From NCBI RefSeq assembly GCF_003382685.1, contig NZ_KZ859508.1, positions 1 through 64,000 of the forward strand: a stretch of 64,000 bases of DNA, written 5' to 3'. The stretch comes from Halorussus litoreus (GTDB lineage Archaea; Halobacteriota; Halobacteria; Halobacteriales; Haladaptataceae). The translations under genes were made by a program, and so were the position numbers. Positions 1-64,000 of this stretch are shown here, in pieces. The notes beneath the pieces were generated by a model that was given only the letters and a program-made list of their open reading frames with translations, did no database searches and was not told the origin of the DNA. How positions within the stretch are numbered: the first letter of the stretch is position 1; each line of letters starts with the position of its first letter.

Positions 1-94
1 CGAATCCGGGTCGCGCGAGCGCCGCGATTCCGACGATTCTATCGGGGAGAGGAACGAGGATTCCAGCGACGAGCGGCGCGAGTAGCCGACCTAC

Positions 95-1531
95 TCACTC
101 GCGCTCCTCGAAGATCGGCGTTCCCGGTCGTCCGGTGTCGGCGTACCCGCGACGCCGGAGCGAAAACACAACCTCGCTCAGCGCGCAGTCGCCGTCGAGG
201 AGCGGGTCGCCGTGGTCGGTGAGTGCGGCCGTGGCGTCGTTCAAGTCGTCCAGCGCGACTCGGTCGTTCTCCAGCGCGTCCGATTCCGTCAGCGCCTTCC
301 CGACGACCGCGTCGTTGTCGTCCGGGTCGTAGGCCGCGACCTTCTCGGCGACGCGGTCGGCCAGATCGTCGTACGTGTTCCGGGCCGACCGGCCGGGGTC
401 GCGGATCTCCTCGACGTGGTCGAGCATGCGCCGGGCCGCCGCGGTGGCCTCGTCCCAGTGTTCGACCGCCCGGACCGCGATGTCCGGCAGGTCCTCGATG
501 GGTCCGGCGAGTTCGTAGTCCTCCGGGATGGCGTCGTAGATCCACGGCTGATTTCTGGCGATCAGGACCTGCCCGCTGGCGGCCTGCTCGAACCACGTCC
601 GGGCCAGCGTCTCGTACTCGCTCGCCGAGACGCAGATGTCGCCTTTCCGGAGCGCTGTCTCGAACTCCTCGCGGGTGGCCTGCGGGTACGCCTCGACCCA
701 CGGCAGGTCGGCGTACTCCGCGGGAATCTTGCTCATGCTCGTCATGACGGTCCGGATGTCGAACCGGTCGTGGAGCAACTCGGCGATCTCCATCACGACC
801 CCGACCTGCTTCTTCTCCCAGATGGATCCCGCGACGTGGAGGTAGCGCGGTTCGTCCGCGTACTCGGCCTCGAACCGCGAGAAGTCGATTGGGCTGCCCG
901 TCCGGACCGCGTCGTCGAGCGCGGCGTCGACCACCGATTCCCGCATGAACTCGTGGCCGTACTCGGCCATCCCGGAGGCGTCGACCGCGGCCTTGAACCA
1001 CATCCCGTCCGAGAGCACCGCGTCGGCGACCTCGGTCCGGCGCTGGAACTCGTCGCGCCACCCGGTGCCGGCGTACTTGAACGGCAACTGGAGGTCGTGG
1101 ACGTTGGTCACGATGTCGATGGGCCACGGTTGGCCCACCCGGTGGCCGTCGAGCGCGAGCAGCCACTTCGAGAGGTCCGCGCGGCCGCGCCGGAGCTGGT
1201 CGACCACCACGTCGACGTAGCCCAACCGGTCGTAGGTCGCGTCCCGGAGCGCCGCCAACTGGGCCTCGCTGTACCCCGACTCCGTGAACGCCAGCTGGTG
1301 GTCGCGGCCGTGCATGAACGGCTCGGCCTCGATCAGCGTCACGCGCTCGCGGTCGGCGTGGACGTACTCGGGGTCGTAGTTCGCCACGTCGAGCGGTGCG
1401 AGCAGCCAGTACACGTGGAGATTCGGATCGATGTCGAGCCACTCCTCGACCCACACCACCGCGTCGTTGAGCGTGCCGTTGGCCGTAGCGTCGCTCGGCC
1501 GATACAGCTCCGGAACGATGAGTACGCGCAT
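95..1531 (-). CDS. Glycosyltransferase-like protein (GT-B-like)
   Basis: 478 residues from an ATG. The N-terminus (MRVLIVPELYRPS) and a central block reading GSIWEKKQ followed by a predicted alpha/beta segment resemble the two Rossmann halves of GT-B glycosyltransferases. The C-terminal half has a segment 'CVSASEYETLARTWFEQAASG' style, typical of the sugar-nucleotide side where group 1 enzymes carry E-rich motifs, but a clean E-x7-E motif is not obvious. No signal peptide or membrane segment is seen, so it is probably cytosolic. Donor and acceptor cannot be told. It stands alone, divergent from the downstream isomerase gene. The assignment to a glycosyltransferase is inference from fold-like motifs. 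Confidence 0.6.
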   Translation of the reverse strand: MRVLIVPELYRPSDATANGTLNDAVVWVEEWLDIDPNLHVYWLLAPLDVANYDPEYVHADRERVTLIEAEPFMHGRDHQLAFTESGYSEAQLAALRDATYDRLGYVDVVVDQLRRGRADLSKWLLALDGHRVGQPWPIDIVTNVHDLQLPFKYAGTGWRDEFQRRTEVADAVLSDGMWFKAAVDASGMAEYGHEFMRESVVDAALDDAVRTGSPIDFSRFEAEYADEPRYLHVAGSIWEKKQVGVVMEIAELLHDRFDIRTVMTSMSKIPAEYADLPWVEAYPQATREEFETALRKGDICVSASEYETLARTWFEQAASGQVLIARNQPWIYDAIPEDYELAGPIEDLPDIAVRAVEHWDEATAAARRMLDHVEEIRDPGRSARNTYDDLADRVAEKVAAYDPDDNDAVVGKALTESDALENDRVALDDLNDATAALTDHGDPLLDGDCALSEVVFSLRRRGYADTGRPGTPIFEERE

Positions 1532-1686
1532 CCAGAGATCCCCCCGATTACTCCGAAGACCACGCGCCGCCCCTTGAATCTACTTCCCCGGTTCGAGCGA
1601 CCGACCCTCGTGCGCCGGTTCGCGCGACTGATTCTCGCTCCCCGATTCGCAACAACCGATTTACCGCGCCCTCGCGTACTCCCGGC

Positions 1687-2409
1687 ATGCGCCCGGCCAT
1701 CCAACTGTTCACGCTTCGGGACCTCGACGAGCCGCTCGTGGACCTGCTCGCACGCGTCGGCGACACCGCCTTCGAGGGCGTCGAGTTCGCGGGACTCGGC
1801 GACTCGGACCCCGACGAGGTCCGCGAGGCGCTCGACGCCGCCGGACTCGACGCCGCCGCGGCACACGTGGAGGTCGACGAGATCGAGGCCGACCTCGACG
1901 GGGTGGTCGAGACCTACCGGAAATTCGACTGCGACCGCATCGTCGTGCCGTACCTCGACGAGTCGCACTTCGCGAGCGAGGCCGCGGTCGCCGACACCGC
2001 GCGACGCTTGCGGGAACTCGACGCCCGACTCGGCGACCGGGGCGTCTCCTTTGGCTACCACAATCACGACCACGAGTTCGCGCACACCGATTCGGGCCCG
2101 GCGTTCGACGCGCTCGCCGCGGACACCGAACTGGACCTCGAACTCGACGTGGGCTGGGCGACCGCCGCGGGCCGGAACCCGGTCGACCTGCTCGGAGCGC
2201 TCCGCGGGCGCGTGCCCGTGGTCCACCTCAAGGACGTGGCGGGCGACCGGCCGGTCGAACTCGGGGAGGGCGACCTCGACCTAGACGCCTGCGTCCGGGC
2301 CGCCCGCGACGCCGGGACCGAGTGGCTGGTGTACGAGCACGACGAGCCCGACGACCCCGCGGAGTCGCTGGCCCACGGCGCGGAGACGCTGGCGGGACTG
2401 CTCGATTAA
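1687..2409 (+). CDS. Sugar phosphate isomerase/epimerase, xylose isomerase-like TIM barrel
   Basis: 240 residues, a usual length for this family. Motifs of AP-endonuclease-2/xylose-isomerase-like barrels are visible: the start '[11 protein letters not shown]', a metal-site strand 'GYHNHDHEF', 'LELDVGWA' and 'VVHLKDV', and a late Glu/His strand 'LVYEHDEP'. These carry the Glu/Asp/His residues that bind the divalent metal. A TATA-like GATTTACC at 1658-1665 lies about 26 bases before the ATG, so the transcript is probably leaderless. The last four bases overlap the convergent membrane-protein gene. The sugar substrate is unknown. Confidence 0.8.
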
Positions 2410-2972
2410 TCTCCACTGACTTCACGATCTGCGCCAGCGTCACCATCCGTGCCGGCGTCACCATCCGTGCTGGCGTCTCCACCCGCGCCGGCGTCTGCAC
2501 CCGTGTTGGCATCTCCACCTGCGCCGGCGTCTCCACCGGGTTCGTGGCTGGCGTCGCGTTCGTGCGCGAACGCGACGCCCGCCACGGCCACCGCGGCGGC
2601 CCGGCCCCCTCCCGGGGTGGGGGGCGTGGGGGGGGGGGCGGGCCCCCCCCCCCCCCCCCCCACGAACCCGAAGGCGGCGAGTCCCCAGCCGAGGGCGGCC
2701 ACCGCAAAATTGCGTGCGGGGTCGACGCCTTGGAGGAGGCTCAGCCCCGCGAACGTGAGGACGCCGGTGAACGCAGCGCTCGCCCAGTTCCCCTCCGCGC
2801 CCCAGAACGGTCCGGGGTATCGGAGCGCGACGGCCGTCCCGACGACGTACACCGCCGCGATTCCGAGCAGGAGAATCAGTTCGCGGAGCGGATCGGGCGT
2901 CGCGGCGGCGACCCCGCCGGTCACGACGACGCCGACGAGGACCGAGACGGCGTACCGGCGATTGCGGCGCAT
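2406..2972 (-). CDS. Small membrane protein with low-complexity Gly/Asp tail
   Basis: 188 residues as assembled. The first ~105 residues form three or four hydrophobic helices ([61 protein letters not shown]) typical of haloarchaeal membrane proteins of unknown function. The C-terminal part is low complexity: a poly-Gly/poly-Pro stretch encoded by a G19 run and neighbouring runs, then an Asp/Gly/Ala-rich tail built from an 18-base tandem repeat. The homopolymers could cause slippage, or mark a sequencing error, so the reading frame after residue ~106 is uncertain. It converges with the upstream isomerase gene. Confidence 0.5.
2438..2545 (+). repeat. 18-bp tandem repeat encoding acidic tail
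   Basis: About six imperfect copies of an 18-base unit (GCGTCACCATCCGTGCCG and variants) lie in a row. On the minus strand they encode six-residue D/G/A/T-rich units at the C-terminus of the membrane protein. This is visible directly in the sequence. Confidence 0.85.
2628..2661. repeat. G11 and C19 homopolymer tracts
   Basis: Eleven G at 2628-2638 are followed after four bases by nineteen C at 2643-2661. They lie inside the membrane-protein gene. Runs this long are rare in haloarchaeal DNA and are either a slippage-prone tract or an assembly or sequencing artefact. Confidence 0.9.
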
Positions 2973-3185
2973 ACCGGCGATTCGGACCGTGACGCGGTAA
3001 ACATTGGGAATCAGAGTGGTCCTCGATGCGCGCTACTCACGGTCGGAAGTCCCAGCGGGCGAGCGCGTAAACGGTTCCGGCGACGACAGGTATTTCAGTG
3101 GCGACGTTCGATTTTAAAACATCCATGGCCACGCAGCTCATGGACGCATCACGATCACGCCCCGCACAGGGGCAGTTCACCACTC

Positions 3186-4700
3186 ATGAACGATACAGCC
3201 AAATACGTCATTCGAGCCGACATCACCGCGGACGGGGTGGTAGAGCGCAGCGACGTCGTCGGGGCGGTCTTCGGTCAGACCGAAGGCCTCCTCGGCGACG
3301 ACCTCGACCTCCGTGACCTCCAGCAGTCCTCGAAGCTCGGCCGCATCGACGTCGACGTCGACAGCGAGAACGGACAGTCGTTCGGAACCATCACCATCGC
3401 GTCGAGCCTCGACAAGGTAGAGACCTCCATCCTCGCGGCCGCGCTGGAGACCATCAGCCGGGTCGGCCCCTGCCGGGCCACCGTCTCCGTCGCGAGCATC
3501 GAGGACGTGCGCGCCGCCAAGCGTCGGACCGTCGTCGACCGCGCGAAAGAACTCCTCTCCGAGTCGTTCGACGAGGACGTGATGACCTCCCGCGAGATCA
3601 TGGAGGAGGTCCGCCAGAGCGTCCGCGTCGAGGACATCGTCGACTACGAGGGCCTGCCGGCCGGTCCGCGGGCCGAGACCAGCGACGCCATCGTCGTGGT
3701 CGAGGGCCGGGCAGACGTGCTCAACCTGCTGCGGTACGGCGTCAAGAACGCCGTCGCGGTCGAGGGCACCAACGTCCCGGACGCGGCGTCGGAGCTGACC
3801 CAGAACCGCACGGTCACCGTGTTCCTCGACGACGACCGGGGCGGCGACCTCATCCGGAAGGAACTCTCGCAGGTCGGCGACATCGACTACGTAGCGTTCG
3901 CGCCCGCGGGCAAGTCGGTCGAGGACCTCTCGCGCCACGAAGTCATGTCCGCGCTCCGGAGCAAGCGCCCCTTCGAAGAGGAGATGGTTGCCGGCGAGGA
4001 CGCGGAGCCGGCCAGCGAAAACGCGGAGGCCGCGGGCGAGGACGCCGAGAGCCAGCGCGACGAGGCGGGAAGCGCCGACCCGTCGCCCGCCGACGCGAGC
4101 GAGGCCGGTCCCGCTGCGACCGACGGGAGCGCCCGGCCGGCTCCGGAGGGCGAGAGCAGGACCGAGACCACGGCCGCACCGGACGCGCCGGAGTCGCCGG
4201 GCGACTCCGGCGCGTCGGCGCGACCGGGAACCGCCGAGCAGGACGACGAGTCGGCGTCCGGCACGGTCGACGCCGACGCGGTCGAGGAGGCGATGACGGA
4301 CGCCACAGCCGACGCCGAAACGGCGGCTGCGGACGCGGTGACCGAAGCCGTCGACGGGACGGCCGACGCCGCCGAAACCGAGGAAACCGCGGCCGACGAC
4401 GAGCCGGCACCCGCGACGCTCCGCGAACACGTCGCGGGCGTGATCGAGGACGTGAGCGGCCTCGCGCGACTGCTCGACGAGTCGTTCGCGGTCCTGGCGG
4501 AGGTTCCGGCCGACGAAGCCTTCGACGCCGTCGAGAGCGCCGACGAGGCCCCGTTCGCGGTCGTCGTGGACGGGGTGGCCGACCAGCGCCTGCTCGACGT
4601 GTCGGCCCAGCGCGGGGTCGGGCAGATCGTTGCTGGGGAGTCCGGCGAGTACGTGAAACAGCCCGCGGGCGTGCGGGTTCGGACCGCCGATCAGTTCTGA
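3186..4700 (+). CDS. dnaG: Archaeal DnaG-type primase / exosome-associated DnaG
   Basis: 504 residues from the ATG at 3186 ([13 protein letters not shown]). Archaeal DnaG is a Toprim-domain protein that can synthesise RNA primers and also binds the RNA exosome through Csl4. The N-terminal domain spans about 1-165. The Toprim domain has the catalytic Glu at about residue 173 (IVVVEGRAD) and the DxD metal motif at about 215-217 (FLDDDRGGD). Residues ~275-420 are a long Ala/Glu/Asp-rich linker that looks disordered. The C-terminal ~85 residues are conserved-looking again. The start is chosen because the open frame further upstream crosses unrelated sequence and a neighbouring gene. Confidence 0.93.
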
Positions 4701-4868
4701 GTTCGGCGACCGGCAGCGGCTCGATCCAGCAACTGATTCGAACCAGACCCGCGTTCCCGCCTGTGCCTTTTCCCCGAGAGACGGCGTCGTTAGATTAGAA
4801 TTCACGTGAAGCCGAGAGGTCAATAAAAAATATGGCGAAAGATAATGAAGTTCCTGTGGGGGAGTCCT

Positions 4869-5672
4869 ATGCCCCGAAACACAGGACCGACTGCGAAAGA
4901 AACGGCGGCTGAATCGACACCCGAATTGCCGGCGTTCGAGCGTCGACCGCTCCTGAAAGCACTCGGTATCGGTGCCGCCCTCTCGTTCGGCAGTGGGGTC
5001 GCTGCCGGAGAGCAAGGCGACGCCGAAATCGATCCGGTTTACGGCTACTCGGTCCAGGATCCGGCCGACATTCCCGAGCGTCTCCAGCCGGACCACGAGG
5101 TCGAACTGGCAGCCAGCGAGGGTCCGCCGGACCCCGGCGAGCCGGTGAATCTCTTCTTCTTCGACCCGGTCGGCCTCCACGTGGAGAGCGGTGACGTCGT
5201 GCAGTTCACGTTCGCCTCGCCCGACCACACGGTGACTGCCTATCACGAAGCGGTCGGGTTCCAGCACCGGGTTCCGGAGGAATCGCCGCCGTTCTCTTCC
5301 CCGATAGTGGCCGTCGGTGGGGCGTGGCTCTACCGGTTCGACCACGAAGGGGTGTACGACCTGTACTGTGGGCCTCACCACGTCCTCGGCATGGTGATGC
5401 GGGTCGTCGTCGGCGACGTCGACGAAGACGAGTACCCGGACTATTTAGAGACGCCCGAAGAGCTCCCACCCTTCGACGAGGAGTTCGAAACCCTGCTCGT
5501 CCAGTTCAGCGACGAGACGGAGTCCGTCGAATGGGTGTTCCCGACGCCGCGGGAGGTATTCACCACGAGCGCGCTCGATCCCGCTCGAATTCAGGACGAG
5601 GGGACCGTGCCGTACAGTGCGGTTCTTGCGGACCTCGCAGACGCCAGCGCCGAGACCACCACGGCCGAGTAG
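4869..5672 (+). CDS. Secreted cupredoxin (plastocyanin/halocyanin-like)
   Basis: 267 residues from the ATG at 4869, preferred over the ATG at 4845 because GGGGAG sits about six bases before it. The N-terminus has an Arg-Arg pair (residues 25-26) followed by a hydrophobic stretch and Ala-rich cleavage region, a probable Tat signal. The single cupredoxin domain carries a type-1 copper set: His120 (SPDHTVTAYH), Cys167, His170 and Met175 (YCGPHHVLGM). It probably acts as an electron carrier or copper protein outside the membrane. About 80 residues follow the domain with no recognised fold. Confidence 0.82.
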   Translation: MPRNTGPTAKETAAESTPELPAFERRPLLKALGIGAALSFGSGVAAGEQGDAEIDPVYGYSVQDPADIPERLQPDHEVELAASEGPPDPGEPVNLFFFDPVGLHVESGDVVQFTFASPDHTVTAYHEAVGFQHRVPEESPPFSSPIVAVGGAWLYRFDHEGVYDLYCGPHHVLGMVMRVVVGDVDEDEYPDYLETPEELPPFDEEFETLLVQFSDETESVEWVFPTPREVFTTSALDPARIQDEGTVPYSAVLADLADASAETTTAE

Positions 5673-5753
5673 ACTGGCTGTGTCGAGAGACCTTCTTTTC
5701 TCTGTTCTGGCGAGGGGCGGCCGCCGAGTTTTGCGCAGCTATCTCTGGAAGGC

Positions 5754-6173
5754 TCAGAGTTCTCGACCCAACGCGATTCCCTCGCTCCCGTCCTCGTAGT
5801 ACTCGTTCTCTCGACCGACCTCCTCGAAGCCCAGCGAGTCGTAGAGTTGCCGAGCCGGCCCGTTTTCGGGGTGGACGGTGAGCCGAATCTCCGAACAGCC
5901 CTTGCTCCGGAGGCGGTCGAAGGCGGCCACGAGCAGCCGACGCGCCCGACCCTCGCGACGGTGTGTCGGAGCGACAGTAATCTCGGCGACGTAGCCCGTC
6001 TCGCCGTCGTGGAACGCGACGAGGTAGCCGACAGGAGTGTTGCTTGCTGTGGAAACCAGCACCACCGGCGGCCCCTCGACCGCGTAGTCCAGCAGCGGCG
6101 GGTTCGGCTCCCGGAGGTTCGTCTGGAGGTCGCGCAACCGGTCGCCGTCCTCGACTGTAGCGTCCCGGATCAC
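5754..6173 (-). CDS. GNAT family N-acetyltransferase
   Basis: 139 residues with a GTG start. It has the GNAT core: a central strand 'GYVAEITVAPTHRREG' leading into the acetyl-CoA loop 'RREGRARRLL', then 'LTVHPENGPARQLYDSLGFEEVGRE', the classical motif B ending. Substrate unknown; relatives acetylate ribosomal proteins, amines or antibiotics. It begins only 16 bases after the DUF92 gene stop, so the two are likely cotranscribed. Confidence 0.85.
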   Translation of the reverse strand: MIRDATVEDGDRLRDLQTNLREPNPPLLDYAVEGPPVVLVSTASNTPVGYLVAFHDGETGYVAEITVAPTHRREGRARRLLVAAFDRLRSKGCSEIRLTVHPENGPARQLYDSLGFEEVGRENEYYEDGSEGIALGREL

Positions 6174-6189
6174 GACGGAATCGCCTCCG

Positions 6190-7515
6190 TCACGGCAGGA
6201 CGACCACCGCGAGGCCGGCGCCGACGAGCGCGCCGGTGAGCGTGGCGAGGAAGTTGACGCTCTGGTTGCCCAGCGCGTCGCCTTCGAGGGTCGCGCCGAA
6301 CACGCTGTCGGCAGTCATCCCGGCCGCGCCGGCGAGGACGATGACGGCCGCGCCGGCCGGTCCCACGCTTCCGAAGAGCGCCCACGCGATGGCGGCCACG
6401 ACCGCCGCGCCCGCGATGCCGGCGAGTTCGCCCTGCCACGTCACCGCGCCGTCGGTGCCGGGGTCGACGCGTTCGAGCGTGGTGATGAGCCGCGGGCCGT
6501 CGAAGACGCCGCCGATCTCGCTGGAGAGCGTGTCGCTCATCGCGGTCGCGACCGAGCCCGCGAACGCGAACAGGAACAGTTCGCCGGGGACCGGGAGTCG
6601 CCCGCGGGCCGCGTACGCCAGCACGGCCGCGAGCGCGACCGCCGCGTTGCCGAGGACGTTGCCGCTCCCGCGCGCGCCCTCGTTGTCCTCGGCGACGCCG
6701 CGGGCCTGCTTCTGGCCGTAGCGGAACTTGGTCGAGAGGCTCCCGATGCCGAAGAAGGCGATGAGTACCGCGAACCAGCTGTAGCCGCCGAGCACGATTG
6801 TCAACAGTGCGAGCAGCGCGCCGGTCATCATCCCCGGGATGGAGGCCGCGCCGAGCGCCCACGAGACGTAGCCGAACAGCGCGGTCACCGCGATAGCGAC
6901 CGCGACGCCCTCGACGGTGACGGTCACTGTGGCGTCGGCCGCGAGCAGGTCGGCGAACAGCCAGAGCAGCATTGCGACCGACAGCATCACGAGCGGGTCG
7001 TCGCGAGCGAACAGCACCGACCGCAGGAGCCCGCCGAGCAGTGCGCCGCTGGCCGCCAGAAAGACGATCTCCGGGTACGCGGACGCGGCGAGCGCGCCCT
7101 CGGTTGCGAGGCTGACCGCCTGTCCCACCGTTCCGGCGACCAGTCCTCCGGCGACGAACGCGCTGGTCCGGCCGATGGGGTCGGCGTCGAACTCCCACGC
7201 GAGTTGCTGGGCGAGGTTGCCGTAGCCGACCACGAGCACGCTAGCGACGAGTACGTGGGTCGGAAGCTCCGCAAATAGCGCGAGCAAGGAGATACCGGCC
7301 GCCGCGAAGCCGAACGCGGCGAGGCCGTGGAGCCGGCCCTCCTGTCGGTCGGCGGGCCGGGCGAACAGCTCGAACGCGGGCCCCTCGGTGATCGCCAGCG
7401 CGACGACGGCGACCGCGCCGAACGCGGCGGCCGTCGCCCACCCTACCGCTGGAGCGGCCAGCGACAGGGTCGCGACGCCGGCGTACGCCGCGGCACGCCG
7501 AACTCGGGAAGTCAC
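6190..7515 (-). CDS. DUF92 family integral membrane protein
   Basis: 441 residues from a GTG start. A dozen or so hydrophobic helices run through the whole protein. The C-terminal ~230 residues show DUF92 (TIGR00297) hallmarks: 'GYSWFAVLIAFFGIGSLSTKFRYGQK', 'RGSGNVLGNA', 'SDTLSSEIG' and 'NFLATLTGA'. Plant DUF92 relatives (VTE6) are phytyl-phosphate kinases, and in archaea a polyprenyl-phosphate role is often suggested but not proven. The N-terminal half resembles dolichol-kinase-like membrane sequence. A TTAAGT box at about 7537-7543 lies upstream of the start. Confidence 0.8.
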   Translation of the reverse strand: MTSRVRRAAAYAGVATLSLAAPAVGWATAAAFGAVAVVALAITEGPAFELFARPADRQEGRLHGLAAFGFAAAGISLLALFAELPTHVLVASVLVVGYGNLAQQLAWEFDADPIGRTSAFVAGGLVAGTVGQAVSLATEGALAASAYPEIVFLAASGALLGGLLRSVLFARDDPLVMLSVAMLLWLFADLLAADATVTVTVEGVAVAIAVTALFGYVSWALGAASIPGMMTGALLALLTIVLGGYSWFAVLIAFFGIGSLSTKFRYGQKQARGVAEDNEGARGSGNVLGNAAVALAAVLAYAARGRLPVPGELFLFAFAGSVATAMSDTLSSEIGGVFDGPRLITTLERVDPGTDGAVTWQGELAGIAGAAVVAAIAWALFGSVGPAGAAVIVLAGAAGMTADSVFGATLEGDALGNQSVNFLATLTGALVGAGLAVVVLP

Positions 7516-7659
7516 GGTATCTTCGTTCCCCCGACGCCCACTTAATCCTCCCGAAGCGGTCGGAGAAACCGATGTGCGGCTGACGCGCGTCCGACGCGGC
7601 TAGAATCCGTCGCGGTTTGCGGGGGTGTGCGGTCGTATTTTGCGGGGTTGTGCTGTCGC

Positions 7660-7780
7660 GGTGCTGGGCGGTGGGTTTCGGTGCAGGGCGTGGGTTGCGG
7701 TGCTGGGCGGTGGATTTTGGGGCAGGATAGGGGGTTGCGGTGCTGGGCAGTGGATTTCGGGGCAGGACGGGGTTTCGGGA
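7660..7780. repeat. Three imperfect ~39-bp tandem repeats
   Basis: The segment GGTGCTGGGC(G/A)GTGG followed by TTT(C/T)GG(G/T)GCAGG recurs at 7660, 7699 and 7739. It lies in the 326-base gap between the DUF92 gene and the RNase H-fold gene, and no coding gene is apparent in it. The G-rich strand is the top strand. Confidence 0.7.
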
Positions 7781-7810
7781 CAGTAGAGTTCCGGGACGGA
7801 GCGGCCGAAC

Positions 7811-7817
7811 TTTTTAT
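7811..7817 (+). promoter_or_regulatory. TATA box of the RNase H-fold gene
   Basis: TTTTTAT sits about 28 bases before the GTG at 7842. This is the distance expected if transcription starts at, or a base or two from, the start codon. Confidence 0.6.
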
Positions 7818-7841
7818 CCTTGCCCGCCGAACGCCCGGGTA

Positions 7842-8633
7842 GTGACAATCGTCGTCGCGACGGAGGACTTCGAGCTGTACCACGGCGTGGTCAACGAGCT
7901 TCGCGACCGGGGCGTGACCTTCACCACGGTCGAGCCCGGCGACGAACTGCCCGATGCGACTACGGTTCTGATTCGGGCGGAGGACGACGATTCTGTCGAC
8001 CGGGGTGGGGCGGACGCCGACGCGAAGACGAAGAGCGCGGCGGATGCCGACCCGAAGACGGTCCTCGCCGATCCCGAGGACCCACGGCGCGCGGTCGACG
8101 AGGCGCTCGCGCTGCTCCGCGGCGGCGAGGGCCGAACCGTTGTCGGTATCGATCCCGGCACGCGGCCCGGCATCGCGGTGCTTTCCGGCGACGTGGTCGT
8201 CGCGGCGTTCCACGTCCCGCTCGCGGACGTAGCCGAGACGGTCCGCCGGGAGGTCGCGGACGCGGTCGATCCCGTGGTCCGCATCGGCGACGGGGCGCGC
8301 TTGCAGGGCGCACAGCTCGTGCGCGAACTCGACGAAGTGCGGGTCGAACTGGCCGACGAGACGGGGACGACTCCCTATCTCGGCACCGGTGCGCGGGGCA
8401 TGGGTGACGTGCTCGCCGCGGTGAACATCGCGCGACTGGAGGGCGAGCGCGTCGAGGGCCGCGAGATCGAACCGACCACGGGCGAGCTACAGGTCATCAA
8501 GAACCGGTCGCGCGAGCGGGCCGACGACGACCGGGAGATCGACGCGGAACTGGCGCGCCGGGTGGCGTCCGGTGATCTGACATTGGAGGAAGCGATGGAC
8601 GAACACCGGAATGGCGGACGGGACGCGTCGTAG
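7842..8633 (+). CDS. RNase H-fold (RuvC-like) domain protein
   Basis: 263 residues from the GTG at 7842, chosen by the TATA spacing. The middle carries 'VVGIDPGTRPGIAVL' (about residues 103-117), the first strand and catalytic Asp of RuvC/RNase H-like nucleases, followed by 'VVVAAFHVPL' and a later 'VVRIGDGAR'. A C-terminal Asp is likely in 'GMGDVLAAVNIA'. The N-terminal ~60 residues look like a small Rossmann-like domain (TIVVATEDFELYHG). Relatives are mostly uncharacterised. A nuclease or Holliday-junction role is possible but unproven. Confidence 0.65.
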   Translation: MTIVVATEDFELYHGVVNELRDRGVTFTTVEPGDELPDATTVLIRAEDDDSVDRGGADADAKTKSAADADPKTVLADPEDPRRAVDEALALLRGGEGRTVVGIDPGTRPGIAVLSGDVVVAAFHVPLADVAETVRREVADAVDPVVRIGDGARLQGAQLVRELDEVRVELADETGTTPYLGTGARGMGDVLAAVNIARLEGERVEGREIEPTTGELQVIKNRSRERADDDREIDAELARRVASGDLTLEEAMDEHRNGGRDAS

Positions 8634-8683
8634 TCGTCGCGAACGCCCGACAACCTGTTCAGCGTCCCGGACGAACGTGGGGT

Positions 8684-9319
8684 ATGCGCGTACTCGTCGC
8701 CGGTTCGCACGGTCAGGTAGGCCAGCACGTCACGAGAATCCTAGGGGAGAGCGACCGCGATGTTCGCGGCATGGTCCGCGACGAGGAGCAGGCCCCCGAC
8801 GTCGAAGCACTCGGTGGCGAACCGGTCGTCGCCGACCTGACCGCGGACGTGACCCACGCGGTCCGGGAGTGTGACGCGATCATCTTCGCCGCCGGGTCGG
8901 GCGGCGAGGACGTCTGGGGCGTCGACCGCGACGGTGCGATAAACATGGTCGACGCTGCTGAAGCCGCAGGGATCAAGCGCTTCGTCATGCTGAGTTCTCT
9001 CGGTGCCGATCACCCCGAAAACGGCCCGGAGGCGCTGATCGAGTACCTGCGCGCGAAGGCCGAGGCCGACGAGTATCTGCGGGACAGCGACCTGACCCAA
9101 ACTATCGTGCGACCCGGGCCGCTGACGAACGAACCGGGAACGGGACGCGTCGTGGTCGGGACCGACATCGACCCCGACAGCGCCGAAATCCCCCGCGAGG
9201 ACGTCGCTCGGACGCTCGTCGCTACGCTACCGAAAGAGAGCACTTACGACGCAACGTTCGAACTCGGGTCCGGCGACGACCCCATCGACGACGCGCTGGG
9301 GAGGCTCTTGGACGAGTAG
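8684..9319 (+). CDS. NAD(P)-binding atypical SDR / NmrA-like protein
   Basis: 211 residues, the usual size for this family. The N-terminal dinucleotide-binding motif reads 'VLVAGSHGQVGQHV' (GxxGxxG). The segments 'DAIIFAAGSGG' and 'KRFVMLSSLGAD' correspond to the cofactor-side strands of atypical short-chain dehydrogenases, and 'IVRPGPLT' is the conserved late strand. Relatives are flavin reductases, epimerase-like proteins or redox sensors; substrate unknown. Confidence 0.85.
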   Translation: MRVLVAGSHGQVGQHVTRILGESDRDVRGMVRDEEQAPDVEALGGEPVVADLTADVTHAVRECDAIIFAAGSGGEDVWGVDRDGAINMVDAAEAAGIKRFVMLSSLGADHPENGPEALIEYLRAKAEADEYLRDSDLTQTIVRPGPLTNEPGTGRVVVGTDIDPDSAEIPREDVARTLVATLPKESTYDATFELGSGDDPIDDALGRLLDE

Positions 9320-9322
9320 CGG

Positions 9323-10618
9323 TCACCGAACCTGCTCTTCTGCTCGGCGCATCACCTCGCGCACGGGCACTCCGGCCTCCCGCGCCACGGCGGCGCAGTC
9401 GTCGTACTCGGCGCTCACGTCGTACACCTCGCCCGCGTCGCCGCTGGCGACCTTCACGGCCACCTCGTAGCGCGCGCCGTCGATGGAGACGACCGCCGAC
9501 TCCATCTCCCGGTTCGCTATCCAGCGGTGGGTCGCGCCCGTCTCGCGGACGCCGAGGGTGCCGGTCTCCTCGGCGAGTCGGCGGGCGACCGCCTCGGCGT
9601 CGTCTGGCTTGCAGATGACCTTCACGAGGTGGCCCGGCCGGGACTTCTTCATCGTGAGCGGGACCACCGAGAGGTCGCGCGCGCCCGCCTCGGCCAGCGA
9701 CTCCTGCAAGCCGCCCAGCACCTCCGGCGGCGCGTCGTCGAGGTTCGTTTCGAGGACCGCGATGTCGTCGCGGACCAGATTCCCGTCTCCGTCAGCTGAT
9801 TGCCCGATAGTCGCCCGCAGGACGTTCGGGTGGTCGGGGAAGTCGTACCCGCCAGCACCGTAGCCCGAGGCGTCGATTTTGAGGGACGGCAGCGTTTCGA
9901 CGCCCGCCGCGAAGTGCGCGAGGATGGCCGCGCCGGTGGGCGTGAGCAGTTCGGCCTCGACGGGACCGCCGCGCAGTCGCCAGTCGGCGCGCTCGGCGAT
10001 CTCCACGACTGCGGGCGTCGGAACCGGATACGTCCCGTGGCTCATCTCGACCGTGCCACCGCCGGTCGCGAGCGGAGTGGTAACGACTCGCTCAGGGTCG
10101 AGGTCCGCCAGCAGGAGCGCCGCGCCGACCACGTCCGCGATGGCGTCGTCCGCGCCGACCTCGTGGAAGTGCGTCGCGTCGAGGTCGGTGCCGTGGACGC
10201 TCGCCTCGGCCTCGCCGAGCAGTTCGAAAATCGCGAGCGCGTCTTCTTCGACGCTTTCGGGCAGGTCCATCGACTCGACGATCTCGACCACTTCGGGATA
10301 CGTTCGCTGGGGGCCGGCCCCTTCGGCGTGAGTGTGGTCGTGCGAGTGGTCGGACTCGTCGGCGTGCGAGTGGTCGGACTCGTCGGCGTGCGAGTGGTCG
10401 TCTTCGGCTGTCTCTTCGTCTCTGGCGGCTTCGCTCAGCAGGACCGAGACGGTCGTCGCCGAGATGCCGTTCTTCGTGGTCGCCCCGACAGCGTAGCGCA
10501 CGCGCAGGGCGTCTTCGACCGGGGCGAGCGCGTCGCGGTCCGCGCCGGCGGCGAGCAGGGTCGCGAGTATCATGTCCCCGCTCGCGCCCATCCGGCCGTC
10601 GAAGGCGAGTACGTTCAT
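9323..10618 (-). CDS. larC: Nickel-pincer cofactor biosynthesis protein LarC
   Basis: 431 residues from the ATG at 10618 (MNVLAFDGRMGASGDM). LarC inserts nickel into the pyridinium dithiolate precursor to make the pincer cofactor of lactate racemase and related enzymes. The N-terminal DUF111 start and 'ATHFHEVGADDAIADVVG' fit the family. Residues ~75-99 form a His/Asp/Glu loop (DHSHADES repeats), a common metal-binding insertion. In Lactobacillus larC is split and joined by a frameshift; here one frame covers the whole protein. LarB and LarE are not in the window. Confidence 0.9.
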   Translation of the reverse strand: MNVLAFDGRMGASGDMILATLLAAGADRDALAPVEDALRVRYAVGATTKNGISATTVSVLLSEAARDEETAEDDHSHADESDHSHADESDHSHDHTHAEGAGPQRTYPEVVEIVESMDLPESVEEDALAIFELLGEAEASVHGTDLDATHFHEVGADDAIADVVGAALLLADLDPERVVTTPLATGGGTVEMSHGTYPVPTPAVVEIAERADWRLRGGPVEAELLTPTGAAILAHFAAGVETLPSLKIDASGYGAGGYDFPDHPNVLRATIGQSADGDGNLVRDDIAVLETNLDDAPPEVLGGLQESLAEAGARDLSVVPLTMKKSRPGHLVKVICKPDDAEAVARRLAEETGTLGVRETGATHRWIANREMESAVVSIDGARYEVAVKVASGDAGEVYDVSAEYDDCAAVAREAGVPVREVMRRAEEQVR

Positions 10619-10686
10619 ACGCCCTCTCGGACGCGTCGGGCGAAAAATGCACGGGTCGAGCCGAGCAGCAGGATCGAGTGGGTTGC

Positions 10687-11283
10687 TCACTCGGTCGAGT
10701 TCGTCGACAGCGGATCGACCGTCACCACGTCGACGCTCACGCCGGCACCCGCACCGGTCTCTCGCTGCTCGACGGTCTTGGCGCTGTAGACGCCCGAGAC
10801 ACCGATTCGGCGCTCGGTCCGAATCGTGACGAACCCGTCGAGGAACTGTGAGCCCGCGACCTCGTCACCGAACAGACCGACGATATCCTGGCAGCTGAGC
10901 TTCGTCGACTGGCGTGGTTCGAGCACCAACTCCGTGGGATTCGACACCTCGCCGGCGAAGCCACCGCCGACGGCGATCGACCCCTGTACGGAGATGCGCA
11001 GCTCCTCGTTCGTCGGGTTCACGAGGTTGATCGTCGTCGCGTAGTTACCGGGCTTGACCGGTGGCTCCTCGGCGGCCGGACGCAGATGCGCGTCTACCCC
11101 TTCGTTCGGGCCCGCGATGGAACCACAGACGAACTTTGCCGGGTAGGCGAAGCCTTCGGACGCGGTCGCCGCCGTCTCCGCGTGGCCGATCTCCGATTCG
11201 AGGAGTGGGAGACCGACCACGATCGATGCCGAGAGTACCAGTACTGCCGTCGCCGTCACGAGTAGTTTTCGTTTGCGGGTCAT
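10687..11283 (-). CDS. Secreted protein of unknown function
   Basis: 198 residues. The N-terminus has Lys/Arg residues (MTRKRK) then a single hydrophobic helix of ~20 residues, a Sec signal or membrane anchor. The rest is predicted beta-rich, with two well separated Cys that could pair (in KFVCGSIAG and LSCQDIVG). I do not recognise the family. It ends 68 bases upstream of larC in the same direction. Confidence 0.6.
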   Translation of the reverse strand: MTRKRKLLVTATAVLVLSASIVVGLPLLESEIGHAETAATASEGFAYPAKFVCGSIAGPNEGVDAHLRPAAEEPPVKPGNYATTINLVNPTNEELRISVQGSIAVGGGFAGEVSNPTELVLEPRQSTKLSCQDIVGLFGDEVAGSQFLDGFVTIRTERRIGVSGVYSAKTVEQRETGAGAGVSVDVVTVDPLSTNSTE

Positions 11284-11660
11284 CGTTGGAACCCATAATT
11301 AGTTATAACTCTTTCTCATATATATTTTTTCTAGCTTACTAGAAATTTAACTCCTCTCCCCGCTTTACCGTCGGAAATCGCCGAACCGGTGGGGATCGGT
11401 AGACAGTCGGAAACCGGTGAACTGGCGGGAATCGGTGAGCACTACCACGTGCAGCCGACCGGAAGACGGTGGTCTTCCACGCGGACCGATTGGAATCACG
11501 GGAGACCAAACGGCTTTGTAGCGCGAAACCGTATCTCGGACCATCGCATGCGCCCCGCCGAAACGACGCCGTCTGCCCGCCGTGAGGACGAATCCCCCGG
11601 TAGCAAAGGACTTATCCTTCGCGGGCGCGGACCGACAAACAATCCCCGTATCTCCGAATC
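11284..11660. other. Intergenic region upstream of cdc48
   Basis: 377 bases without a convincing gene. It holds an AT-rich segment (about 11297-11350) with an inverted repeat TTTCTAG-ctta-CTAGAAA at 11328-11345, near the divergent secreted-protein promoter. Close to cdc48, GGACTTATCCTT at about 11608 is a plausible TATA region. Confidence 0.5.
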
Positions 11661-13886
11661 ATGAACGAAGTCCAACTAGAGGTCGCCAAGGCGTACCCGA
11701 ACGACTCGGGCCGCGGTATCGCCCGTCTCGACCCGGACACGCTGTTGCATCTGAAGCTGAGTCCGGGCGACATCATCGAGATCGACGGCGGAGACACCAC
11801 CGCGGCGAAGGTGTGGCGCGCGGACCGTCAGGACTGGAACACTGACACGGTCCGCATCGACGGGTTCACCCGCCAGAACGCCGACGTGGGTATCGGCGAG
11901 CGCGTCGAGATCCGGAAGGCCGAGGCCGAGAAGGCCGACAAGCTGGTGCTCGCGCCGCCCGAGGAGGCCAGCGTCCAGTTCGGCTCCGACGCGGCCGGGA
12001 TGGTCAAGCGCCAGATCCTCAAGCGTCCAGTGGTCGAGCGCGACATCGTCCCCGTGATGTCCTCGACCAACCACCCGTTCATGCGCTCGCCCGGGCAGGC
12101 CATCCCGCTCATCGCGGTCGAGACCGAGCCCGAGGGCGTCTGTCTCATCACCGAGGACACCGACGTCGAGTTGCGTGAGGAGCCCATCTCGGGCTTCGAG
12201 AAGACCGGCGGCGGCATCACCTACGAGGACATCGGCGGACTCGAAAACGAGATCCAGCGCGTCCGGGAGATGGTCGAACTCCCGATGAAACATCCCCAGA
12301 TCTTCAAGAAGTTGGGAATCGAGCCCCCGCAGGGCGTCCTCCTCCACGGCCCGCCCGGCACCGGGAAGACCCTGCTCGCGAAAGCGGTCGCCAACGAGAC
12401 CTCCGCGAGCTTCTTCTCCATCGCGGGCCCGGAGATCATCTCGAAGTACTACGGCGAGAGCGAACAGCAGCTCCGGGAGATCTTCGAGGACGCCACCGAG
12501 GAGTCGCCCTCCATCATCTTCATCGACGAACTCGACTCCATCGCGCCCAAGCGCGAGGACGTGACCGGCGAGGTCGAGCGCCGCGTCGTTGCACAACTGC
12601 TCACGATGATGGACGGCCTCGAATCGCGCGGACAGGTCATCGTCATCGCCGCCACGAATCGGGTCGATTCCGTGGACCCCGCACTCCGGCGTCCCGGCCG
12701 GTTCGACCGCGAGATCGAGATCGGCGTTCCGGACGAGACGGGCCGCGAGGAGATCCTCCAGATCCACACTCGCGGAATGCCCCTCTCGGACGACGTGGCG
12801 CTGGACTCGCTGGCCAACGACACCCACGGCTTCGTCGGCGCGGACATCGAGAGTCTGACCAAGGAGGCCGCGATGAAGGCGCTCCGGCGCTACCTCCCCG
12901 AGATCGATCTCGACGAGGAGGACATCCCGCCGAGCCTCATCGACCGGATGATCGTCAAGCGTCAGGACTTCAACGGCGCGCTGAACGAGGTCGAGCCCTC
13001 CGCGATGCGCGAGGTGCTCGTCGAACTGCCGAAAATCTCGTGGGACGACGTCGGCGGGCTCGAAGAGGCCAAAGATCAGGTCCAGGAGAGCGTCGAGTGG
13101 CCACTCTCCTCGCCCGAGAAGTTCCAGCGGCTGGGCATCAGCCCGCCGAGCGGCGTCCTGCTGTACGGCCCGCCCGGCACCGGCAAGACCCTGATGGCGA
13201 AGGCGGTCGCCAACGAGACCAACGCCAACTTCATCTCGGTTCGGGGACCACAGCTCCTCTCGAAGTGGGTCGGCGAGTCCGAGAAGGCCATCCGCCAGAC
13301 GTTCCGGAAGGCCCGGCAGGTCTCCCCGACCGTCATCTTCTTCGACGAGCTCGACAGCCTCGCGCCATCGCGCAGTCAGGAGATGGGCAGTAACGTCTCC
13401 GAGCGCGTGGTCAACCAGCTCCTCACCGAACTTGACGGACTCGAAGAGAAGGGCGACGTGATGGTCATCGGCGCGACCAACCGCCCGGACATGATCGACC
13501 CCGCGCTCATCCGCTCGGGCCGGTTCGACCGCCTCGTGATGATCGGCCAGCCCGACGAGGAGGGCCGCGAGCAGATCCTCAAGATCCACACGGACGACAC
13601 GCCGCTGTCGCCCGACGTGAGCCTGCGCGAACTCGCCGAAATAACCGACGGCTACGTCGGCAGCGACCTCGAATCCATCGCCCGCGAGGCCGCCATCGAG
13701 GCACTCCGCGAGGACGACGACGCCACCGAGGTCGGCATGAGCCACTTCCGGCAGGCGATGGAGAACGTGCGCCCGACCATCACCGACGACTTGCTCGACT
13801 ACTACGAGCAGATGGAAGAGGAGTTCAAGGGCGGCTCGTCGAGCCCCCAGCAGGGCCGGCGCGGCGGCCGCATCGGCTTCCAGTAG
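11661..13886 (+). CDS. cdc48: CDC48/p97 (VAT) AAA ATPase
   Basis: 741 residues. CDC48 is a hexameric unfoldase that extracts and unfolds proteins, often for the proteasome. The N domain (double-psi barrel plus beta-clam) covers about 1-180. AAA domain D1 has Walker A at about 230-237 (GPPGTGKT) and Walker B '[11 protein letters not shown]'. D2 has Walker A at about 503-510 and '[11 protein letters not shown]', with arginine-finger segments 'RRPGRFD' and 'RSGRFD'. The C-terminal tail is short and basic. Transcribed alone; the proteasome subunits in this window lie 31 kb away. Confidence 0.97.
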
Positions 13887-14080
13887 CGACCTGAACCGCA
13901 CTCGACTGTCCATTTTCGGCAGCGACCGACTGTTTTTGCGGGGATTCGTGACGCGATGAGCGAGGCAGTGCTCAGATAAGCCTGACTTCCCTCCAAGTTT
14001 CGGCTGGTGAATCTAGCGGCATCCCTGGCGTCTGCGGGAGCGGAGCGACCGCAGGCTCGGAAGAGCGTGCTCTTCCCGCG

Positions 14081-14332
14081 GACTGAAAGGGCGAGGGCGT
14101 TCGCGTTCTACTTGGTCGTCTCAGCGTGGCCCTATGCGGCGCGCGCAGAACTGCGCGCGCCGCATATCCCGCTGAGCGACCGTCACGCGAGCGGTGCGCG
14201 GCGCAACGCGCCGCGATGTGCGAGCGGCGGAGCCGCGAGCCAAGCGAGCGTGACCTCGGAAGTCGCAGCCCGCGCAGGCCGAAGGCCGAGCAGGACCGTC
14301 TTCCGGTGGCGAACGCCCGAGGGCTTTCGAAG
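14081..14332 (+). repeat. Dispersed repeat family 2, copy 1
   Basis: This 250-base stretch begins with ACTGAAAGGG, contains TGGTCGTCTCAGCG and GCTGAGCGACCG, and ends with GAGGGCTTTCGAA. A second copy in reverse orientation lies at 28081-28262 with the same order of blocks. The two 'CTCAGCG/GCTGAGC' parts are complementary and can form a long stem. It fills most of the 530-base gap between cdc48 and the Nif3-like gene, where no coding gene is seen. Confidence 0.7.
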
Positions 14333-14419
14333 ATGTCTCGCCGGAATCAACTGCGTAACTGACCACTACCCTCGTGCGAGAACCGGAGATACAAACCCCT
14401 CCCGCCCGCAGTGGCGAGT

Positions 14420-15208
14420 ATGGACCTCGCCGAACTCGTCAGCCGGTACGACGACCGCCTGCGAACCGACGACTTCGCCGATTTGGACGCCAGCGCGAAC
14501 GGCCTGCAGGTCGGCCCCGACGGCAGCGGGGGCGACCCGGATACCTCCGAGGTCGACACCGTCGCGTTCGCGGTCGACGCCGCCGAGCAGACCGTCGAGG
14601 CCGCGGCCGACCGCGGTGCCGACCTGCTGGTGACCCACCACGGCGTCTCGTGGGGTGGCATCGAGCGCGTGACCGGCCGGCAGTACGGCCGCATCGCGCC
14701 GCTGATCGAGCACGACGTGGCGCTGTACGTCTCCCACCTGCCGCTCGACGCTCACCCGGAGTTGGGCAACGCCGCGGGGCTGGCGGACCTCCTCGGCCTC
14801 GAAGACCGCGAACCCTTCGGCGAGCTGGGTCCCGAGCACATCGGCCAGTGCGGCCGCGCGCCCGAGCCCGTGCCGACCGACCGCGTGCGCGAGACGCTCG
14901 AATCTGAACTCGACCACTTCGGTCAGGGCGTCCGCGTGCTCGACTTCGGCCCGGAGGAACTGGAGGACATCGCGGTCCTCACCGGCAGCGGCGCGGACTG
15001 GCTCGACGAGGCGGTCCGGACAGACGTGGACGCCCTCGTGACCGGCGAGGGCAAGGGGAAGGTGTACCACGAGGCCCGAGAGGCCGGGCTGACTGTCATT
15101 CTCGCAGGACACTACGCCACCGAGACGTTCGGCGTGCGGTCGTTGCAGACGCTCGCGGAGGAGTGGGGACTGGAGACGACGTATATCGACGCGCCGACCG
15201 GGCTCTGA
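14420..15208 (+). CDS. Nif3-like dinuclear metal centre protein
   Basis: 262 residues from the ATG at 14420, preferred over the GTG nine bases earlier because of the upstream box near 14391 (GATACAAA). Family motifs: 'DLLVTHHGVSWGG' (metal-binding HH), 'HLPLDAHPELGNA', and near the C-terminus 'ILAGHYATETFGV'. These residues bind two metal ions in a toroidal hexamer. The biochemical role of the Nif3/DUF34 family is unsettled, with GTP cyclohydrolase-like and other activities proposed. Confidence 0.9.
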   Translation: MDLAELVSRYDDRLRTDDFADLDASANGLQVGPDGSGGDPDTSEVDTVAFAVDAAEQTVEAAADRGADLLVTHHGVSWGGIERVTGRQYGRIAPLIEHDVALYVSHLPLDAHPELGNAAGLADLLGLEDREPFGELGPEHIGQCGRAPEPVPTDRVRETLESELDHFGQGVRVLDFGPEELEDIAVLTGSGADWLDEAVRTDVDALVTGEGKGKVYHEAREAGLTVILAGHYATETFGVRSLQTLAEEWGLETTYIDAPTGL

Positions 15209-15407
15209 GCGACGGCGGAACACGCCGCAGGATTCCATCATGCCCGAACTCCGCGACACCTACCACGCCGCGCTCCAGCACGGCCACGTCACGCCCGACG
15301 AACTCGTCCCGAACGACCGCGTCGAGTACGTTCTGGACGGTCGGCTCTTCCGATTCGCCGATGCCGGTCAGTCGATAGATGCCGTCTTCGCTCCCGACGA
15401 CGAGCAT
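15096..15407 (-). other. Possible gene remnant opposite the Nif3 3' end
   Basis: A minus-strand open frame begins MLVVGSEDGIYRLTG, which recalls the first blade of haloarchaeal beta-propeller proteins. After about 60 residues it turns into antisense of the Nif3-like gene. If real it is a truncated relic. A plus-strand frame at 15240-15437 is equally open, so neither is secure. The stretch from 15209 to 15559 otherwise holds nothing I recognise. Confidence 0.25.
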
Positions 15408-15559
15408 TCGCGGACAGTTCGGAGAGTGGGCGGGTAGGTGTTCGCTGGAGCCAGTTTTGTAGCGGTGTTGTTATTTCCTCTCGGCGCGATGCGGAACGAC
15501 GGCCATCGCCCGTTTCGGAAAAGGGAACTATTAAAAAGCCTCCGGCGAATCTTGAATCA

Positions 15560-15743
15560 CGTGTCCGTCGGGTTTCAACAACCCCGGAGGTTGCCGGAGC
15601 AACGGTCACGCGACGGTTCTCGACGGACACGGGCCGCGGCCAACCGGCCCCGACAGCCGACCCTCGGGTGCGGCTAATTGAACCGCCGCTGGCGCTCGAC
15701 CGCCGTCACGCGGGCCCCCGCGGTAGTTGGCAGCACCGTTTTT
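15560..15743 (+). ncRNA. Candidate structured noncoding RNA
   Basis: A TATA-like ATTAAAAAG at about 15529-15537 lies about 27 bases before a perfect 11-bp stem (15560-15570 with 15621-15631). That stem encloses two hairpins: GGTT/AACC at 15571-15583, and GTTGC-CGGA-GCAAC at 15590-15603. Further hairpins follow: GGCCG/CGGCC at 15632-15649, AGCCG/CGGCT at 15655-15675, GGCG/CGCC at 15691-15704, and CGCGGG/CCCGCG at 15709-15722. The region ends in TTTTT at 15739-15743, a plausible archaeal terminator. It lacks the conserved elements of RNase P RNA and SRP RNA. An alternative is a structured leader of the downstream transducer gene. Confidence 0.45.
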
Positions 15744-15774
15744 GAGAGATCCGGCAAGAACGGCCCTGATTATC

Positions 15775-15789
15775 ACTCGTGATACGAGT
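15775..15789. promoter_or_regulatory. Palindromic operator-like site before htrII
   Basis: ACTCGT-gat-ACGAGT is a perfect 6-3-6 inverted repeat, about 50 bases before the transducer start codon and close to a TATA-like CTTATC at about 15796. It could bind a dimeric regulator of the photosensory operon; no binding protein can be named. Confidence 0.4.
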
Positions 15790-15839
15790 ACCGAGACTTA
15801 TCTCGATTGCGTACATATCCGCGCCCGGGAAAAACCATC

Positions 15840-18164
15840 ATGGGAGGACAACGGCCGTTCGCGGAGCGAGTCAAAGGGAGCTACGCAGTCAAGCTCGCGG
15901 TCGCGCTGCTTTCCGTCGTTGCACTCACGGTCGCAGTCGGAGTAGTGGTGCAGGCCCAGACCGCCGAGCAACTGCGAACCGACGTACAGGAGGAGTTGAC
16001 CACCCTGTCGGAGTCGCGCGCCGAGAGCCTCGACACCTGGTCGACGAGCGTAAAGTCCCAGGCGCGGATGACCTCGACCCATCCGTACGTCCAGGACGCC
16101 GACACCGACCGCTTTCGGGACTACGCGCGCGGACTGGTAGACGACGGCACGGTCCCGGAGGGCGTCGCCGCCGTCCACTACTACGACGCCGACGAGCAGG
16201 AGATCATCGCGAGTTCGGACGCTCGGATGGAGGGAGTCGACCCCGCTGAGCAAGGGGCGGCGTTCGCCGAGGACCCGCCGTCGTTCGACGGCGCGAGCGA
16301 CGTGTACGTCTCCGAGCCGTTCGAGGTGCCGGTCGTGGAGTTCCCGGTCGTCGCGGTGATCTCGCCGGTTCCCGACCAGCCGAATAAGCAGATCATCTAC
16401 ATGGTGAACATCGAGAAGCGCACCCAGTCGTTCACTCAGGGGATGACCGGCGGGAAGACCGTGGTCCTCGACTCGGAGGGTCGGTACATCGCACACCCCA
16501 ACGCCAGCAAACTGCTGACCGAACACCACGGCGGCGCGGACGCTCCCGCCGTCCGGCGGGGCCTCGCGGGCGAGTCCGGATTCATGGAGATGGACGGCGG
16601 GACGTTGATGGGGTACGCGCCGATGGAGACGACCGACTGGGTGGTCGTCGTCCACGTGCCGAAGAGCGAGGCGTACGCGCTCGGCACGACCGTCACCTCC
16701 AACATTCTCGGCCTCATCCTGATCGCGGTCGTCAGCCTCGCGCTGGTCGGTGTGACCGTCGGTAGCAACACGCTCATCTCGCTACGCCAACTCTCGGCGA
16801 AGGCCGACGCGATGGGCGACGGCGATCTCGACGTGAACCTCGAGACGGGCCGAAGCGACGAGTTCGGCACGCTGTACGGGTCGTTCGCCCGGATGCGCGA
16901 CTCGCTGCGCGAGCAGATCTCGGAGGCCCGGACCGCCCGCGAGGAGGCGGAAGCCGCACGCGAGGAGACCGAAGACGCCCGACGGGAGGCCGAGACTCGC
17001 CGGGAGGAGGCCGAAGCCCTCTCGGACCACCTCGAAACCAAGGCGACCCACTACGAGGAGGTCATGAACGAGGTCGCCGACGGCGATCTCACCCTCCGGG
17101 TCGACCCCGAGAGCCGGAGCGAGGCGATGGTCGCCATCGGCGAGTCGCTCAACGAGATGCTCGTGGACATCGAGCGCACCGTGGCGAACGTCAAGCGGTT
17201 CTCGGCGCACGTCTCCAACGCGGTCGGCGAGGTCGAGGGGAGCGCCCAGACGGTGATGGAGACCGGCGAGGAGGTCAACGACTCCGTCTCGGAGATATCG
17301 GACGGCGCGGCCCGCCAGACCGACCGGCTCGGCGAGGTGGCCGACGAGATGAACACCCTGTCGTCCAGCGCCGAGGAGATCGCGGCCACCGTCGGCGACG
17401 TGGCCGCGACCTCCGAGCAGGCGGCCGCGGCCGGCGAACTCGGCCGGGAGGCCGCCGAGGAGGCGCTCTCCGAGATGGACGCCATCGAGGCGGTCACCGA
17501 GCGGACCGCGGCCCAGATCGAGGAACTCGACGAGGAGATGGCGGCGATCAGCGAGATCGTCGAGGTCATCACCGACATCGCCGAGCAGACGAACATGCTC
17601 GCGCTCAACGCGTCCATCGAAGCCGCTCGAACCGACGGCGACGGCGACGGGTTCGCGGTCGTCGCCGACGAGGTGAAAGCGCTCGCCGAGAAGACCAAGG
17701 ACGAGGCGGCCGAGATCGAGGGCCGCATCGACGACGTTCAGTCCAAGACGTCCGAATCGGTCGAGGGGATGGCCGAGACGAGCGAACGGATCAGCGCCGG
17801 TGTCGACACCGTCGAGGGAGCCATCGACGCCCTCGAAGAGATCGCCGAGTACGCCGAGGAGACCGACGCGAGCATTCAGGAGATACAGGCGGCGACCGAA
17901 TCGCAGGCGGAGTCCGCGAGCACCGTGGTCGAGATGGTAGACGAAGTCGCCGCCATCAGCGAGGAGACGACCAGTCAGGCCGAGTCCGTCTCCGAGGCCG
18001 CGGACGAGCAGACCCGGACCCTCGCCTCGGTCCGGGAGGACGCCGACGACCTCGCCGAGCGAGCCGCCGAACTGTCGCGCCTGCTCGACGACTTCCGCGT
18101 CGCGCAGGGCGCCGGGCCGATGGACGACTCCGACTTCGAGGCCGCGGAGGTGACCGACGCGTGA
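15840..18164 (+). CDS. htrII: Halobacterial transducer of sensory rhodopsin II (HtrII-type)
   Basis: 774 residues from the ATG at 15840. TM1 is at about 16-38, then an extracellular sensor domain of ~240 residues (Cache-like; contains SAESLDTW-like and HPNASKLL segments), TM2 at about 284-306, two HAMP segments joined by a long coiled coil, and the cytoplasmic signalling hairpin whose tip ([16 protein letters not shown]) is near residue 580. It relays light signals from the rhodopsin to CheA/CheW. The extracellular domain suggests it may also sense a chemical, as Halobacterium HtrII senses serine. Its stop overlaps the sopII start, so the two are translationally coupled. Confidence 0.9.
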
Positions 18165-18880
18165 TGGACCTCACGTCGCTGTGGTTCACGCTGGGAACGC
18201 TCGGCATGGCTGTCGGCACCGCGTTCCCCCTCTGGCGGCTACTCGCCGAGGGCCGCTACGCCAAATACTACGCAGTCCTCGCGACGATCACCGGGGTCGC
18301 GACGGTCGCGTACCTCTCGATGGCACTCGGAGTGGGCGAGATCGAAGTCGGTGGCGCGTCGCTGTTCCTGCCGCGGTACCTCGACTGGCTGATCACGACG
18401 CCACTGCTGGTGTTGTACCTCGGCATGCTCTGTCGGCCCGAACGGCGGGTGTACCTCGCGCTGGTGGTCGTCGATGTGGTCATCATCGCCTCGGGCGTGG
18501 TCGCGGGGGTCCTCCCGGGAGAGTACGGCTACGCCGCGTATCTGGTCGGCTGCGTGGCCTACGTCGGACTCCTTTACCTCCTGCTGTCGGTGCTGCCACG
18601 ACAGTCCACGCTCCAGGGCGACCGGATGGACGCCGTGTTCACCAAGCTGCGGAACCTGACCGTCGTCCTCTGGACGCTGTACCCCGTGGTATGGCTGCTC
18701 GGGCCGCTCGGCGTCGGACTGCTCCAGTCCGGCACCGAGATCATGGTCGTCACGTATCTCGATCTCATCAGCAAGGTCGGATTCGTCACAATGGCGGTCA
18801 ACGGCGCTGACGCCCTCGACGTCGTCACCGGCGACGACCGTTCGCTCGACGCGCCCGGCGGGGTATCGGTCTCGGACTAA
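18164..18880 (+). CDS. sopII: Sensory rhodopsin II
   Basis: 238 residues from the ATG at 18164, overlapping the htrII stop by one base. Seven membrane helices are present. Helix C reads RYLDWLITTPLL, giving the Schiff-base counterion Asp, and the proton-donor position of bacteriorhodopsin (Asp96) is Tyr, as expected for a sensor rather than a pump. Helix F has the LYPVVW tyrosine used in SRII signalling. Helix G is YLDLISKVGF, with the retinal Lys. The residue before the Lys is Ser, where Natronomonas SRII has Thr204. Blue-light repellent receptor by family. Confidence 0.95.
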   Translation: MDLTSLWFTLGTLGMAVGTAFPLWRLLAEGRYAKYYAVLATITGVATVAYLSMALGVGEIEVGGASLFLPRYLDWLITTPLLVLYLGMLCRPERRVYLALVVVDVVIIASGVVAGVLPGEYGYAAYLVGCVAYVGLLYLLLSVLPRQSTLQGDRMDAVFTKLRNLTVVLWTLYPVVWLLGPLGVGLLQSGTEIMVVTYLDLISKVGFVTMAVNGADALDVVTGDDRSLDAPGGVSVSD

Positions 18881-18983
18881 GTCCTCCTGCGTCGGGTCTT
18901 CCATTATCGCGGTAGATCCCCGTTATCGCGCCAAGTCGTCCCGTACCGTGGCGTTCAAATCGCTGGGACGACCACGATGACAC

Positions 18984-19444
18984 GTGACCGACGACGCCCA
19001 CGACCCCCCGTGAGGAGTTCGACCACGACCCCATCGCGCACGCCGAGGTCCGGAGCGGCACGACGGTCGGCGAGTTGGCCGACTCGTACGGCGATGCGGG
19101 CATCGGCGCGCCAGACCTTCACGAGGCCGTGGACGTGTACCACGAGATGCTGGGCCGCGAGGACGTGACCAATTTCTTCGGTCTTATGAGCGCGATGGTG
19201 GTCGGCGGCGTGCCAAAGAACTACGTGCTCCAGACGATGCTGGTCGCTCCGGAGGCGTACGACTACGCGGTCCAGCTGACGATGGACCCGCCTCTAGACC
19301 GGCGGGCTCTCGGGCGCGACGCTCGACGAGGCGCGCTCGTGGAACAAGCTTGAGAAGGCCGCCCGGAACGCGACTGTGTACGCCGACACGATACTCACGC
19401 TGCCGCTGATCGTGGCGGCCGCGCGTGAGCGAATCACGAACTGA
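18984..19444 (+). pseudogene. Deoxyhypusine synthase, internally deleted and frameshifted
   Basis: Reading from a GTG at 18984 gives MTDDAHDP, and after a frame slip in a run of six C it continues EEFDHDPIAHAEVRSGTTV and onward to VTNFFGLMSAMV, the N-terminal part of haloarchaeal deoxyhypusine synthase. This joins directly to VPKNYVLQTMLVAPEAYDYA, from the C-terminal part, so roughly the middle half is gone. A second frame slip near 19292 is needed to read TGGLSGATLDEARSWNKLE to the end (RERITN) and stop at 19444. The enzyme makes deoxyhypusine on aIF5A and is essential, so an intact copy must lie elsewhere. Confidence 0.85.
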
Positions 19445-19537
19445 ATCACTCGAAGACAACGGATTCCGGGTTCAGAACCGGGTTGGTTCAGACGGGGGAT
19501 TCGGATGGATAACGACCGCTCGCCCCGAAAACGGCGG

Positions 19538-19547
19538 AAAATATTTT
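19538..19547 (+). promoter_or_regulatory. TATA box of the 154-aa protein gene
   Basis: AAAATATTTT is about 30 bases before the ATG at 19573, consistent with a leaderless transcript. Confidence 0.55.
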
Positions 19548-19572
19548 GTCGGTGGCGTGTCCGCGAAGGGAC

Positions 19573-20037
19573 ATGGGCGAAACCGACGACTCGGAGCCGG
19601 TGGTCGCCGTCGCTCGACGGTATCTGGAGACTCATCCCGGACTGCCTGCCGGAGAACTCGAGGACGAGCTCAGACGGGAACGGGCCGGGGTCGAGCAGAA
19701 GCTCCGGTCGTCGGCGTCGGACGATCCGCTTCGCGAGGTGTTGCAGACGGAGATCGACGAGATCGACGCGGAGTTACGCGAACTAGAGGACAGCCACGAG
19801 GGCACGACGAGGCTGTTCCTGCAGATGCTCGCGGAGAACTTCGTCGCGAAAGACGAGTGGACGCAGCCGCTCGTGCTACGGGCCATCAACAAGGCGCTGT
19901 TCGAGAGGTCCCGTACCAAAGTCGTCGTCGAGCGAGTCGTCGTGAAACCCGGGTCCGAGCTCGAACCGGGGGAGGTCGAGACGGCGTCCGCGGCCATCCG
20001 GCGTCGCGCCGAGGCCGAACTAGCGGAACTGGAGTAG
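19573..20037 (+). CDS. Hypothetical acidic helical protein
   Basis: 154 residues from the ATG at 19573 (MGETDDSEPVV). The middle is strongly helical and charged (ELEDELRRERAGVEQKL; EIDEIDAELRELED), suggesting a coiled coil. The C-terminal half has a beta segment KVVVERVVVKPG, then another helix ending AEAELAELE. There is no signal peptide and no motif I recognise. It lies between the deoxyhypusine synthase relic and the SprT-like gene. Confidence 0.6.
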   Translation: MGETDDSEPVVAVARRYLETHPGLPAGELEDELRRERAGVEQKLRSSASDDPLREVLQTEIDEIDAELRELEDSHEGTTRLFLQMLAENFVAKDEWTQPLVLRAINKALFERSRTKVVVERVVVKPGSELEPGEVETASAAIRRRAEAELAELE

Positions 20038-20130
20038 GAGCTGCGGGATCTTTTTGCACCGCACTGTCGACGGCCGTCGGGAAACCGTCTTGAGGGGGGA
20101 GTTCGTCGAGCCGGCAAGGAGCCGCCAACA

Positions 20131-20763
20131 GTGTCAGATTCCCGCCAGCTCTCGCCCGACACGGACCCCGAGGACTCGCCGACGGTTCGCGCGCTCGCCC
20201 ACGCGGGGACTCACGAGGAGCTGATCCTCGGCTCGCGGGCGTACTGCCGGGAGGCCGCCCGCGAGTACGACATCGACGTGGCGTTCTCGCCGGTCGACTG
20301 GGAGGTCTCCACGCGGGCCAAGCGCCGCGCCGCCGCGGTCAAGCGCCCCAAACTCTCGACCGCCGAGGTCGGCGAGCCGATGGACTGGCAGCGCGCGGCC
20401 GACCGACTCGGCCGTCCGGTCGAGGACCTCCGGACCTGCACGCTCTCGCTGACGTGGGACGCCTACCAGTCGTTCGACGTGGGCGAGTGGACCTCGACGC
20501 TGCGCCACGAACTCGTCCACGTCGAGCAGTTCCAGCGCTACGGGACGACCGACCACGGCCCGGCGTTCCGCGAGCGCGCGGCGGCGGTCGACGCCACGGT
20601 CCGGTGTCCGCCGTTCGCCGACCCGAAGTACGTGCTGACCTGCGCCGAGTGCGGCAACGTGGTCGGGCGGCGCTACCGGGACTGCAAGCTGGTCCGCGAG
20701 CACGACCAGTACCACTCCTCGTGCTGCGGTGCCGACGTGGCGTGTTCGGAGGAGCGCGAGTGA
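20131..20763 (+). CDS. SprT-like zinc metalloprotease domain protein
   Basis: 210 residues with a GTG start. The zinc-protease motif HELVH is at 126-130, with a downstream third ligand candidate His142 (TTDHGPAFRERA), as in SprT/Spartan proteins that cleave DNA-protein crosslinks. A C-terminal zinc ribbon is indicated by CAEC near 175 and a CC pair near 200. Length and domain order match the archaeal SprT family. Actual substrates in archaea are unknown. Confidence 0.85.
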   Translation: MSDSRQLSPDTDPEDSPTVRALAHAGTHEELILGSRAYCREAAREYDIDVAFSPVDWEVSTRAKRRAAAVKRPKLSTAEVGEPMDWQRAADRLGRPVEDLRTCTLSLTWDAYQSFDVGEWTSTLRHELVHVEQFQRYGTTDHGPAFRERAAAVDATVRCPPFADPKYVLTCAECGNVVGRRYRDCKLVREHDQYHSSCCGADVACSEERE

Positions 20764-20837
20764 CTTATCGTAGAAGCAGTCGGGCAGTCGAAGAGGATTG
20801 AACAAAGACCATTCTAACCCCCTGCCGTATCACTCCA

Positions 20838-21019
20838 CCCGGCGCGTGCGAGCAACGCGCGCGAGGGATGAGCAACGCAGGCCGGAGGCCGAGTAGCGCA
20901 AGCGGCTGGGGAGGTCTGAGGCTCCCGGTCGCGGTGCAGTTGCGGTGTGGTTTCTCCGAAGTCAAGCAACGGCGGCGCGGTAGTCGCAGTTGCGGAGGCG
21001 GTTGCGGTGCTGTTGCTGT
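20838..21019 (+). repeat. Dispersed repeat family 1, copy A
   Basis: Begins CCCGGCGCGTGCGAGC, passes CGCGCGAGGGATGAG, GCAGGCCGGAGGCCGAG and the core GGCTGGGGAGGTCTGAGG, and ends in GTTGCGGTGCTGTTGCTGT. The same order of blocks is seen in four other intergenic copies. It occupies the gap between the SprT-like and JAMM genes; no gene is seen in it. Confidence 0.75.
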
Positions 21020-21077
21020 GACAGTACGGCACGACGACCACTTCCCACTGACTTGAGCAGAATCCGACTTCCAACAA

Positions 21078-21572
21078 CTACGATTCCGGGTCGACGACCC
21101 GAACCGACTCCGCGACGAACTCCTCGCCGGTCCAGCGCCACGCCCCGAGCGAGATGCCGTTTTCACCGTCCGCCAGCGAGACGATGACGTACGACCGACC
21201 GGGCCACGCCGCCTGCGCCGCGTCGGTCGCGCTCGGCTGCGCCGGACCGTGCGGATGGGAGTGGTAGAACCCCACTACTTCGCGGTCCTCGCTCTCGACC
21301 TCCTCCATCAGGTCGAGCTGCTCGCGCGGGTCGATCTCGTAGCGCGTCCGGGGACTGTCGGCCACGTTCTCGGCCGGATAGCGGGCCGTCACGCGGTGGT
21401 CGGTCGACTCGTGATCGGAGTCGCTGGCCGATTCGTCTTCGGAGTCCTCAGCTGAATCGCTCTCGTTCCCACGTGTTCCCGCGAGTATTCCACAGATCTC
21501 TTCAGGTGTGCCTTGTCGGGCGTGGGCCACCATCGCGTCGTGAATGGACTCAGGGATCACGATTTCCGGCAC
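21078..21572 (-). CDS. JAMM/MPN+ metalloprotease (desampylase-like)
   Basis: 164 residues from the GTG at 21572, set by the ACTTATCC box at about 21601-21608. The complete JAMM signature is present: Glu25 (EEICGILAG), then His104 and His106 in HSHP, Ser114 and Asp117 (HSH-x7-S-x2-D). Relatives such as Haloferax HvJAMM1 remove SAMP ubiquitin-like modifiers from proteins. An Asp/Ser/Glu-rich insertion lies at about 36-58. The gene sits between two inverted copies of repeat family 1. Confidence 0.88.
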   Translation of the reverse strand: MPEIVIPESIHDAMVAHARQGTPEEICGILAGTRGNESDSAEDSEDESASDSDHESTDHRVTARYPAENVADSPRTRYEIDPREQLDLMEEVESEDREVVGFYHSHPHGPAQPSATDAAQAAWPGRSYVIVSLADGENGISLGAWRWTGEEFVAESVRVVDPES

Positions 21573-21746
21573 GGATTCGACTCCTGGTTCGCGTTCCGTC
21601 GGGATAAGTGGTGGTTTCGGTCGTCTCGCGGCGTGTCGTGTTCGTGACCGCACCGCAACCGCGACCGCTCCGCAACCGCGACCGCCTCTATCGCTTGAGC
21701 CACGGCGTACCGCAACCGCTCCGCAACCGCGGACCGCAACTCGTGA

Positions 21747-21900
21747 TTGAGCCTCGGCGTGGCCGCGACCGCACAGCACCGCAACAGCACGGACCTCAGA
21801 CCTCCCCAGCCTCCTGCGGTCCTCGGCCTCCGGCCTGCGGTCCTCGTCCCTCGCGCGGTTTGGCGCGCCACGGAGGGCGCGCCCGCACGCGCCGGGTGGG
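21747..21900 (-). repeat. Dispersed repeat family 1, copy B
   Basis: On the minus strand it reads ACCCGGCGCGTGCGGGC, then GCGCGAGGGACGAGG, GCAGGCCGGAGGCCGAGG and the core GGAGGCTGGGGAGGTCTGAGG, then GTGCTGTTGCGGTGCTGTGCGG. It is tail-to-tail with copy A across the JAMM gene. The 450-base gap from 21573 to 22020 holds this copy plus a run of CCGCAACCGC-like words at 21650-21745, and no gene. Confidence 0.75.
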
Positions 21901-22020
21901 AGGAGGACCCAGCGTGTGGTGGAATGGCCGTCAGTCCTAACCCAAGACTATCTGAGCCCGCCCGTTTCCGAGGCTCACGAAGCGACCGAGACGGACCGAA
22001 AATAGACGAAAAACCCGCGC

Positions 22021-22338
22021 TCAGGACGGGAGCGGACAGAGACTCGCGGTCAGCACCACCGTCTCGTGGGTGTCGTTGCGCGCGCCGTGGACGACCCCGC
22101 GCTCGTGGAGCACCACGCCCGGCGCGTCCACGGCCGCCTCGTCGTCGCCCTGTATCACGGTCACGGTGCCCTCGACGACGTGGAAGACGTTCGTCGAGTC
22201 GGCGTGGTCGTGGGCCGACAGTTCCGCGCCGGGGCCCAGCGCGAACGCCTTCACCAGCACGTCGTCGGTCACGGCCAGTTCCGCGTCGACGACCTCGCCC
22301 TCGTCGGGGTCGAGGTCCGGATAGCGGTCGAGTCCCAT
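22021..22338 (-). CDS. Cupin domain protein
   Basis: 105 residues from the ATG at 22338 (MGLDRYPDLDP). A single small cupin barrel: motif 1 'AHDHADSTNVFHVVEGTVTV' contains the His-x-His and Glu metal ligands, and motif 2 'PGVVLHERGVVHGARN' contains the late His. Such proteins bind a metal or small ligand; function is unknown. A TTAAAA box at 22364-22369 is 27 bases upstream, immediately followed (further upstream) by five 14-base tandem repeats. Confidence 0.85.
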   Translation of the reverse strand: MGLDRYPDLDPDEGEVVDAELAVTDDVLVKAFALGPGAELSAHDHADSTNVFHVVEGTVTVIQGDDEAAVDAPGVVLHERGVVHGARNDTHETVVLTASLCPLPS

Positions 22339-22371
22339 GTGCGGTCGCACGCGGCGAAACCTCTTAAAATC

Positions 22372-22441
22372 CGTCGCGTTCGGTGCGTCGCGTTCGGTGC
22401 GTCGCGTTCGATGCGTCGCGTTCGATGCGTCGCGTTCGCTC
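22372..22441. repeat. Five 14-bp tandem repeats upstream of the cupin promoter
   Basis: CGTCGCGTTCGGTG, CGTCGCGTTCGGTG, CGTCGCGTTCGATG, CGTCGCGTTCGATG and CGTCGCGTTCGCTC lie head to tail, abutting the cupin TATA box. Position suggests a possible array of regulator sites; this is inference. Confidence 0.9.
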
Positions 22442-22954
22442 GGCAGAGCACGATTTGGCTCGGAGAGCAGTGTGCCCGGAAGTCCTGTTCGGCCGGGAAT
22501 CCCGACCGGCCGACCGCGCCGAGAAAAGCGGCGCGGTCGGGTGCAGACGGGACGTGTGACGTGTGGCGGTCGGTGCTGTCCGAATTCTCGGTGAGCGACG
22601 GCGACGCCAGCGAGCGGCCCGCGCTCGCGTGGCGGAAACCGGGCCGATTGCGGGATCGGCCCGGTCGGGTGCGTTCGTCGTCGTTCGTCGCGCCGGGATG
22701 TGCGGTTGCGGTCGGACGCACTGTCGGGAGCGGGGCGACAGCGCGCTGGTCGGAACGACCGCAGTCGTCGGTAGGAAGGCCACCCACTTCAACCGGGGCG
22801 ACCTTCCAGACGGTTCACCTCGGTTCACCCGCTGGATGAACTGGCGTGAACGATTCAACGCCGCCGATGTGGAACCGGCACCGGCGGAGCTGTCGGCTCA
22901 AGCACGGGATGAACACGCCGCTGAAGAGCGAACGAGTCGTTGGACCTGCCGGCG
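22442..22954. other. Intergenic region without recognised gene
   Basis: About 510 bases. Open frames run through it in several phases, but none starts well or resembles a known family. GC is high and even. I see no RNA gene or clear repeat beyond the 14-base array next to it. Confidence 0.4.
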
Positions 22955-23170
22955 CTACGTCCGGTGCTCGCCGACGAACCCCGTCGAGAAGGCGACCCAC
23001 GCCAGCACGCTCACGAACAGGATTGGCGGCAGGATGGCGAACCCCCAGAGCGGGTCGACGCCCCACAAGAGCAGCAACACCACGTCGGCGAGCCCGAGCC
23101 CGAGGAACGGCAGGACGGCCAGCATGGCCCGCTTGCGGTCGCGCGACTCGGAGGGGAAGCGCTCTTCCAT
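22955..23170 (-). CDS. Small two-helix membrane protein
   Basis: 71 residues from the ATG at 23170 (MEERFPSESRDRKR). A short charged N-terminus is followed by two hydrophobic helices (AMLAVLPFLGLGLADVVLLLL and FAILPPILFVSVLAWVAF) separated by a WGVDPLWG turn. Unknown function. Upstream CTTTTTGT near 23194-23201 is a plausible TATA box. It lies just downstream of the DUF7126-like gene in the same direction. Confidence 0.65.
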   Translation of the reverse strand: MEERFPSESRDRKRAMLAVLPFLGLGLADVVLLLLWGVDPLWGFAILPPILFVSVLAWVAFSTGFVGEHRT

Positions 23171-23248
23171 ACGGGAGCTACGGGGTCGGACCGACAAAAA
23201 GCGTCCGTTCGATGCCGCCGAGGCCTCGGTTCCGGGTCCGCGTTCCGG

Positions 23249-23569
23249 TCAGGCCGTCAGTTCCTCTGCCACCGCGTCGGCCGACAAGAGCTGCGGGTCC
23301 ACGATGAGGTCGGCCTGCCGGCGCGCGAAGTCCGGCAGGTCGTCCTCCGCGTACACGACGACGCGAAGGTCGTCGTTGAGGTCCTTCGCGATGGGGATGG
23401 TCGTGGCATCCTCGCCCGCGGTGAGCACCAGCACGTCCGCGTCCACGACGCCGGCCTCCTCCAGCGCGGGCCGGGTGCCGATGTCTTCGATCCGCGTCAC
23501 TTCCACGCCCTCCGCGTCGAGGGCGTCGCCCAGTTCGCCTGCGTCCGGTCCGACGACGATTGCCTTCAT
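23249..23569 (-). CDS. DUF7126-like small Rossmann protein
   Basis: 106 residues. It begins MKAIVVGPDAGELGDAL and alternates strands and helices (DADVLVLTAGED; DLRVVVYAEDDLPDFARRQADL), like a single receiver or TrkA-N type Rossmann domain. Haloarchaeal relatives sit beside CTP and GMP synthase genes and are sometimes labelled as CTP synthetase-associated, without experimental function. It starts 75 bases after guaAb ends, so the three genes may form one transcript. Confidence 0.7.
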   Translation of the reverse strand: MKAIVVGPDAGELGDALDAEGVEVTRIEDIGTRPALEEAGVVDADVLVLTAGEDATTIPIAKDLNDDLRVVVYAEDDLPDFARRQADLIVDPQLLSADAVAEELTA

Positions 23570-23644
23570 GGAATCACTCGGGGTGGGTCCGTTCGCTCGT
23601 TCGTTCTCGGTCGGTCGTCGCTCGTATTCGATTGACGCTCGCGC

Positions 23645-24561
23645 TCACTCGTACTCGATGGTCGCAGGCGGCTTGTGGGTCACGTCGTACAGCACCCGTG
23701 CGACGTTCTCGTTCTCGCCCGTGATGCGGCTCTGGATGCGCTGAAGGGTGTCCCAGTCGACGTTCTGCGCGCGGGCAGTCATCCCGTCGCGGCTCTCCAC
23801 GGAGCGGACCGCGACCACCCAGCCGTGGACCCGGTTGTCGCCCTTCACGCCGGTCGCCTTGCCGAGGACCGCCGCGAGCGCCTGCCACGGGTCGTGGTCC
23901 GCCAGCTCCTCCTCGACCACGTGGTTCGACTCGCGGGCGACCTCCAGCTTCTCCTCGGTGACCTCGCCGACGATGCGCACGGCGAGTCCCGGCCCGGGGA
24001 ACGGCATGCGCTCGGAGATGATCTCCTCGAGATCGAGTTCTCGGGCGACCTCCCGGACCTCGTCCTTGTAGAGGTTCCGCATGGGCTCGACGATGCCCTC
24101 GAAGTCGACGACCTCCGGCAGCCCACCGACGTTGTGGTGGGACTTGATGGTGCCCTCGCTCTCGATGCGGTCGGGGTAGATGGTCCCCTGGACGAGGTAG
24201 TCCGCGCCCACGTCCTCGGCGACCGTCTCGAACTCCCGGATGAACTGCTCGCCGATGGCGTGGCGCTTCTCCTCGGGGTCGGTGACGCCCGCGAGCTCGT
24301 CGAGGAAGCGGTCTTTCGCGTCGACGATACGGAGGCTGTCCATGTACGAGAACGTCTCGCGGATCTCGTCGGTCTCGCCCTTCCGCATCAGCCCGGTGTC
24401 GACGTAGACGGGCGTGAGCTGGTCGCCCACGGCCTCGTAGGCCAGCGCGGCCGCGGTCGAGGAGTCGACCCCGCCCGACAGCGCGATGACCGCCTGCTTG
24501 TCGCCGATCTCCTCGCTGATCTCTTCGATGGCCTCCGCGACGAAGGATTCGGGGTCGACCA

Positions 24562-24562
<1 letters not shown>
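23645..24562 (-). CDS. guaAb: GMP synthase, ATP-pyrophosphatase subunit
   Basis: 305 residues from the ATG at 24562, overlapping the pyrG stop by one base. This subunit adenylates XMP and accepts ammonia to make GMP. The PP-loop SGGVDSS is at residues 29-35, and the C-terminal dimerisation domain contains '[12 protein letters not shown]' and ends '[10 protein letters not shown]', the GMP synthase signature. No glutaminase domain is attached, which is normal in archaea; the GATase partner is encoded elsewhere. Confidence 0.96.
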
Positions 24563-26346
<1,784 letters not shown>

Positions 26347-26390
26347 TCAATTCGTCGTCTTTTTGTCCGCGCCGTGGCTGTTGCGTATCA

Positions 26391-26852
26391 ATGAATCGCC
26401 GAGAAGCGTTGCGGACAGGCTCGCTCGCCGTATTCGGGGGGGCTCTCGCCGGGTGTTCGGCCTCCCCGCTGACCGGTTCAGAGAGTGAATCCGACTCGGA
26501 GCAGGTCCCGATTCGGCTCACCGCGCTCGACGTGCTCAACCGTCGCGACACGGACCACACCTTCCACCTCGCGGTCGAGTACGAGAGCGAGGTCATCACC
26601 GCGGTCTCCCGGGAGATATCCGGGGCGACCAACTCCTCGAAGCCGACGGGCGTGGAGTTCGCCGACTGGCCCGACGAACTCGGCCGCTACGAGTTCTCGT
26701 TCCGACTCGATTCGGACGACGCCGACTGGATTCGTGTTGAGCCGATGGATGTTGAACCGGACTCGGAGAAAGCGGACTGCTATCGGATGGTGTTCGTTAT
26801 CGACCTGCCCGGCGACGTGTTCGCGTACTCTCGGAAATACTGCGGCGAGTGA
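26391..26852 (+). CDS. Tat-type lipoprotein of unknown function
   Basis: 153 residues. The N-terminus MNRREALRTG has the twin Arg, followed by a hydrophobic stretch ending in lipobox LAGC (Cys at residue 22), a typical haloarchaeal lipoprotein. The mature part is a small beta-rich domain of ~120 residues beginning after a Ser/Glu-rich linker, with Cys near the C-terminus (ADCYRM, RKYCGE) that may form a disulfide. No family recognised. Confidence 0.7.
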   Translation: MNRREALRTGSLAVFGGALAGCSASPLTGSESESDSEQVPIRLTALDVLNRRDTDHTFHLAVEYESEVITAVSREISGATNSSKPTGVEFADWPDELGRYEFSFRLDSDDADWIRVEPMDVEPDSEKADCYRMVFVIDLPGDVFAYSRKYCGE

Positions 26853-26961
26853 CGGGTGGTCGTCGACGATATCCGAGGTCGAGATGCCTCGATTGCAGAC
26901 GACGGAGAACGCGGGTCGAAACGTGGCCATGACTTTTACCGCCGGCACGAAATAATGCGGT

Positions 26962-27039
26962 ATGGCTGGAATCGAACACCAAGCGTGGGTGCGAAATCTC
27001 GGCGTGGAGGACGACTATGACCGACTCGAACGCGCGTGA
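26962..27039 (+). CDS. Possible 25-aa leader peptide
   Basis: An ATG at 26962 lies 26 bases after CTTTTAC (26933-26939), so it would be the first codon of a leaderless transcript. The frame codes for 25 residues (MAGIEHQAWVRNLGVEDDYD, then RLERA) and stops at 27039, overlapping the next gene by 23 bases. It could be a short coupled peptide that lets ribosomes reach the internal start at 27017, or the true gene start broken by a frameshift. Protein evidence is absent. Confidence 0.4.
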   Translation: MAGIEHQAWVRNLGVEDDYDRLERA

Positions 27040-27328
27040 TCGACTCGCGGAGAAGCACCAGAAGAACCGCCAGCAGCGCGTCGAAGCGGTCAAGCGCTGG
27101 GTGAGATACGTCAAGAAGAATCCGCCCGAGAAGTGGGGAGAGCAGCAGAACAGGGTTATCGACTCCCAGCTACGAGCCGCACGCGAGTCGAACGTCTCCG
27201 CCGAGCAGTATCGGAGAGTCGAGCGGGCGGGCGAGGTCCGCGAGCACGAGCGCACTGCCGAAGGTGAACGCAACACCGAAGACGAACGCGATACCGGGCC
27301 TGAGCGTACTACCGAAGACGGACCGTAG
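27017..27328 (+). CDS. Hypothetical charged protein
   Basis: 103 residues. The N-terminal 75 residues are helical, rich in Lys/Arg/Gln, with 'RWVRYVKKNPPEKWGEQQNRVI' as the most conserved-looking part. The tail is a run of Glu/Arg/Thr units (EGERNTEDERDTGPERTTED) and is probably disordered. No domain recognised. Its start lies inside the preceding 25-codon frame. Confidence 0.6.
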   Translation: MTDSNARDRLAEKHQKNRQQRVEAVKRWVRYVKKNPPEKWGEQQNRVIDSQLRAARESNVSAEQYRRVERAGEVREHERTAEGERNTEDERDTGPERTTEDGP

Positions 27329-27334
27329 GTTTCG

Positions 27335-27949
27335 CTACTTCTCTGAAAGCCGCTCGACCAGAAACTCGCTCGCGGCGTCCGCGACCTTCCCGTGCTGGCC
27401 GACGAAGAAGTGGTCGGCGCTCATCTCGACCGTCTCGTGACCGAGTTCGCGGGCGCGCTCGACCATCGGCTTCCAGTCGGCGGTGTCGTCGCGCGTGCCG
27501 TAGATGACCTGCACCGGCGCGTCGATGTCGCCCAGCGCGGCCGCGGCGTCGAGGTCGTCGGCCAGTCGCGAGGCGGGCGCGAGCAGCGAGGCGACGGCTG
27601 GCTGGCGGTCCACCGTCGCGCCCGCGAGGACGGCTATCGCCCCGCCGAAGCTGAAGCCAAAGACGCCCACGCGGTCGTACCGGTCCTCGGCCCACCGCAG
27701 CGCGTTCCGGGCGTCCTCGCGCTCGCCGTACCCCTCGTCCCAGTCGCCGTAGTCGAACCGGAGGCAGGCGACTCCTTTCGCAGTCAGGGCCTCGCTCACG
27801 GCTGTGAGTCGCTGGTCGCCGCGGTGGCCGCGGTGCTGCGGGTGGGGCGGGCAGGCGACCACCACGGCATTGGGGGCGGTTTCTTCGGGACTGTCCAGCG
27901 TCGCGCGCACGTCGCGACCGCCGGGGATGGGCAGGTCCTCGGAGTTCAT
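27335..27949 (-). CDS. Alpha/beta hydrolase (dienelactone hydrolase-like)
   Basis: 204 residues. The catalytic triad can be placed: the nucleophile Ser100 in GFSFGG, an Asp in 'VIYGTRDDTADW' and a His in 'SADHFFVGQ'. The oxyanion-side strand is 'AVVVACPPHPQHRG'. No signal peptide, so cytosolic. The family includes esterases and dienelactone hydrolases; the physiological ester is unknown. It converges with the preceding charged-protein gene with six bases between them. Confidence 0.85.
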   Translation of the reverse strand: MNSEDLPIPGGRDVRATLDSPEETAPNAVVVACPPHPQHRGHRGDQRLTAVSEALTAKGVACLRFDYGDWDEGYGEREDARNALRWAEDRYDRVGVFGFSFGGAIAVLAGATVDRQPAVASLLAPASRLADDLDAAAALGDIDAPVQVIYGTRDDTADWKPMVERARELGHETVEMSADHFFVGQHGKVADAASEFLVERLSEK

Positions 27950-28080
27950 GCGAGTTCCTTGTGCGAGTGTTCGGATAAGGGTTGTACTCGTGATTCGGGA
28001 CTATTCGGCATCGTCGAATTTTCCGAAGCTGTAGGTGTTGGAGCTTCAGAGTCCAGAGTGACGGATCCCGGAGGCACCGT

Positions 28081-28262
28081 GTTTTCGAAAGCCCCCGCCC
28101 GCTCGCGGTCGCTGAGCGACATATCCTCCGCTCACTTCGTTCGCTTCGGATAGAGGTCGCTCAGACGACCACGTAAACGCCGGAAGACAACCCGCGTCTT
28201 CCGAGGTCACACTCGCTTCGCTCGCATGACCGCGAGCGTGCGGCCCCTTTCAGTCCCACCCC
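28081..28262 (-). repeat. Dispersed repeat family 2, copy 2
   Basis: On the minus strand it runs GGGACTGAAAGGGG, CGCGGTCATGCGAGCG, GGAAGACGCGGG, TGGTCGTCTGAGCGACC, GTCGCTCAGCGACC and GGGGGCTTTCGAAA, the same order as the copy at 14081-14332. The segments GGTCGCTGAGCGAC and GTCGCTCAGACGACC pair to form a stem. Confidence 0.75.
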
Positions 28263-28396
28263 GTGGTTTGTCTCGTGGAGCGTTCGCTCGTGGTTTGTGG
28301 GGCTGAGCGCTTGCCTGTGGTCTGTTCGGCAGGGCGTTTGCAGTGGTTTGATTGGCCGAGCGTTCGCTCGTGGTTTGGTCGGCCGAGCGTTCGCGC
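28263..28396. repeat. Five imperfect 27-bp tandem repeats upstream of pspA
   Basis: Units start with GTGGT(T/C)TG at 28263, 28290, 28317, 28343 and 28370, and end in GAGCGTTCGCTC-like sequence. They directly adjoin repeat family 2, copy 2 and lie 85 bases before the pspA promoter. The remainder of the 560-base gap holds no gene. Confidence 0.85.
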
Positions 28397-28479
28397 GGTG
28401 ATCGGTCGAACGACCGCGAGTGATCGGCCGCCGCGCGAGCGTGCGACGAATTGTCTGACGACTGTTGTAGAGGTGAGGA

Positions 28480-28486
28480 TTTTAAG
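28480..28486 (+). promoter_or_regulatory. TATA box of pspA
   Basis: TTTTAAG is centred 27 bases before the ATG at 28510, the leaderless spacing. Confidence 0.6.
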
Positions 28487-28509
28487 GTCCGGGTCCCGAA
28501 GGACGGGGT

Positions 28510-29364
28510 ATGGGAGTACTCTCACGCCTGTCGTACGTCGTGCGGTCGAAGCTGAACGCCGTGTTGAACCGGGCCGAAGACCCCTCCGAGACTCTCGACT
28601 ACTCCTACGAGCAGATGCGCGACGAGCTCCAGGAGGTCAAGCAGGGCATCGCCGACCTGACGACCCAGAAGAAGCGCCTCGAGATGCAGAAGCGCAACCT
28701 TGAGGAGAACGTCGAGAAGCACAACGAGCAGGCCAGACAGGCCGTCAATCAGGACCGCGAGGACCTCGCGCGGCGCGCGCTAGAGAAGAAGAAGACCAAG
28801 ATGAACCAGATCGAGGAGTTGGAGGGCCAGATCGCCAGCCTCCAGAACACGCAGGACGACCTCGTCGACAAGAAGAACCAGCTCCAGAACCGCATCGAGG
28901 AGTTCAAGACCAAGAAGGAGTCGATGAAGGCGCGCTACGAGGCCGCCGAGGCCCAGAGCCGCGTCTCCGAGGCGATGACCGGCGCTGGCGACGAGATGGA
29001 GGACGTGGGCCGGGCGATCGAGCGCGCGGAGGACCGCACCGAGGACATGGAGGCCCGCGCCGAGGCGATGGACGAACTCCAGGAGTCGGGCGCGTTCGAG
29101 GACGCCCTCTCGGACAAGGACAGCCTCGACCGCGAACTCGAAGAGGTCCGCAGTTCGGGCGAGGTCAACGCCGAACTCGAGACCCTGAAGAACGAGATGG
29201 GGAAGGGCTCGTCGGGCAGTTCGACCGCCGACGCTGACGCCGGAAGCGACACCGAAGCCGAGGTGGAGGCCGAACTCGACGCCGACGCGGACGTGGAGTC
29301 GGAACTCGCCGACCCCGAGGTCGAGCAGGAACTCGAAGAGCTCCGCGACGAGGAAGACTCCTAA
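28510..29364 (+). CDS. pspA: PspA/IM30 family membrane-stress protein
   Basis: 284 residues. PspA/Vipp1 proteins form rods or rings on membranes and protect them under stress. The N-terminal amphipathic start 'MGVLSRLSYVVRSKLNAVLNR' is followed by a coiled coil of about 170 residues (helices of K/E/Q-rich sequence, for example KKTKMNQIEELEGQIASL). The C-terminal ~60 residues are acidic and low complexity (DADAGSDTEAEVEAELD). Fits the archaeal family in length. Confidence 0.92.
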   Translation: MGVLSRLSYVVRSKLNAVLNRAEDPSETLDYSYEQMRDELQEVKQGIADLTTQKKRLEMQKRNLEENVEKHNEQARQAVNQDREDLARRALEKKKTKMNQIEELEGQIASLQNTQDDLVDKKNQLQNRIEEFKTKKESMKARYEAAEAQSRVSEAMTGAGDEMEDVGRAIERAEDRTEDMEARAEAMDELQESGAFEDALSDKDSLDRELEEVRSSGEVNAELETLKNEMGKGSSGSSTADADAGSDTEAEVEAELDADADVESELADPEVEQELEELRDEEDS

Positions 29365-29433
29365 TCCTCGCCCGAGCCGATTTCTGCGGCTTCGTCGGCG
29401 TCAGTCCGCCGCCTGCTCACCGCCAGTCCGCCG

Positions 29434-30009
29434 TCAACCTTCCGTGCTGACGCCCGGCCCGGTCTGTATCTGGACGCCCGGCAGCCGTTCGGCGGTCAGC
29501 CCGCGGAACTCGCCCGGACAGTCCACCACGCCGTTGACGATGTACGCCGTGCCGAGTCCGACCGGCGTCGCCTGCTCGTCGACGTAGATGGTCTCGATCT
29601 CGACCAGCCTGTTGGCCCGCACGGTCGGGGTTCCCCGGGTAGTGCCGAATCCGAGGTCGCCGACTGCGTTCTCCCAGTCGACGACGATGCCCTCCCAGAT
29701 GGTGAGGTTCTCGGTCGGCCAGTTCGAGAACCCGCAGCCGCCGACCTCGCTCACGTCCGGGTCGTCGTCTGTCCGGTCGGTCAGCAGGAGTATCTTGCGC
29801 ACTGGCCCGCTCTCGAGACGCTCGGGATACGGGAGCGCGATTCGGCGGGTGTAGCGCGCCCGCTCCGGTTCGTCCTGTGCGGTCGCGTCTGGGCCCTTCC
29901 CGGACGCCCCGACGCCCGTTGCAACCATTCCCGCGACTCCGAACGCTGCTACTGTTCCGCGCTTCAGAAGAGTTCGTCTGTTTAGGTTCGTGTCTGATTG
30001 GTCGCTCAT
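29434..30009 (-). CDS. Tat-exported protein of unknown function
   Basis: 191 residues. The N-terminus 'NLNRRTLLKRGTVAAFG' is a Tat signal with hydrophobic core and Ala-rich end. The mature domain is beta-rich with Cys in 'GGCGFSNWP' and 'VVDCPGEF' that could pair. No family recognised. It lies between pspA (convergent) and the divergent DCC protein gene. Confidence 0.7.
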   Translation of the reverse strand: MSDQSDTNLNRRTLLKRGTVAAFGVAGMVATGVGASGKGPDATAQDEPERARYTRRIALPYPERLESGPVRKILLLTDRTDDDPDVSEVGGCGFSNWPTENLTIWEGIVVDWENAVGDLGFGTTRGTPTVRANRLVEIETIYVDEQATPVGLGTAYIVNGVVDCPGEFRGLTAERLPGVQIQTGPGVSTEG

Positions 30010-30194
30010 CGTCTCCCCGTTCCCAACCGGACGCCGACCTCCGTAATCGTTGTCGCCGAACGCCGGATTCGTTGTCGCCGAACGCCGGAAATCTTCCGAC
30101 CGGCGTTCTCCGTCGGTCGGCCGCTCCGGTTGAGGCCACCTGTCGGCCGCCGACTCCGGCAGGAATTAGTGGCTCACGCCCGTCAGTTCCGGCC

Positions 30195-30590
30195 ATGAGC
30201 GATACCCCCCCGACGCTGGTCTTCGACGACGACTGTGGCTTCTGCACGTGGTGGGCCGACTTCTTCGAGGAGCGCTCGGACCTCCGCATAGTCGGGTTCT
30301 CGGAGCTGACGCCCGAACTGCGCGAGCGCCTGCCCGACGATTACGAGGAGTGCTCGCACCTGCTGGCCGACGGCGAGGTCTACTCCTGCGGCCAGTCGCT
30401 GGAGCAGGCGTTCGTCCGGTCGGACCTGGGCGAGGAGTTCCGGCCCGTGGTCGGCTTCCTTCGGAACTTCAAGGAGTACGAGGACGTTCGCGAGGGCGTG
30501 TACCGGTGGGTCGCACAGAACCGCGGCGATCTGGGGTTCGTGATGTCGAAGACGCCGCGGGCGCGTCGGAAGTCCGGGAACGAGAAGTAG
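30195..30590 (+). CDS. DCC family (DUF393) thiol-disulfide protein
   Basis: 131 residues from the ATG at 30195. The DCC signature DDDCGFCTWW puts a CxxC pair at residues 14 and 17. This thioredoxin-like family is small and cytosolic, with poorly known partners. The later segment 'GFLRNFKEYEDVREGVYRWVAQNR' is typical of the C-terminal helices. It converges on the HNH-repeat gene. Confidence 0.85.
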   Translation: MSDTPPTLVFDDDCGFCTWWADFFEERSDLRIVGFSELTPELRERLPDDYEECSHLLADGEVYSCGQSLEQAFVRSDLGEEFRPVVGFLRNFKEYEDVREGVYRWVAQNRGDLGFVMSKTPRARRKSGNEK

Positions 30591-30680
30591 TGAACCGGCG
30601 TTCTACTGTCCTTTTGGCTCGGCCCTGACACGCTTTTGAGGTCGACGGCGTGAGGAGACGGAACGAGTCGGGCTTGTCGC

Positions 30681-32384
30681 TCAGTCGTCGGTCGCCGACT
30701 CGCGCCAGCGGTCGCCCGCGGCCTCGACCTGCTCGACGCCGAGGTCGGCCATCCGGCGCTGGAGCGCGTCGAGCGTCTCGACCCCGATGCGGAGTTCGCG
30801 AGTACCTGACTCGGACCCCGACTCCAACTCCGGCCTCGACCCTGCCCCAGTCCCAGGCCCAGTCTCGCGCGAGACGGTCACCGCGTCACCGTCGCGGACG
30901 ACGTCGTAGTCGTCGACCCGGGCGGACTCGAACTCGCCGTCGAACAGCGCGAGCGCGTGTCGCAGGCAGAACAGCACCTCCGCGGGGACGACCTCGTCGC
31001 TTTCGGAGAGCGCGGCCGCGAGTCGCCCGAGACCGTCGCCCTCGGCCGCGTCGAGTACGTCCGACTCGAACGCGACGCTTCGCCGTCTTCCGACCGCGCG
31101 ACACGCCTCGCTGCAGAACAGCCCTTCGTCGTCGGGCAGATCCGACACCGGCTCGCGCACCGCCGCGGCGCAGACGTCGCAACGGCCCTCGACGAACGTT
31201 CGACCGTCGTCCGTCCGGATGCCGGCCGCGTCGAGCGCCTCGTCCCACGAGCCGAACCGGTTGTAGTAGGTCATCCCGGCGTAGGGGCCACAGTCGTCCA
31301 TGTCGGCGCGGCGCGGGCGGCGGCCGAGTCGGGTCGCCATCTGGCGGAGTTCGCGCACGAGTTCGCGGGTCGGGATGGCGTCCCGGCGCGAGCGCCGCGG
31401 TTCGAGCCCGGCGGCGTCGAGCGCGCAGTTCCACGAGCCGAACCGGTCGAGGTACGTGGTCACGGCGTACTCGCCGTCCTCTCGTATCTCCGCGACCGTG
31501 GGCGGACGCCCCCGCTCCTCGGCGACGCGGTGCACGTCGGCGACGAGCTTCGCGGTGGGGATGCGGCGCTTGCCGCCGCCTGTCACCCGTCGGTCCAGAT
31601 CGAGGTCCGCGGCCACGAGCGCGGCCTCCCACGAGCCGAACCGGCGGCGGTACGTCTTCGGGCTGTGCTCGCCGAGTTCCGACATCTCGGTCTCGGTCGG
31701 TGGGCGTCCGAGTGCGCTCGCGAGGCGGTCGAGCTCCGCGACAAGGTCGTTGTCGCTCACCTGCCGGCGCGACGGTAATGGGTACGACTCGGACACGCCC
31801 GCGCGGTCGAGCGCGGCCGCCCACGAGTCGTATCGCCGGAAGTACGTCGCCGCGCTGTAGCGACCGCGCTCGTCGAACTCCTCGGAGGTGGGACACCGCC
31901 CCACCTCTTCGGTCACGCGCCGGAGTTCCGAGAGGAGTTCGGCCTCCGGGATGCCGGTCGCGTGCTCGCGGGTGTCGAGACCCGCCTCCGCCAGCGCGTC
32001 GGTCCACGAGCCGAACCGGTCGGCGTAGGTCGAGGGGGCGCGCGGACCGTCCGTGCGCATCTGCGCCCGGGTCGGCGTCTCGCCCAGCTCGTCGGCGAAC
32101 GCCAGCAGGTCCTCGAGCAGTTCGTCGTCGGTGTACGTCACGCCGCCCGCGTCGACCGGGACGCCGGCGGCCTCCTTCGCGTCGGTCCACGAGCCGAACC
32201 GCGACTGGTACGTGCTCGGCGAGAACGCGCCGCGCTCGTCCGCGTCGGCCATGCTCGGACTCCCGTCGACCTCCTCGGCGACTCGCCGGAGGTCGGCCAG
32301 CAGCGCCTCGTCGGGAATCCGGTTGCCCGAGCGCCCGCTGCCGGCCGAATCGTCGTTTTCGGCACTTCCGCTGCTCTCCGACAT
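30681..32384 (-). CDS. Protein with six HNH/homing-endonuclease-associated repeats
   Basis: 567 residues. Six copies of a ~60-residue repeat (pattern LLxDLRRVAEExGxxPTxxEMxExGxYSxxTYxxRFGSWxxALxxAG) lie at about 25-395, with the FGSW core near 63, 124, 186 (DSW), 250, 315 and 378. These match the HNH-repeat family found beside homing endonucleases, where they bind DNA. A treble-clef type Cys4 follows (C402, C405, C424, C428). The rest is an acidic linker and a helical end. There is no HNH nuclease motif here, so it may act as a DNA-binding protein. Confidence 0.8.
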   Translation of the reverse strand: MSESSGSAENDDSAGSGRSGNRIPDEALLADLRRVAEEVDGSPSMADADERGAFSPSTYQSRFGSWTDAKEAAGVPVDAGGVTYTDDELLEDLLAFADELGETPTRAQMRTDGPRAPSTYADRFGSWTDALAEAGLDTREHATGIPEAELLSELRRVTEEVGRCPTSEEFDERGRYSAATYFRRYDSWAAALDRAGVSESYPLPSRRQVSDNDLVAELDRLASALGRPPTETEMSELGEHSPKTYRRRFGSWEAALVAADLDLDRRVTGGGKRRIPTAKLVADVHRVAEERGRPPTVAEIREDGEYAVTTYLDRFGSWNCALDAAGLEPRRSRRDAIPTRELVRELRQMATRLGRRPRRADMDDCGPYAGMTYYNRFGSWDEALDAAGIRTDDGRTFVEGRCDVCAAAVREPVSDLPDDEGLFCSEACRAVGRRRSVAFESDVLDAAEGDGLGRLAAALSESDEVVPAEVLFCLRHALALFDGEFESARVDDYDVVRDGDAVTVSRETGPGTGAGSRPELESGSESGTRELRIGVETLDALQRRMADLGVEQVEAAGDRWRESATDD

Positions 32385-32708
32385 GCTACCGGCCTCGCGG
32401 ATGAGTCGACCGGTTCGCGCGGACGAACGCCCTATACACCACCGATTGGCACGACACTGTTATGTGTCGCATTTAGATAACGTCCGGGTATATTTGTACC
32501 GGTCGGAATCACGTATCCGAGGATAAAAGAAGGAATTTTCGAAGATATTTTACTATGGGGCCAGTTTTCCAAAAATATTTGGCTCCGCATTCTTTCTCGC
32601 CACGCTTGGTTCGGAAGAACCGGCCGGCGTCAGGCCGGGGCGGACCGACCACAGCAGTTCGGCGGAACGGGCCGACTTCGGGTCGACGACCGACTCGGGC
32701 CAGCCGCG
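32385..32708. other. Intergenic region before the HNH-repeat gene
   Basis: 324 bases. An AT-rich part (32460-32590) contains the near-palindrome CCAAAAATATTTGG at about 32568-32581 and several A/T tracts typical of haloarchaeal promoters. No gene seen. Confidence 0.4.
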
Positions 32709-33038
32709 TCAGCTGTACTCGCGCCAGCGATAGCCACACTCCTGACACTTGAAGAATCGCGTCGGCGGCTCGTCGGCGGCACCGGTCTGCTTGATGGTGT
32801 ACCACGCCGTGCCGTGCCCGCACTCGTCGCAGACCACGTCGTCGTCGGTGGGCTTGCCCTCGAAGTTGGCGTCCTCGGAGGTCTCGATCACGTCGGACTC
32901 GCCCTGCTCCTCGGTGGTGACGAACTCCGCGGCCTTGTCCTCGTCCTTGGCGTCGGTGTGCTGGCAGTCGTCGTTCGAGCAGATCATCTTCGATCCCATA
33001 GACTTCATCATGGAGCCACACTCGTCGCAGAATTGCAT
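32709..33038 (-). CDS. tfs: Transcription factor S (TFIIS-like)
   Basis: 109 residues from the ATG at 33038 (MQFCDECGSMM). TFS stimulates RNA cleavage by archaeal RNA polymerase. The N-terminal zinc ribbon has CDEC and CSNDDC pairs. The C-terminal ribbon carries CDEC and CQEC around 'GAADEPPTRFFKC', which holds the Asp-Glu needed to rescue arrested polymerase. Length matches the family. Longer upstream start options run into unrelated sequence. Confidence 0.95.
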   Translation of the reverse strand: MQFCDECGSMMKSMGSKMICSNDDCQHTDAKDEDKAAEFVTTEEQGESDVIETSEDANFEGKPTDDDVVCDECGHGTAWYTIKQTGAADEPPTRFFKCQECGYRWREYS

Positions 33039-33109
33039 GCCCGGGCGTAATCGGCGGTCGCTGATAAGCGCCACGCTCCGCGGGAATCGGCCGCTGGACG
33101 GCTGTTTCC

Positions 33110-33160
33110 GCAGCTCGGCCACTACTCCCGCAGCTCGGCCACTACTCCCGCAGCTCGGCC
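33110..33160. repeat. 20-bp triplication spanning the DUF255 gene stop codon
   Basis: GCAGCTCGGCCACTACTCCC repeats at 33110, 33130 and 33150. On the minus strand each copy contains the gene's last codons (VAELRE) and stop, so two extra stop-containing units lie after the real stop. It looks like a local duplication. Confidence 0.9.
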
Positions 33161-34881
33161 ACGCGCTCGCCGAGCTCGTCGGGGGTCGCCGCCGGTTCGG
33201 AGCGCTCGCCCGCCGAGACGACGGTCGCGGTGCCGGGATCGTGCGAATCCTCATCGTCGCCGCCGCGCAGTCGCTCGACGTTCGGGATCACGACTTTCTC
33301 GTGGTCGGCGACCCGGAGCGCGGCCCGGTGGAGGTCCGACCCGGCGTCGTCGGCGACCTCGACCACGAGCGGGTCCCGGGAGAGTCGCGCCGCCGCGGTG
33401 GCGTAGGCCGCGACCTGCACGCCGAAGCGGTCGGCGGCGTCCGCGAACGCCGCGACGGCTCCTTCGGCGGCCTCCCGGTAGCGGTCGTCGCCGGTCAGGA
33501 TCGCGAGGTCGACCAACGCGTCGGCCATCTCGGCGTTGTGGTCGATAGGCCGGAGTGACCTGTCGAGCAGTCCGGGGCCCTCGCGCGGCCCGTCCACGAA
33601 CGCGCCGGGAGTCGTTCCATCGTCGTCCCTCTCCCGGAGTTCGTCGAGCGCGAAGTCCGCGACCTCGCGGGCGACGTCGAGGTAGCGCTCGACCTCGCCC
33701 GTCGCTGCCCCGTCGTCGGAGGGTTCCCCGCTTCCGAGCACCTGCCGGGCGGTCGTGAGCGCCGACAGGAGGTGAGCGTGGTCGGCGAGCAGGCCGGACT
33801 CGCTCTCGGGCGCGTCGAAGTGCCGGACGCGGCCGTCCGCGACCAGTTCGGAGAGCACGTAGTCCAGCGCGCGCTCGGCGTACGTCCGGGCGCGCTCGTC
33901 GTCGGTGTACGCGTGGAACGCGAGCAGGGCCTCCGCGACCGCGGCGTTGGCGTCGGCGAAGGCTGTCGGGTCGACCGCTGGCGGGTCGGCGGCCTCGCGG
34001 TCGCTCGGGTCGAGCCCGTAGTAGGCGCTCACGTCGGGGTCGTCCTCGCTCGCGCCGGGGGACTGGCTTCCAGCAAACCCCTCCCCGTTCCACAGCGCCG
34101 TGGTCAGATACTCGACCGTGCGCTCGGCCGGGTCGCGGTAGGACTCGTCGCCGGTGTAGAGGTAGGCGTTCGCGAACGCCCGGACGAGCGCGGCGTTCGT
34201 CGCGGCCAGTTTCTCGTGGTGGACCCCGCTCCAGTCGCGGCTCTCGGCGAACCGGAAGAAGCCGCCGTCGTAGTCGTCGTAGAGGTTCCGCCGGACGGCT
34301 TCGAGCGTGGCCAGCGCCTGCTCGCGCTCGCGCTTCAGTGCGAACTCGACGGTGCGGGGCAGGGGGAACTTCTCGCTGTCGCCCCACCCGCCGAACTGGT
34401 CGTCGAACTTGTCGTCCAGTTGGCCGGCGACGAGTCGCTCGATCTCCGGCGAGAGCTCGCCCGCGGGCGGGTCTTCCCGGAGATTTCGCGGGATCTGGGC
34501 GGCGTCGCGGCCCTTGTGCGTCCAGAGGTCGCGCACCCGCTGGACGACCTGCCGCATCCCGTCGACGCCGAGGTACGTCGCGCCGGTCAGAAGTTCGCCC
34601 TCGGGTGTGAGGAACACGGTCGAGGGGAACCCGCCGACGTTGTACCGCTCGCGGACTCGCGGCTGGCGGTCCACGTCGACTCGGATGGGGACGAACGAGT
34701 CGTTGACGTTCGCGGCCACCATCGGGTTGCTGTACGCCTCGCGGTCCATCTCGTGACACCAGGCGCACCACGTGGCCGACAGCGACAGCAGAATCGGCGT
34801 GTCGGTCTCCTGGGCCTCGGCGAAGGCGTCTGCGCCCCACTCGCGCCACTCGACCTTGGTCTCCTCGGCGCTCGAATTCAT
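33142..34881 (-). CDS. DUF255 thioredoxin-fold protein (YyaL/SPATA20-like)
   Basis: 579 residues, shorter than the ~700 of bacterial YyaL but typical for haloarchaea. The N-terminal thioredoxin-like domain has the CxxC pair at Cys39 and Cys42 (WCAWCHEMDREAYSNP). The rest is an alpha/alpha barrel like glycosidases (segments GGFFRFAESRDWSGVHHEKLAATNAALV and SQSPGASEDDPDVSAYYGLD). Biological role unknown. The stop region is triplicated. Confidence 0.88.
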   Translation of the reverse strand: MNSSAEETKVEWREWGADAFAEAQETDTPILLSLSATWCAWCHEMDREAYSNPMVAANVNDSFVPIRVDVDRQPRVRERYNVGGFPSTVFLTPEGELLTGATYLGVDGMRQVVQRVRDLWTHKGRDAAQIPRNLREDPPAGELSPEIERLVAGQLDDKFDDQFGGWGDSEKFPLPRTVEFALKREREQALATLEAVRRNLYDDYDGGFFRFAESRDWSGVHHEKLAATNAALVRAFANAYLYTGDESYRDPAERTVEYLTTALWNGEGFAGSQSPGASEDDPDVSAYYGLDPSDREAADPPAVDPTAFADANAAVAEALLAFHAYTDDERARTYAERALDYVLSELVADGRVRHFDAPESESGLLADHAHLLSALTTARQVLGSGEPSDDGAATGEVERYLDVAREVADFALDELRERDDDGTTPGAFVDGPREGPGLLDRSLRPIDHNAEMADALVDLAILTGDDRYREAAEGAVAAFADAADRFGVQVAAYATAAARLSRDPLVVEVADDAGSDLHRAALRVADHEKVVIPNVERLRGGDDEDSHDPGTATVVSAGERSEPAATPDELGERVAELRE

Positions 34882-35206
34882 CTTGGTCGAAGTTGGTCGC
34901 GGCTCCGGATGGGTCTTGCTATGTGGGCGTCGCTGGCTGGTATCCGGGTGTTCCTGACGTTCGGTTCTGCTTCGAGGTCGTTCAGTGATTGGGGTGCGAC
35001 CACTGTTTTATTTTAGATTCGGTGCGCGCGCGAGCAGTGCGCGGCGCGAAGCGTGCCGGGGCGATAAACCACTATTCGCTGTAGGAAACACCAGGCCAGC
35101 ACGCGACGCGGGAGTCCGGTCGATAGCAACCGACCACAGCCTCTCGACCCCCGAACTCACCACCGGTAGCGGGACGCTTACAATCCCGCGCCGCCAAGCG
35201 TGAATC
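34882..35206. other. Intergenic region with a short GC-rich hairpin
   Basis: 325 bases between the DUF255 gene and the J-domain gene. It contains GCGCGCGCGAGCAGTGCGCG near 35020-35045, which resembles the first block of repeat family 1 but lacks its core. CTTACAATCC at 35177-35186 is a plausible TATA region for the J-domain gene. Nothing else seen. Confidence 0.4.
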
Positions 35207-35800
35207 GTGAACCAGGAGCGGCTCATGTTCGGGCTGGCGGCCGTGCTCGCGGGCATCGCTACCCTCGAGTTCGTGCTGGCGTTCGTCTACACGCCCGCGC
35301 TGTTCGCAGTCGCCGTCCCGTTCGCCGCGGCGGCCTACCTCGTCTGGTACCACGCCAGCGGGCGACTCCGCGACCGCGTCGAGGAGGGCCGCGCGGGGGC
35401 CTACGGCAGGCCGGGGTCGGGGCCAAACCAGCGCACCGGCCCGCAGGCCGAATCCCAGCGTGGCGGCTTCGGCGCTGGCCCGCGCGAGTCGTACTCCGGC
35501 CGGCGCGGCGGGTTCGGCACCCAGCAGGGCGGATTCGGCTCGGGCGGGGGCGGTCGAGCGGGCGCGAGAGGGCGCGCCAGCGCGACCGGCCGCGCTGGCG
35601 CGCGCGGCGTCGGCGACGACGGGCCGACGCCGCGCGAGGCCTACCGGGCGCTCGACCTCGACCCCGGTGCGGACGACGAGGCGGTCCGACAGGCGTACCG
35701 CGAGCGCGTCAAGTCCGTCCATCCCGACCGCGAGGATGGCGACGAGGAGGAGTTCAAGCGCGTGACCGAAGCGTACGAACTGCTACGGAATCGAAACTGA
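35207..35800 (+). CDS. Membrane-anchored J-domain (DnaJ-like) protein
   Basis: 197 residues from a GTG (ATG 18 bases later also possible). Two N-terminal hydrophobic helices (AAVLAGIATLEFVLAFVY; LFAVAVPFAAAAYLVWY) are followed by a Gly/Arg-rich low-complexity linker (residues ~65-130). The C-terminal J domain (AYRALDLDPGADDEAVRQAYRERV) has HPD at about 172-174. It would recruit DnaK to the membrane. Client unknown. Confidence 0.85.
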   Translation: MNQERLMFGLAAVLAGIATLEFVLAFVYTPALFAVAVPFAAAAYLVWYHASGRLRDRVEEGRAGAYGRPGSGPNQRTGPQAESQRGGFGAGPRESYSGRRGGFGTQQGGFGSGGGGRAGARGRASATGRAGARGVGDDGPTPREAYRALDLDPGADDEAVRQAYRERVKSVHPDREDGDEEEFKRVTEAYELLRNRN

Positions 35801-35899
35801 ATCTATCGCGACCACCGACCGCCGGGACTGATTTTCCGGCCGTCACCAGTCGGGTTTATTACGGATGGCTCACAACACCTCGCTACCTTTCACCCCGCC

Positions 35900-37423
35900 A
35901 TGTCAGCGAACCTCCGGCAGTGGTGCGTCGCCGCCCTCGCCGCGGTCGTACTCGCGGCTACCGTCGCGCCGTGGCTCGGGTCCGGCGCGGCGGCAGCTCA
36001 GTCGAGCGCTTCGTTCGAGAAGCGCGTGGTGTACGAACGGACCGGGGGCGTGGCGAACGTCACCGTGCAGGCCGACGCGCCCGCGACGGTCCACCTCGGC
36101 TCGCAGAACGACGCGTTCGTGCTCCGCGTGCGTGTCGGCAAGGGGACGACCCGGCTCCGGCTCAACACGTACAAGGCCGGGGAAGCGGGTCGATACTCCC
36201 TCTCGGAGATGGTCTGGGCCGCGAAGGGCAACGTCCGGAGCCGGACGCTGCTGAGCGACCCCATCGACGCGCCGCTGGACCCCGCTCAATACGATATGAA
36301 CGTCTCGGTCGACGGCGTCGAGCAGGATCTGGCCACGCTTTGGGTTCAGGAGCCGACGACCGACGGCATCTCGGCCCGCATCGCGCCGCGCGCGACGAAG
36401 GTCGAGGAACTGGCCTCCGACGAGGACGTGACCGAGGCGACCATGTCGCCGTGGAACGACTCGGTTGCTCGCGACGACTGGCTGCTGTTGCACGTCGAAG
36501 CGACGGGCGTCAAGGGCTATCTCGGCGTCGCTGGAGAGATGGACGCCTCGCGGCTCGACCCCGACGACGGTATCATGGGGCTGAGGTTCGTCCAGACGAA
36601 CCCGCCGATGAACGGGGAGGGCAACGAGTTCACGGGCGACGAGGTCGAGCGACTGTTCACCCACGCCGGCACCGATGGGTTCCACGTGGCGGTCGACACC
36701 GGTGAGCACGACGTCGACCCCGGCGACCGGTACCGCGTCTCGTTCGTCGTCCCGAAGAAGAGCCCGCTCGTGACCGCCGAACAGCGCGTCTCGACGGAGA
36801 TCCGCGTGGTCGAGCGCCGGGTCGACCTGCGGCGCAACGGTCCCGGACAGACCATCGTGGTCGACGGCGCGACGACCATCTCCGGGACGACGACGCTCAC
36901 GCCCGGCACGACCATCAACCTCACCGCGCGCGACCCGGGCATCACGCCCCTGTTCGAGCCCCGAACGGTCACGGTGGGCGGCGACCGGACGTTCTCGGCC
37001 TCGTTCGACTTCTCGGGGCTCGACCCCGGCCGGGAGTTCGAGTTCCGGCTCCGCGACCAGAATCGGGTGGTCCCCGCGGTGGTCGCGGGCGCGACGACCA
37101 CGGAGCCGGCAACGACCGAGACGACCGCGCCGACGACGGAGACGACCACCGTGCCCCCGACGACCGCGACGCCGGACCCCACCACGACGGTTCCGCCGAC
37201 CACTGCGACGCCGGAGCCGACGACGACCGACCCGCCGCCGACCACGACGACCGCCGAGGGGCTGACGCAGGCCGCGTTGAATCCCACCGACCGCGTCCAC
37301 ACCCAGCAGGCCGTGTCCGACGAGACGACCGAGGGCGGCGACGGTCCCGTCCCCGGGTTCGGCCCGGTCGCGACCGTGCTCGCGCTCGTGGCCGGGGCCC
37401 TGCTGGCGGTCCGGCGGCTATGA
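35900..37423 (+). CDS. BGTF-type surface protein with PGF-CTERM anchor
   Basis: 507 residues. The signal peptide (WCVAALAAVVLAATVAPWL) is cleaved near AAAAQSS. The folded part is beta-rich and resembles haloarchaeal BGTF surface domains (VERLFTHAGTDGFHVAVDTG). A Thr/Pro-rich linker follows (TTTEPATTETTAPTTE), then the PGF-CTERM signal PGFGPVATVLALVAGALLAVRR, which an archaeosortase (ArtA) cuts to attach lipid. It is therefore an exported, lipid-anchored cell-surface protein. Confidence 0.85.
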   Translation: MSANLRQWCVAALAAVVLAATVAPWLGSGAAAAQSSASFEKRVVYERTGGVANVTVQADAPATVHLGSQNDAFVLRVRVGKGTTRLRLNTYKAGEAGRYSLSEMVWAAKGNVRSRTLLSDPIDAPLDPAQYDMNVSVDGVEQDLATLWVQEPTTDGISARIAPRATKVEELASDEDVTEATMSPWNDSVARDDWLLLHVEATGVKGYLGVAGEMDASRLDPDDGIMGLRFVQTNPPMNGEGNEFTGDEVERLFTHAGTDGFHVAVDTGEHDVDPGDRYRVSFVVPKKSPLVTAEQRVSTEIRVVERRVDLRRNGPGQTIVVDGATTISGTTTLTPGTTINLTARDPGITPLFEPRTVTVGGDRTFSASFDFSGLDPGREFEFRLRDQNRVVPAVVAGATTTEPATTETTAPTTETTTVPPTTATPDPTTTVPPTTATPEPTTTDPPPTTTTAEGLTQAALNPTDRVHTQQAVSDETTEGGDGPVPGFGPVATVLALVAGALLAVRRL

Positions 37424-37517
37424 GACCGCAGAATAATCACTGGATTCGACGCAGGGGCCGACGTTTTATATATGACGACCGAGGATATGGATTCAAACAC
37501 GTCCCCGCGGTGAGAGC

Positions 37518-38540
37518 ATGAGTCAGGAGATGGATCGAGCCGAGTTCGGGCAGTTCGTGGCGGCCCTCTGGAAGCGGCAGGGCTGGCAGACCCAAATCAA
37601 GCGCGACGACGGCCGCATCTTCGTGGCGGTCCAACGCCCCGAAACCGGCGAGGAGGGGCTGCTATGGGCGGTCGCCGACGGCGAAATCGGCGGCCAGCAG
37701 GTCCAGCAGTTCCAGTCGCTGTGCGACGAGTACGGGGTCGGCGAGCGCGCCATCGTCACCGGCGGGGTCGTCTCCGACCACGCCGAGAAGGTCGCGAAGG
37801 GAACGGGTGTCGAACTGCTCGACGGCGAGGGGATCGAGACGGTCCTCGAGCGCAAGGGGCTGACCGACCTCGCGAAGCAGTACCGCGGCGGCGGTGGGGG
37901 AGGCGGCAGTGGGGGCAGTGGAAGCCGCGGGGGAGCAAGCGACGGCGACTCCGAGGGATCTGCACTCGCCCCGGTGAGGTCGATCCTCGGGCGCGCGTCC
38001 GGTCTCGTCTCGGGCGTCCCGGTCGTGGCCGTCGTAGTCGTGGTCGCGCTGCTTGGCGCTGGCGTGCTCTGGGGTCCACCCATCCCGTTCCTCGACGGGG
38101 GCGGCGACGGCCTCTCGGCGAACTCGACCGCGCCGGCTGATGCGAACGCCAGCCTCCACGTCACGTGGAACGCGAAGACGACCGACGCCATCGACCCGAA
38201 CCGGTCGGACGGCACGGCGTACCTCGCGCCGGAGGGCGAGCAGTTCGTGCTGGTCAGGATGACCGTGAACAACACCGGGAACGGGACGGTGCCGCTGGAG
38301 CAGTCGGCGTTCCAGTTCCGGTCGAACGGCACGACCTACGCCAACGAGACGCTGGCCGACCACGACGTGTTCATCGGGTTCCCCATCGGGCCGGGCGAAA
38401 CGTTCCCGGTCTGGACCGTGTTCGCGATTCCCGAGGGCGAGTCCGGGGAGTTGGTCTACGACCAGAACGCGACCGAGATGTCCGTGGCGGTGGAGTTCGA
38501 GCGCGACACGGCGCTGCCCGTGAACGAGACGGAGATGTAG
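37518..38540 (+). CDS. Restriction-endonuclease-fold membrane protein with DUF4352-like domain
   Basis: 340 residues. The N-terminal ~115 residues look like an Mrr-type restriction endonuclease fold (FGQFVAALWKRQGWQTQIK) but the usual D...QxK catalytic pattern is not evident (VAVQRPETG). A Gly/Ser-rich linker (about 125-145) leads to one TM helix (VSGVPVVAVVVVVALLGAGVLW). The C-terminal ~150 residues face outside and resemble the DUF4352 immunoglobulin-like domain (VLVRMTVNNTGNGT). Cytoplasmic side may bind DNA; function unknown. Confidence 0.75.
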   Translation: MSQEMDRAEFGQFVAALWKRQGWQTQIKRDDGRIFVAVQRPETGEEGLLWAVADGEIGGQQVQQFQSLCDEYGVGERAIVTGGVVSDHAEKVAKGTGVELLDGEGIETVLERKGLTDLAKQYRGGGGGGGSGGSGSRGGASDGDSEGSALAPVRSILGRASGLVSGVPVVAVVVVVALLGAGVLWGPPIPFLDGGGDGLSANSTAPADANASLHVTWNAKTTDAIDPNRSDGTAYLAPEGEQFVLVRMTVNNTGNGTVPLEQSAFQFRSNGTTYANETLADHDVFIGFPIGPGETFPVWTVFAIPEGESGELVYDQNATEMSVAVEFERDTALPVNETEM

Positions 38541-38663
38541 AACTCGTCGGTTGCGTATCTGTCGGCCGTTCTTCCGACGGTTTGGGCTGCTCGTGCGCTG
38601 GCTTCGGCATTATTCCAATTCGGCCCGACTATTTCATTTGATTCGTCTCGACTACTTCAAACG

Positions 38664-38740
38664 TCGGCGCGCGCGAGTAACGCGCGCGAGGGACGAGCGA
38701 ACGAAGTGAGCGAGGAGGCTGGGGAGGTGTGAGGCTGCGG
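38664..38740 (+). repeat. Dispersed repeat family 1, copy C
   Basis: Starts TCGGCGCGCGCGAG, continues CGCGCGAGGGACGAGC, ends with the core GAGGAGGCTGGGGAGG then TGTGAGGCTGCGG. Shorter than the other copies. Faces copy D tail-to-tail with about 75 bases between them. Confidence 0.75.
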
Positions 38741-38756
38741 CGACTCATATGTCTCG

Positions 38757-38817
38757 GCAGTAGCTAGCTACTGCTCAAACTAGTCGAAGGAATGAAGCCA
38801 TGAAGCTAGCTACTGCT
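38757..38817. repeat. 18-bp palindrome and direct repeat between copies C and D
   Basis: GCAGTAGCTAGCTACTGC at 38757-38774 is a perfect palindrome containing CTAG, a rare tetramer in haloarchaea. Its 14-base right part AGCTAGCTACTGCT (38762-38775) recurs at 38804-38817. They sit at the axis of the inverted copies. Confidence 0.85.
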
Positions 38818-39091
38818 TGAGCATAGGCGTGTCCGCAACCGCACAGCACCGCCACCGCAACCGCAACAGCACGGGCCTCAGACCTCCCCAGCCTCCTGCG
38901 CTTCTCGGTCTCCACTTCGTTCCGACCTGCGATGCTCGTCCCTCGCACGGTTTGGCGCGACACGAGGCACCGGCAGACAACCCGCGTCTGCCGAGCAGTC
39001 GGTCGCTCCGCTCGCGGTTTCACCGCTCGCATTTCCGCGGCCGTCGGCCGCGCCCCGCTCCCGACAACCGCGCCCGCACGCGCCGAGGTGG
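38817..39091 (-). repeat. Dispersed repeat family 1, copy D
   Basis: On the minus strand it reads CGGCGCGTGCGGGCG at the far end, then GCGAGGGACGAGC, AAGCGCAGGAGGCTGGGG with the core and TCTGAGGCCC, then GTGCTGTTGCGGTT and ends at GCGGACACGCCTATGC. The longest copy, with an extra internal ~140 bases. The 725-base gap between 38541 and 39265 holds copies C and D and no gene. Confidence 0.75.
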
Positions 39092-39265
39092 AAAATCGAA
39101 CCAGCGCGTACCGGTGGGAGGGAAGAACCAGCGCGCGCCGGGGTGGAACGGTCCATTCAGCGCGCGCCGAGTCGAAAGGAGAAACTAGCGCACACCAACA
39201 GTGTGCCATTCGCTAGCACGTCAAGGGGCGGCAACCTTTTCACGGCACCGCACTAATCCCGGGGT

Positions 39266-40894
39266 ATGAGCCCTGACAGGGCCACGTTGCAGCGGGCCCT
39301 CGACCGCGGCGAACGGGAGGGCGGCAGCGTCGAGTTCAAAGAGCGACTCACGAGAGACCTCCACCTCGCGGACGGGCGAATGGAGAGTCTGGCGGCACAG
39401 CTCCGCCATCGGGTGCTTTCGGGCGACGGCGAGGCAACCTACGTCGTGGGCGTGACCGACGACGGCGGCATCGCCGGCATCGACCACGACGCCTTCTCCG
39501 AGTCGATGGACGTGCTCAGCCTGCTCGCCGAGGAGGCGGGCGCGCACATCGAGGACGTCCAGACGTGGGGCATCGAGGACGGTGCGGTGTCGACCGAGGG
39601 CGGCTCCGCCGAGGGGCTGGTCGGGGTCGCCACGGTCCGAGAGGGCGCGATGCTCGACACCGACGGCGAGCACATCGTGGTCGGGACCGCGGGCCACGTC
39701 GACCACGGCAAGTCCACGCTGGTCGGCTCGCTGGTGACCGGACAGGCCGACGACGGCGAGGGCGGCACCCGGTCGTACCTCGACGTCCAGCCACACGAGG
39801 TCGAGCGCGGCCTCTCGGCGGACCTCTCGTACGCGGTGTACGGCTTCGACGGCGAGGGGCCGGTCCGGATGGACAACCCCCACCGGAAGTCCGACCGGGC
39901 GCGGGTCGTCGAGGAGAGCGACCGGCTCGTCTCGTTCGTCGACACGGTGGGCCACGAGCCGTGGCTCCGGACGACCATCCGCGGGCTCGTGGGCCAGAAG
40001 CTCGATTACGGCCTGCTCACGGTTGCGGCCGATGACGGGCCGACCAAGACGACCCGCGAGCATCTGGGCGTCCTGCTCGCGACCGACCTGCCGACAATCG
40101 TCGCCATCACCAAGGCCGACGCGGTGAGCGCCGAGCGCGTCGCCGAGGTCGAGCGCGAGGTCGAGCGCCTGCTCCGGGACGCCGGCAAGACCCCGCTGCT
40201 GGTCGAGCGCCACGGCGTCGACGCCGCGGTCGAGGAGATCGACGAGAACGTCGTGCCGGTACTCGCCACCAGCGCGGTCGAGATGGAGGGCCTCGACGAC
40301 CTCGACGAACTCTTCGAGCGGCTGCCCAAGACGACCGCGCAGGCCGGGCCGTTCCGGATGTACGTCGACCGGTCGTACTCGGTGACCGGCGTCGGCGCGG
40401 TCGCCTCGGGGACCATCATGTCCGGCGAAGTCGAGGCGGGCGACCAGCTTCTGCTCGGCCCGATGGCCGACGGCGCGTTCCGCGAGGTCGAAGTCCGGTC
40501 CATCGAGATGCACTACCACCGGGTCGATCAGGCGAAGGCTGGCCGCATCGTCGGCATCGCCCTGAAGGGCGTCCGGGAGGCCGACGTCGAGCGCGGGATG
40601 GTCCTGCTTCCCGCGGACGCCGACCCGGAGCCGGTCCGGGAGTTCGAGGCCGAGGTCGTCGTTCTGAACCACCCGACCCGTATCGGCGACGGTTACGAGC
40701 CGGTGGTCCACCTAGAAACCATCAGCGAGGCGGTGGAGTTCCACCCCCACGAGGGCCAACTCCTGCCCGGCGACTCGGGTACCACGACGGTCCGGTTCAA
40801 GTTCAAGCCGTACCTGATCGAGGAGGGCCAGCGCTTCGTGTTCCGCGAGGGCCAGAGCAAGGGCGTCGGCACCGTGACGGACGTGAATCCGTAA
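39266..40894 (+). CDS. GTPBP1-type translational GTPase
   Basis: 542 residues. An N-terminal extension of ~135 residues precedes a GTPase domain with G1 GHVDHGKST (143-151), G3 DTVGHE and G4 TKAD, then EF-Tu-like beta barrels (DRSYSVTGVGAVASGTI; VRFKFKPYLIEEGQRFVFREG). This arrangement matches GTPBP1/2-like proteins, which in eukaryotes help rescue stalled or slow ribosomes. The archaeal role is not established. CCTTTTCAC near 39232 gives a leaderless spacing. Confidence 0.88.
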   Translation: MSPDRATLQRALDRGEREGGSVEFKERLTRDLHLADGRMESLAAQLRHRVLSGDGEATYVVGVTDDGGIAGIDHDAFSESMDVLSLLAEEAGAHIEDVQTWGIEDGAVSTEGGSAEGLVGVATVREGAMLDTDGEHIVVGTAGHVDHGKSTLVGSLVTGQADDGEGGTRSYLDVQPHEVERGLSADLSYAVYGFDGEGPVRMDNPHRKSDRARVVEESDRLVSFVDTVGHEPWLRTTIRGLVGQKLDYGLLTVAADDGPTKTTREHLGVLLATDLPTIVAITKADAVSAERVAEVEREVERLLRDAGKTPLLVERHGVDAAVEEIDENVVPVLATSAVEMEGLDDLDELFERLPKTTAQAGPFRMYVDRSYSVTGVGAVASGTIMSGEVEAGDQLLLGPMADGAFREVEVRSIEMHYHRVDQAKAGRIVGIALKGVREADVERGMVLLPADADPEPVREFEAEVVVLNHPTRIGDGYEPVVHLETISEAVEFHPHEGQLLPGDSGTTTVRFKFKPYLIEEGQRFVFREGQSKGVGTVTDVNP

Positions 40895-40962
40895 CGACCG
40901 TGACGAACGCAGATCCGTCGCGTTTCGCGTGGCTTTTTCTCCGATTGGCGAGAAGTCGACCC

Positions 40963-41289
40963 ATGAACCGGACTCGACTCGTCGAAGTGGCGACCCGACT
41001 GCTCGCCGCGGGACTGTTCGCCGTGAGCGTGCTCGGACTGGTCTTCTCGTTCCAGCAGGGCGACACCGACGGCGTCGTCACGGGCCTGTTCGCGGTCTAC
41101 CTCACCGGTCTCCTGCTCGCGGGCACGCTTCGGGACGGGATGAACGACCGGCGCTGGCAACTCGCCTTCTTCGGCGGCGTCGGGGTCTGGGGCGGCTACG
41201 AGTACGCCACGACCGGGGACCTGTTCTCGCTGCTGTTCGCCGGAATTGGGGTGCTAATGGTCGTGGCGAACCTGCTCGACGCTCGGTAA
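40963..41289 (+). CDS. Small membrane protein of unknown function
   Basis: 108 residues from the ATG at 40963, set by the CTTTTTCT box at 40933-40940. Three or four hydrophobic helices (LLAAGLFAVSVLGLVFSF; GLFAVYLTGLLLAGTL; LAFFGGVGVWGGYEYAT; LLFAGIGVLMVVANLL). No family recognised. The gap to the HAD gene holds a toxin-antitoxin relic. Confidence 0.65.
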   Translation: MNRTRLVEVATRLLAAGLFAVSVLGLVFSFQQGDTDGVVTGLFAVYLTGLLLAGTLRDGMNDRRWQLAFFGGVGVWGGYEYATTGDLFSLLFAGIGVLMVVANLLDAR

Positions 41290-41313
41290 TCGGCGGACTA
41301 AGACCTGATCGAT

Positions 41314-41579
41314 TCAGTCTCGGTCGTCAGGAGTACCATTTTCGAGACCCATGTAGCCGACCGCACGTTCGACACCTTCGTCGTACCGCGACTTCGAGGT
41401 GAGCGTGACGTACTGCTCACCGTAGAACGGATGGGAGTCGTCGGAAACGATCACTCACGGGCGGGCCTGCTTCCCCTGTCGAACGGATCCCCACCGAAGG
41501 CCACGTCGCCTCTACCGTACTTCATCTCGGCGAGTTCGGCTTCACTCTTCTCGTCGAACTCGTCGATGTGAAACGACAT
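41314..41579 (-). pseudogene. PemK/MazF-like toxin relic with antitoxin-like leader
   Basis: From 41579 the minus strand gives MSFHIDEFDEKSEAELAEM, an acidic antitoxin-tail-like start, running into MKYGRGDVAFGGDPFDRGS at 41525, the N-terminus of haloarchaeal PemK/MazF-type toxins. A frame shift and a stop where a Trp codon would be expected (CCG TGA GTG) break it. The next part is VSDDSHPFYGEQYVTLTSK, again characteristic, ending at 41314. The remainder is missing. It is a decayed toxin-antitoxin locus. The family call rests on remembered motifs. Confidence 0.65.
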
Positions 41580-41647
41580 GGACGTACTGTACCCCGTGTA
41601 AAGAACGGTACTCTGTAACCGCTGTAACTACCCGATTTCGTTAGCCT

Positions 41648-42328
41648 TCACTCGCGCCACGGCAGTTCCACGAGTTCGGCCAGCCCCTCGATAGCGTGAT
41701 GTGGTTCTGGCTCTGGCTCGACGGCCTCGTCCGCCGACAGCCACGCCGAGCGCAGGCCCGCGGCGTGCGCGCCCGCGACGTCCGACGACATCGAGTCGCC
41801 GACGTGGACCGCCCGGTCGGCCCTCACCCCGAGGTCCGAGAGCGCGACCGCGAACGGCTCGGGGTCGGGCTTGGCCGGGGCGTCGTGGCCCGCGAACACC
41901 ACCGTCTCGAAGCGGTCTGCCAGTCCGGCGGCCTCAAGCTTGGTGGACTGCATTCCGGGCGGACCGTTGGTCACGACCCCGAGCGCGTGGTCGGCCGCCA
42001 GCGCGTCGAGCGTCTCGCGCGCGCCGGGCAGGGGTTCGACGCGCGACTGGTCGCGCTCGTCGGCGAACTCCCCGGCGACTCGGCGACCCAGATCGGGGGC
42101 CCGGCCGCGGTCGTCGGCGATGGCGGCGAAACAAGCCGCGCGGCTCTCCGCGATAGACACGTCCGGCGCGAGGTGGTCCTCGAACCGGTCGACGTACTCC
42201 TCGACCGCGAAGAACGGTTCGACGCCGACCGACTCGAAGGCAATGTCGAGTACCTGGCCGGGCGAGCGCTCGTACTCGACGAGGGTGTCGTCGAGGTCGA
42301 ACAGCACGGCGTCGATAGTTGTGGCCAT
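41648..42328 (-). CDS. HAD-superfamily phosphatase
   Basis: 226 residues from the ATG at 42328, with GATTTTGC about 33 bases upstream. Motif I DLDDTL, motif II 'GVVTNGP', motif III Lys with 'APAKPDPEPF', and motif IV 'HVGDSMSSDV' are all present. A helical cap lies between motifs I and II. It probably hydrolyses a small phosphorylated metabolite (phosphoglycolate- or sugar-phosphate-like). Substrate not predictable. Confidence 0.88.
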   Translation of the reverse strand: MATTIDAVLFDLDDTLVEYERSPGQVLDIAFESVGVEPFFAVEEYVDRFEDHLAPDVSIAESRAACFAAIADDRGRAPDLGRRVAGEFADERDQSRVEPLPGARETLDALAADHALGVVTNGPPGMQSTKLEAAGLADRFETVVFAGHDAPAKPDPEPFAVALSDLGVRADRAVHVGDSMSSDVAGAHAAGLRSAWLSADEAVEPEPEPHHAIEGLAELVELPWRE

Positions 42329-42448
42329 GACCTGTCGGTCGAGCGTGGGTTCTGCGGGCGCAAAATCGTGTCGGTCGCTGGTCAGTCTCATGGATTTCCG
42401 CTCGCAAGAGGCCAACCATTAAGTCGCGGCTGTGAGAACTGAAATCGA

Positions 42449-43384
42449 ATGGCTGGCGAAGACGTCAGCGAGCCGTCTCGTGCGCCGGATAACTCGCTGG
42501 AGGGGTGGCTGGACGAGAAGGCCGAAGAGCTCGGGGTGAGCCGCGAGGAACTGCTCGCCAAGGTCCGGAACGGGGACGCACCCGACAGCCTCGACGGCGC
42601 GGACGGAGCAGACGGCAAACTGGCCGCGCTCCGCCGGGAGCTGATCGAGCGACTGGCCGCGACGGAGGAGGAGTTCCAGGGCGAGCTCGCCGACCTGCGA
42701 TCGGAACTCGGCGAGGTCGAGCGCGACGTGGGGACGGTCGAGCGCGAGTTCGACGAGAAGATCGACGACGTGCGCGAGCGCATCATCCAGGTCAAGCGCG
42801 AGGCCGACGCCAAAGCGCCCGCCGAGCACGACCACCCCGACCTGCGCCAGCGGACCGAGAGCGTCGCCGACCGGGCCGACCGGCTGGCCGACGAACTCGA
42901 CGGCATCGCTGCCACAGTCGAGGACCTCGACGAGCAGGTCGACGCCGGGTTCGAGAACTACGAGGACGTGCTGGAGTACCTCACCGACGCGACCGACGAA
43001 CTCGAATCGAAGCTGACCACGCTCGCGGAGGTGACCGTCGACCTGCGCGACCAGACCCAGGCGCTGGCGGCCCGCCACGCCTCCCGCACCGCGGCCGACG
43101 AACTTGCACATCTCGCCAACCGGCGGGGCGTCGAGGAGGCCAAGTGCGGCCACTGCGGCGAGACGGTCCACGTCGGCCTGCTCGCCGAGCCGAAGTGTCC
43201 CCACTGCGCGAGCACCTTCAACGACGTCGAACCCAAGCAGGGCTTCTTCGGGTCGGCCAAACTCGCGGTCGGCGACCCGCCCGCGCTCGAGGGCGAGCGC
43301 GCCGACTGGGACGTCGGCAGCGTGTTCGGCTCCGACGTGGCGACCGAGGACCTCGACGACCTCCTCGGGGAGGACGACGAATGA
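42449..43384 (+). CDS. Coiled-coil protein with zinc ribbon
   Basis: 311 residues. A helical N-terminus (GWLDEKAEELGVSREELLAKV) is followed by a long coiled coil (about 55-215; ELADLRSELGEVERDVG and IAATVEDLDEQVDAGF). A zinc ribbon with CGHC and CPHC is at about 232-252, then an acidic end. CATTAAGT at 42417-42424 is a TATA-like box 27 bases before the ATG. Its stop overlaps the next start, so both are cotranscribed. Function unknown. Confidence 0.75.
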   Translation: MAGEDVSEPSRAPDNSLEGWLDEKAEELGVSREELLAKVRNGDAPDSLDGADGADGKLAALRRELIERLAATEEEFQGELADLRSELGEVERDVGTVEREFDEKIDDVRERIIQVKREADAKAPAEHDHPDLRQRTESVADRADRLADELDGIAATVEDLDEQVDAGFENYEDVLEYLTDATDELESKLTTLAEVTVDLRDQTQALAARHASRTAADELAHLANRRGVEEAKCGHCGETVHVGLLAEPKCPHCASTFNDVEPKQGFFGSAKLAVGDPPALEGERADWDVGSVFGSDVATEDLDDLLGEDDE

Positions 43385-44043
43385 GCGACGGGTCGGGGTC
43401 GGACGACGACCGAGCGGATCGAACGGAGCGCAAGGACCGCGGCGACAGCCGCGAACCGCTCGGCGAGGTCGCCGAGAAGGTTCGCGAGCGTACCGGGAAG
43501 ACTCGTGCGGGGAGCGCCGAGCGCCGCGACCAGGCCGACGCCCCGGCCCGGGACGGTCCGATGGCCGACGTTGCGACCAAGGTCGACGAGCGCCGCCAGC
43601 GCGACCGCGAGCGCGAGAGCACCGATCCGTTCGAGTCGGTCGACGTCGGCGAACTCGACGGCGAGAAGCTCTGGGAGCGACTGGCCGACGAGGAGGGTGA
43701 GGGCCCGAGCGTGACGGTCCCGGCCGGCGAGAGCGTCGCGGTCGAGGATAGGGACGAGTGGGCGGGCCGCGACGTGCGCACCATCCCGAAAGAGACCTGC
43801 CACGGCTGCCCGCACTTCGCCGACCCGCCGGATCTGGCCTGCACGCACGAGGGCACCGCCATACTGGCGATGACCGATTCGGAGCACTTCCGAGTGGTCG
43901 ACTGTCCGATGGTGGGCGAGGAGGAGGATATCGGCTCCATCGCGGTCGACGGTGACGCAGCGAGCGACGGCGGTGCTGGCGCTGTCGGCGGTGAGCACGG
44001 GACCGACGTGGTCGACACCGTCGACGCCGCCGACACCGAGTGA
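43381..44043 (+). CDS. Acidic protein with Cys-rich cluster
   Basis: 220 residues from the ATG at 43381, overlapping the previous stop (ATGA). The first ~80 residues are charged and disordered-looking. The C-terminal part holds 'ETCHGCPHFADPPDLACTHEGT' and 'VVDCPMV', a four-Cys/His cluster likely to bind zinc. Probably works with the upstream coiled-coil protein. No known family. Confidence 0.7.
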   Translation: MSDGSGSDDDRADRTERKDRGDSREPLGEVAEKVRERTGKTRAGSAERRDQADAPARDGPMADVATKVDERRQRDRERESTDPFESVDVGELDGEKLWERLADEEGEGPSVTVPAGESVAVEDRDEWAGRDVRTIPKETCHGCPHFADPPDLACTHEGTAILAMTDSEHFRVVDCPMVGEEEDIGSIAVDGDAASDGGAGAVGGEHGTDVVDTVDAADTE

Positions 44044-44143
44044 GCGATCCGACGTGGGCGGTTCGATGCGCGCTGGTTCTGCTGGCGGACCGTTCTGGAG
44101 CGGGTCGAGCCCGTCGCTGCCACCGTCAGAATTAAGTGAGTGT

Positions 44144-44176
44144 GTAAAACAGACTTTACTGTAAAGCGTGCTTTAC
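44144..44176. promoter_or_regulatory. Two tandem 16-bp palindromic operators
   Basis: GTAAAACAGACTTTAC at 44144-44159 and GTAAAGCGTGCTTTAC at 44161-44176 share the form GTAAA-N6-TTTAC, and their centres are 17 bases apart. They sit between the ATTAAGT box (about 44130) and the ATG at 44209. They are best explained as sites of the XRE regulator encoded in the same operon. Confidence 0.75.
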
Positions 44177-44208
44177 GGGAAGGGGAAAGTTACGTTCACC
44201 GTCCAGCC

Positions 44209-44628
44209 ATGACCGGAAACACCACGTCCGAACCGAATTTACTCGCGAGGAAGCGCACGTACAAACGTCTGATGTTCGGCGTCCTGCTCGGCGGTGTGGG
44301 CCTCGCCCTACTTCTCAGGGAGGTGCTAGGCTACCCGTTGATCAGCGAAGCCGTCTACTGGCTCGGCATCGTCGGATTCTTCGCTATCGGGTTCGGCACC
44401 TCGCTGACGCTGTTCGACGAACGCGACCGGGCGCTCGAACGGCGCGCAAGTCATCTCACGCTCAACATCATGGCCCCGGTGCTGGCGACCGTGGCGTCGG
44501 TCGGACGCCTCCTCCCAAGACTGACCGACTACGCGCTCCCCGCCGAAATATGGCCCGCGCTGTACGGCGTTATCGCAGTGTATGCAGTATTCGGCATCTC
44601 CTACACCGTGCTCCGGTACCAGGCATGA
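44209..44628 (+). CDS. DUF2178-like membrane protein
   Basis: 139 residues from the ATG at 44209. Four hydrophobic helices (FGVLLGGVGLALLL; YWLGIVGFFAIGFGTSLTLF; IMAPVLATVASVG; LYGVIAVYAVFGISYTVL) with the loop 'FDERDRALERRASHLT' between helices two and three, a DUF2178 hallmark. These proteins are usually encoded with a small XRE regulator, as here. Its stop overlaps the next start. Function unknown. Confidence 0.75.
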   Translation: MTGNTTSEPNLLARKRTYKRLMFGVLLGGVGLALLLREVLGYPLISEAVYWLGIVGFFAIGFGTSLTLFDERDRALERRASHLTLNIMAPVLATVASVGRLLPRLTDYALPAEIWPALYGVIAVYAVFGISYTVLRYQA

Positions 44629-44837
44629 ACAACGAACTGCGACGCCACCGGGAGCGGACGGACATGAGTCAGGCCGACCTCGCCGCCGCGGTCGACGTCT
44701 CGCGCCAGACGATCAACGCCATCGAGCGCGAGCGCTACGACCCCTCGCTCGAACTGGCTTTCGAACTGGCCGCCCACTTCGACTGCCGGATAGAGGACCT
44801 GTTCGACCCGGAACGCGAAGCGAACGGCGGGGCGTGA
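44625..44837 (+). CDS. XRE-family transcriptional regulator
   Basis: 70 residues from the ATG at 44625, overlapping the membrane protein stop. A single helix-turn-helix: 'MSQADLAAAVDVSRQTINAIERERYDPSLELAFELAAHFDC' covers helices one to four. Family members of this size are compact DNA-binding proteins (YozG-like). It likely represses its own operon through the tandem palindromes at 44144-44176. Confidence 0.9.
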   Translation: MNNELRRHRERTDMSQADLAAAVDVSRQTINAIERERYDPSLELAFELAAHFDCRIEDLFDPEREANGGA

Positions 44838-44930
44838 TGTACGGGGTTCCGGCGATGCGGACGAGTCGATTCTGAGTTTAGCAACAACTGACCGAGATCA
44901 GACGTGATGCGCTCGGTGCTCCGTTCAGGC

Positions 44931-45065
44931 CCGGCGCGCGCGAGGGCTGCGTGAGGGAATCGAGCGCAGGCTCGGCAGTCGCAGCCCGCGCAGGAGCAAC
45001 GCGACGAGCAGGACCGTCTGCCGGTGCGAGGGAGAGAGAGGAGGCTGGGGAGGACGAGGTCGCGG
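44931..45065 (+). repeat. Dispersed repeat family 1, copy E
   Basis: Starts CCGGCGCGCGCGAGGG and ends GAGAGGAGGCTGGGGAGG then ACGAGGTCGCGG. The middle differs from the other copies and shares CGCAGCCCGCGCAGG with family 2, copy 1. It fills much of the 380-base gap before the proteasome genes; no gene is seen there. Confidence 0.65.
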
Positions 45066-45164
45066 GTCTCATACGTCGAGGCAGAAGCGAGCTCCTCGCC
45101 GTAACCTCCCGTGCTTGCGAACAATTCCGGAACGTACTCGTCAGACCTTCCCTCCACACGCCCG

Positions 45165-45182
45165 GCTAAAATATATTTTAGC
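45165..45182. promoter_or_regulatory. 18-bp perfect palindrome over the proteasome TATA region
   Basis: GCTAAAATATATTTTAGC is self-complementary. It includes the likely TATA box of the beta-alpha proteasome operon, whose ATG is at 45219. A regulator bound here would block TBP, or the site may be symmetric and fire in both directions. Confidence 0.7.
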
Positions 45183-45218
45183 TAACACTTTTTGTGGCGT
45201 AGCTCCTACCGACTGTCG

Positions 45219-45980
45219 ATGCCCAATCCCAACCCCCAACCGGCGCACGGCTCGCCGAATCGCGGCGGAGCGACCCTCAACGAAGAACCCGAACTCACGA
45301 AGACCGGGACGACCACCGTCGCGCTCGCGGCGAGCGACGGCGCGGTCGTGATGGCCGACCGGCGAGCGAGCGCGGGCGGCCGGTTCGTCACCAGCAAGGA
45401 CACCCGGAAGATAGAGCAGGTCCACCCGGCGGGAGCCGTCGCGCTCTCTGGTGCGGTCGGCGAAATCCAGGCGTACACCCGCCGCCTCGCCGCGCAGGCC
45501 GACCAGTACGAAGTCCGGCGGGGCGACCCGCCGACGATGCACGCGTTCGCCACGTTCGCGGGCAACCTCCTCCGGAGCGGCCAGTTCCGGATGGTCAGAC
45601 CGCTCCTTGCCGGCGTCGACGCCGACGGCTCGCACGTGTACGGCATGGACGGCGCGGGCGGGGTCACCGAAGTGCCCTACGACGCGAAGGGCAGCGGGAC
45701 CCAGTTCGCGCTGGGTGTGCTCGAACGCGAGTACCGCCCCGACCTGACCGTCGCGGACGCGACCCCCGCCGCCGCCCGCGCGGTCGAGAGCGCAATCGAG
45801 CGCGACACCGCCAGCGGGAACGGCGTCACCGTCGCGCGGATTTCGACCGACGGCGTGACCATCGACGCTCACGACGACCCGGCGGAACTGTACGAGGGTG
45901 CGCCATCGGCCGAAGGGACTGACGGCGTGAACTCGTCCGAGGAAACGGACGGTGCGAACCCGTCCGAGGAGGTGGCCTGA
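45219..45980 (+). CDS. psmB: Proteasome beta subunit
   Basis: 253 residues from the ATG at 45219, preferred over an upstream frame extension. A propeptide of 30 residues ends TKTG, giving mature N-terminal Thr31 (TTTVALAASDG), the catalytic nucleophile. The Asp of 'MADRRAS' and the Lys of 'DTRKIEQ' (Lys64) complete the active site. The C-terminus extends ~35 acidic residues past the usual core. It is coupled by a one-base overlap to an alpha gene, an arrangement unlike the separate psmA and psmB of model haloarchaea. Confidence 0.93.
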   Translation: MPNPNPQPAHGSPNRGGATLNEEPELTKTGTTTVALAASDGAVVMADRRASAGGRFVTSKDTRKIEQVHPAGAVALSGAVGEIQAYTRRLAAQADQYEVRRGDPPTMHAFATFAGNLLRSGQFRMVRPLLAGVDADGSHVYGMDGAGGVTEVPYDAKGSGTQFALGVLEREYRPDLTVADATPAAARAVESAIERDTASGNGVTVARISTDGVTIDAHDDPAELYEGAPSAEGTDGVNSSEETDGANPSEEVA

Positions 45981-46753
45981 TGCAGGGCGACCAGCAGGCG
46001 TACGACCGCGGGACGAGCATCTTCTCGCCCGACGGCCGGCTGTATCAGGTCGAGTACGCCCGCGAGGCGGTCGAGCGCGGGAGCCCGAGCGTCGGCGTCC
46101 GGACCGCCGAGGGCGTGGTCCTCGCGGCCCGCCGGCGGGTCCGCTCCTCGCTGATGGACCCCGCGAGCGTCGAGAAGCTCCATCAGGTCGACGACCACCT
46201 CGGCGTCGCGTCGGCGGGCAACGCGGCCGACGCCCGCAAGCTCGTGGCGTTCGCTCGCGAGACCGCCCAGCGCGACCGATTGACCTACGACGAGTCGATG
46301 GGCGTCGAGACGCTGACGAAGGAAGTCGCAGACCACGTCCAGGAGTACACCCAGACCGGCGGCGCGCGGCCGTTCGGGACCGCGCTGCTGGTCGGCGGGG
46401 TGACCGGCGCGGGCATCGACGGGTCGGGCGACGGCCGGCCCGTCCTCTACGAGACCGACCCCTCCGGCACGCCCTCCGCGTGGGATGCCGCGGCGGTCGG
46501 CCGCGACAGCGGGGTCATCCGGGAGTTCCTCGAAGCCGAGTACACCGCGGGGCTCGACCTCGATTCGGGCGTCGACCTCGCGCTGGAAGCGCTGGCGGCC
46601 CCAGACGAGGCGACCTTCGCGCCAGCGGACGTGGCGGTCGCGACGATCCGAGTCGAGGAATCGGCCGGCTATCGCGACCTGCCGGCCGAGGAGCGCCGGG
46701 CGGCGCTCGACTCGCTCGGCTTGCTCGGCGATGACGGCCAGCAGGCGTCCTGA
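45980..46753 (+). CDS. psmA: Proteasome alpha subunit
   Basis: 257 residues. The gate-controlling start 'AYDRGTSIFSPDGRLYQVEYAREAV' contains the YDR motif. 'SVEKLHQVDDHLGVASAG' carries the Lys pocket that binds HbYX tails of the PAN/CDC48 ATPases. Compared with remembered haloarchaeal PsmA, the stretch 'LAARRRVRSSLMDPAS' and the C-terminal half differ noticeably, so this may be a second, divergent subunit. Forms a 20S particle with the preceding beta subunit. Confidence 0.93.
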   Translation: MQGDQQAYDRGTSIFSPDGRLYQVEYAREAVERGSPSVGVRTAEGVVLAARRRVRSSLMDPASVEKLHQVDDHLGVASAGNAADARKLVAFARETAQRDRLTYDESMGVETLTKEVADHVQEYTQTGGARPFGTALLVGGVTGAGIDGSGDGRPVLYETDPSGTPSAWDAAAVGRDSGVIREFLEAEYTAGLDLDSGVDLALEALAAPDEATFAPADVAVATIRVEESAGYRDLPAEERRAALDSLGLLGDDGQQAS

Positions 46754-46786
46754 CGACTCCCCGCTCGGCCGTTCCCGGACATCGAA

Positions 46787-48337
46787 TTACCGGTAGAGGT
46801 CGAACCGCTGGAAGACCGCCCCGAGCAGTACCGCGACCGGGATGATTTCGAGTCGGCCAACCCACATATTGACGATCAACATCGCTTTGGCGGTATCGGG
46901 CATCCCCGGCCCGGTGATACCGGAGTCCAGTCCGACGTTGCTCTGGGCGCTCATCACGTCGAAGATCACGTACTCTAACGGGTGGGCCGGTGACAAGACG
47001 CGGAGGAGAACGGCGACCCCGATCGCGAGGAACGTGAGCCAGAGGACGAACACGACCGTCGCTTCGGTGTACTCGCGTTCGGCCTGTTTCTCACTGAGTC
47101 TGCGCTCCCCGAGCTTGAGATACCGAATCGCATTGTCTGGGAGGAACACGCCGCGTATCTGCCAGACCGTCCCCTTGACGAGCGTGATCACCCGAATCAG
47201 CTTGAGCCCGCTCACCGTCGAACCGGCCGCTGCGCCGGTGAGCATGCCCAGACACGCCAGCAGCGTCGCGCCAGCGCTCCAGACCTGCTCGGTCCCGCCG
47301 CCGATCGTCGCGCTCCCGAAGCCGGTGTTCGAGGTCGCGGAGACGAACTGGAACAGACTCACCCGGAACGTCTCCTCCAGCGTCGCGTACTGCCCGTTGG
47401 CGTACAGAATACCGGTCAATCCGAGTGACCCAACCGTGAACCAGATGAACACCCACCGCGTCTGGAGGTCCGCGTAGAGGTTCCGTAGCTCACCCTTGAA
47501 TATCAGGTAGTGGATGGGGAACGCGATACTCCCCGCGACCATTATCGGGACCGTCGCGTACTCGATCAGTGGGCTACCGTAGTGCCCGATAGAGTCCGCG
47601 TGGACGGAGAACCCTCCCGTCGCAATCCCGGTCATGCCGTGATTGATCGCGTCCCAGAGCGGCGTTCCGGCGAGGACTAACAGGACGATAGAGCCGACGG
47701 TGAGTCCCACGAAGAGCTTCCAGATCTCCTGGACCGTCGTCACGATGCTCGGATGGATCTTCTCGGACCGAGCTTCGCTCTCGTAGAGCGTGTACGACCC
47801 GCTGCGCCCGCCCCGTCGCAGGATAGCGACGGTCAGCACGATCACGCCGACGCCACCGACCCATTCGATGAACGACCGCCACCAGTGGAGGGATCGGGGC
47901 AGTTTCTCCTCGACGGCGGCCATCGTGAGCCCGGTCCCGGTGAACCCGCTCATGCTCTCGAACACAGCGTCGAGCGGGTGGAGAAACACCGCCGTCGTCG
48001 CGTCCATCGGTGGGGTGTTCGTCCATGCGGGGAGTGGGTCGACCTGAATCGTCCACGCGACGAGGAGGAACGGCAGCCCACCGAGGAGGCCGGTAAGCGC
48101 CCACGCGGTCGCGGCGGTTACCATCGCCTCGCGTTTTTCGGGCGGGTCGGCGTCGCGGTATAGCCGGACGAGTCCAGTCCCGAGTCCGGCCACGACGACC
48201 GCGGAGACGACGAAGGCGGGGATCGCGTAGAACTCGCCGTTCACAGCCGCTACGACGATGGACGCCACCATCATCAAGGAGACGGCCTGAACGATGCGAC
48301 CGACGTCATGTCCGACAGCGTTCGTATCTACTCTCAT
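46787..48337 (-). CDS. trkH: TrkH-type potassium uptake channel 1
   Basis: 516 residues. Four repeated pore loops are readable by their Gly filters: SGFTGTGLTM, TGIATGGFSV, TSNTGFGSA and QSNVGLDSG. Eight to ten membrane helices lie around them (VASIVVAAVNGEFYAIPAFVVSAVVVAGLG at the N-terminus). It conducts K+ inward with a TrkA regulatory ring inside the cell. Last gene of the potassium island; 44 bases after the Usp gene. Confidence 0.95.
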   Translation of the reverse strand: MRVDTNAVGHDVGRIVQAVSLMMVASIVVAAVNGEFYAIPAFVVSAVVVAGLGTGLVRLYRDADPPEKREAMVTAATAWALTGLLGGLPFLLVAWTIQVDPLPAWTNTPPMDATTAVFLHPLDAVFESMSGFTGTGLTMAAVEEKLPRSLHWWRSFIEWVGGVGVIVLTVAILRRGGRSGSYTLYESEARSEKIHPSIVTTVQEIWKLFVGLTVGSIVLLVLAGTPLWDAINHGMTGIATGGFSVHADSIGHYGSPLIEYATVPIMVAGSIAFPIHYLIFKGELRNLYADLQTRWVFIWFTVGSLGLTGILYANGQYATLEETFRVSLFQFVSATSNTGFGSATIGGGTEQVWSAGATLLACLGMLTGAAAGSTVSGLKLIRVITLVKGTVWQIRGVFLPDNAIRYLKLGERRLSEKQAEREYTEATVVFVLWLTFLAIGVAVLLRVLSPAHPLEYVIFDVMSAQSNVGLDSGITGPGMPDTAKAMLIVNMWVGRLEIIPVAVLLGAVFQRFDLYR

Positions 48338-48381
48338 CGTGGATAGCAGTGTGTAGGTCTCAAATATAGGTAATTTGGAAT

Positions 48382-49512
48382 TTAACTGTCGTCGTCAATC
48401 GCTTCGATACCTCGCTTCCATCGGTAGTAGAGCGAACGCATAACGCGATCCGGATCCCGTGACAGGAGTACTGTCACCTCGCTCAGTTCCGAAAGCGTCT
48501 GCTGTACCGATCCAAAGACGAACTGTTCTAACCGGGATTTATTCTCGGGCATCCCTATCGACGTGAAGTCGTGTGCCTTCGCTTCCTGTACGATCTCTTC
48601 AGTCGTGTCGGAAGCCTCCCTCAGTTCCGTTTCGACCGTCACGTCAGAACCGAGCACGTATTCGGCGAACGTCAGCAGGTCCTCGCCTTCGGTCGTCGCT
48701 CGGTCGGATCCATCGGGTGAGATAACGTGGAGAACGGTGATCGAAGCGTCCGTAGCGCGTGCTACTGCGCGTGCTGCTTCCGTCGCGAGAGCGGAATGCG
48801 GGCCTGTCCCAACGGGGAGGAGTATCGAGTCTATCGTTTCCGCGTCGGACTGTGCGAGTGAAGCGACGGTGTGTTCCTCGACGTCTGGAACGTACAGCGC
48901 GTTCTCTCCTCGTTTCACGCCCAGATTTTCGACGAACACGTCACATTCGGCGTCGGCCAGTACGGTGTCAATCGTACTTCGATTGAGTACCTCACCTCCG
49001 TCGATGCCTGCGTCGCGTAGCAGCAATACCGCAGTCTCGTTCCCATCACCGATGACGTCGAGTATCCCCTCCGTAGTATCCGTCACGACGCGAACGACAG
49101 CGCTGGTCGGGACGCTCGAATCGAGATTCTGAGCCACGTCTGCTACCCGTGCTAACTGTGCTCGTCGTTCTTCGACGACCTCGACGACAGTTTCCGTGTC
49201 GGGGTCAGCCGGCTGGTCCGTTCGGACGTACTTCCGAACCGCTTCGAGCGATGCTTCGTTCGTAACTGTCTCGATGCCGAGCAGGAGGACCCGACCCTCG
49301 TTATCTGCTGCAAGTGCAGTTGCCGTCCGGAGGAACTGTCGAGCGTCGATTGCCATACTCGAATCGTGCACCGCGTCGGTGATGGGAACGACGACGGTGT
49401 ACTCCGGTGTGTGAACGAGCGGTCCGCTACGAAGGTACGAATCGTCCTTCGCACTGGCGGATTCGCGTTGGACTGCGATTCGAACATCCGAGCGCTCGGA
49501 GTCGCCCGGCAT
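48382..49512 (-). CDS. Double universal-stress-protein domain protein
   Basis: 376 residues. Two UspA-like domains: the first begins 'EYTVVVPITDAVHDSSMAIDA' and the second 'ETIDSILLPVGTGPHSALATEAA', which has the GxGPHS nucleotide-binding loop; the first lacks it. A short charged N-terminus precedes them. Two bases separate it from the upstream trkA stop. Usp domains bind ATP or c-di-nucleotides and can gate transporters; here it likely modulates the Trk system. Confidence 0.85.
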   Translation of the reverse strand: MPGDSERSDVRIAVQRESASAKDDSYLRSGPLVHTPEYTVVVPITDAVHDSSMAIDARQFLRTATALAADNEGRVLLLGIETVTNEASLEAVRKYVRTDQPADPDTETVVEVVEERRAQLARVADVAQNLDSSVPTSAVVRVVTDTTEGILDVIGDGNETAVLLLRDAGIDGGEVLNRSTIDTVLADAECDVFVENLGVKRGENALYVPDVEEHTVASLAQSDAETIDSILLPVGTGPHSALATEAARAVARATDASITVLHVISPDGSDRATTEGEDLLTFAEYVLGSDVTVETELREASDTTEEIVQEAKAHDFTSIGMPENKSRLEQFVFGSVQQTLSELSEVTVLLSRDPDRVMRSLYYRWKRGIEAIDDDS

Positions 49513-49514
49513 CG

Positions 49515-50180
49515 TTACGGCCCCGTGAAGGCGTCCGTAATCCGGCTCGTTGCCCCGTTTCTCGCGAAAATCGTGACGACGTCACCCGCCTGAATGTCCG
49601 TCTCTCCCTGCGGGATGAGCATCTCGCCGTCCCGAACGATGGCCACAATAATCGTCTCCTCGGGTAGCAGGTCTTCCCTATCGGCTTCGATGAGGGTGAG
49701 GCCCCCTATCGGAGCGCCGTCGTCGACCGTGGTCTCGAATATTTCGGCTCCGCTAGCGATCGGCATGAAGTCCTGGATCGTCGGGTGTTGGACGGCTCGG
49801 TAGAGGTACTGGCCGTTGAGTTGGTGCGGGCTCTCGACGATGTTCACTCCGAGATCCTCGAACAGTTCGATGTGATCGGGATCGTTGATCGAACTCACGA
49901 GCGTCTCGACCCCGTACTGCTTTCCGAACATGGAGATCATGAGGTTCACCGAATCGCTCCCAGTCGTCGAGATGAGCGCGTCGGCCTCCTCGACGCCGGC
50001 TTCGAGCAGGATCTCGTTCGACGCCGCGTCGGCGTTGATGACCAGACAGTCGGCGGCGGCGCTCACCTCCTCGGCGAGTTCCGCATCGCGTTCGATGACG
50101 ACGACTTCGTGGTCGTCTTGAGTGGCTAGGTCGATGACTGTGCTTCCGGTGCGGCCTGCGCCGATGATGATTACGTACAT
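49515..50180 (-). CDS. trkA: TrkA-type potassium channel subunit 1
   Basis: 221 residues. The KTN (RCK_N) domain starts 'MYVIIIGAGRTGSTVIDLA' with the GxGxxG dinucleotide site and 'VVVIERD' acidic residue for NAD(H) ribose. The RCK_C domain covers about 140-215 (IFETTVDDGAPIGGLTL to GDVVTIFAR). It forms the cytoplasmic gating ring for TrkH. Encoded between the second TrkH and the Usp gene. Confidence 0.95.
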   Translation of the reverse strand: MYVIIIGAGRTGSTVIDLATQDDHEVVVIERDAELAEEVSAAADCLVINADAASNEILLEAGVEEADALISTTGSDSVNLMISMFGKQYGVETLVSSINDPDHIELFEDLGVNIVESPHQLNGQYLYRAVQHPTIQDFMPIASGAEIFETTVDDGAPIGGLTLIEADREDLLPEETIIVAIVRDGEMLIPQGETDIQAGDVVTIFARNGATSRITDAFTGP

Positions 50181-50300
50181 TGGTTGTTGGTTGTGGCGGT
50201 AGTAGTTAGCTCCCGATGCGTTCGAGTGATGCCGACACTGTCGGGCGGATCAGGAACGTCGAGTGCGGGAGTGCGAGGCGTACTTCGGTGAACCATGTTT

Positions 50301-51926
50301 CTACCTCCGGACGATACTGTTGATCAGGACGAGGACGGGGATGATCTCGAGCCGCCCCATCCACATCTGGACGATGAACAGTAGTTCCGCGACGACCGGT
50401 ATATTCGGACCCGTGATCCCCGAGGAGAGCCCAACGGTTCCCTGTGCAGTCGCGACCTCGAAGATGGCGTCCGCGAGGGTGAACTCCGAAGGAAGCACTG
50501 CCAACAGCACGAACAACGATAGGACCAGGAGCACGAGATACGCGAACGCGAACGTCGTCGCAGCGCGAATCTCGTCGTTGGCCTCGTCTCGCTTGAAGAT
50601 CCGCTGTCCGATCCGGAGGTCCTCGATTGCGTGCCCGGGGAGGAACGCCCGCGAAACCTCCCAGCTGATCCCCCGCGCGATGATGTAGCCACGCAGAATC
50701 TTGATCCCGCCGACCGTCGCGCCTGCGCACCCGCCGAGTAGCATCGCACCGAACACGATGAACATGACCGCCCCGTCGTTCCAGTCACCGATTGCAGACG
50801 TCTGCCAGCCGGTGGTCGTCTGCGCGCTGATGAACTGGAACAGGCCGTCGCGGAACGCCTGACTCGTCGCCACTCGTCCGACGTACCCGATCGGGTCACC
50901 GTTGTAGGGGACGCCGACCCAGCGAGCGAGAAACGCCGACAGGCCGAGCGCGCCGACGACGAACATGCCGAAGAGCACTCTGACCTGCGGGTCCCGCGTG
51001 AACTCCCGGAGGTCACGCTCGGAGACTGCCCCGTAGTACACCGGAATCGAGATCGCGCCCGTGATCATCGCCGGGATGTGGACCACCTCCATCGCGTAGG
51101 AGCCGTAGCCGGCGATCGAATCGTCGAGGGTACTGAACCCGCCGGTGGACTGCCCGGTCATCGCGTGATTGACCGCGTCGAAGATCGTCTGCTCGATGCC
51201 GTAGCCGGGGTTGACGAGGAACGTCGCCGCTGCGAGGTAGACGGCGACCAGGGCGGTGATCCCGACGTAGAGTTTCCAGATCGCGCGCGCGGTTCCCGCG
51301 ATGCTCGGCCGCAACTTCTCGTTGCGCCCCTCGGACTGGTACAGCGAGATTCCCGCGGTGCCGTGTGGCTGGCGGAGGATCGCGAGCGAGAGGACGATCA
51401 TCCCTGCGCCGCCGATCCACTGTATCTGCGAGCGGTACCAGAGGAATCCGTGGCCCACCGAGGGTTCGTGGACGCTCATGGTCAGGCCGGTGGTGGTGTA
51501 CCCGCTCATGCTCTCGAAGAACGCGTGGACCGGGTTCTGGAAGTTGAGGAGGCTCGACTGATAGGTCGCGCCCGCGGGAACGAATGATTCGAGGACGGCC
51601 GGTGGCGTGACGTACGCCGCGATGATGAACGGGAGCGCGCCGAACGCTGCGGTGACGAGCCACCCGAGCGCCGCGACGATCATCGCGTGGTGGCGTTGCG
51701 GTTCGGGAGCGTCCTCACACAGCCTGTAGGCGGCCCCGCCAGCGAGCGCGGTGATTCCGCCGCCGATCAGGAACGCAACTGCGCTGTACCACTCCTGATA
51801 GAGCAGCGAGACGAGTAGCGGGACCGCCATCAGTCCCCCGATGAGGACTTGTAGCGCTCCGATGTCTCTGAGGACCGTTTTCGCGGCGGTCACGAAGCCG
51901 GGGCGGCCGACGGACGTGTTAGACAT
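50301..51926 (-). CDS. trkH: TrkH-type potassium uptake channel 2
   Basis: 541 residues, longer than TrkH 1 at the N-terminus. Filter loops: SGYTTTGLTM, TGQSTGGFST, SAQTTTGWQT, TAQGTVGLSS. The first three contain an extra Thr compared with TrkH 1, which may change affinity. Between the second TrkA and the first TrkA. Pairs with one of the two adjacent TrkA subunits. Confidence 0.95.
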   Translation of the reverse strand: MSNTSVGRPGFVTAAKTVLRDIGALQVLIGGLMAVPLLVSLLYQEWYSAVAFLIGGGITALAGGAAYRLCEDAPEPQRHHAMIVAALGWLVTAAFGALPFIIAAYVTPPAVLESFVPAGATYQSSLLNFQNPVHAFFESMSGYTTTGLTMSVHEPSVGHGFLWYRSQIQWIGGAGMIVLSLAILRQPHGTAGISLYQSEGRNEKLRPSIAGTARAIWKLYVGITALVAVYLAAATFLVNPGYGIEQTIFDAVNHAMTGQSTGGFSTLDDSIAGYGSYAMEVVHIPAMITGAISIPVYYGAVSERDLREFTRDPQVRVLFGMFVVGALGLSAFLARWVGVPYNGDPIGYVGRVATSQAFRDGLFQFISAQTTTGWQTSAIGDWNDGAVMFIVFGAMLLGGCAGATVGGIKILRGYIIARGISWEVSRAFLPGHAIEDLRIGQRIFKRDEANDEIRAATTFAFAYLVLLVLSLFVLLAVLPSEFTLADAIFEVATAQGTVGLSSGITGPNIPVVAELLFIVQMWMGRLEIIPVLVLINSIVRR

Positions 51927-51949
51927 AGTATTTATCTCTCCGTTATTGA

Positions 51950-52636
51950 TTACACGGTCTGGTCTTCGTAGTGTCCGAAGATGTCCGTGAGACTCGGGTC
52001 CGCTCCAGTCGCGGAATAGACGGTCAACAGATCGTTCGCTTCGATTTGCGTATTTCCTCGCGGCGTCAGTGGCCTGTCTTCGCCCTCCCGTTCGATGGCG
52101 ACGATCAGGACGTCGTCCGAGAGGAGGTCTTCCCTCCCTACTTCAGTGAGGGTCTTGCCAGCAATTGGTGCGTTCTCCGTTACCGTTATCTCGAAGACTT
52201 CCGCTTCGTTGCCGATCCGCATGTAATCGACGATAGCTGGCCTAGCGACCGCCCGATAGAGATACCCCGCGATGAGCTGTTGGGGATTTTCGATCGTGTT
52301 CACCCCGATCTGCCGGAAGAGGTTCATGTGCTCTGCACTGTGAACCACCGACGTGATCGCCGGAATATCGAACTCCTCCGCGAGCAAACAGACCATGACG
52401 TTCGTGGCGTCTTGGTCGGTCGTCGAGATAATTGCGTCAGCCCGCTCGGCCCCGGCATCGTCGAGCGTTTCTTTCGTGGTAGCGTCCGCATTGAGCACCA
52501 AACAGTCGTACTCACTGGCGATCTCGTCAGCTTTCTGCGTGTTTCGCTCGATGACCACTACCTCGTTTCCGGAACGAGTCGCGATGTCGATGAGGGGCGT
52601 ACCAATGTCGCCCGCTCCAACGATGATAATGTACAT
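51950..52636 (-). CDS. trkA: TrkA-type potassium channel subunit 2
   Basis: 228 residues. KTN domain 'MYIIIVGAGDIGTPLIDIA' (GxGxxG) and 'VVVIERNTQ'; RCK_C domain from about residue 145 (VFEITVTENAPIAGKTL to NDLLTVYSATGAD). It starts 23 bases before trkH 2. Two TrkA subunits in one locus suggest each TrkH has its own gating ring, or that mixed rings form. Confidence 0.95.
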   Translation of the reverse strand: MYIIIVGAGDIGTPLIDIATRSGNEVVVIERNTQKADEIASEYDCLVLNADATTKETLDDAGAERADAIISTTDQDATNVMVCLLAEEFDIPAITSVVHSAEHMNLFRQIGVNTIENPQQLIAGYLYRAVARPAIVDYMRIGNEAEVFEITVTENAPIAGKTLTEVGREDLLSDDVLIVAIEREGEDRPLTPRGNTQIEANDLLTVYSATGADPSLTDIFGHYEDQTV

Positions 52637-52680
52637 GTATAGTTTGAATTATGGTGTTTGATCTCCGCTTGCGTAGCCGA

Positions 52681-53031
52681 TCAGTTACCTTCGGAGTCAT
52701 CGTACACCTTCCCGAGGTAGTGCCATCGGTACTTGCCATTCCCACCGTCGATCTCGGGTTCCCAGTTGACCCTGTAGGCGAACGGTCCGCGTGCTTGACC
52801 CGTTTCGTCCGGACGTTCGACGACGACGATCGTGTAGCCGTCGTGGTCTTCCACGCGAACGAGTTCTTCCCCGCGTCGGGATTCGATTGCATCCGTGAGG
52901 GGCGGATGCTCTCGGAGGAGTTGCTGGGCGTAATGGATGATATCCCTGAGTTGGCCGTCACTGCTGTCTTCGAGTCCAGCGATGACTCGTTCAGGGACGT
53001 TTTCAGGGGGGTTCGTATCCGATGATGTCAT
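52681..53031 (-). CDS. Hypothetical protein, first gene of the potassium operon
   Basis: 116 residues. The N-terminal half is helical (NVPERVIAGLEDSSDGQLRDIIHYAQQLLRE), and the C-terminal half is beta-rich with aromatic residues (ELVRVEDHDGYTIVVVER; AYRVNWEPEIDGGNGKYRWHYLG). No transmembrane helix or signal. I do not recognise it; its position suggests an accessory to the Trk system. It lies 44 bases upstream of trkA 2. Confidence 0.65.
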   Translation of the reverse strand: MTSSDTNPPENVPERVIAGLEDSSDGQLRDIIHYAQQLLREHPPLTDAIESRRGEELVRVEDHDGYTIVVVERPDETGQARGPFAYRVNWEPEIDGGNGKYRWHYLGKVYDDSEGN

Positions 53032-53440
53032 ACGTTGAGGTGGGCCATTGGCGGTACTAGTCGCGCTACGCGGACTCCGATGGCCGGCGAAGCGATTTTT
53101 CGAGCGATATGTTTACTATCACTGAATCTGTCCACTTCACCCTGAATTTCCGCTCCACTATAAATATTGGTATCTCATTTCGTTCGGGGAAATCTAGCGC
53201 CCCTCAATTTTTGAATTGCAAATCGAGTCACCAGTCGAACAGTGATACGCGTGCGAAAGGCGGTTCCGTCGACCGATTCCGAGAAGTTCGGATGTGGTGC
53301 CTTGGTCCGAGGAGTAATCTCCGTGACCATGCTCTCGTCACTACTCTCGGCATCACCGCCGGGTATCGCGACCGTCGCGATCCGTCTTTTAGGACAGATT
53401 TACAGGGAAGGCCTTTACTTGTCCCACTCGTAATTCCGCT
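53032..53440. promoter_or_regulatory. Divergent promoter region of the potassium island
   Basis: 409 AT-rich bases between the operon and the Lrp-RCK regulator. It contains TATAAATATTGG (about 53160), the inverted repeat CAATT-tttg-AATTG near 53207-53220, and CCTTTACTTGTCC about 25 bases before the regulator ATG. A likely site of regulator binding; no gene seen. Confidence 0.5.
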
Positions 53441-54184
53441 ATGGCTCACCGCGTCGACGAGATCGACAAACGAATCCTCTATTATCTGGCGCTGGACGCT
53501 CGGAACACGGCGACGTCGGATATCGCCGAGGAGATGGAAGTGACACCGGCGACGATCCGGAATCGGATCAAACAGCTCGAAGAGCAGGGCATCCTTCGAG
53601 GGTATCTCGCAGACATCGATTACAAATCCGTCGAAGGATTCGTCACCTATCAGTTTCGCTGTACGGCCTCCATCCCGGACCGAGCCCGACTGGCTCAGTC
53701 GGCCCTCGAGATTTCCGGCGTCGTAACCGTTCGGGAACTGATGTCCGGATCTGCGAACTTGGAGATCACGGTCGTCGGAGCCGACACCGACGACATCAAC
53801 CAGATCGCGGGCGAACTCTCGGACTTGGACCTCGAGATCGAAGAAGAGAGCGTCGTCGAAGGCACGTACCACACGCCGTACAACCCGTTCGGCCCGGAGA
53901 AGGTGCCGAAGGGGCCGTCGTTGACGGACTTCATGAGTTTGGCCGGGGACGCGGAGGTCGTCGAATTCACGGTTTCGGAGGGGGCCGAGATCGCGGGTCT
54001 GACTATCGAACAGGCGGTCGACCGGGACCTGTTGGCCGACGAGATGCTCGTCGTCGGCATCGAACGCGACGGGGATGTCCTCACTCCCAAGGGTGAAACC
54101 GTAATTCAAACCGGAGACGTGGTTTCCCTGTTCTCGAAGGCACCCTTGGCGAAGAATTCGTTGGAGGTATTCGGGACGCAGTGA
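53441..54184 (+). CDS. Lrp/AsnC regulator fused to an RCK_C (TrkA_C) domain
   Basis: 247 residues. The N-terminal winged helix is an AsnC type: 'DEIDKRILYYLALDARNTATSDIAEEM' and 'VTPATIRNRIKQLEEQGI'. A RAM-like domain (about 65-145) includes 'GVVTVRELMSGSANLEITVVG'. The C-terminal RCK_C domain (about 165-235) reads 'FTVSEGAEIAGLTIEQAV ... VVGIERDGDVLTPKGETVIQTGDVVSLF', very like the TrkA C-domains encoded opposite. RCK_C domains bind ions or c-di-AMP, so it probably senses potassium status and controls the adjacent trk genes. Confidence 0.88.
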   Translation: MAHRVDEIDKRILYYLALDARNTATSDIAEEMEVTPATIRNRIKQLEEQGILRGYLADIDYKSVEGFVTYQFRCTASIPDRARLAQSALEISGVVTVRELMSGSANLEITVVGADTDDINQIAGELSDLDLEIEEESVVEGTYHTPYNPFGPEKVPKGPSLTDFMSLAGDAEVVEFTVSEGAEIAGLTIEQAVDRDLLADEMLVVGIERDGDVLTPKGETVIQTGDVVSLFSKAPLAKNSLEVFGTQ

Positions 54185-54293
54185 GAGTGTCGGACTGAGC
54201 ACGCCGGAACCGCTGTCGATTCCCAGCGGCACATCGTGTTTGACGCTCCATCTGCCGTCGGATGCTCCTGGTTATCCTGAATCGCTGTCAAGT

Positions 54294-54705
54294 CATCTCG
54301 TACGTCGGAACTGGCGAGAGGTACGCCAGCTCCCGATTATGAACGTCTGCGAACACCTGATTTACGTAGAATCCTCGGTCGAACAATCACCGTGTCCAAA
54401 TCGACGAACCGCTCGGCACTGTCCAGTAGTCAGCTCACCGGAGCGGCTTTCGAGTACGACGGGAGAACCGTCAGGCTCCCACGCGGAGTCCTCTTTGCCC
54501 GACTCGCTACCGAGGGCAATCGGTGCGTGGTCTCCGACCAGCGTGATGGTCGCGTACTTGTACCCTCGCTTGTACTCGCCGTCTTTCTCGTACCCGCTCT
54601 CCATCTTCGGCTAATCTGGCTTGGCGACGCCTGCCTTCTTCTTCCCACAGCCAGACGTGGGACTGCTCGTGTGTGATGTCGATAGCTGCAATCGTCTCTC
54701 AGAGT
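54294..54705 (-). mobile_element. Decayed transposase fragment (IS4/ISH-like)
   Basis: Three minus-strand pieces in different frames resemble haloarchaeal IS transposases: 'AIDITHEQSHVW' near 54690, then after a stop where Tyr is expected (KPD-stop-PKM) 'EKDGEYKRGYKYATITLVGDHAPIAL', and after a further shift 'FDRGFYVNQVFADVHNRELAY', the DDE-domain second Asp region. No ends or flanking duplications were found. The rest of the 690-base gap (54185-54876) holds no other gene. Confidence 0.7.
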
Positions 54706-54876
54706 CTGGGAGTAGCACTTGTAAACGACCAGAAACGGCAGTAACGCACCACAGCGTGCTACTCCAGCGACTTGGGAATAACCGGTGAATCTAAAGCCAT
54801 CGCGCCGAAAGAATCGAATACTGCAAAATACGCTGTCAACGAAGTGCCACAGCACATCTACGATACACCACCTGAA

Positions 54877-55332
54877 ATGACCGAGCAAAATGTTGAGCAG
54901 AATCGGCTATCACTAATCCCGTCGGAGAACTTATTCCCAAATTCATCTACTGAAATCGATCGGCGGTCGTCCGAGGAACTCGACGAACCCGGCCTCCCGA
55001 CGGTGTTGAAATCCCTCGACGACGATAAATGTCGAACCATACTCTCGCTACTGGCCGACCCGAAATCTGCCAGCGAACTCTGTGAGGAGTGCGGTCTCTC
55101 ACGTTCGACGGTGTATCGGAAGCTCGACTTGCTCCGTGAATCGATGCTCGTCCGTGAATACACCGAGGTTCGGCATGACGGACCCAACGCGACTCTCTAC
55201 GAACGCGATTTTACTGATATCTCAATCAGCGTCACCGATGACGAGTTCACGATAGAGGTATCCCGACCCGAAGAAGACCCAGAAGACCGCATGGCAACGT
55301 TCTGGTCTGCAATGAAGGAGGAATCAAAATGA
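54877..55332 (+). CDS. Winged-helix transcriptional regulator
   Basis: 151 residues from the ATG at 54877. A disordered N-terminal ~45 residues precede an ArsR-type winged helix: 'DDDKCRTILSLLADPKSASELCEECGLSRSTVYRKLDLL' and the wing 'EYTEVRHDGPNATLYERDF'. The C-terminal end 'EDRMATFWSAMKEE' may dimerise. It overlaps the next gene by four bases. Codon use is less GC-biased than in the flanking core genes. Probably regulates the downstream transport genes. Confidence 0.8.
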   Translation: MTEQNVEQNRLSLIPSENLFPNSSTEIDRRSSEELDEPGLPTVLKSLDDDKCRTILSLLADPKSASELCEECGLSRSTVYRKLDLLRESMLVREYTEVRHDGPNATLYERDFTDISISVTDDEFTIEVSRPEEDPEDRMATFWSAMKEESK

Positions 55333-55604
55333 ACCTCTCTATCGTGTTACTCGGCGTCGTGAAGATCACTGCACTCGTTCTCGGGGGAATTGTGTCTCTG
55401 ATGGCGTACAGAGCTTATAATCGCACCCGAATCGCGGGCCTCCAGTTCTTTGCGATAGGATTAGCAGTCATCACACTTGGAACGTTTCTCGTTGGAGTCT
55501 TCCATCACATCGGAGGAGCGTCCACTATCACCGGGATGACTCTCGAGAGTGTGATCATCAGCATTGGATTCGTCGTGATGATATACGGGCTCAACCAGAC
55601 GTAG
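55329..55604 (+). CDS. Small membrane protein, DUF7521-like
   Basis: 91 residues. Three hydrophobic helices (IVLLGVVKITALVLGGIVSLMAY; LQFFAIGLAVITLGTFLVGVF; LESVIISIGFVVMIYGL) with a basic loop 'RAYNRTRIAG' between the first two. It overlaps the stop of the winged-helix gene, and this regulator/small membrane protein pairing is common in haloarchaea. Function unknown. Confidence 0.75.
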   Translation: MNLSIVLLGVVKITALVLGGIVSLMAYRAYNRTRIAGLQFFAIGLAVITLGTFLVGVFHHIGGASTITGMTLESVIISIGFVVMIYGLNQT

Positions 55605-55763
55605 AATCAGGTCTGTCGTCGCCGACGGTCGCTACGCCAGTCGGAACGTTTGAAGCTACGACTGGTTCTCCCACATCTTGGGACACTTCCATCGCTTCTT
55701 ATCAACCCCCATCGAAATGCGCATATGTACACGTCCGATACAGAACGCAGTCAATTAGACATC

Positions 55764-55779
55764 CTATGCTCTGGCATAG
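55764..55779. promoter_or_regulatory. Palindrome before the MMPL transporter gene
   Basis: CTATGC-tctg-GCATAG is a perfect 6-4-6 inverted repeat ending 19 bases before the ATG. A candidate binding site for the winged-helix regulator encoded upstream. Confidence 0.5.
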
Positions 55780-55798
55780 CCGGGGGTGTCGGTAATCG

Positions 55799-58399
55799 AT
55801 GAAGCGAAGCCCTACTTCTGCGTACGCGGATCTCCTCGCATCGCGGAGCAGATTGATAATCGTACTGTTGCTCGTCATCAGTGCCGTCGTTGGTGCTGGC
55901 GCGATTGTCGGCACCACTGAGGAAGGCCAGATCGGTCAAGCCGGTATCGATTCTCCGGAACAGGCGGCACTTGACCGTATCGAAGCGACGTACGAGACGA
56001 ACGATGCAGTTGTTGCACAGGTTGTTATCAGGGACGAGGGAGGGGACGTTCTCACCCGCGAATCGTTACTTAAAACTCTCCGTCTTCAGCAGGAACTCCG
56101 AGAAAACGAATCGGTCAATGCGACACTTCGTGACGGAACGGGGATGGTCGGCATCGAGAATATCGTTGCGAACGTTGCGTACGCACACCAACAGCGTAGC
56201 GGTTCGTCAACTAACGCCAGTGATTCTGGAAACAGTACGTCGATGGCAAGACAGGGTCAGCCGTCAGCACCGACACTCGACCAGCAGATCACAGCACTTG
56301 CATCCAGCACCGACGAGGAAGTCGAAACGTATCTCAGCCGAATCCTCGGCCACGACGCGTCTGTTCCCGGCAACGAGCCAACTCAATTTCTGCCGACGGA
56401 TTACGAACCAGGGACGACGAGTGCAGACGCGAGAACGACTCTCGTCTTTCAGCAGAGTCCGAGCAGTTCGACTACGACCACCGAATCGGTGAACGATGCA
56501 CAGCTGGTCATCAGTTCTCTCGTCGAGAAGCGCTTCGACGATGCGTTCGTGTTCGGGCAGGGTCTCATCGATGCGGAATCCTCGCAGGCCATCGGCGACA
56601 CGTTCATCATCATCACGCCCGTCGCAATCGTTCTCTTGCTCACCGTCCTCACGATTGCCTACCGCGACCTCGTCGACGTTCTCGTGAGTATATTCGGCGT
56701 GGCCGTCGTGTTGGTGTGGTACGCTGGCATACAGGGGTGGCTCGAGATTCCGTCGAATTCGACCCTGATCGCCGTTCCGTTCTTGCTTATCGGCCTCAGT
56801 ATCGACTATTCGCTTCACGTCGTCATGCGCTACCGCGAAGCCCGAGAGGGGTCGCTCGACACCGACGATGAGAACGTCGGTCGACGAGATCCCGCGACAG
56901 CGATGCGTCTCGGAATCGTTGGGGTCGTTCTCGCCCTCGCTACCGCCGCCTTTTCGACGGCTGTCGGGTTCCTCTCGAACTACGTCAGTCCGCTGGGCTC
57001 AATTCGGGATTTCGCCATCCTGAGTGGTGTGGGAATCGTCGCCATCTTCGTCGTTTTCGCCGCGCTTGTCCCAGCTGTCAAACTCGAACTCGAACGGTTT
57101 TTCGACCGCCGTGGCCGCGACCGGCATACCTCCGCCGTCGGCGTCGGTTCGGGCCGGTTGAACCGTGTTCTCTCGGGTACCGCTACGCTTGCCCGGCGAG
57201 CCCCCCTCGTCGTCATCGTTCTCTCGTTACTCCTCGCCTCCGCAGGGACGTACGGCGCGACAAGTATCGACACCGAGTTCAACCAAGCCGATTTCATCCC
57301 GCAGGATGCGCCGTCGTGGATGGAGTCTCTCCCGGAACCGTTCGCACCCGGTGCGTACGAGGTGAGTGAGAACCTTGCGTACCTCAGTGACAATTTCCGC
57401 CAACGTGGAGAGGGATCAGAAGGCCAGATATTGATACGCGGGAACGTGACCGCACCAGCACTCCTTACCGCGACCGACGATGTGGTCCGCAATACGAACC
57501 GCAGCGGGACAGTCGTCGTCGGTTCCGATGGACGAGCAGCTATCGAAAGTCCAACGTCCGTCCTTCGAGCTGTCGCTTCGGAAAATCAAACGGTAGCGGA
57601 TGCAATTGCGGCCCGTGACGTAGATGGTGACGGCCTCCCGGACAGAGATGTCGCGGCGGTCTATGACCTGCTGTTCGATACTGCTCCCGAACGAGCATCG
57701 TCGGTTCTCTATCGTGCCGAGAACGGGTCATACGAATCTGCACGGCTAATTGTCGGCGTGCAGGGCGACGCCTCGGCTCAGTCGGTCGCAAGGGACGTAC
57801 GAGACATTTCCTCGACCATTGTACAGGACGTCCCAGTACGAGCTGTTGCAACGGGTGGTCCGGTCATCACTGCCGTCGTCCAAAGTGCGCTGTTCGAAAC
57901 GCTCGTCGAAGGATTTGCTATCACCCTTGGAGTCATTCTTGTCCTTCTTGTCGGTATGTACTGGTGGCGGTACCGCGCGCCGGGGCTGGGTGTCGTGACG
58001 CTCGCGCCCGTGCTGATCGCACTCGCGTGGTTGCTCGGTACCATGTCCATGCTCGATATCCCATTCAACAGCGAGACCGTCGTGATCACGAGCCTAGCGA
58101 TTGGTCTCGGCGTGGATTACAGCATTCACGTCAGTGAGCGGTTCGTCGACGAACGCGCTCGCCACGATTCGCTCGCCGAAACACTGGCAACAGCACTCGA
58201 AGGAACTGGTGGTGCATTGCTCGGAAGTGCAGTGACGACTGCGGCAGGCTTTGGGGTGCTCGCACTGGCGCTGTCACCCCCGCTCCAACGCTTCGGCATC
58301 GTCACTGGGTTGAGTATCGTCTACGCGTTCATAGCGTGCGTGACGGTACTTCCGTGCCTGCTCGTGGTTCGGGAGCGCGTGCTCACACGAGTGGCCTGA
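55799..58399 (+). CDS. MMPL/RND-family transporter
   Basis: 866 residues. Two repeats, each with one N-terminal helix, an extracellular loop of ~200-250 residues and a five-helix bundle. The sterol-sensing-like bundles contain 'IGLSIDYSLHVVMRYREAREG' and 'IGLGVDYSIHVSERFVDERARH', the usual GxxxDY motif of MMPL proteins. Substrate unknown; relatives export lipids or hydrophobic compounds. Less GC-biased than neighbouring genes, probably acquired with the preceding regulator. Confidence 0.93.
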   Translation: MKRSPTSAYADLLASRSRLIIVLLLVISAVVGAGAIVGTTEEGQIGQAGIDSPEQAALDRIEATYETNDAVVAQVVIRDEGGDVLTRESLLKTLRLQQELRENESVNATLRDGTGMVGIENIVANVAYAHQQRSGSSTNASDSGNSTSMARQGQPSAPTLDQQITALASSTDEEVETYLSRILGHDASVPGNEPTQFLPTDYEPGTTSADARTTLVFQQSPSSSTTTTESVNDAQLVISSLVEKRFDDAFVFGQGLIDAESSQAIGDTFIIITPVAIVLLLTVLTIAYRDLVDVLVSIFGVAVVLVWYAGIQGWLEIPSNSTLIAVPFLLIGLSIDYSLHVVMRYREAREGSLDTDDENVGRRDPATAMRLGIVGVVLALATAAFSTAVGFLSNYVSPLGSIRDFAILSGVGIVAIFVVFAALVPAVKLELERFFDRRGRDRHTSAVGVGSGRLNRVLSGTATLARRAPLVVIVLSLLLASAGTYGATSIDTEFNQADFIPQDAPSWMESLPEPFAPGAYEVSENLAYLSDNFRQRGEGSEGQILIRGNVTAPALLTATDDVVRNTNRSGTVVVGSDGRAAIESPTSVLRAVASENQTVADAIAARDVDGDGLPDRDVAAVYDLLFDTAPERASSVLYRAENGSYESARLIVGVQGDASAQSVARDVRDISSTIVQDVPVRAVATGGPVITAVVQSALFETLVEGFAITLGVILVLLVGMYWWRYRAPGLGVVTLAPVLIALAWLLGTMSMLDIPFNSETVVITSLAIGLGVDYSIHVSERFVDERARHDSLAETLATALEGTGGALLGSAVTTAAGFGVLALALSPPLQRFGIVTGLSIVYAFIACVTVLPCLLVVRERVLTRVA

Positions 58400-58786
58400 G
58401 CATCTCCTTGGGTCGCACACGCGTTCTTCTTTCCACGCGAGACTGTAGTTTCTCAGCCGGGTCGATTACGTTGCGATTCAGCGACCAATCTGAAGTGAAG
58501 CCGATTGTGCACACCTGCTCACGGGTGATGCACGAGGAACTATCTACTCCGTTCCTGTGTCGAAGTTGACGCGAGCACCTGTTGATTCCCGTCTGCAGGA
58601 TTCATGTTGGAATGGTGGCGATTCGTAGGAATCCAAATGCAGGATCTGTGCGAGCGGTCTCGTACTGATTTGCTATCGCGATAAATAGTTTATCTGAACG
58701 GCGTCAGACGCTCGTCTTGCTCGTTCGGATGAGTCAGAACGGGATAGTCGAGCAGGCTGAGAACGAAAAATCGGAACTCTGCCGAC
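58400..58786. other. Intergenic region after the MMPL gene
   Basis: 387 bases of lower GC than the flanking core genes. TGCAGGATTC and ATGCAGGATC recur about 35 bases apart (58593-58641) and could be part of an old insertion, but no gene or IS end can be identified. Confidence 0.35.
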
Positions 58787-59962
58787 TTACGATGCTGGTC
58801 GAACCTCGCTCGCGTCGCGCCGCCGGGTCGCGGCCACCGAGCAGTCGCCGGCGACGAACAGCCCCAGCACCTCCTCGCCCAACGCGACGCTCACGCGGAC
58901 GCACCACGGGTCCTCGGAGACGACGGTCTCGCGCCACTCGCTCCCGACGTTCCAGATCGGCCGGTCGCGGACGTTGCGCTGGTGGTCGTGGAAGAACGCG
59001 ATCACGGCGGGGTGTTCGAGCACCGCGAGGGTGACTGGACAGTGGAGCCGACAGCCACACTGCGCGCAGTCGAGGCGGACCTGCGCGCGGTCGGCCTCGG
59101 CGTCGGGCAGTCGCTCGGTCACCGACTCGGGCGGGCGCGCCAGCGAGGCGTCCATCGTGGCGGCGCACTCCGGGCAGATTCCATCGGACATCGTGGAGAG
59201 CCGGTGGCGGTGGTGGCGGTCGAACGCGTCGAGCAGGTGCGCGGGGTCCCGATCCCGGCGCGCGCTCGGCGGGAACGGCAGGGTCAGCACGGTGCGCTCG
59301 CAGTCCGCGCAGGCGACCGCGACGTAGTTGGCCTCGCAGGTGGCCGCGAGCGCGCCGTCCTCGCAGAGCGGGCACGGGTCACCGGTCGGCACGGGACCGA
59401 ACGACACGCGCTCGGTGTACGTGCCCGCGAGGATGGCCCGCGCGACCTGTAGCCCGGCGTAGGTCAGCGCGTAGCGGTCGCCCTCCTCGCCGGTCTTGTG
59501 GAGGAAACTATCCGTGAGCTGTCGCAGGTGGTAGGCGAACCCGGCCGTGGTGTCGGCGGGGCTGGCCTCGAACAGCTCGGAGAAAGTCATCGTTCGACCG
59601 GATACGTCGTGGTCGTCGGTCGCGTCGTCACTCTCTTCGGATTCGGCGTCGACGAGCGCGCGGAGGACGGCCATCCGGACCTCGTTGCCCAGCGCCTCGA
59701 ACGCGTCGCTCGGGTCGCCGGATTCGACTTCGGGGTCCGGAAGCGTGATTTCGGGGTCGGCGATTTCGACTTCGGGTTCCGCGAGTTCGACTTCCGAGTC
59801 GGAATTTGCGGAGTCGGCAGGTTCGACGTAGGAGTGTGCAGATTCGTCGGCCTCCGACGGTTTGGAGACGCTCGCCTCCTGGGGTGTCGCGTCCGTAGGT
59901 GGCGCATCTGCGGTTGTCGCGCCCCCGGCGTCGCCCGCGTCTTCCGTGCCAACGTCGCTCAT
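58787..59962 (-). CDS. HTH protein with multiple zinc ribbons
   Basis: 391 residues; TTATAA at 59984-59989 is 26 bases upstream. The N-terminal ~80 residues are an acidic low-complexity region (EVELAEPEVEIADPEITLPDPEVE). A winged helix follows (SDAFEALGNEVRMAVLRALVDAE to FAYHLRQLTDSFL), ArsR-like. The C-terminal 200 residues contain three CxxC pairs or more (CPLC, CADC, CPEC, CAQC), zinc-ribbon-like. The pattern suits haloarchaeal regulators of the DUF7351 type; target unknown. Confidence 0.75.
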   Translation of the reverse strand: MSDVGTEDAGDAGGATTADAPPTDATPQEASVSKPSEADESAHSYVEPADSANSDSEVELAEPEVEIADPEITLPDPEVESGDPSDAFEALGNEVRMAVLRALVDAESEESDDATDDHDVSGRTMTFSELFEASPADTTAGFAYHLRQLTDSFLHKTGEEGDRYALTYAGLQVARAILAGTYTERVSFGPVPTGDPCPLCEDGALAATCEANYVAVACADCERTVLTLPFPPSARRDRDPAHLLDAFDRHHRHRLSTMSDGICPECAATMDASLARPPESVTERLPDAEADRAQVRLDCAQCGCRLHCPVTLAVLEHPAVIAFFHDHQRNVRDRPIWNVGSEWRETVVSEDPWCVRVSVALGEEVLGLFVAGDCSVAATRRRDASEVRPAS

Positions 59963-60260
59963 GGGGCAGTAGTCGGGGGTCGCGATTTATAAGCCCTCGG
60001 ACGATGTCGGGTCTCGCCTGTAACTGGTCTGCTTGAATATTTCGTCTACAAGAGTCTGTGCTGGCTAATCTTCTCAACTGGCGCGCTAACTGATCTCCCG
60101 ACCGGCGCGTGCTGGCGCGAGTTTATCTCGCGCGCGTTGCTCGCGCGCGCCGGGTTTCGAGGTTTGGGATCGGTGCAACAGAGGACTGCGAAATCGGTAC
60201 AAGTTCGATGCCGGAAATCGAGGCAAATACTCCAACGAGAAGAATCGACGTTCCGAAGCG
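59963..60260. other. Intergenic region with a GCGCGC-rich inverted repeat
   Basis: 298 bases. CGGCGCGTGCTGGCGCGAG, then CTCGCGCGCGTTGCTCGCG and CGCGCCGGG form complementary GC-rich parts near 60105-60160, similar to the first block of repeat family 1 but with no core. It may act as a terminator or be a partial repeat. No gene seen. Confidence 0.45.
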
Positions 60261-61598
60261 CTACTCCACGTACTCGTAGGTGCGCTCGTTCATCCGACCG
60301 CGACCCGTGAACACGAACTCGCTCTCGGGAATGGTGAAGTCCTCCAGCTCGACGCTCTTGTCGTGGTTGTGCCGGTCGTGGACGTTCTCGTACTCCGCGA
60401 ACGAGAGGTCGTAGCGGTCGTCGATCTGCTCGTCGACGTTGAGCTGGTCGATCTCCTCTTTCCAGCCGTCCCGGACCGTCTCGGCGTGGACCTCCGCCTG
60501 TGCGCCCGAACCGTACGAGCCGACGCCCAGCACCTCGCCAGCGAGGTCGCGGCCGTCCTCCGCGGCGCGCTTGAGCGCGGCGGCGCGGGCGATGTGGACC
60601 GAGCCAGTGTACCAGTTGCCGACCTCGCGGGAGATGTCCAGCGTCGGCTCGATGGCGGCGTCGTACCACTCCTGATACGCCGCGGTCGAGCCCAGCGCGT
60701 CCATGTGCTCGCGGATGGCCTCCTTGTAGGCCTCCCGATCCTCGTAGTCCTCTTCGCGGGGCTGGAACCCGATCTCCTCGGCGAGATCCTCCTCGATGGG
60801 CGTGTCGCGGATCATGTGCCGGTAGGCCAGCACTGCGGCCTTCCGGACCATCCCGGGGAACGGCGTGTGGAACGGCACGTACGCGAAGTCGTCGGGGTGG
60901 GAGGCTCCCGCGACCGACTCGTAGTCTTCGAGTGCCTCGCGCATCCGGGCGAGGTACACTTGCATCGAGCGCTTGCCGTCGACGCTCGGGAACTGCTGGT
61001 TGGGCTTGAGAAAGTCGGTCTCGTCGGCGCTCCCGTACCCCTGCTCGGTCGACAGCGCGACCAGGCTCGGCTCCTCGGTGATGAGCATGGCGACCGCGCC
61101 CGCGCCCTGAGTGGCCTCGCCGGGGTCCCCGCGGGCGTACAGCGCGGTGTCTGTCGCGACCACGAGCGCCGACCGGCCGCGATTTCGCCCGGCCTTGATC
61201 CAGTTGTACGCGTCGTCCAGACTCTGGGTGCCCGCGATGCAGGCGAACTTTCGCTCGCCCTTGTTGGCGTGGTGGAAGTCACCGTCGTACACCGATTCGA
61301 GACAGCCCGCGATGTACGTCGAGACGGGCTTGGAGTTGTCGAACGACGACTCGGTCGCCACGTCGATGCGGCCGATGTCGTCGGGTTTCAGCCCCTTGCG
61401 CTCCATCAGCCGGTGGGCGGCGTTCGCGCCCATGGTGACGATGTCCTCGTGTGCGTCGGGGAACGAACTCGCGTGCAGACCCAGCCCCTTCGTGTACTTC
61501 TCCGGGTCCTCGCCCTTCTCCGGCGCGAACGTCTCGGCGAGGTCGAGTTTGAGCTTCCCCGTCCAGATCTCGATGGCGTCGATACCGACTGCTGTCAT
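60261..61598 (-). CDS. mvaS: Hydroxymethylglutaryl-CoA synthase
   Basis: 445 residues from the ATG at 61598 (MTAVGIDAIEIW). It joins acetyl-CoA and acetoacetyl-CoA to HMG-CoA, the entry to the mevalonate pathway for archaeal lipids and retinal. Glu83 (ATESSFDN), the acyl-binding Cys120 (FACIAGTQ) and the His in 'PFHTPFPGM' form the active site. AT-rich TATAATATTTTG lies 20-35 bases upstream. Stands alone in its strand. Confidence 0.96.
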   Translation of the reverse strand: MTAVGIDAIEIWTGKLKLDLAETFAPEKGEDPEKYTKGLGLHASSFPDAHEDIVTMGANAAHRLMERKGLKPDDIGRIDVATESSFDNSKPVSTYIAGCLESVYDGDFHHANKGERKFACIAGTQSLDDAYNWIKAGRNRGRSALVVATDTALYARGDPGEATQGAGAVAMLITEEPSLVALSTEQGYGSADETDFLKPNQQFPSVDGKRSMQVYLARMREALEDYESVAGASHPDDFAYVPFHTPFPGMVRKAAVLAYRHMIRDTPIEEDLAEEIGFQPREEDYEDREAYKEAIREHMDALGSTAAYQEWYDAAIEPTLDISREVGNWYTGSVHIARAAALKRAAEDGRDLAGEVLGVGSYGSGAQAEVHAETVRDGWKEEIDQLNVDEQIDDRYDLSFAEYENVHDRHNHDKSVELEDFTIPESEFVFTGRGRMNERTYEYVE

Positions 61599-61661
61599 GT
61601 CCCCTACTCCGTCGACCACGTATAATATTTTGTCGATGCGGTATTCGTCGAACGTCGAAAG

Positions 61662-64000
61662 TTAGCTGTTTACGTTCGTGACCCGGACGTAGACCGGCTT
61701 CACGGTCCCGTCATCGAACACCAGCGTGGCGACGAGGTCGGCGTCTGCGGAATCGTCGGTCAACTCGTAGGTGAGTTGGATGTCCCCGCCGTTGAACGCG
61801 CCCATCTCGACGGTGGCGGTGCTTCCACCTGTCACGACTGCCTCCTGCCCTCGCCCTCGATTACCCTGTCGAGCCAACGCGTAGGTCGTGCCGTCGACCG
61901 CGAACGCCTCGTCAAATTTACCGTAGTCCGGCGTCGCGTAGCCGTCGGTCCCGCCCCCGGTTATCCTCACCTCGTCGTCCCCGTTCGGCGTGTCGAGCGT
62001 GCCGACCTGTCGGACGCCGGAGTTTCGGCGTCCAGGTGTGGTCAGGTTGAAGTCAGTGATCCGCACGTCGCTCTCGCCGACGTTTTCGATGTCGAACGTG
62101 AGGTGGTCACTCTCGCCGGCCGGCGTCGACCCGTCGACCACGCGGATTCGCTCGTCACTCGTCGAGGCGCCGCCGCCCCCGTCACCGTTCGCCTCGTCTT
62201 CGACGACCGTCTGATCGACCACGATGCCGTCGTCGTCCTGCACCTGAACGAGCACCTCGTACTGGTCGCCGATGCTGTACCCCGTGTACGAGAGGTTCCC
62301 CGAGAGCGTGCCGCCCGTCCGCTCGTCGGTCGCGTACGGGCTGTCGGTGTTGAGGAACAGGACCTCGGTCTCCGAGAACTTCTCGGCGGGGTCGCTGACC
62401 TGATAGTCGAGCGCGTACTCGACGTTGTTCGGGTCCAGATCGTACAACGTGGCGGACTGGAGCGTCGGGCTGTCGCCCTCCGTGAGGTCGTCGTTCCCGC
62501 TCGGGTCGGTGCCGTCGGCCGGATCGGTCACCGTCCGGGAGTCGACGAGGTTCCCGTCGGTGTCGAACACCTCGATGGAAATCTCGTAGGTGTCGCCGCC
62601 GGTGTCTCCGTACTCGTCGGACCAGCCGTAGTCGTCGATGTTCAACCGCGAGTCGCTGCTCGTGTACGTCTGATCGCCGTAGCCAGCGTCGAGGTTCTCG
62701 TAGCTCACCCGGACGTAGCCGAAGTTCGCGGTGTTGTCCACGTCGTAGGACACCTCGTACCGGGCCAGCGAGCCGGTCTGACTCTGGTCGACGATGGTCG
62801 AAGAGAGCGTGGGATCTGGGCCCGGACCGGGACCTGTTGGCGGATCTTCCACCCGAATCTTGATCGGGTCCACGTCGTCGCCGCTGGCCGCGTACGCCGT
62901 GATCGTTCCGTTGGCCTCGGCCACGTCGAGGGTCGTCCCGTTGGTCCCCCCGTCAGTGACGCCCTCGGGCGGCGAGACGCTCCCGAGTGCGGAGTCGTTG
63001 ACGGCGTAGTCGACCGTCGTCTGCGAGACGGGATTGCCGTCCTCGGTCACGCGCGCCGTGAGGCTCACGCTCGTCCCCTGATTGGCGTTCAGCGTACACG
63101 CGGTGAACTCCGCGTCGCAGTCGAGGCCCAGACCGGCGGCGTCGGTCCAGTTCACGTCGTACGTGCGATTCCCACCGCCGCCACCGGCCAGCCCGCTCCC
63201 GTCGGCGTTCACCGCGGTCAGGTTGAAGCTCAGGTTGGCGCGCGTGCCGGGCGCGAACGGTCCGCCACCCGGCGGCCCGGCCCCGCTCGGGACCGAGTCC
63301 GTGCCCACGCGAACCTCGACCGGCTCGTTCCCGTCGTCGAAGTCGTCGGGCGCGTCGTAGCTGACGGTCACGCGACCCTCGGCGTCGGTGGTCAGGTCGG
63401 TGAGCTGGTCGCCGTCCTGTCCCTGCGCGGTGATCAGGTCGTCGGCGAAGTCGCTCACCAGCGTGGCGTTCAGCGTCGCGCCCGAGACGGGGTTGTTGAA
63501 CCGGTCGCGGACCTCCACGACGAGCTGCTGGCCGCTGTTCTCGGGGACGCTCGCGTTGTTGCCCCGAACGTCGGTGACGTAGTGGGTGCCGGTCGCGCTC
63601 ACGTCGGTGCCGACGCCCACCTTCGCCAATCGGAGTTCGTACGTCGCGGGTTCGAGTACGACCTCGACCGCGCTCCGGCCGGGAACGGGGTCGACCGCCA
63701 GGACGTACCGGTCGTCGCTTCCGGCCCCGTCGATCTGGTCGGCGAGCAGTTCCTCCCACTCGCTGGCCGGGCGCTTTGTCGGCACGACCACCGAGACGGT
63801 GGCGGTCTCGTTGCTGACCGTCACGGTCCGGACCGCGGGACTGATCGCCCGGAGGTCGACCGACGCGGTCCCGCTCCCGGCCTCGTCGTAGCTCCCGTTC
63901 AGCGCGACGAGCGAGATGGCGTTCCCCTCTATGAGGCGCTGACCGCCGAGGGTGATGTTCGCGCTCTCGAAGCGGTTGTAGAGAACGCCGCCCCGATAGG
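61662..64000 (-). CDS. Large secreted/surface protein, 5' end beyond the window
   Basis: At least 779 residues to the window edge; the frame stays open past 63998, so the start is outside. Near the edge it reads 'ITLGGQRLIEGNAISLVALNGSY', resembling haloarchaeal pilin-like or DUF7289 secreted proteins. Two Ig-like repeats follow ('VVEVRDRFNNPVSGATLNATL' and 'RVTEDGNPVSQTTVDYAVN', Big-1-like), then beta domains and a C-terminal 'FDDGTVKPVYVRVTNVNS'. Acidic and Thr/Asn-rich, so probably exported and glycosylated. Function unknown. Confidence 0.75.
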   Translation of the reverse strand, partial: YRGGVLYNRFESANITLGGQRLIEGNAISLVALNGSYDEAGSGTASVDLRAISPAVRTVTVSNETATVSVVVPTKRPASEWEELLADQIDGAGSDDRYVLAVDPVPGRSAVEVVLEPATYELRLAKVGVGTDVSATGTHYVTDVRGNNASVPENSGQQLVVEVRDRFNNPVSGATLNATLVSDFADDLITAQGQDGDQLTDLTTDAEGRVTVSYDAPDDFDDGNEPVEVRVGTDSVPSGAGPPGGGPFAPGTRANLSFNLTAVNADGSGLAGGGGGNRTYDVNWTDAAGLGLDCDAEFTACTLNANQGTSVSLTARVTEDGNPVSQTTVDYAVNDSALGSVSPPEGVTDGGTNGTTLDVAEANGTITAYAASGDDVDPIKIRVEDPPTGPGPGPDPTLSSTIVDQSQTGSLARYEVSYDVDNTANFGYVRVSYENLDAGYGDQTYTSSDSRLNIDDYGWSDEYGDTGGDTYEISIEVFDTDGNLVDSRTVTDPADGTDPSGNDDLTEGDSPTLQSATLYDLDPNNVEYALDYQVSDPAEKFSETEVLFLNTDSPYATDERTGGTLSGNLSYTGYSIGDQYEVLVQVQDDDGIVVDQTVVEDEANGDGGGGASTSDERIRVVDGSTPAGESDHLTFDIENVGESDVRITDFNLTTPGRRNSGVRQVGTLDTPNGDDEVRITGGGTDGYATPDYGKFDEAFAVDGTTYALARQGNRGRGQEAVVTGGSTATVEMGAFNGGDIQLTYELTDDSADADLVATLVFDDGTVKPVYVRVTNVNS

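Follow-up and report, generated by a model that had tools for sequence, protein, structure and literature searches.

Haloarchaea hold very high KCl in the cytoplasm, and in the literature that we searched no regulator of haloarchaeal Trk uptake was found. A member of the Lrp/AsnC (FFRP) family with a TrkA-C domain was described in 2014 as Trh2 (VNG1285G) of Halobacterium salinarum NRC-1; the passages of that paper on Trh2 suggest a response to K+/NAD+, take the RAM domain to be non-functional, and describe distinct targets and a restriction to haloarchaea (PMC4236453). BusR of Streptococcus is also a transcription factor that uses an RCK_C domain: it controls an osmolyte transporter, combines an HTH with the RCK_C and binds c-di-AMP (PMC8517857). 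Archaeal Lrp proteins use clustered imperfect sites two or three helical turns apart, and the activators among them have sites a few bases from the BRE; three dimers of Ss-LrpB, a dual regulator of Sulfolobus solfataricus, wrap about 100 bp, and its autoregulation turns from positive to negative (PMC2995911). Beyond Trh2 we found no literature on the regulation of haloarchaeal trk genes by Lrp or c-di-AMP, and none that links an Lrp-RCK fusion to trk.

We analysed a stretch of 64,000 nucleotides from Halorussus litoreus (hereafter the window), in which six minus-strand genes, spanning 46787-53031, face a plus-strand Lrp/AsnC regulator (Table 1). An earlier note on this DNA had seen two TrkH, two TrkA, a Usp and a hypothetical protein opposite a regulator with a C-terminal RCK_C domain, and the Pfam matches agree with it. 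Its "double Usp" stands for one half of the protein, as the C-terminal half matches Pfam Usp but the N-terminal half fails to do so even with the threshold relaxed to E<=1. A further TrkH/TrkA pair of the genome is encoded on contig C40, where no Lrp-RCK gene adjoins it. Next to the island, the proteasome beta and alpha genes (45192-46753, plus strand) lie tail-to-tail with TrkH1, and an MMPL/RND-type transporter (55799-58399, plus strand) is encoded downstream of genes for an HTH protein (54772-55332) and a small membrane protein.

Table 1. Features of the trk-regulator locus, in window coordinates
Feature	Position	Strand	Basis
TrkH1, K+ channel subunit	46787-48337	-	Pfam TrkH
Usp protein, 376 aa; Usp domain in C-terminal half	48382-49512	-	Pfam
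TrkA1, gating subunit, RCK_N and RCK_C	49515-50180	-	Pfam TrkA_N and TrkA_C
TrkH2, K+ channel subunit	50301-51926	-	Pfam TrkH
TrkA2, gating subunit, RCK_N and RCK_C	51950-52636	-	Pfam TrkA_N and TrkA_C
Small protein, 116 aa, first gene of the trk operon	52681-53031	-	Conserved next to trk
Site 0 of the candidate operator array (ATTTCCGCTCCACTAT), weak here (4.5 bits), overlaps the trk TATA-like box	53146-53161		
TATA-like box (ATAAATATT on +), the probable promoter of trk	53160-53168	- (presumed orientation)	
Predicted operator site 1 (ATTTCGTTCGGGGAAA), flanking the trk promoter upstream, 17 bp from the TATA start	53177-53192		
Predicted operator site 2 (TTTTTGAATTGCAAAT), 31 bp from site 1	53208-53223		
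Probable regulator promoter (GGCCTTTACTTG), with a conserved TTTA some 27 nt ahead of the ATG	53408-53420	+	Inference
Lrp/AsnC-RCK_C regulator, 247 aa: HTH 7-48, RAM 68-139, linker ~145-165, RCK_C ~170-244	53441-54184	+	

A small gene beside the haloarchaeal trk genes is conserved. The 116-aa protein of the window has no matches in Pfam or NCBIfam and no solved relative at E<=0.001; its predicted structure consists of four strands and two helices. Relatives at other trk loci have a cysteine cluster, CxxGCxxCPHGPYLYHV, which is absent from the window's clade.

The regulator has two Pfam matches, HTH_AsnC at residues 6-47 (9.7e-08) and, above the curated cut-off, TrkA_C at 173-231 (1.5e-08). In a profile built from 26 relatives, residues 3-139 match solved Lrp/AsnC proteins and residues 160-232 match TrkA. 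An AlphaFold2 model (87 homologues, mean pLDDT 83) predicts an HTH, a RAM domain with its full fold and an RCK_C domain, the linker between the last two being disordered. The N-terminal part of this model retrieves Lrp/AsnC structures with Foldseek (TMt up to 0.79), and the regulator model also retrieves the RCK_C of the TrkA protein TM1088 as well as BusR (probability 1.00). The protein thus belongs to the Lrp/AsnC family, having an AsnC-type HTH followed by a RAM domain of the order beta-alpha-beta-beta-alpha-beta. It differs from BusR, which has a GntR winged HTH and a coiled-coil ruler in front of its RCK_C, and no RAM; common to both is only the general plan of an HTH joined to an RCK_C for the control, putative in our case, of transport. 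In the model the RCK_C domain has the same fold as in TrkA/KtrA (3jxo, rmsd 1.5-2.1 A), while TrkA_N, which Pfam finds in both neighbouring TrkA proteins, is absent, and the regulator therefore lacks the nucleotide-binding Rossmann domain.

With Trh2, for which K+ sensing was proposed, the regulator shares the combination of HTH, RAM and TrkA_C in one haloarchaeal protein, and its named homologues are almost all from Halobacteria, the one outside being a MAG labelled Thermoplasmatales. Since such a fusion was already described as Trh2, it is not new; on the other hand, the text of that paper on Trh2 mentions neither a trk operon nor an array of operators or an island on a plasmid (PMC4236453). 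What the sequences add is a clade-wide synteny with trk, a phased array of candidate operators and the absence of the canonical c-di-AMP pocket from nearly all members.

Full-length relatives of the regulator occur in 184 of the 292 sampled genomes of the class. In a tree of 84 regulators the window falls into a fully supported clade of 30, and in 28 of these TrkA or TrkH is encoded within 3 kb. The layout in this clade, often plasmid-borne, is nearly always divergent, with TrkH, TrkA and the small gene facing the regulator and the small gene first. In the wider family 55 of the 84 regulators lie within 3 kb of trk, across several separate clades. Furthermore, trk genes were found within 1.5 kb of 33 of 46 Lrp-RCK loci vs none of 11 loci of ordinary Lrp paralogues (Fisher p 1.4e-5).

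When the upstream regions of the clade are aligned, they are diverged except for the TATA-like box on the trk side and the AT-rich inverted repeats that surround it. These repeats form a putative array that brackets the TATA box, in which imperfect palindromes with a sequence around TTTCGC-N4-GCGAAA recur at about 31 bp, or three helical turns. The box lies about 128 nt upstream of the start of the small gene, and 110-133 nt in most relatives. In palindrome discovery the motif scored two to three times above Markov shuffles at all widths. Within the window's clade the leading offset is 30-31 bp, a count that is not independent because the training set of the motif consisted of related sequences; among 54 family members outside the training set, 30 and 31 bp are again the best spacings, and compared with composition-preserving shuffles 21 of these 54 reach p<=0.05 and 12 reach p<=0.01. 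Aligned on the TATA box, the sites peak at offsets -13, +18 and +48. Among the held-out clade members L002, L031 (with a perfect TTTCGCTATAGCGAAA), L038, L039, L042, L045 and L046 pass and L033 and L040 fail, the passes being not fully independent since the sites of L045 and L046 are identical and L038 is close to a training sequence. Site 0 is strong in relatives such as L064, L070, L074 and L076. A strict pattern of the site pair, allowing a single mismatch at most, has one hit in the 3.84-Mb genome, at the trk-regulator junction; since this pattern was modelled on the sites of the window itself, it is informative only for the absence of such pairs elsewhere.

The trk operon seems to have a leader of about 100 nt (53032-53160) of fairly constant length, which is unusual in a setting dominated by leaderless transcripts. 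We rejected a riboswitch or another structured element in it, as searches gave no Rfam match and no consensus fold. The regulator transcript, judging from the position of the TTTA before its ATG, is probably leaderless.

The candidate array fits the plan of archaeal Lrp site clusters. Like the array of Ss-LrpB, a protein without RCK_C, it comprises three imperfect palindromes at regular intervals close to a promoter. Because of the conserved synteny and the phased array at the trk promoter, local control of trk by its regulator is well supported at the level of sequence, and the coupling between the two that the earlier note proposed is right in outline, with the plasmid island (see below) pointing the same way.

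While the fusion, the synteny and the site array can be read from the sequence, we infer the binding, the sign of regulation and the signal. We consider it fairly probable that the protein is a dedicated haloarchaeal regulator of K+ uptake that travels with the trk genes and acts on phased sites at their promoter, as a switch like that of Ss-LrpB, with the RCK_C domain as the sensing part. Interacting Lrp-RCK dimers would bind two or three of the imperfect palindromes, about 31 bp apart, between their own gene and trk, and would wrap the DNA around the trk promoter. At site 1, just upstream of TATA/BRE, the geometry would be that of an archaeal Lrp activator site, and the weaker site 0 overlaps the TATA box; given these two positions, a switch of the Ss-LrpB type seems likely, in which low occupancy would activate trk and high occupancy would repress it. 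The RCK_C domain would take over from the RAM domain as sensor, or add to it, and would tune the assembly of the regulator to a signal that reports the state of K+ or of turgor.

The earlier note had suggested that one ligand shared by the regulator and the channel subunits, namely K+, Na+, a nucleotide or c-di-AMP, could set both gating and expression; of these, c-di-AMP and nucleotides are disfavoured. The known sites for ATP, ADP and NAD(H) sit in RCK_N (PMC5575661), which the regulator lacks, and a role of these known sites is therefore unlikely. The canonical c-di-AMP pocket of KtrA and BusR consists of I-[G/I]-x2-[N/D]-x7-[T/N]-I and a proline in a P-x-P loop, and it is missing from nearly all of 87 aligned regulators. 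The BusR residues I153/G154/N157/A164/T165/I166/P181 align to I189/E190/-/M202/L203/V204/G218 of the regulator. Position 190 (Gly or Ile in the canonical pocket) is Glu, Gln, Lys or Arg in most of the 87, position 203 (Thr or Asn) is Leu in 83 and position 218 (Pro) is Gly in 86, and all 87 have two extra residues between the pocket helix and the strand. As the pocket residues are not kept and two residues are inserted, a c-di-AMP circuit through the known pocket is unlikely. The RCK_C domains of TrkA1 and TrkA2 show the same non-canonical pattern. The earlier note had named a ligand site missing from the RCK_C domain as an outcome that would speak against its idea, and by that standard the known site is missing. 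A new ligand, or a contact with another protein, is possible for the RCK_C domain of the regulator.

One form that this could take, which we put forward only tentatively, is that the regulator monitors the state of the transporter, either through a novel ion or metabolite pocket in its RCK_C domain or by pairing with the RCK_C of TrkA. A related, rather doubtful explanation is that the domain is a dimerisation module and not a sensor of small molecules; it may pair with the RCK_C of TrkA, with free TrkA, or the lack of it, setting how the regulator assembles on DNA. RCK_C domains are dimeric, as in BusR (PMC8517857), those of the regulator and of the haloarchaeal TrkA proteins are alike in length and overall pattern, and no known ligand pocket is left in the former. 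The 2014 paper, where it deals with Trh2, suggests that the extra domain interferes with hetero-oligomerisation (PMC4236453). However, a tree of RCK_C domains gives no sign that the domain of the regulator tracks the neighbouring TrkA. The similarity between the two that the earlier note described exists (38% over residues 100-234, 40% over the domain), but it is no greater than that to the TrkA on contig C40 (44%). In the domain tree the window's regulator groups with other Lrp-RCK proteins, apart from the neighbouring TrkA, which rules out a copy of the latter. Since the regulator domains form essentially one group separate from TrkA, they are consistent with one old fusion. Moreover, the family members that adjoin permeases have no TrkA partner nearby.

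We regard it as improbable that the protein is a haloarchaeal BusR, in which c-di-AMP would bind the RCK_C dimers of the regulator and of the TrkA proteins and would set gating and expression jointly. The Foldseek match to BusR, a c-di-AMP receptor of HTH and RCK_C, would fit, the genome encodes one diadenylate cyclase, and c-di-AMP is essential in Haloferax (PMC6741144). On the other hand, the BusR pocket with its binding residues is not conserved, as set out above, and near-canonical pockets occur in two further RCK_C proteins encoded in this genome, at C26:39013-39210 (TLAEADVRKRTGCTIVAV) and C11:55970-56170 (SLASANFRDRYDATVLAL); these look like far better candidates for c-di-AMP receptors.

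There is little chance that we are dealing with an ordinary Lrp that responds to amino acids through its RAM domain, with the RCK_C as decoration and the K+ genes as one of many targets. The RAM fold is complete in the model, and roughly one in three members of the wider family lacks trk genes in its vicinity; many of these members stand divergent to genes for amino-acid permease-Usp fusions (e.g. L122:6433-8736, L113:9881-12295 and L101:9913-12387). This suggests a second class of targets, and for the family as a whole, which, with these members included, adjoins transporters, the signal may be something other than K+. We rejected the idea that these permease-Usp neighbours are K+ importers like KimA, as the solved structures most related to them are amino-acid transporters, without KimA among the matches. 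Against an ordinary Lrp, the regulator has no match to the Pfam AsnC ligand domain, the ordinary paralogues examined are never near trk, and the strict site pair is unique in the genome. For Trh2, the passages concerned judge the RAM domain as likely non-functional and find no overlap of targets with other Lrp proteins (PMC4236453).

The island is also mobile. All of it occurs with unchanged gene order, apart from an additional small Usp gene, on plasmid pSTJ002 of Halobacterium hubeiense (L151), where it is followed by plasmid-borne TFB and TBP genes, and a reduced version is found on plasmid PL131 of Natronomonas pharaonis; in total, relatives of the regulator are on 60 plasmid records. In the search for relatives of the regulator, identity is 88% in a genome of another family vs 89% in one of the same genus, which points to horizontal transfer. 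Between 52000 and 58000 the GC content of the window drops to 0.55-0.59 vs about 0.67 elsewhere, consistent with acquired DNA. These comparisons support a view of the regulator and the trk genes as one unit that moves as a plasmid-borne island. Mere passive linkage on such an island, which is plasmid-borne in several species and was transferred between families, with the regulator acting elsewhere, is very improbable, as the association with trk recurs in separate clades and a conserved putative operator, its geometry fixed to the TATA box, stands at the junction within diverged sequence.

The dedicated K+-uptake regulator that we favour would be an archaeal counterpart to BusR, built on another family of DNA-binding proteins. 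The analysis yields a defined regulator, a probable promoter and a candidate operator for haloarchaeal Trk uptake, and it narrows the question of the ligand, the known c-di-AMP and ATP/NAD sites being unlikely. What was for Trh2 a guess based on its domains becomes a testable circuit, and a known fusion is tied to a concrete candidate target. If the regulator does read the transporter, the same type of domain would set both the gating of the channel and the transcription of trk, a direct link from transporter to promoter in archaea.
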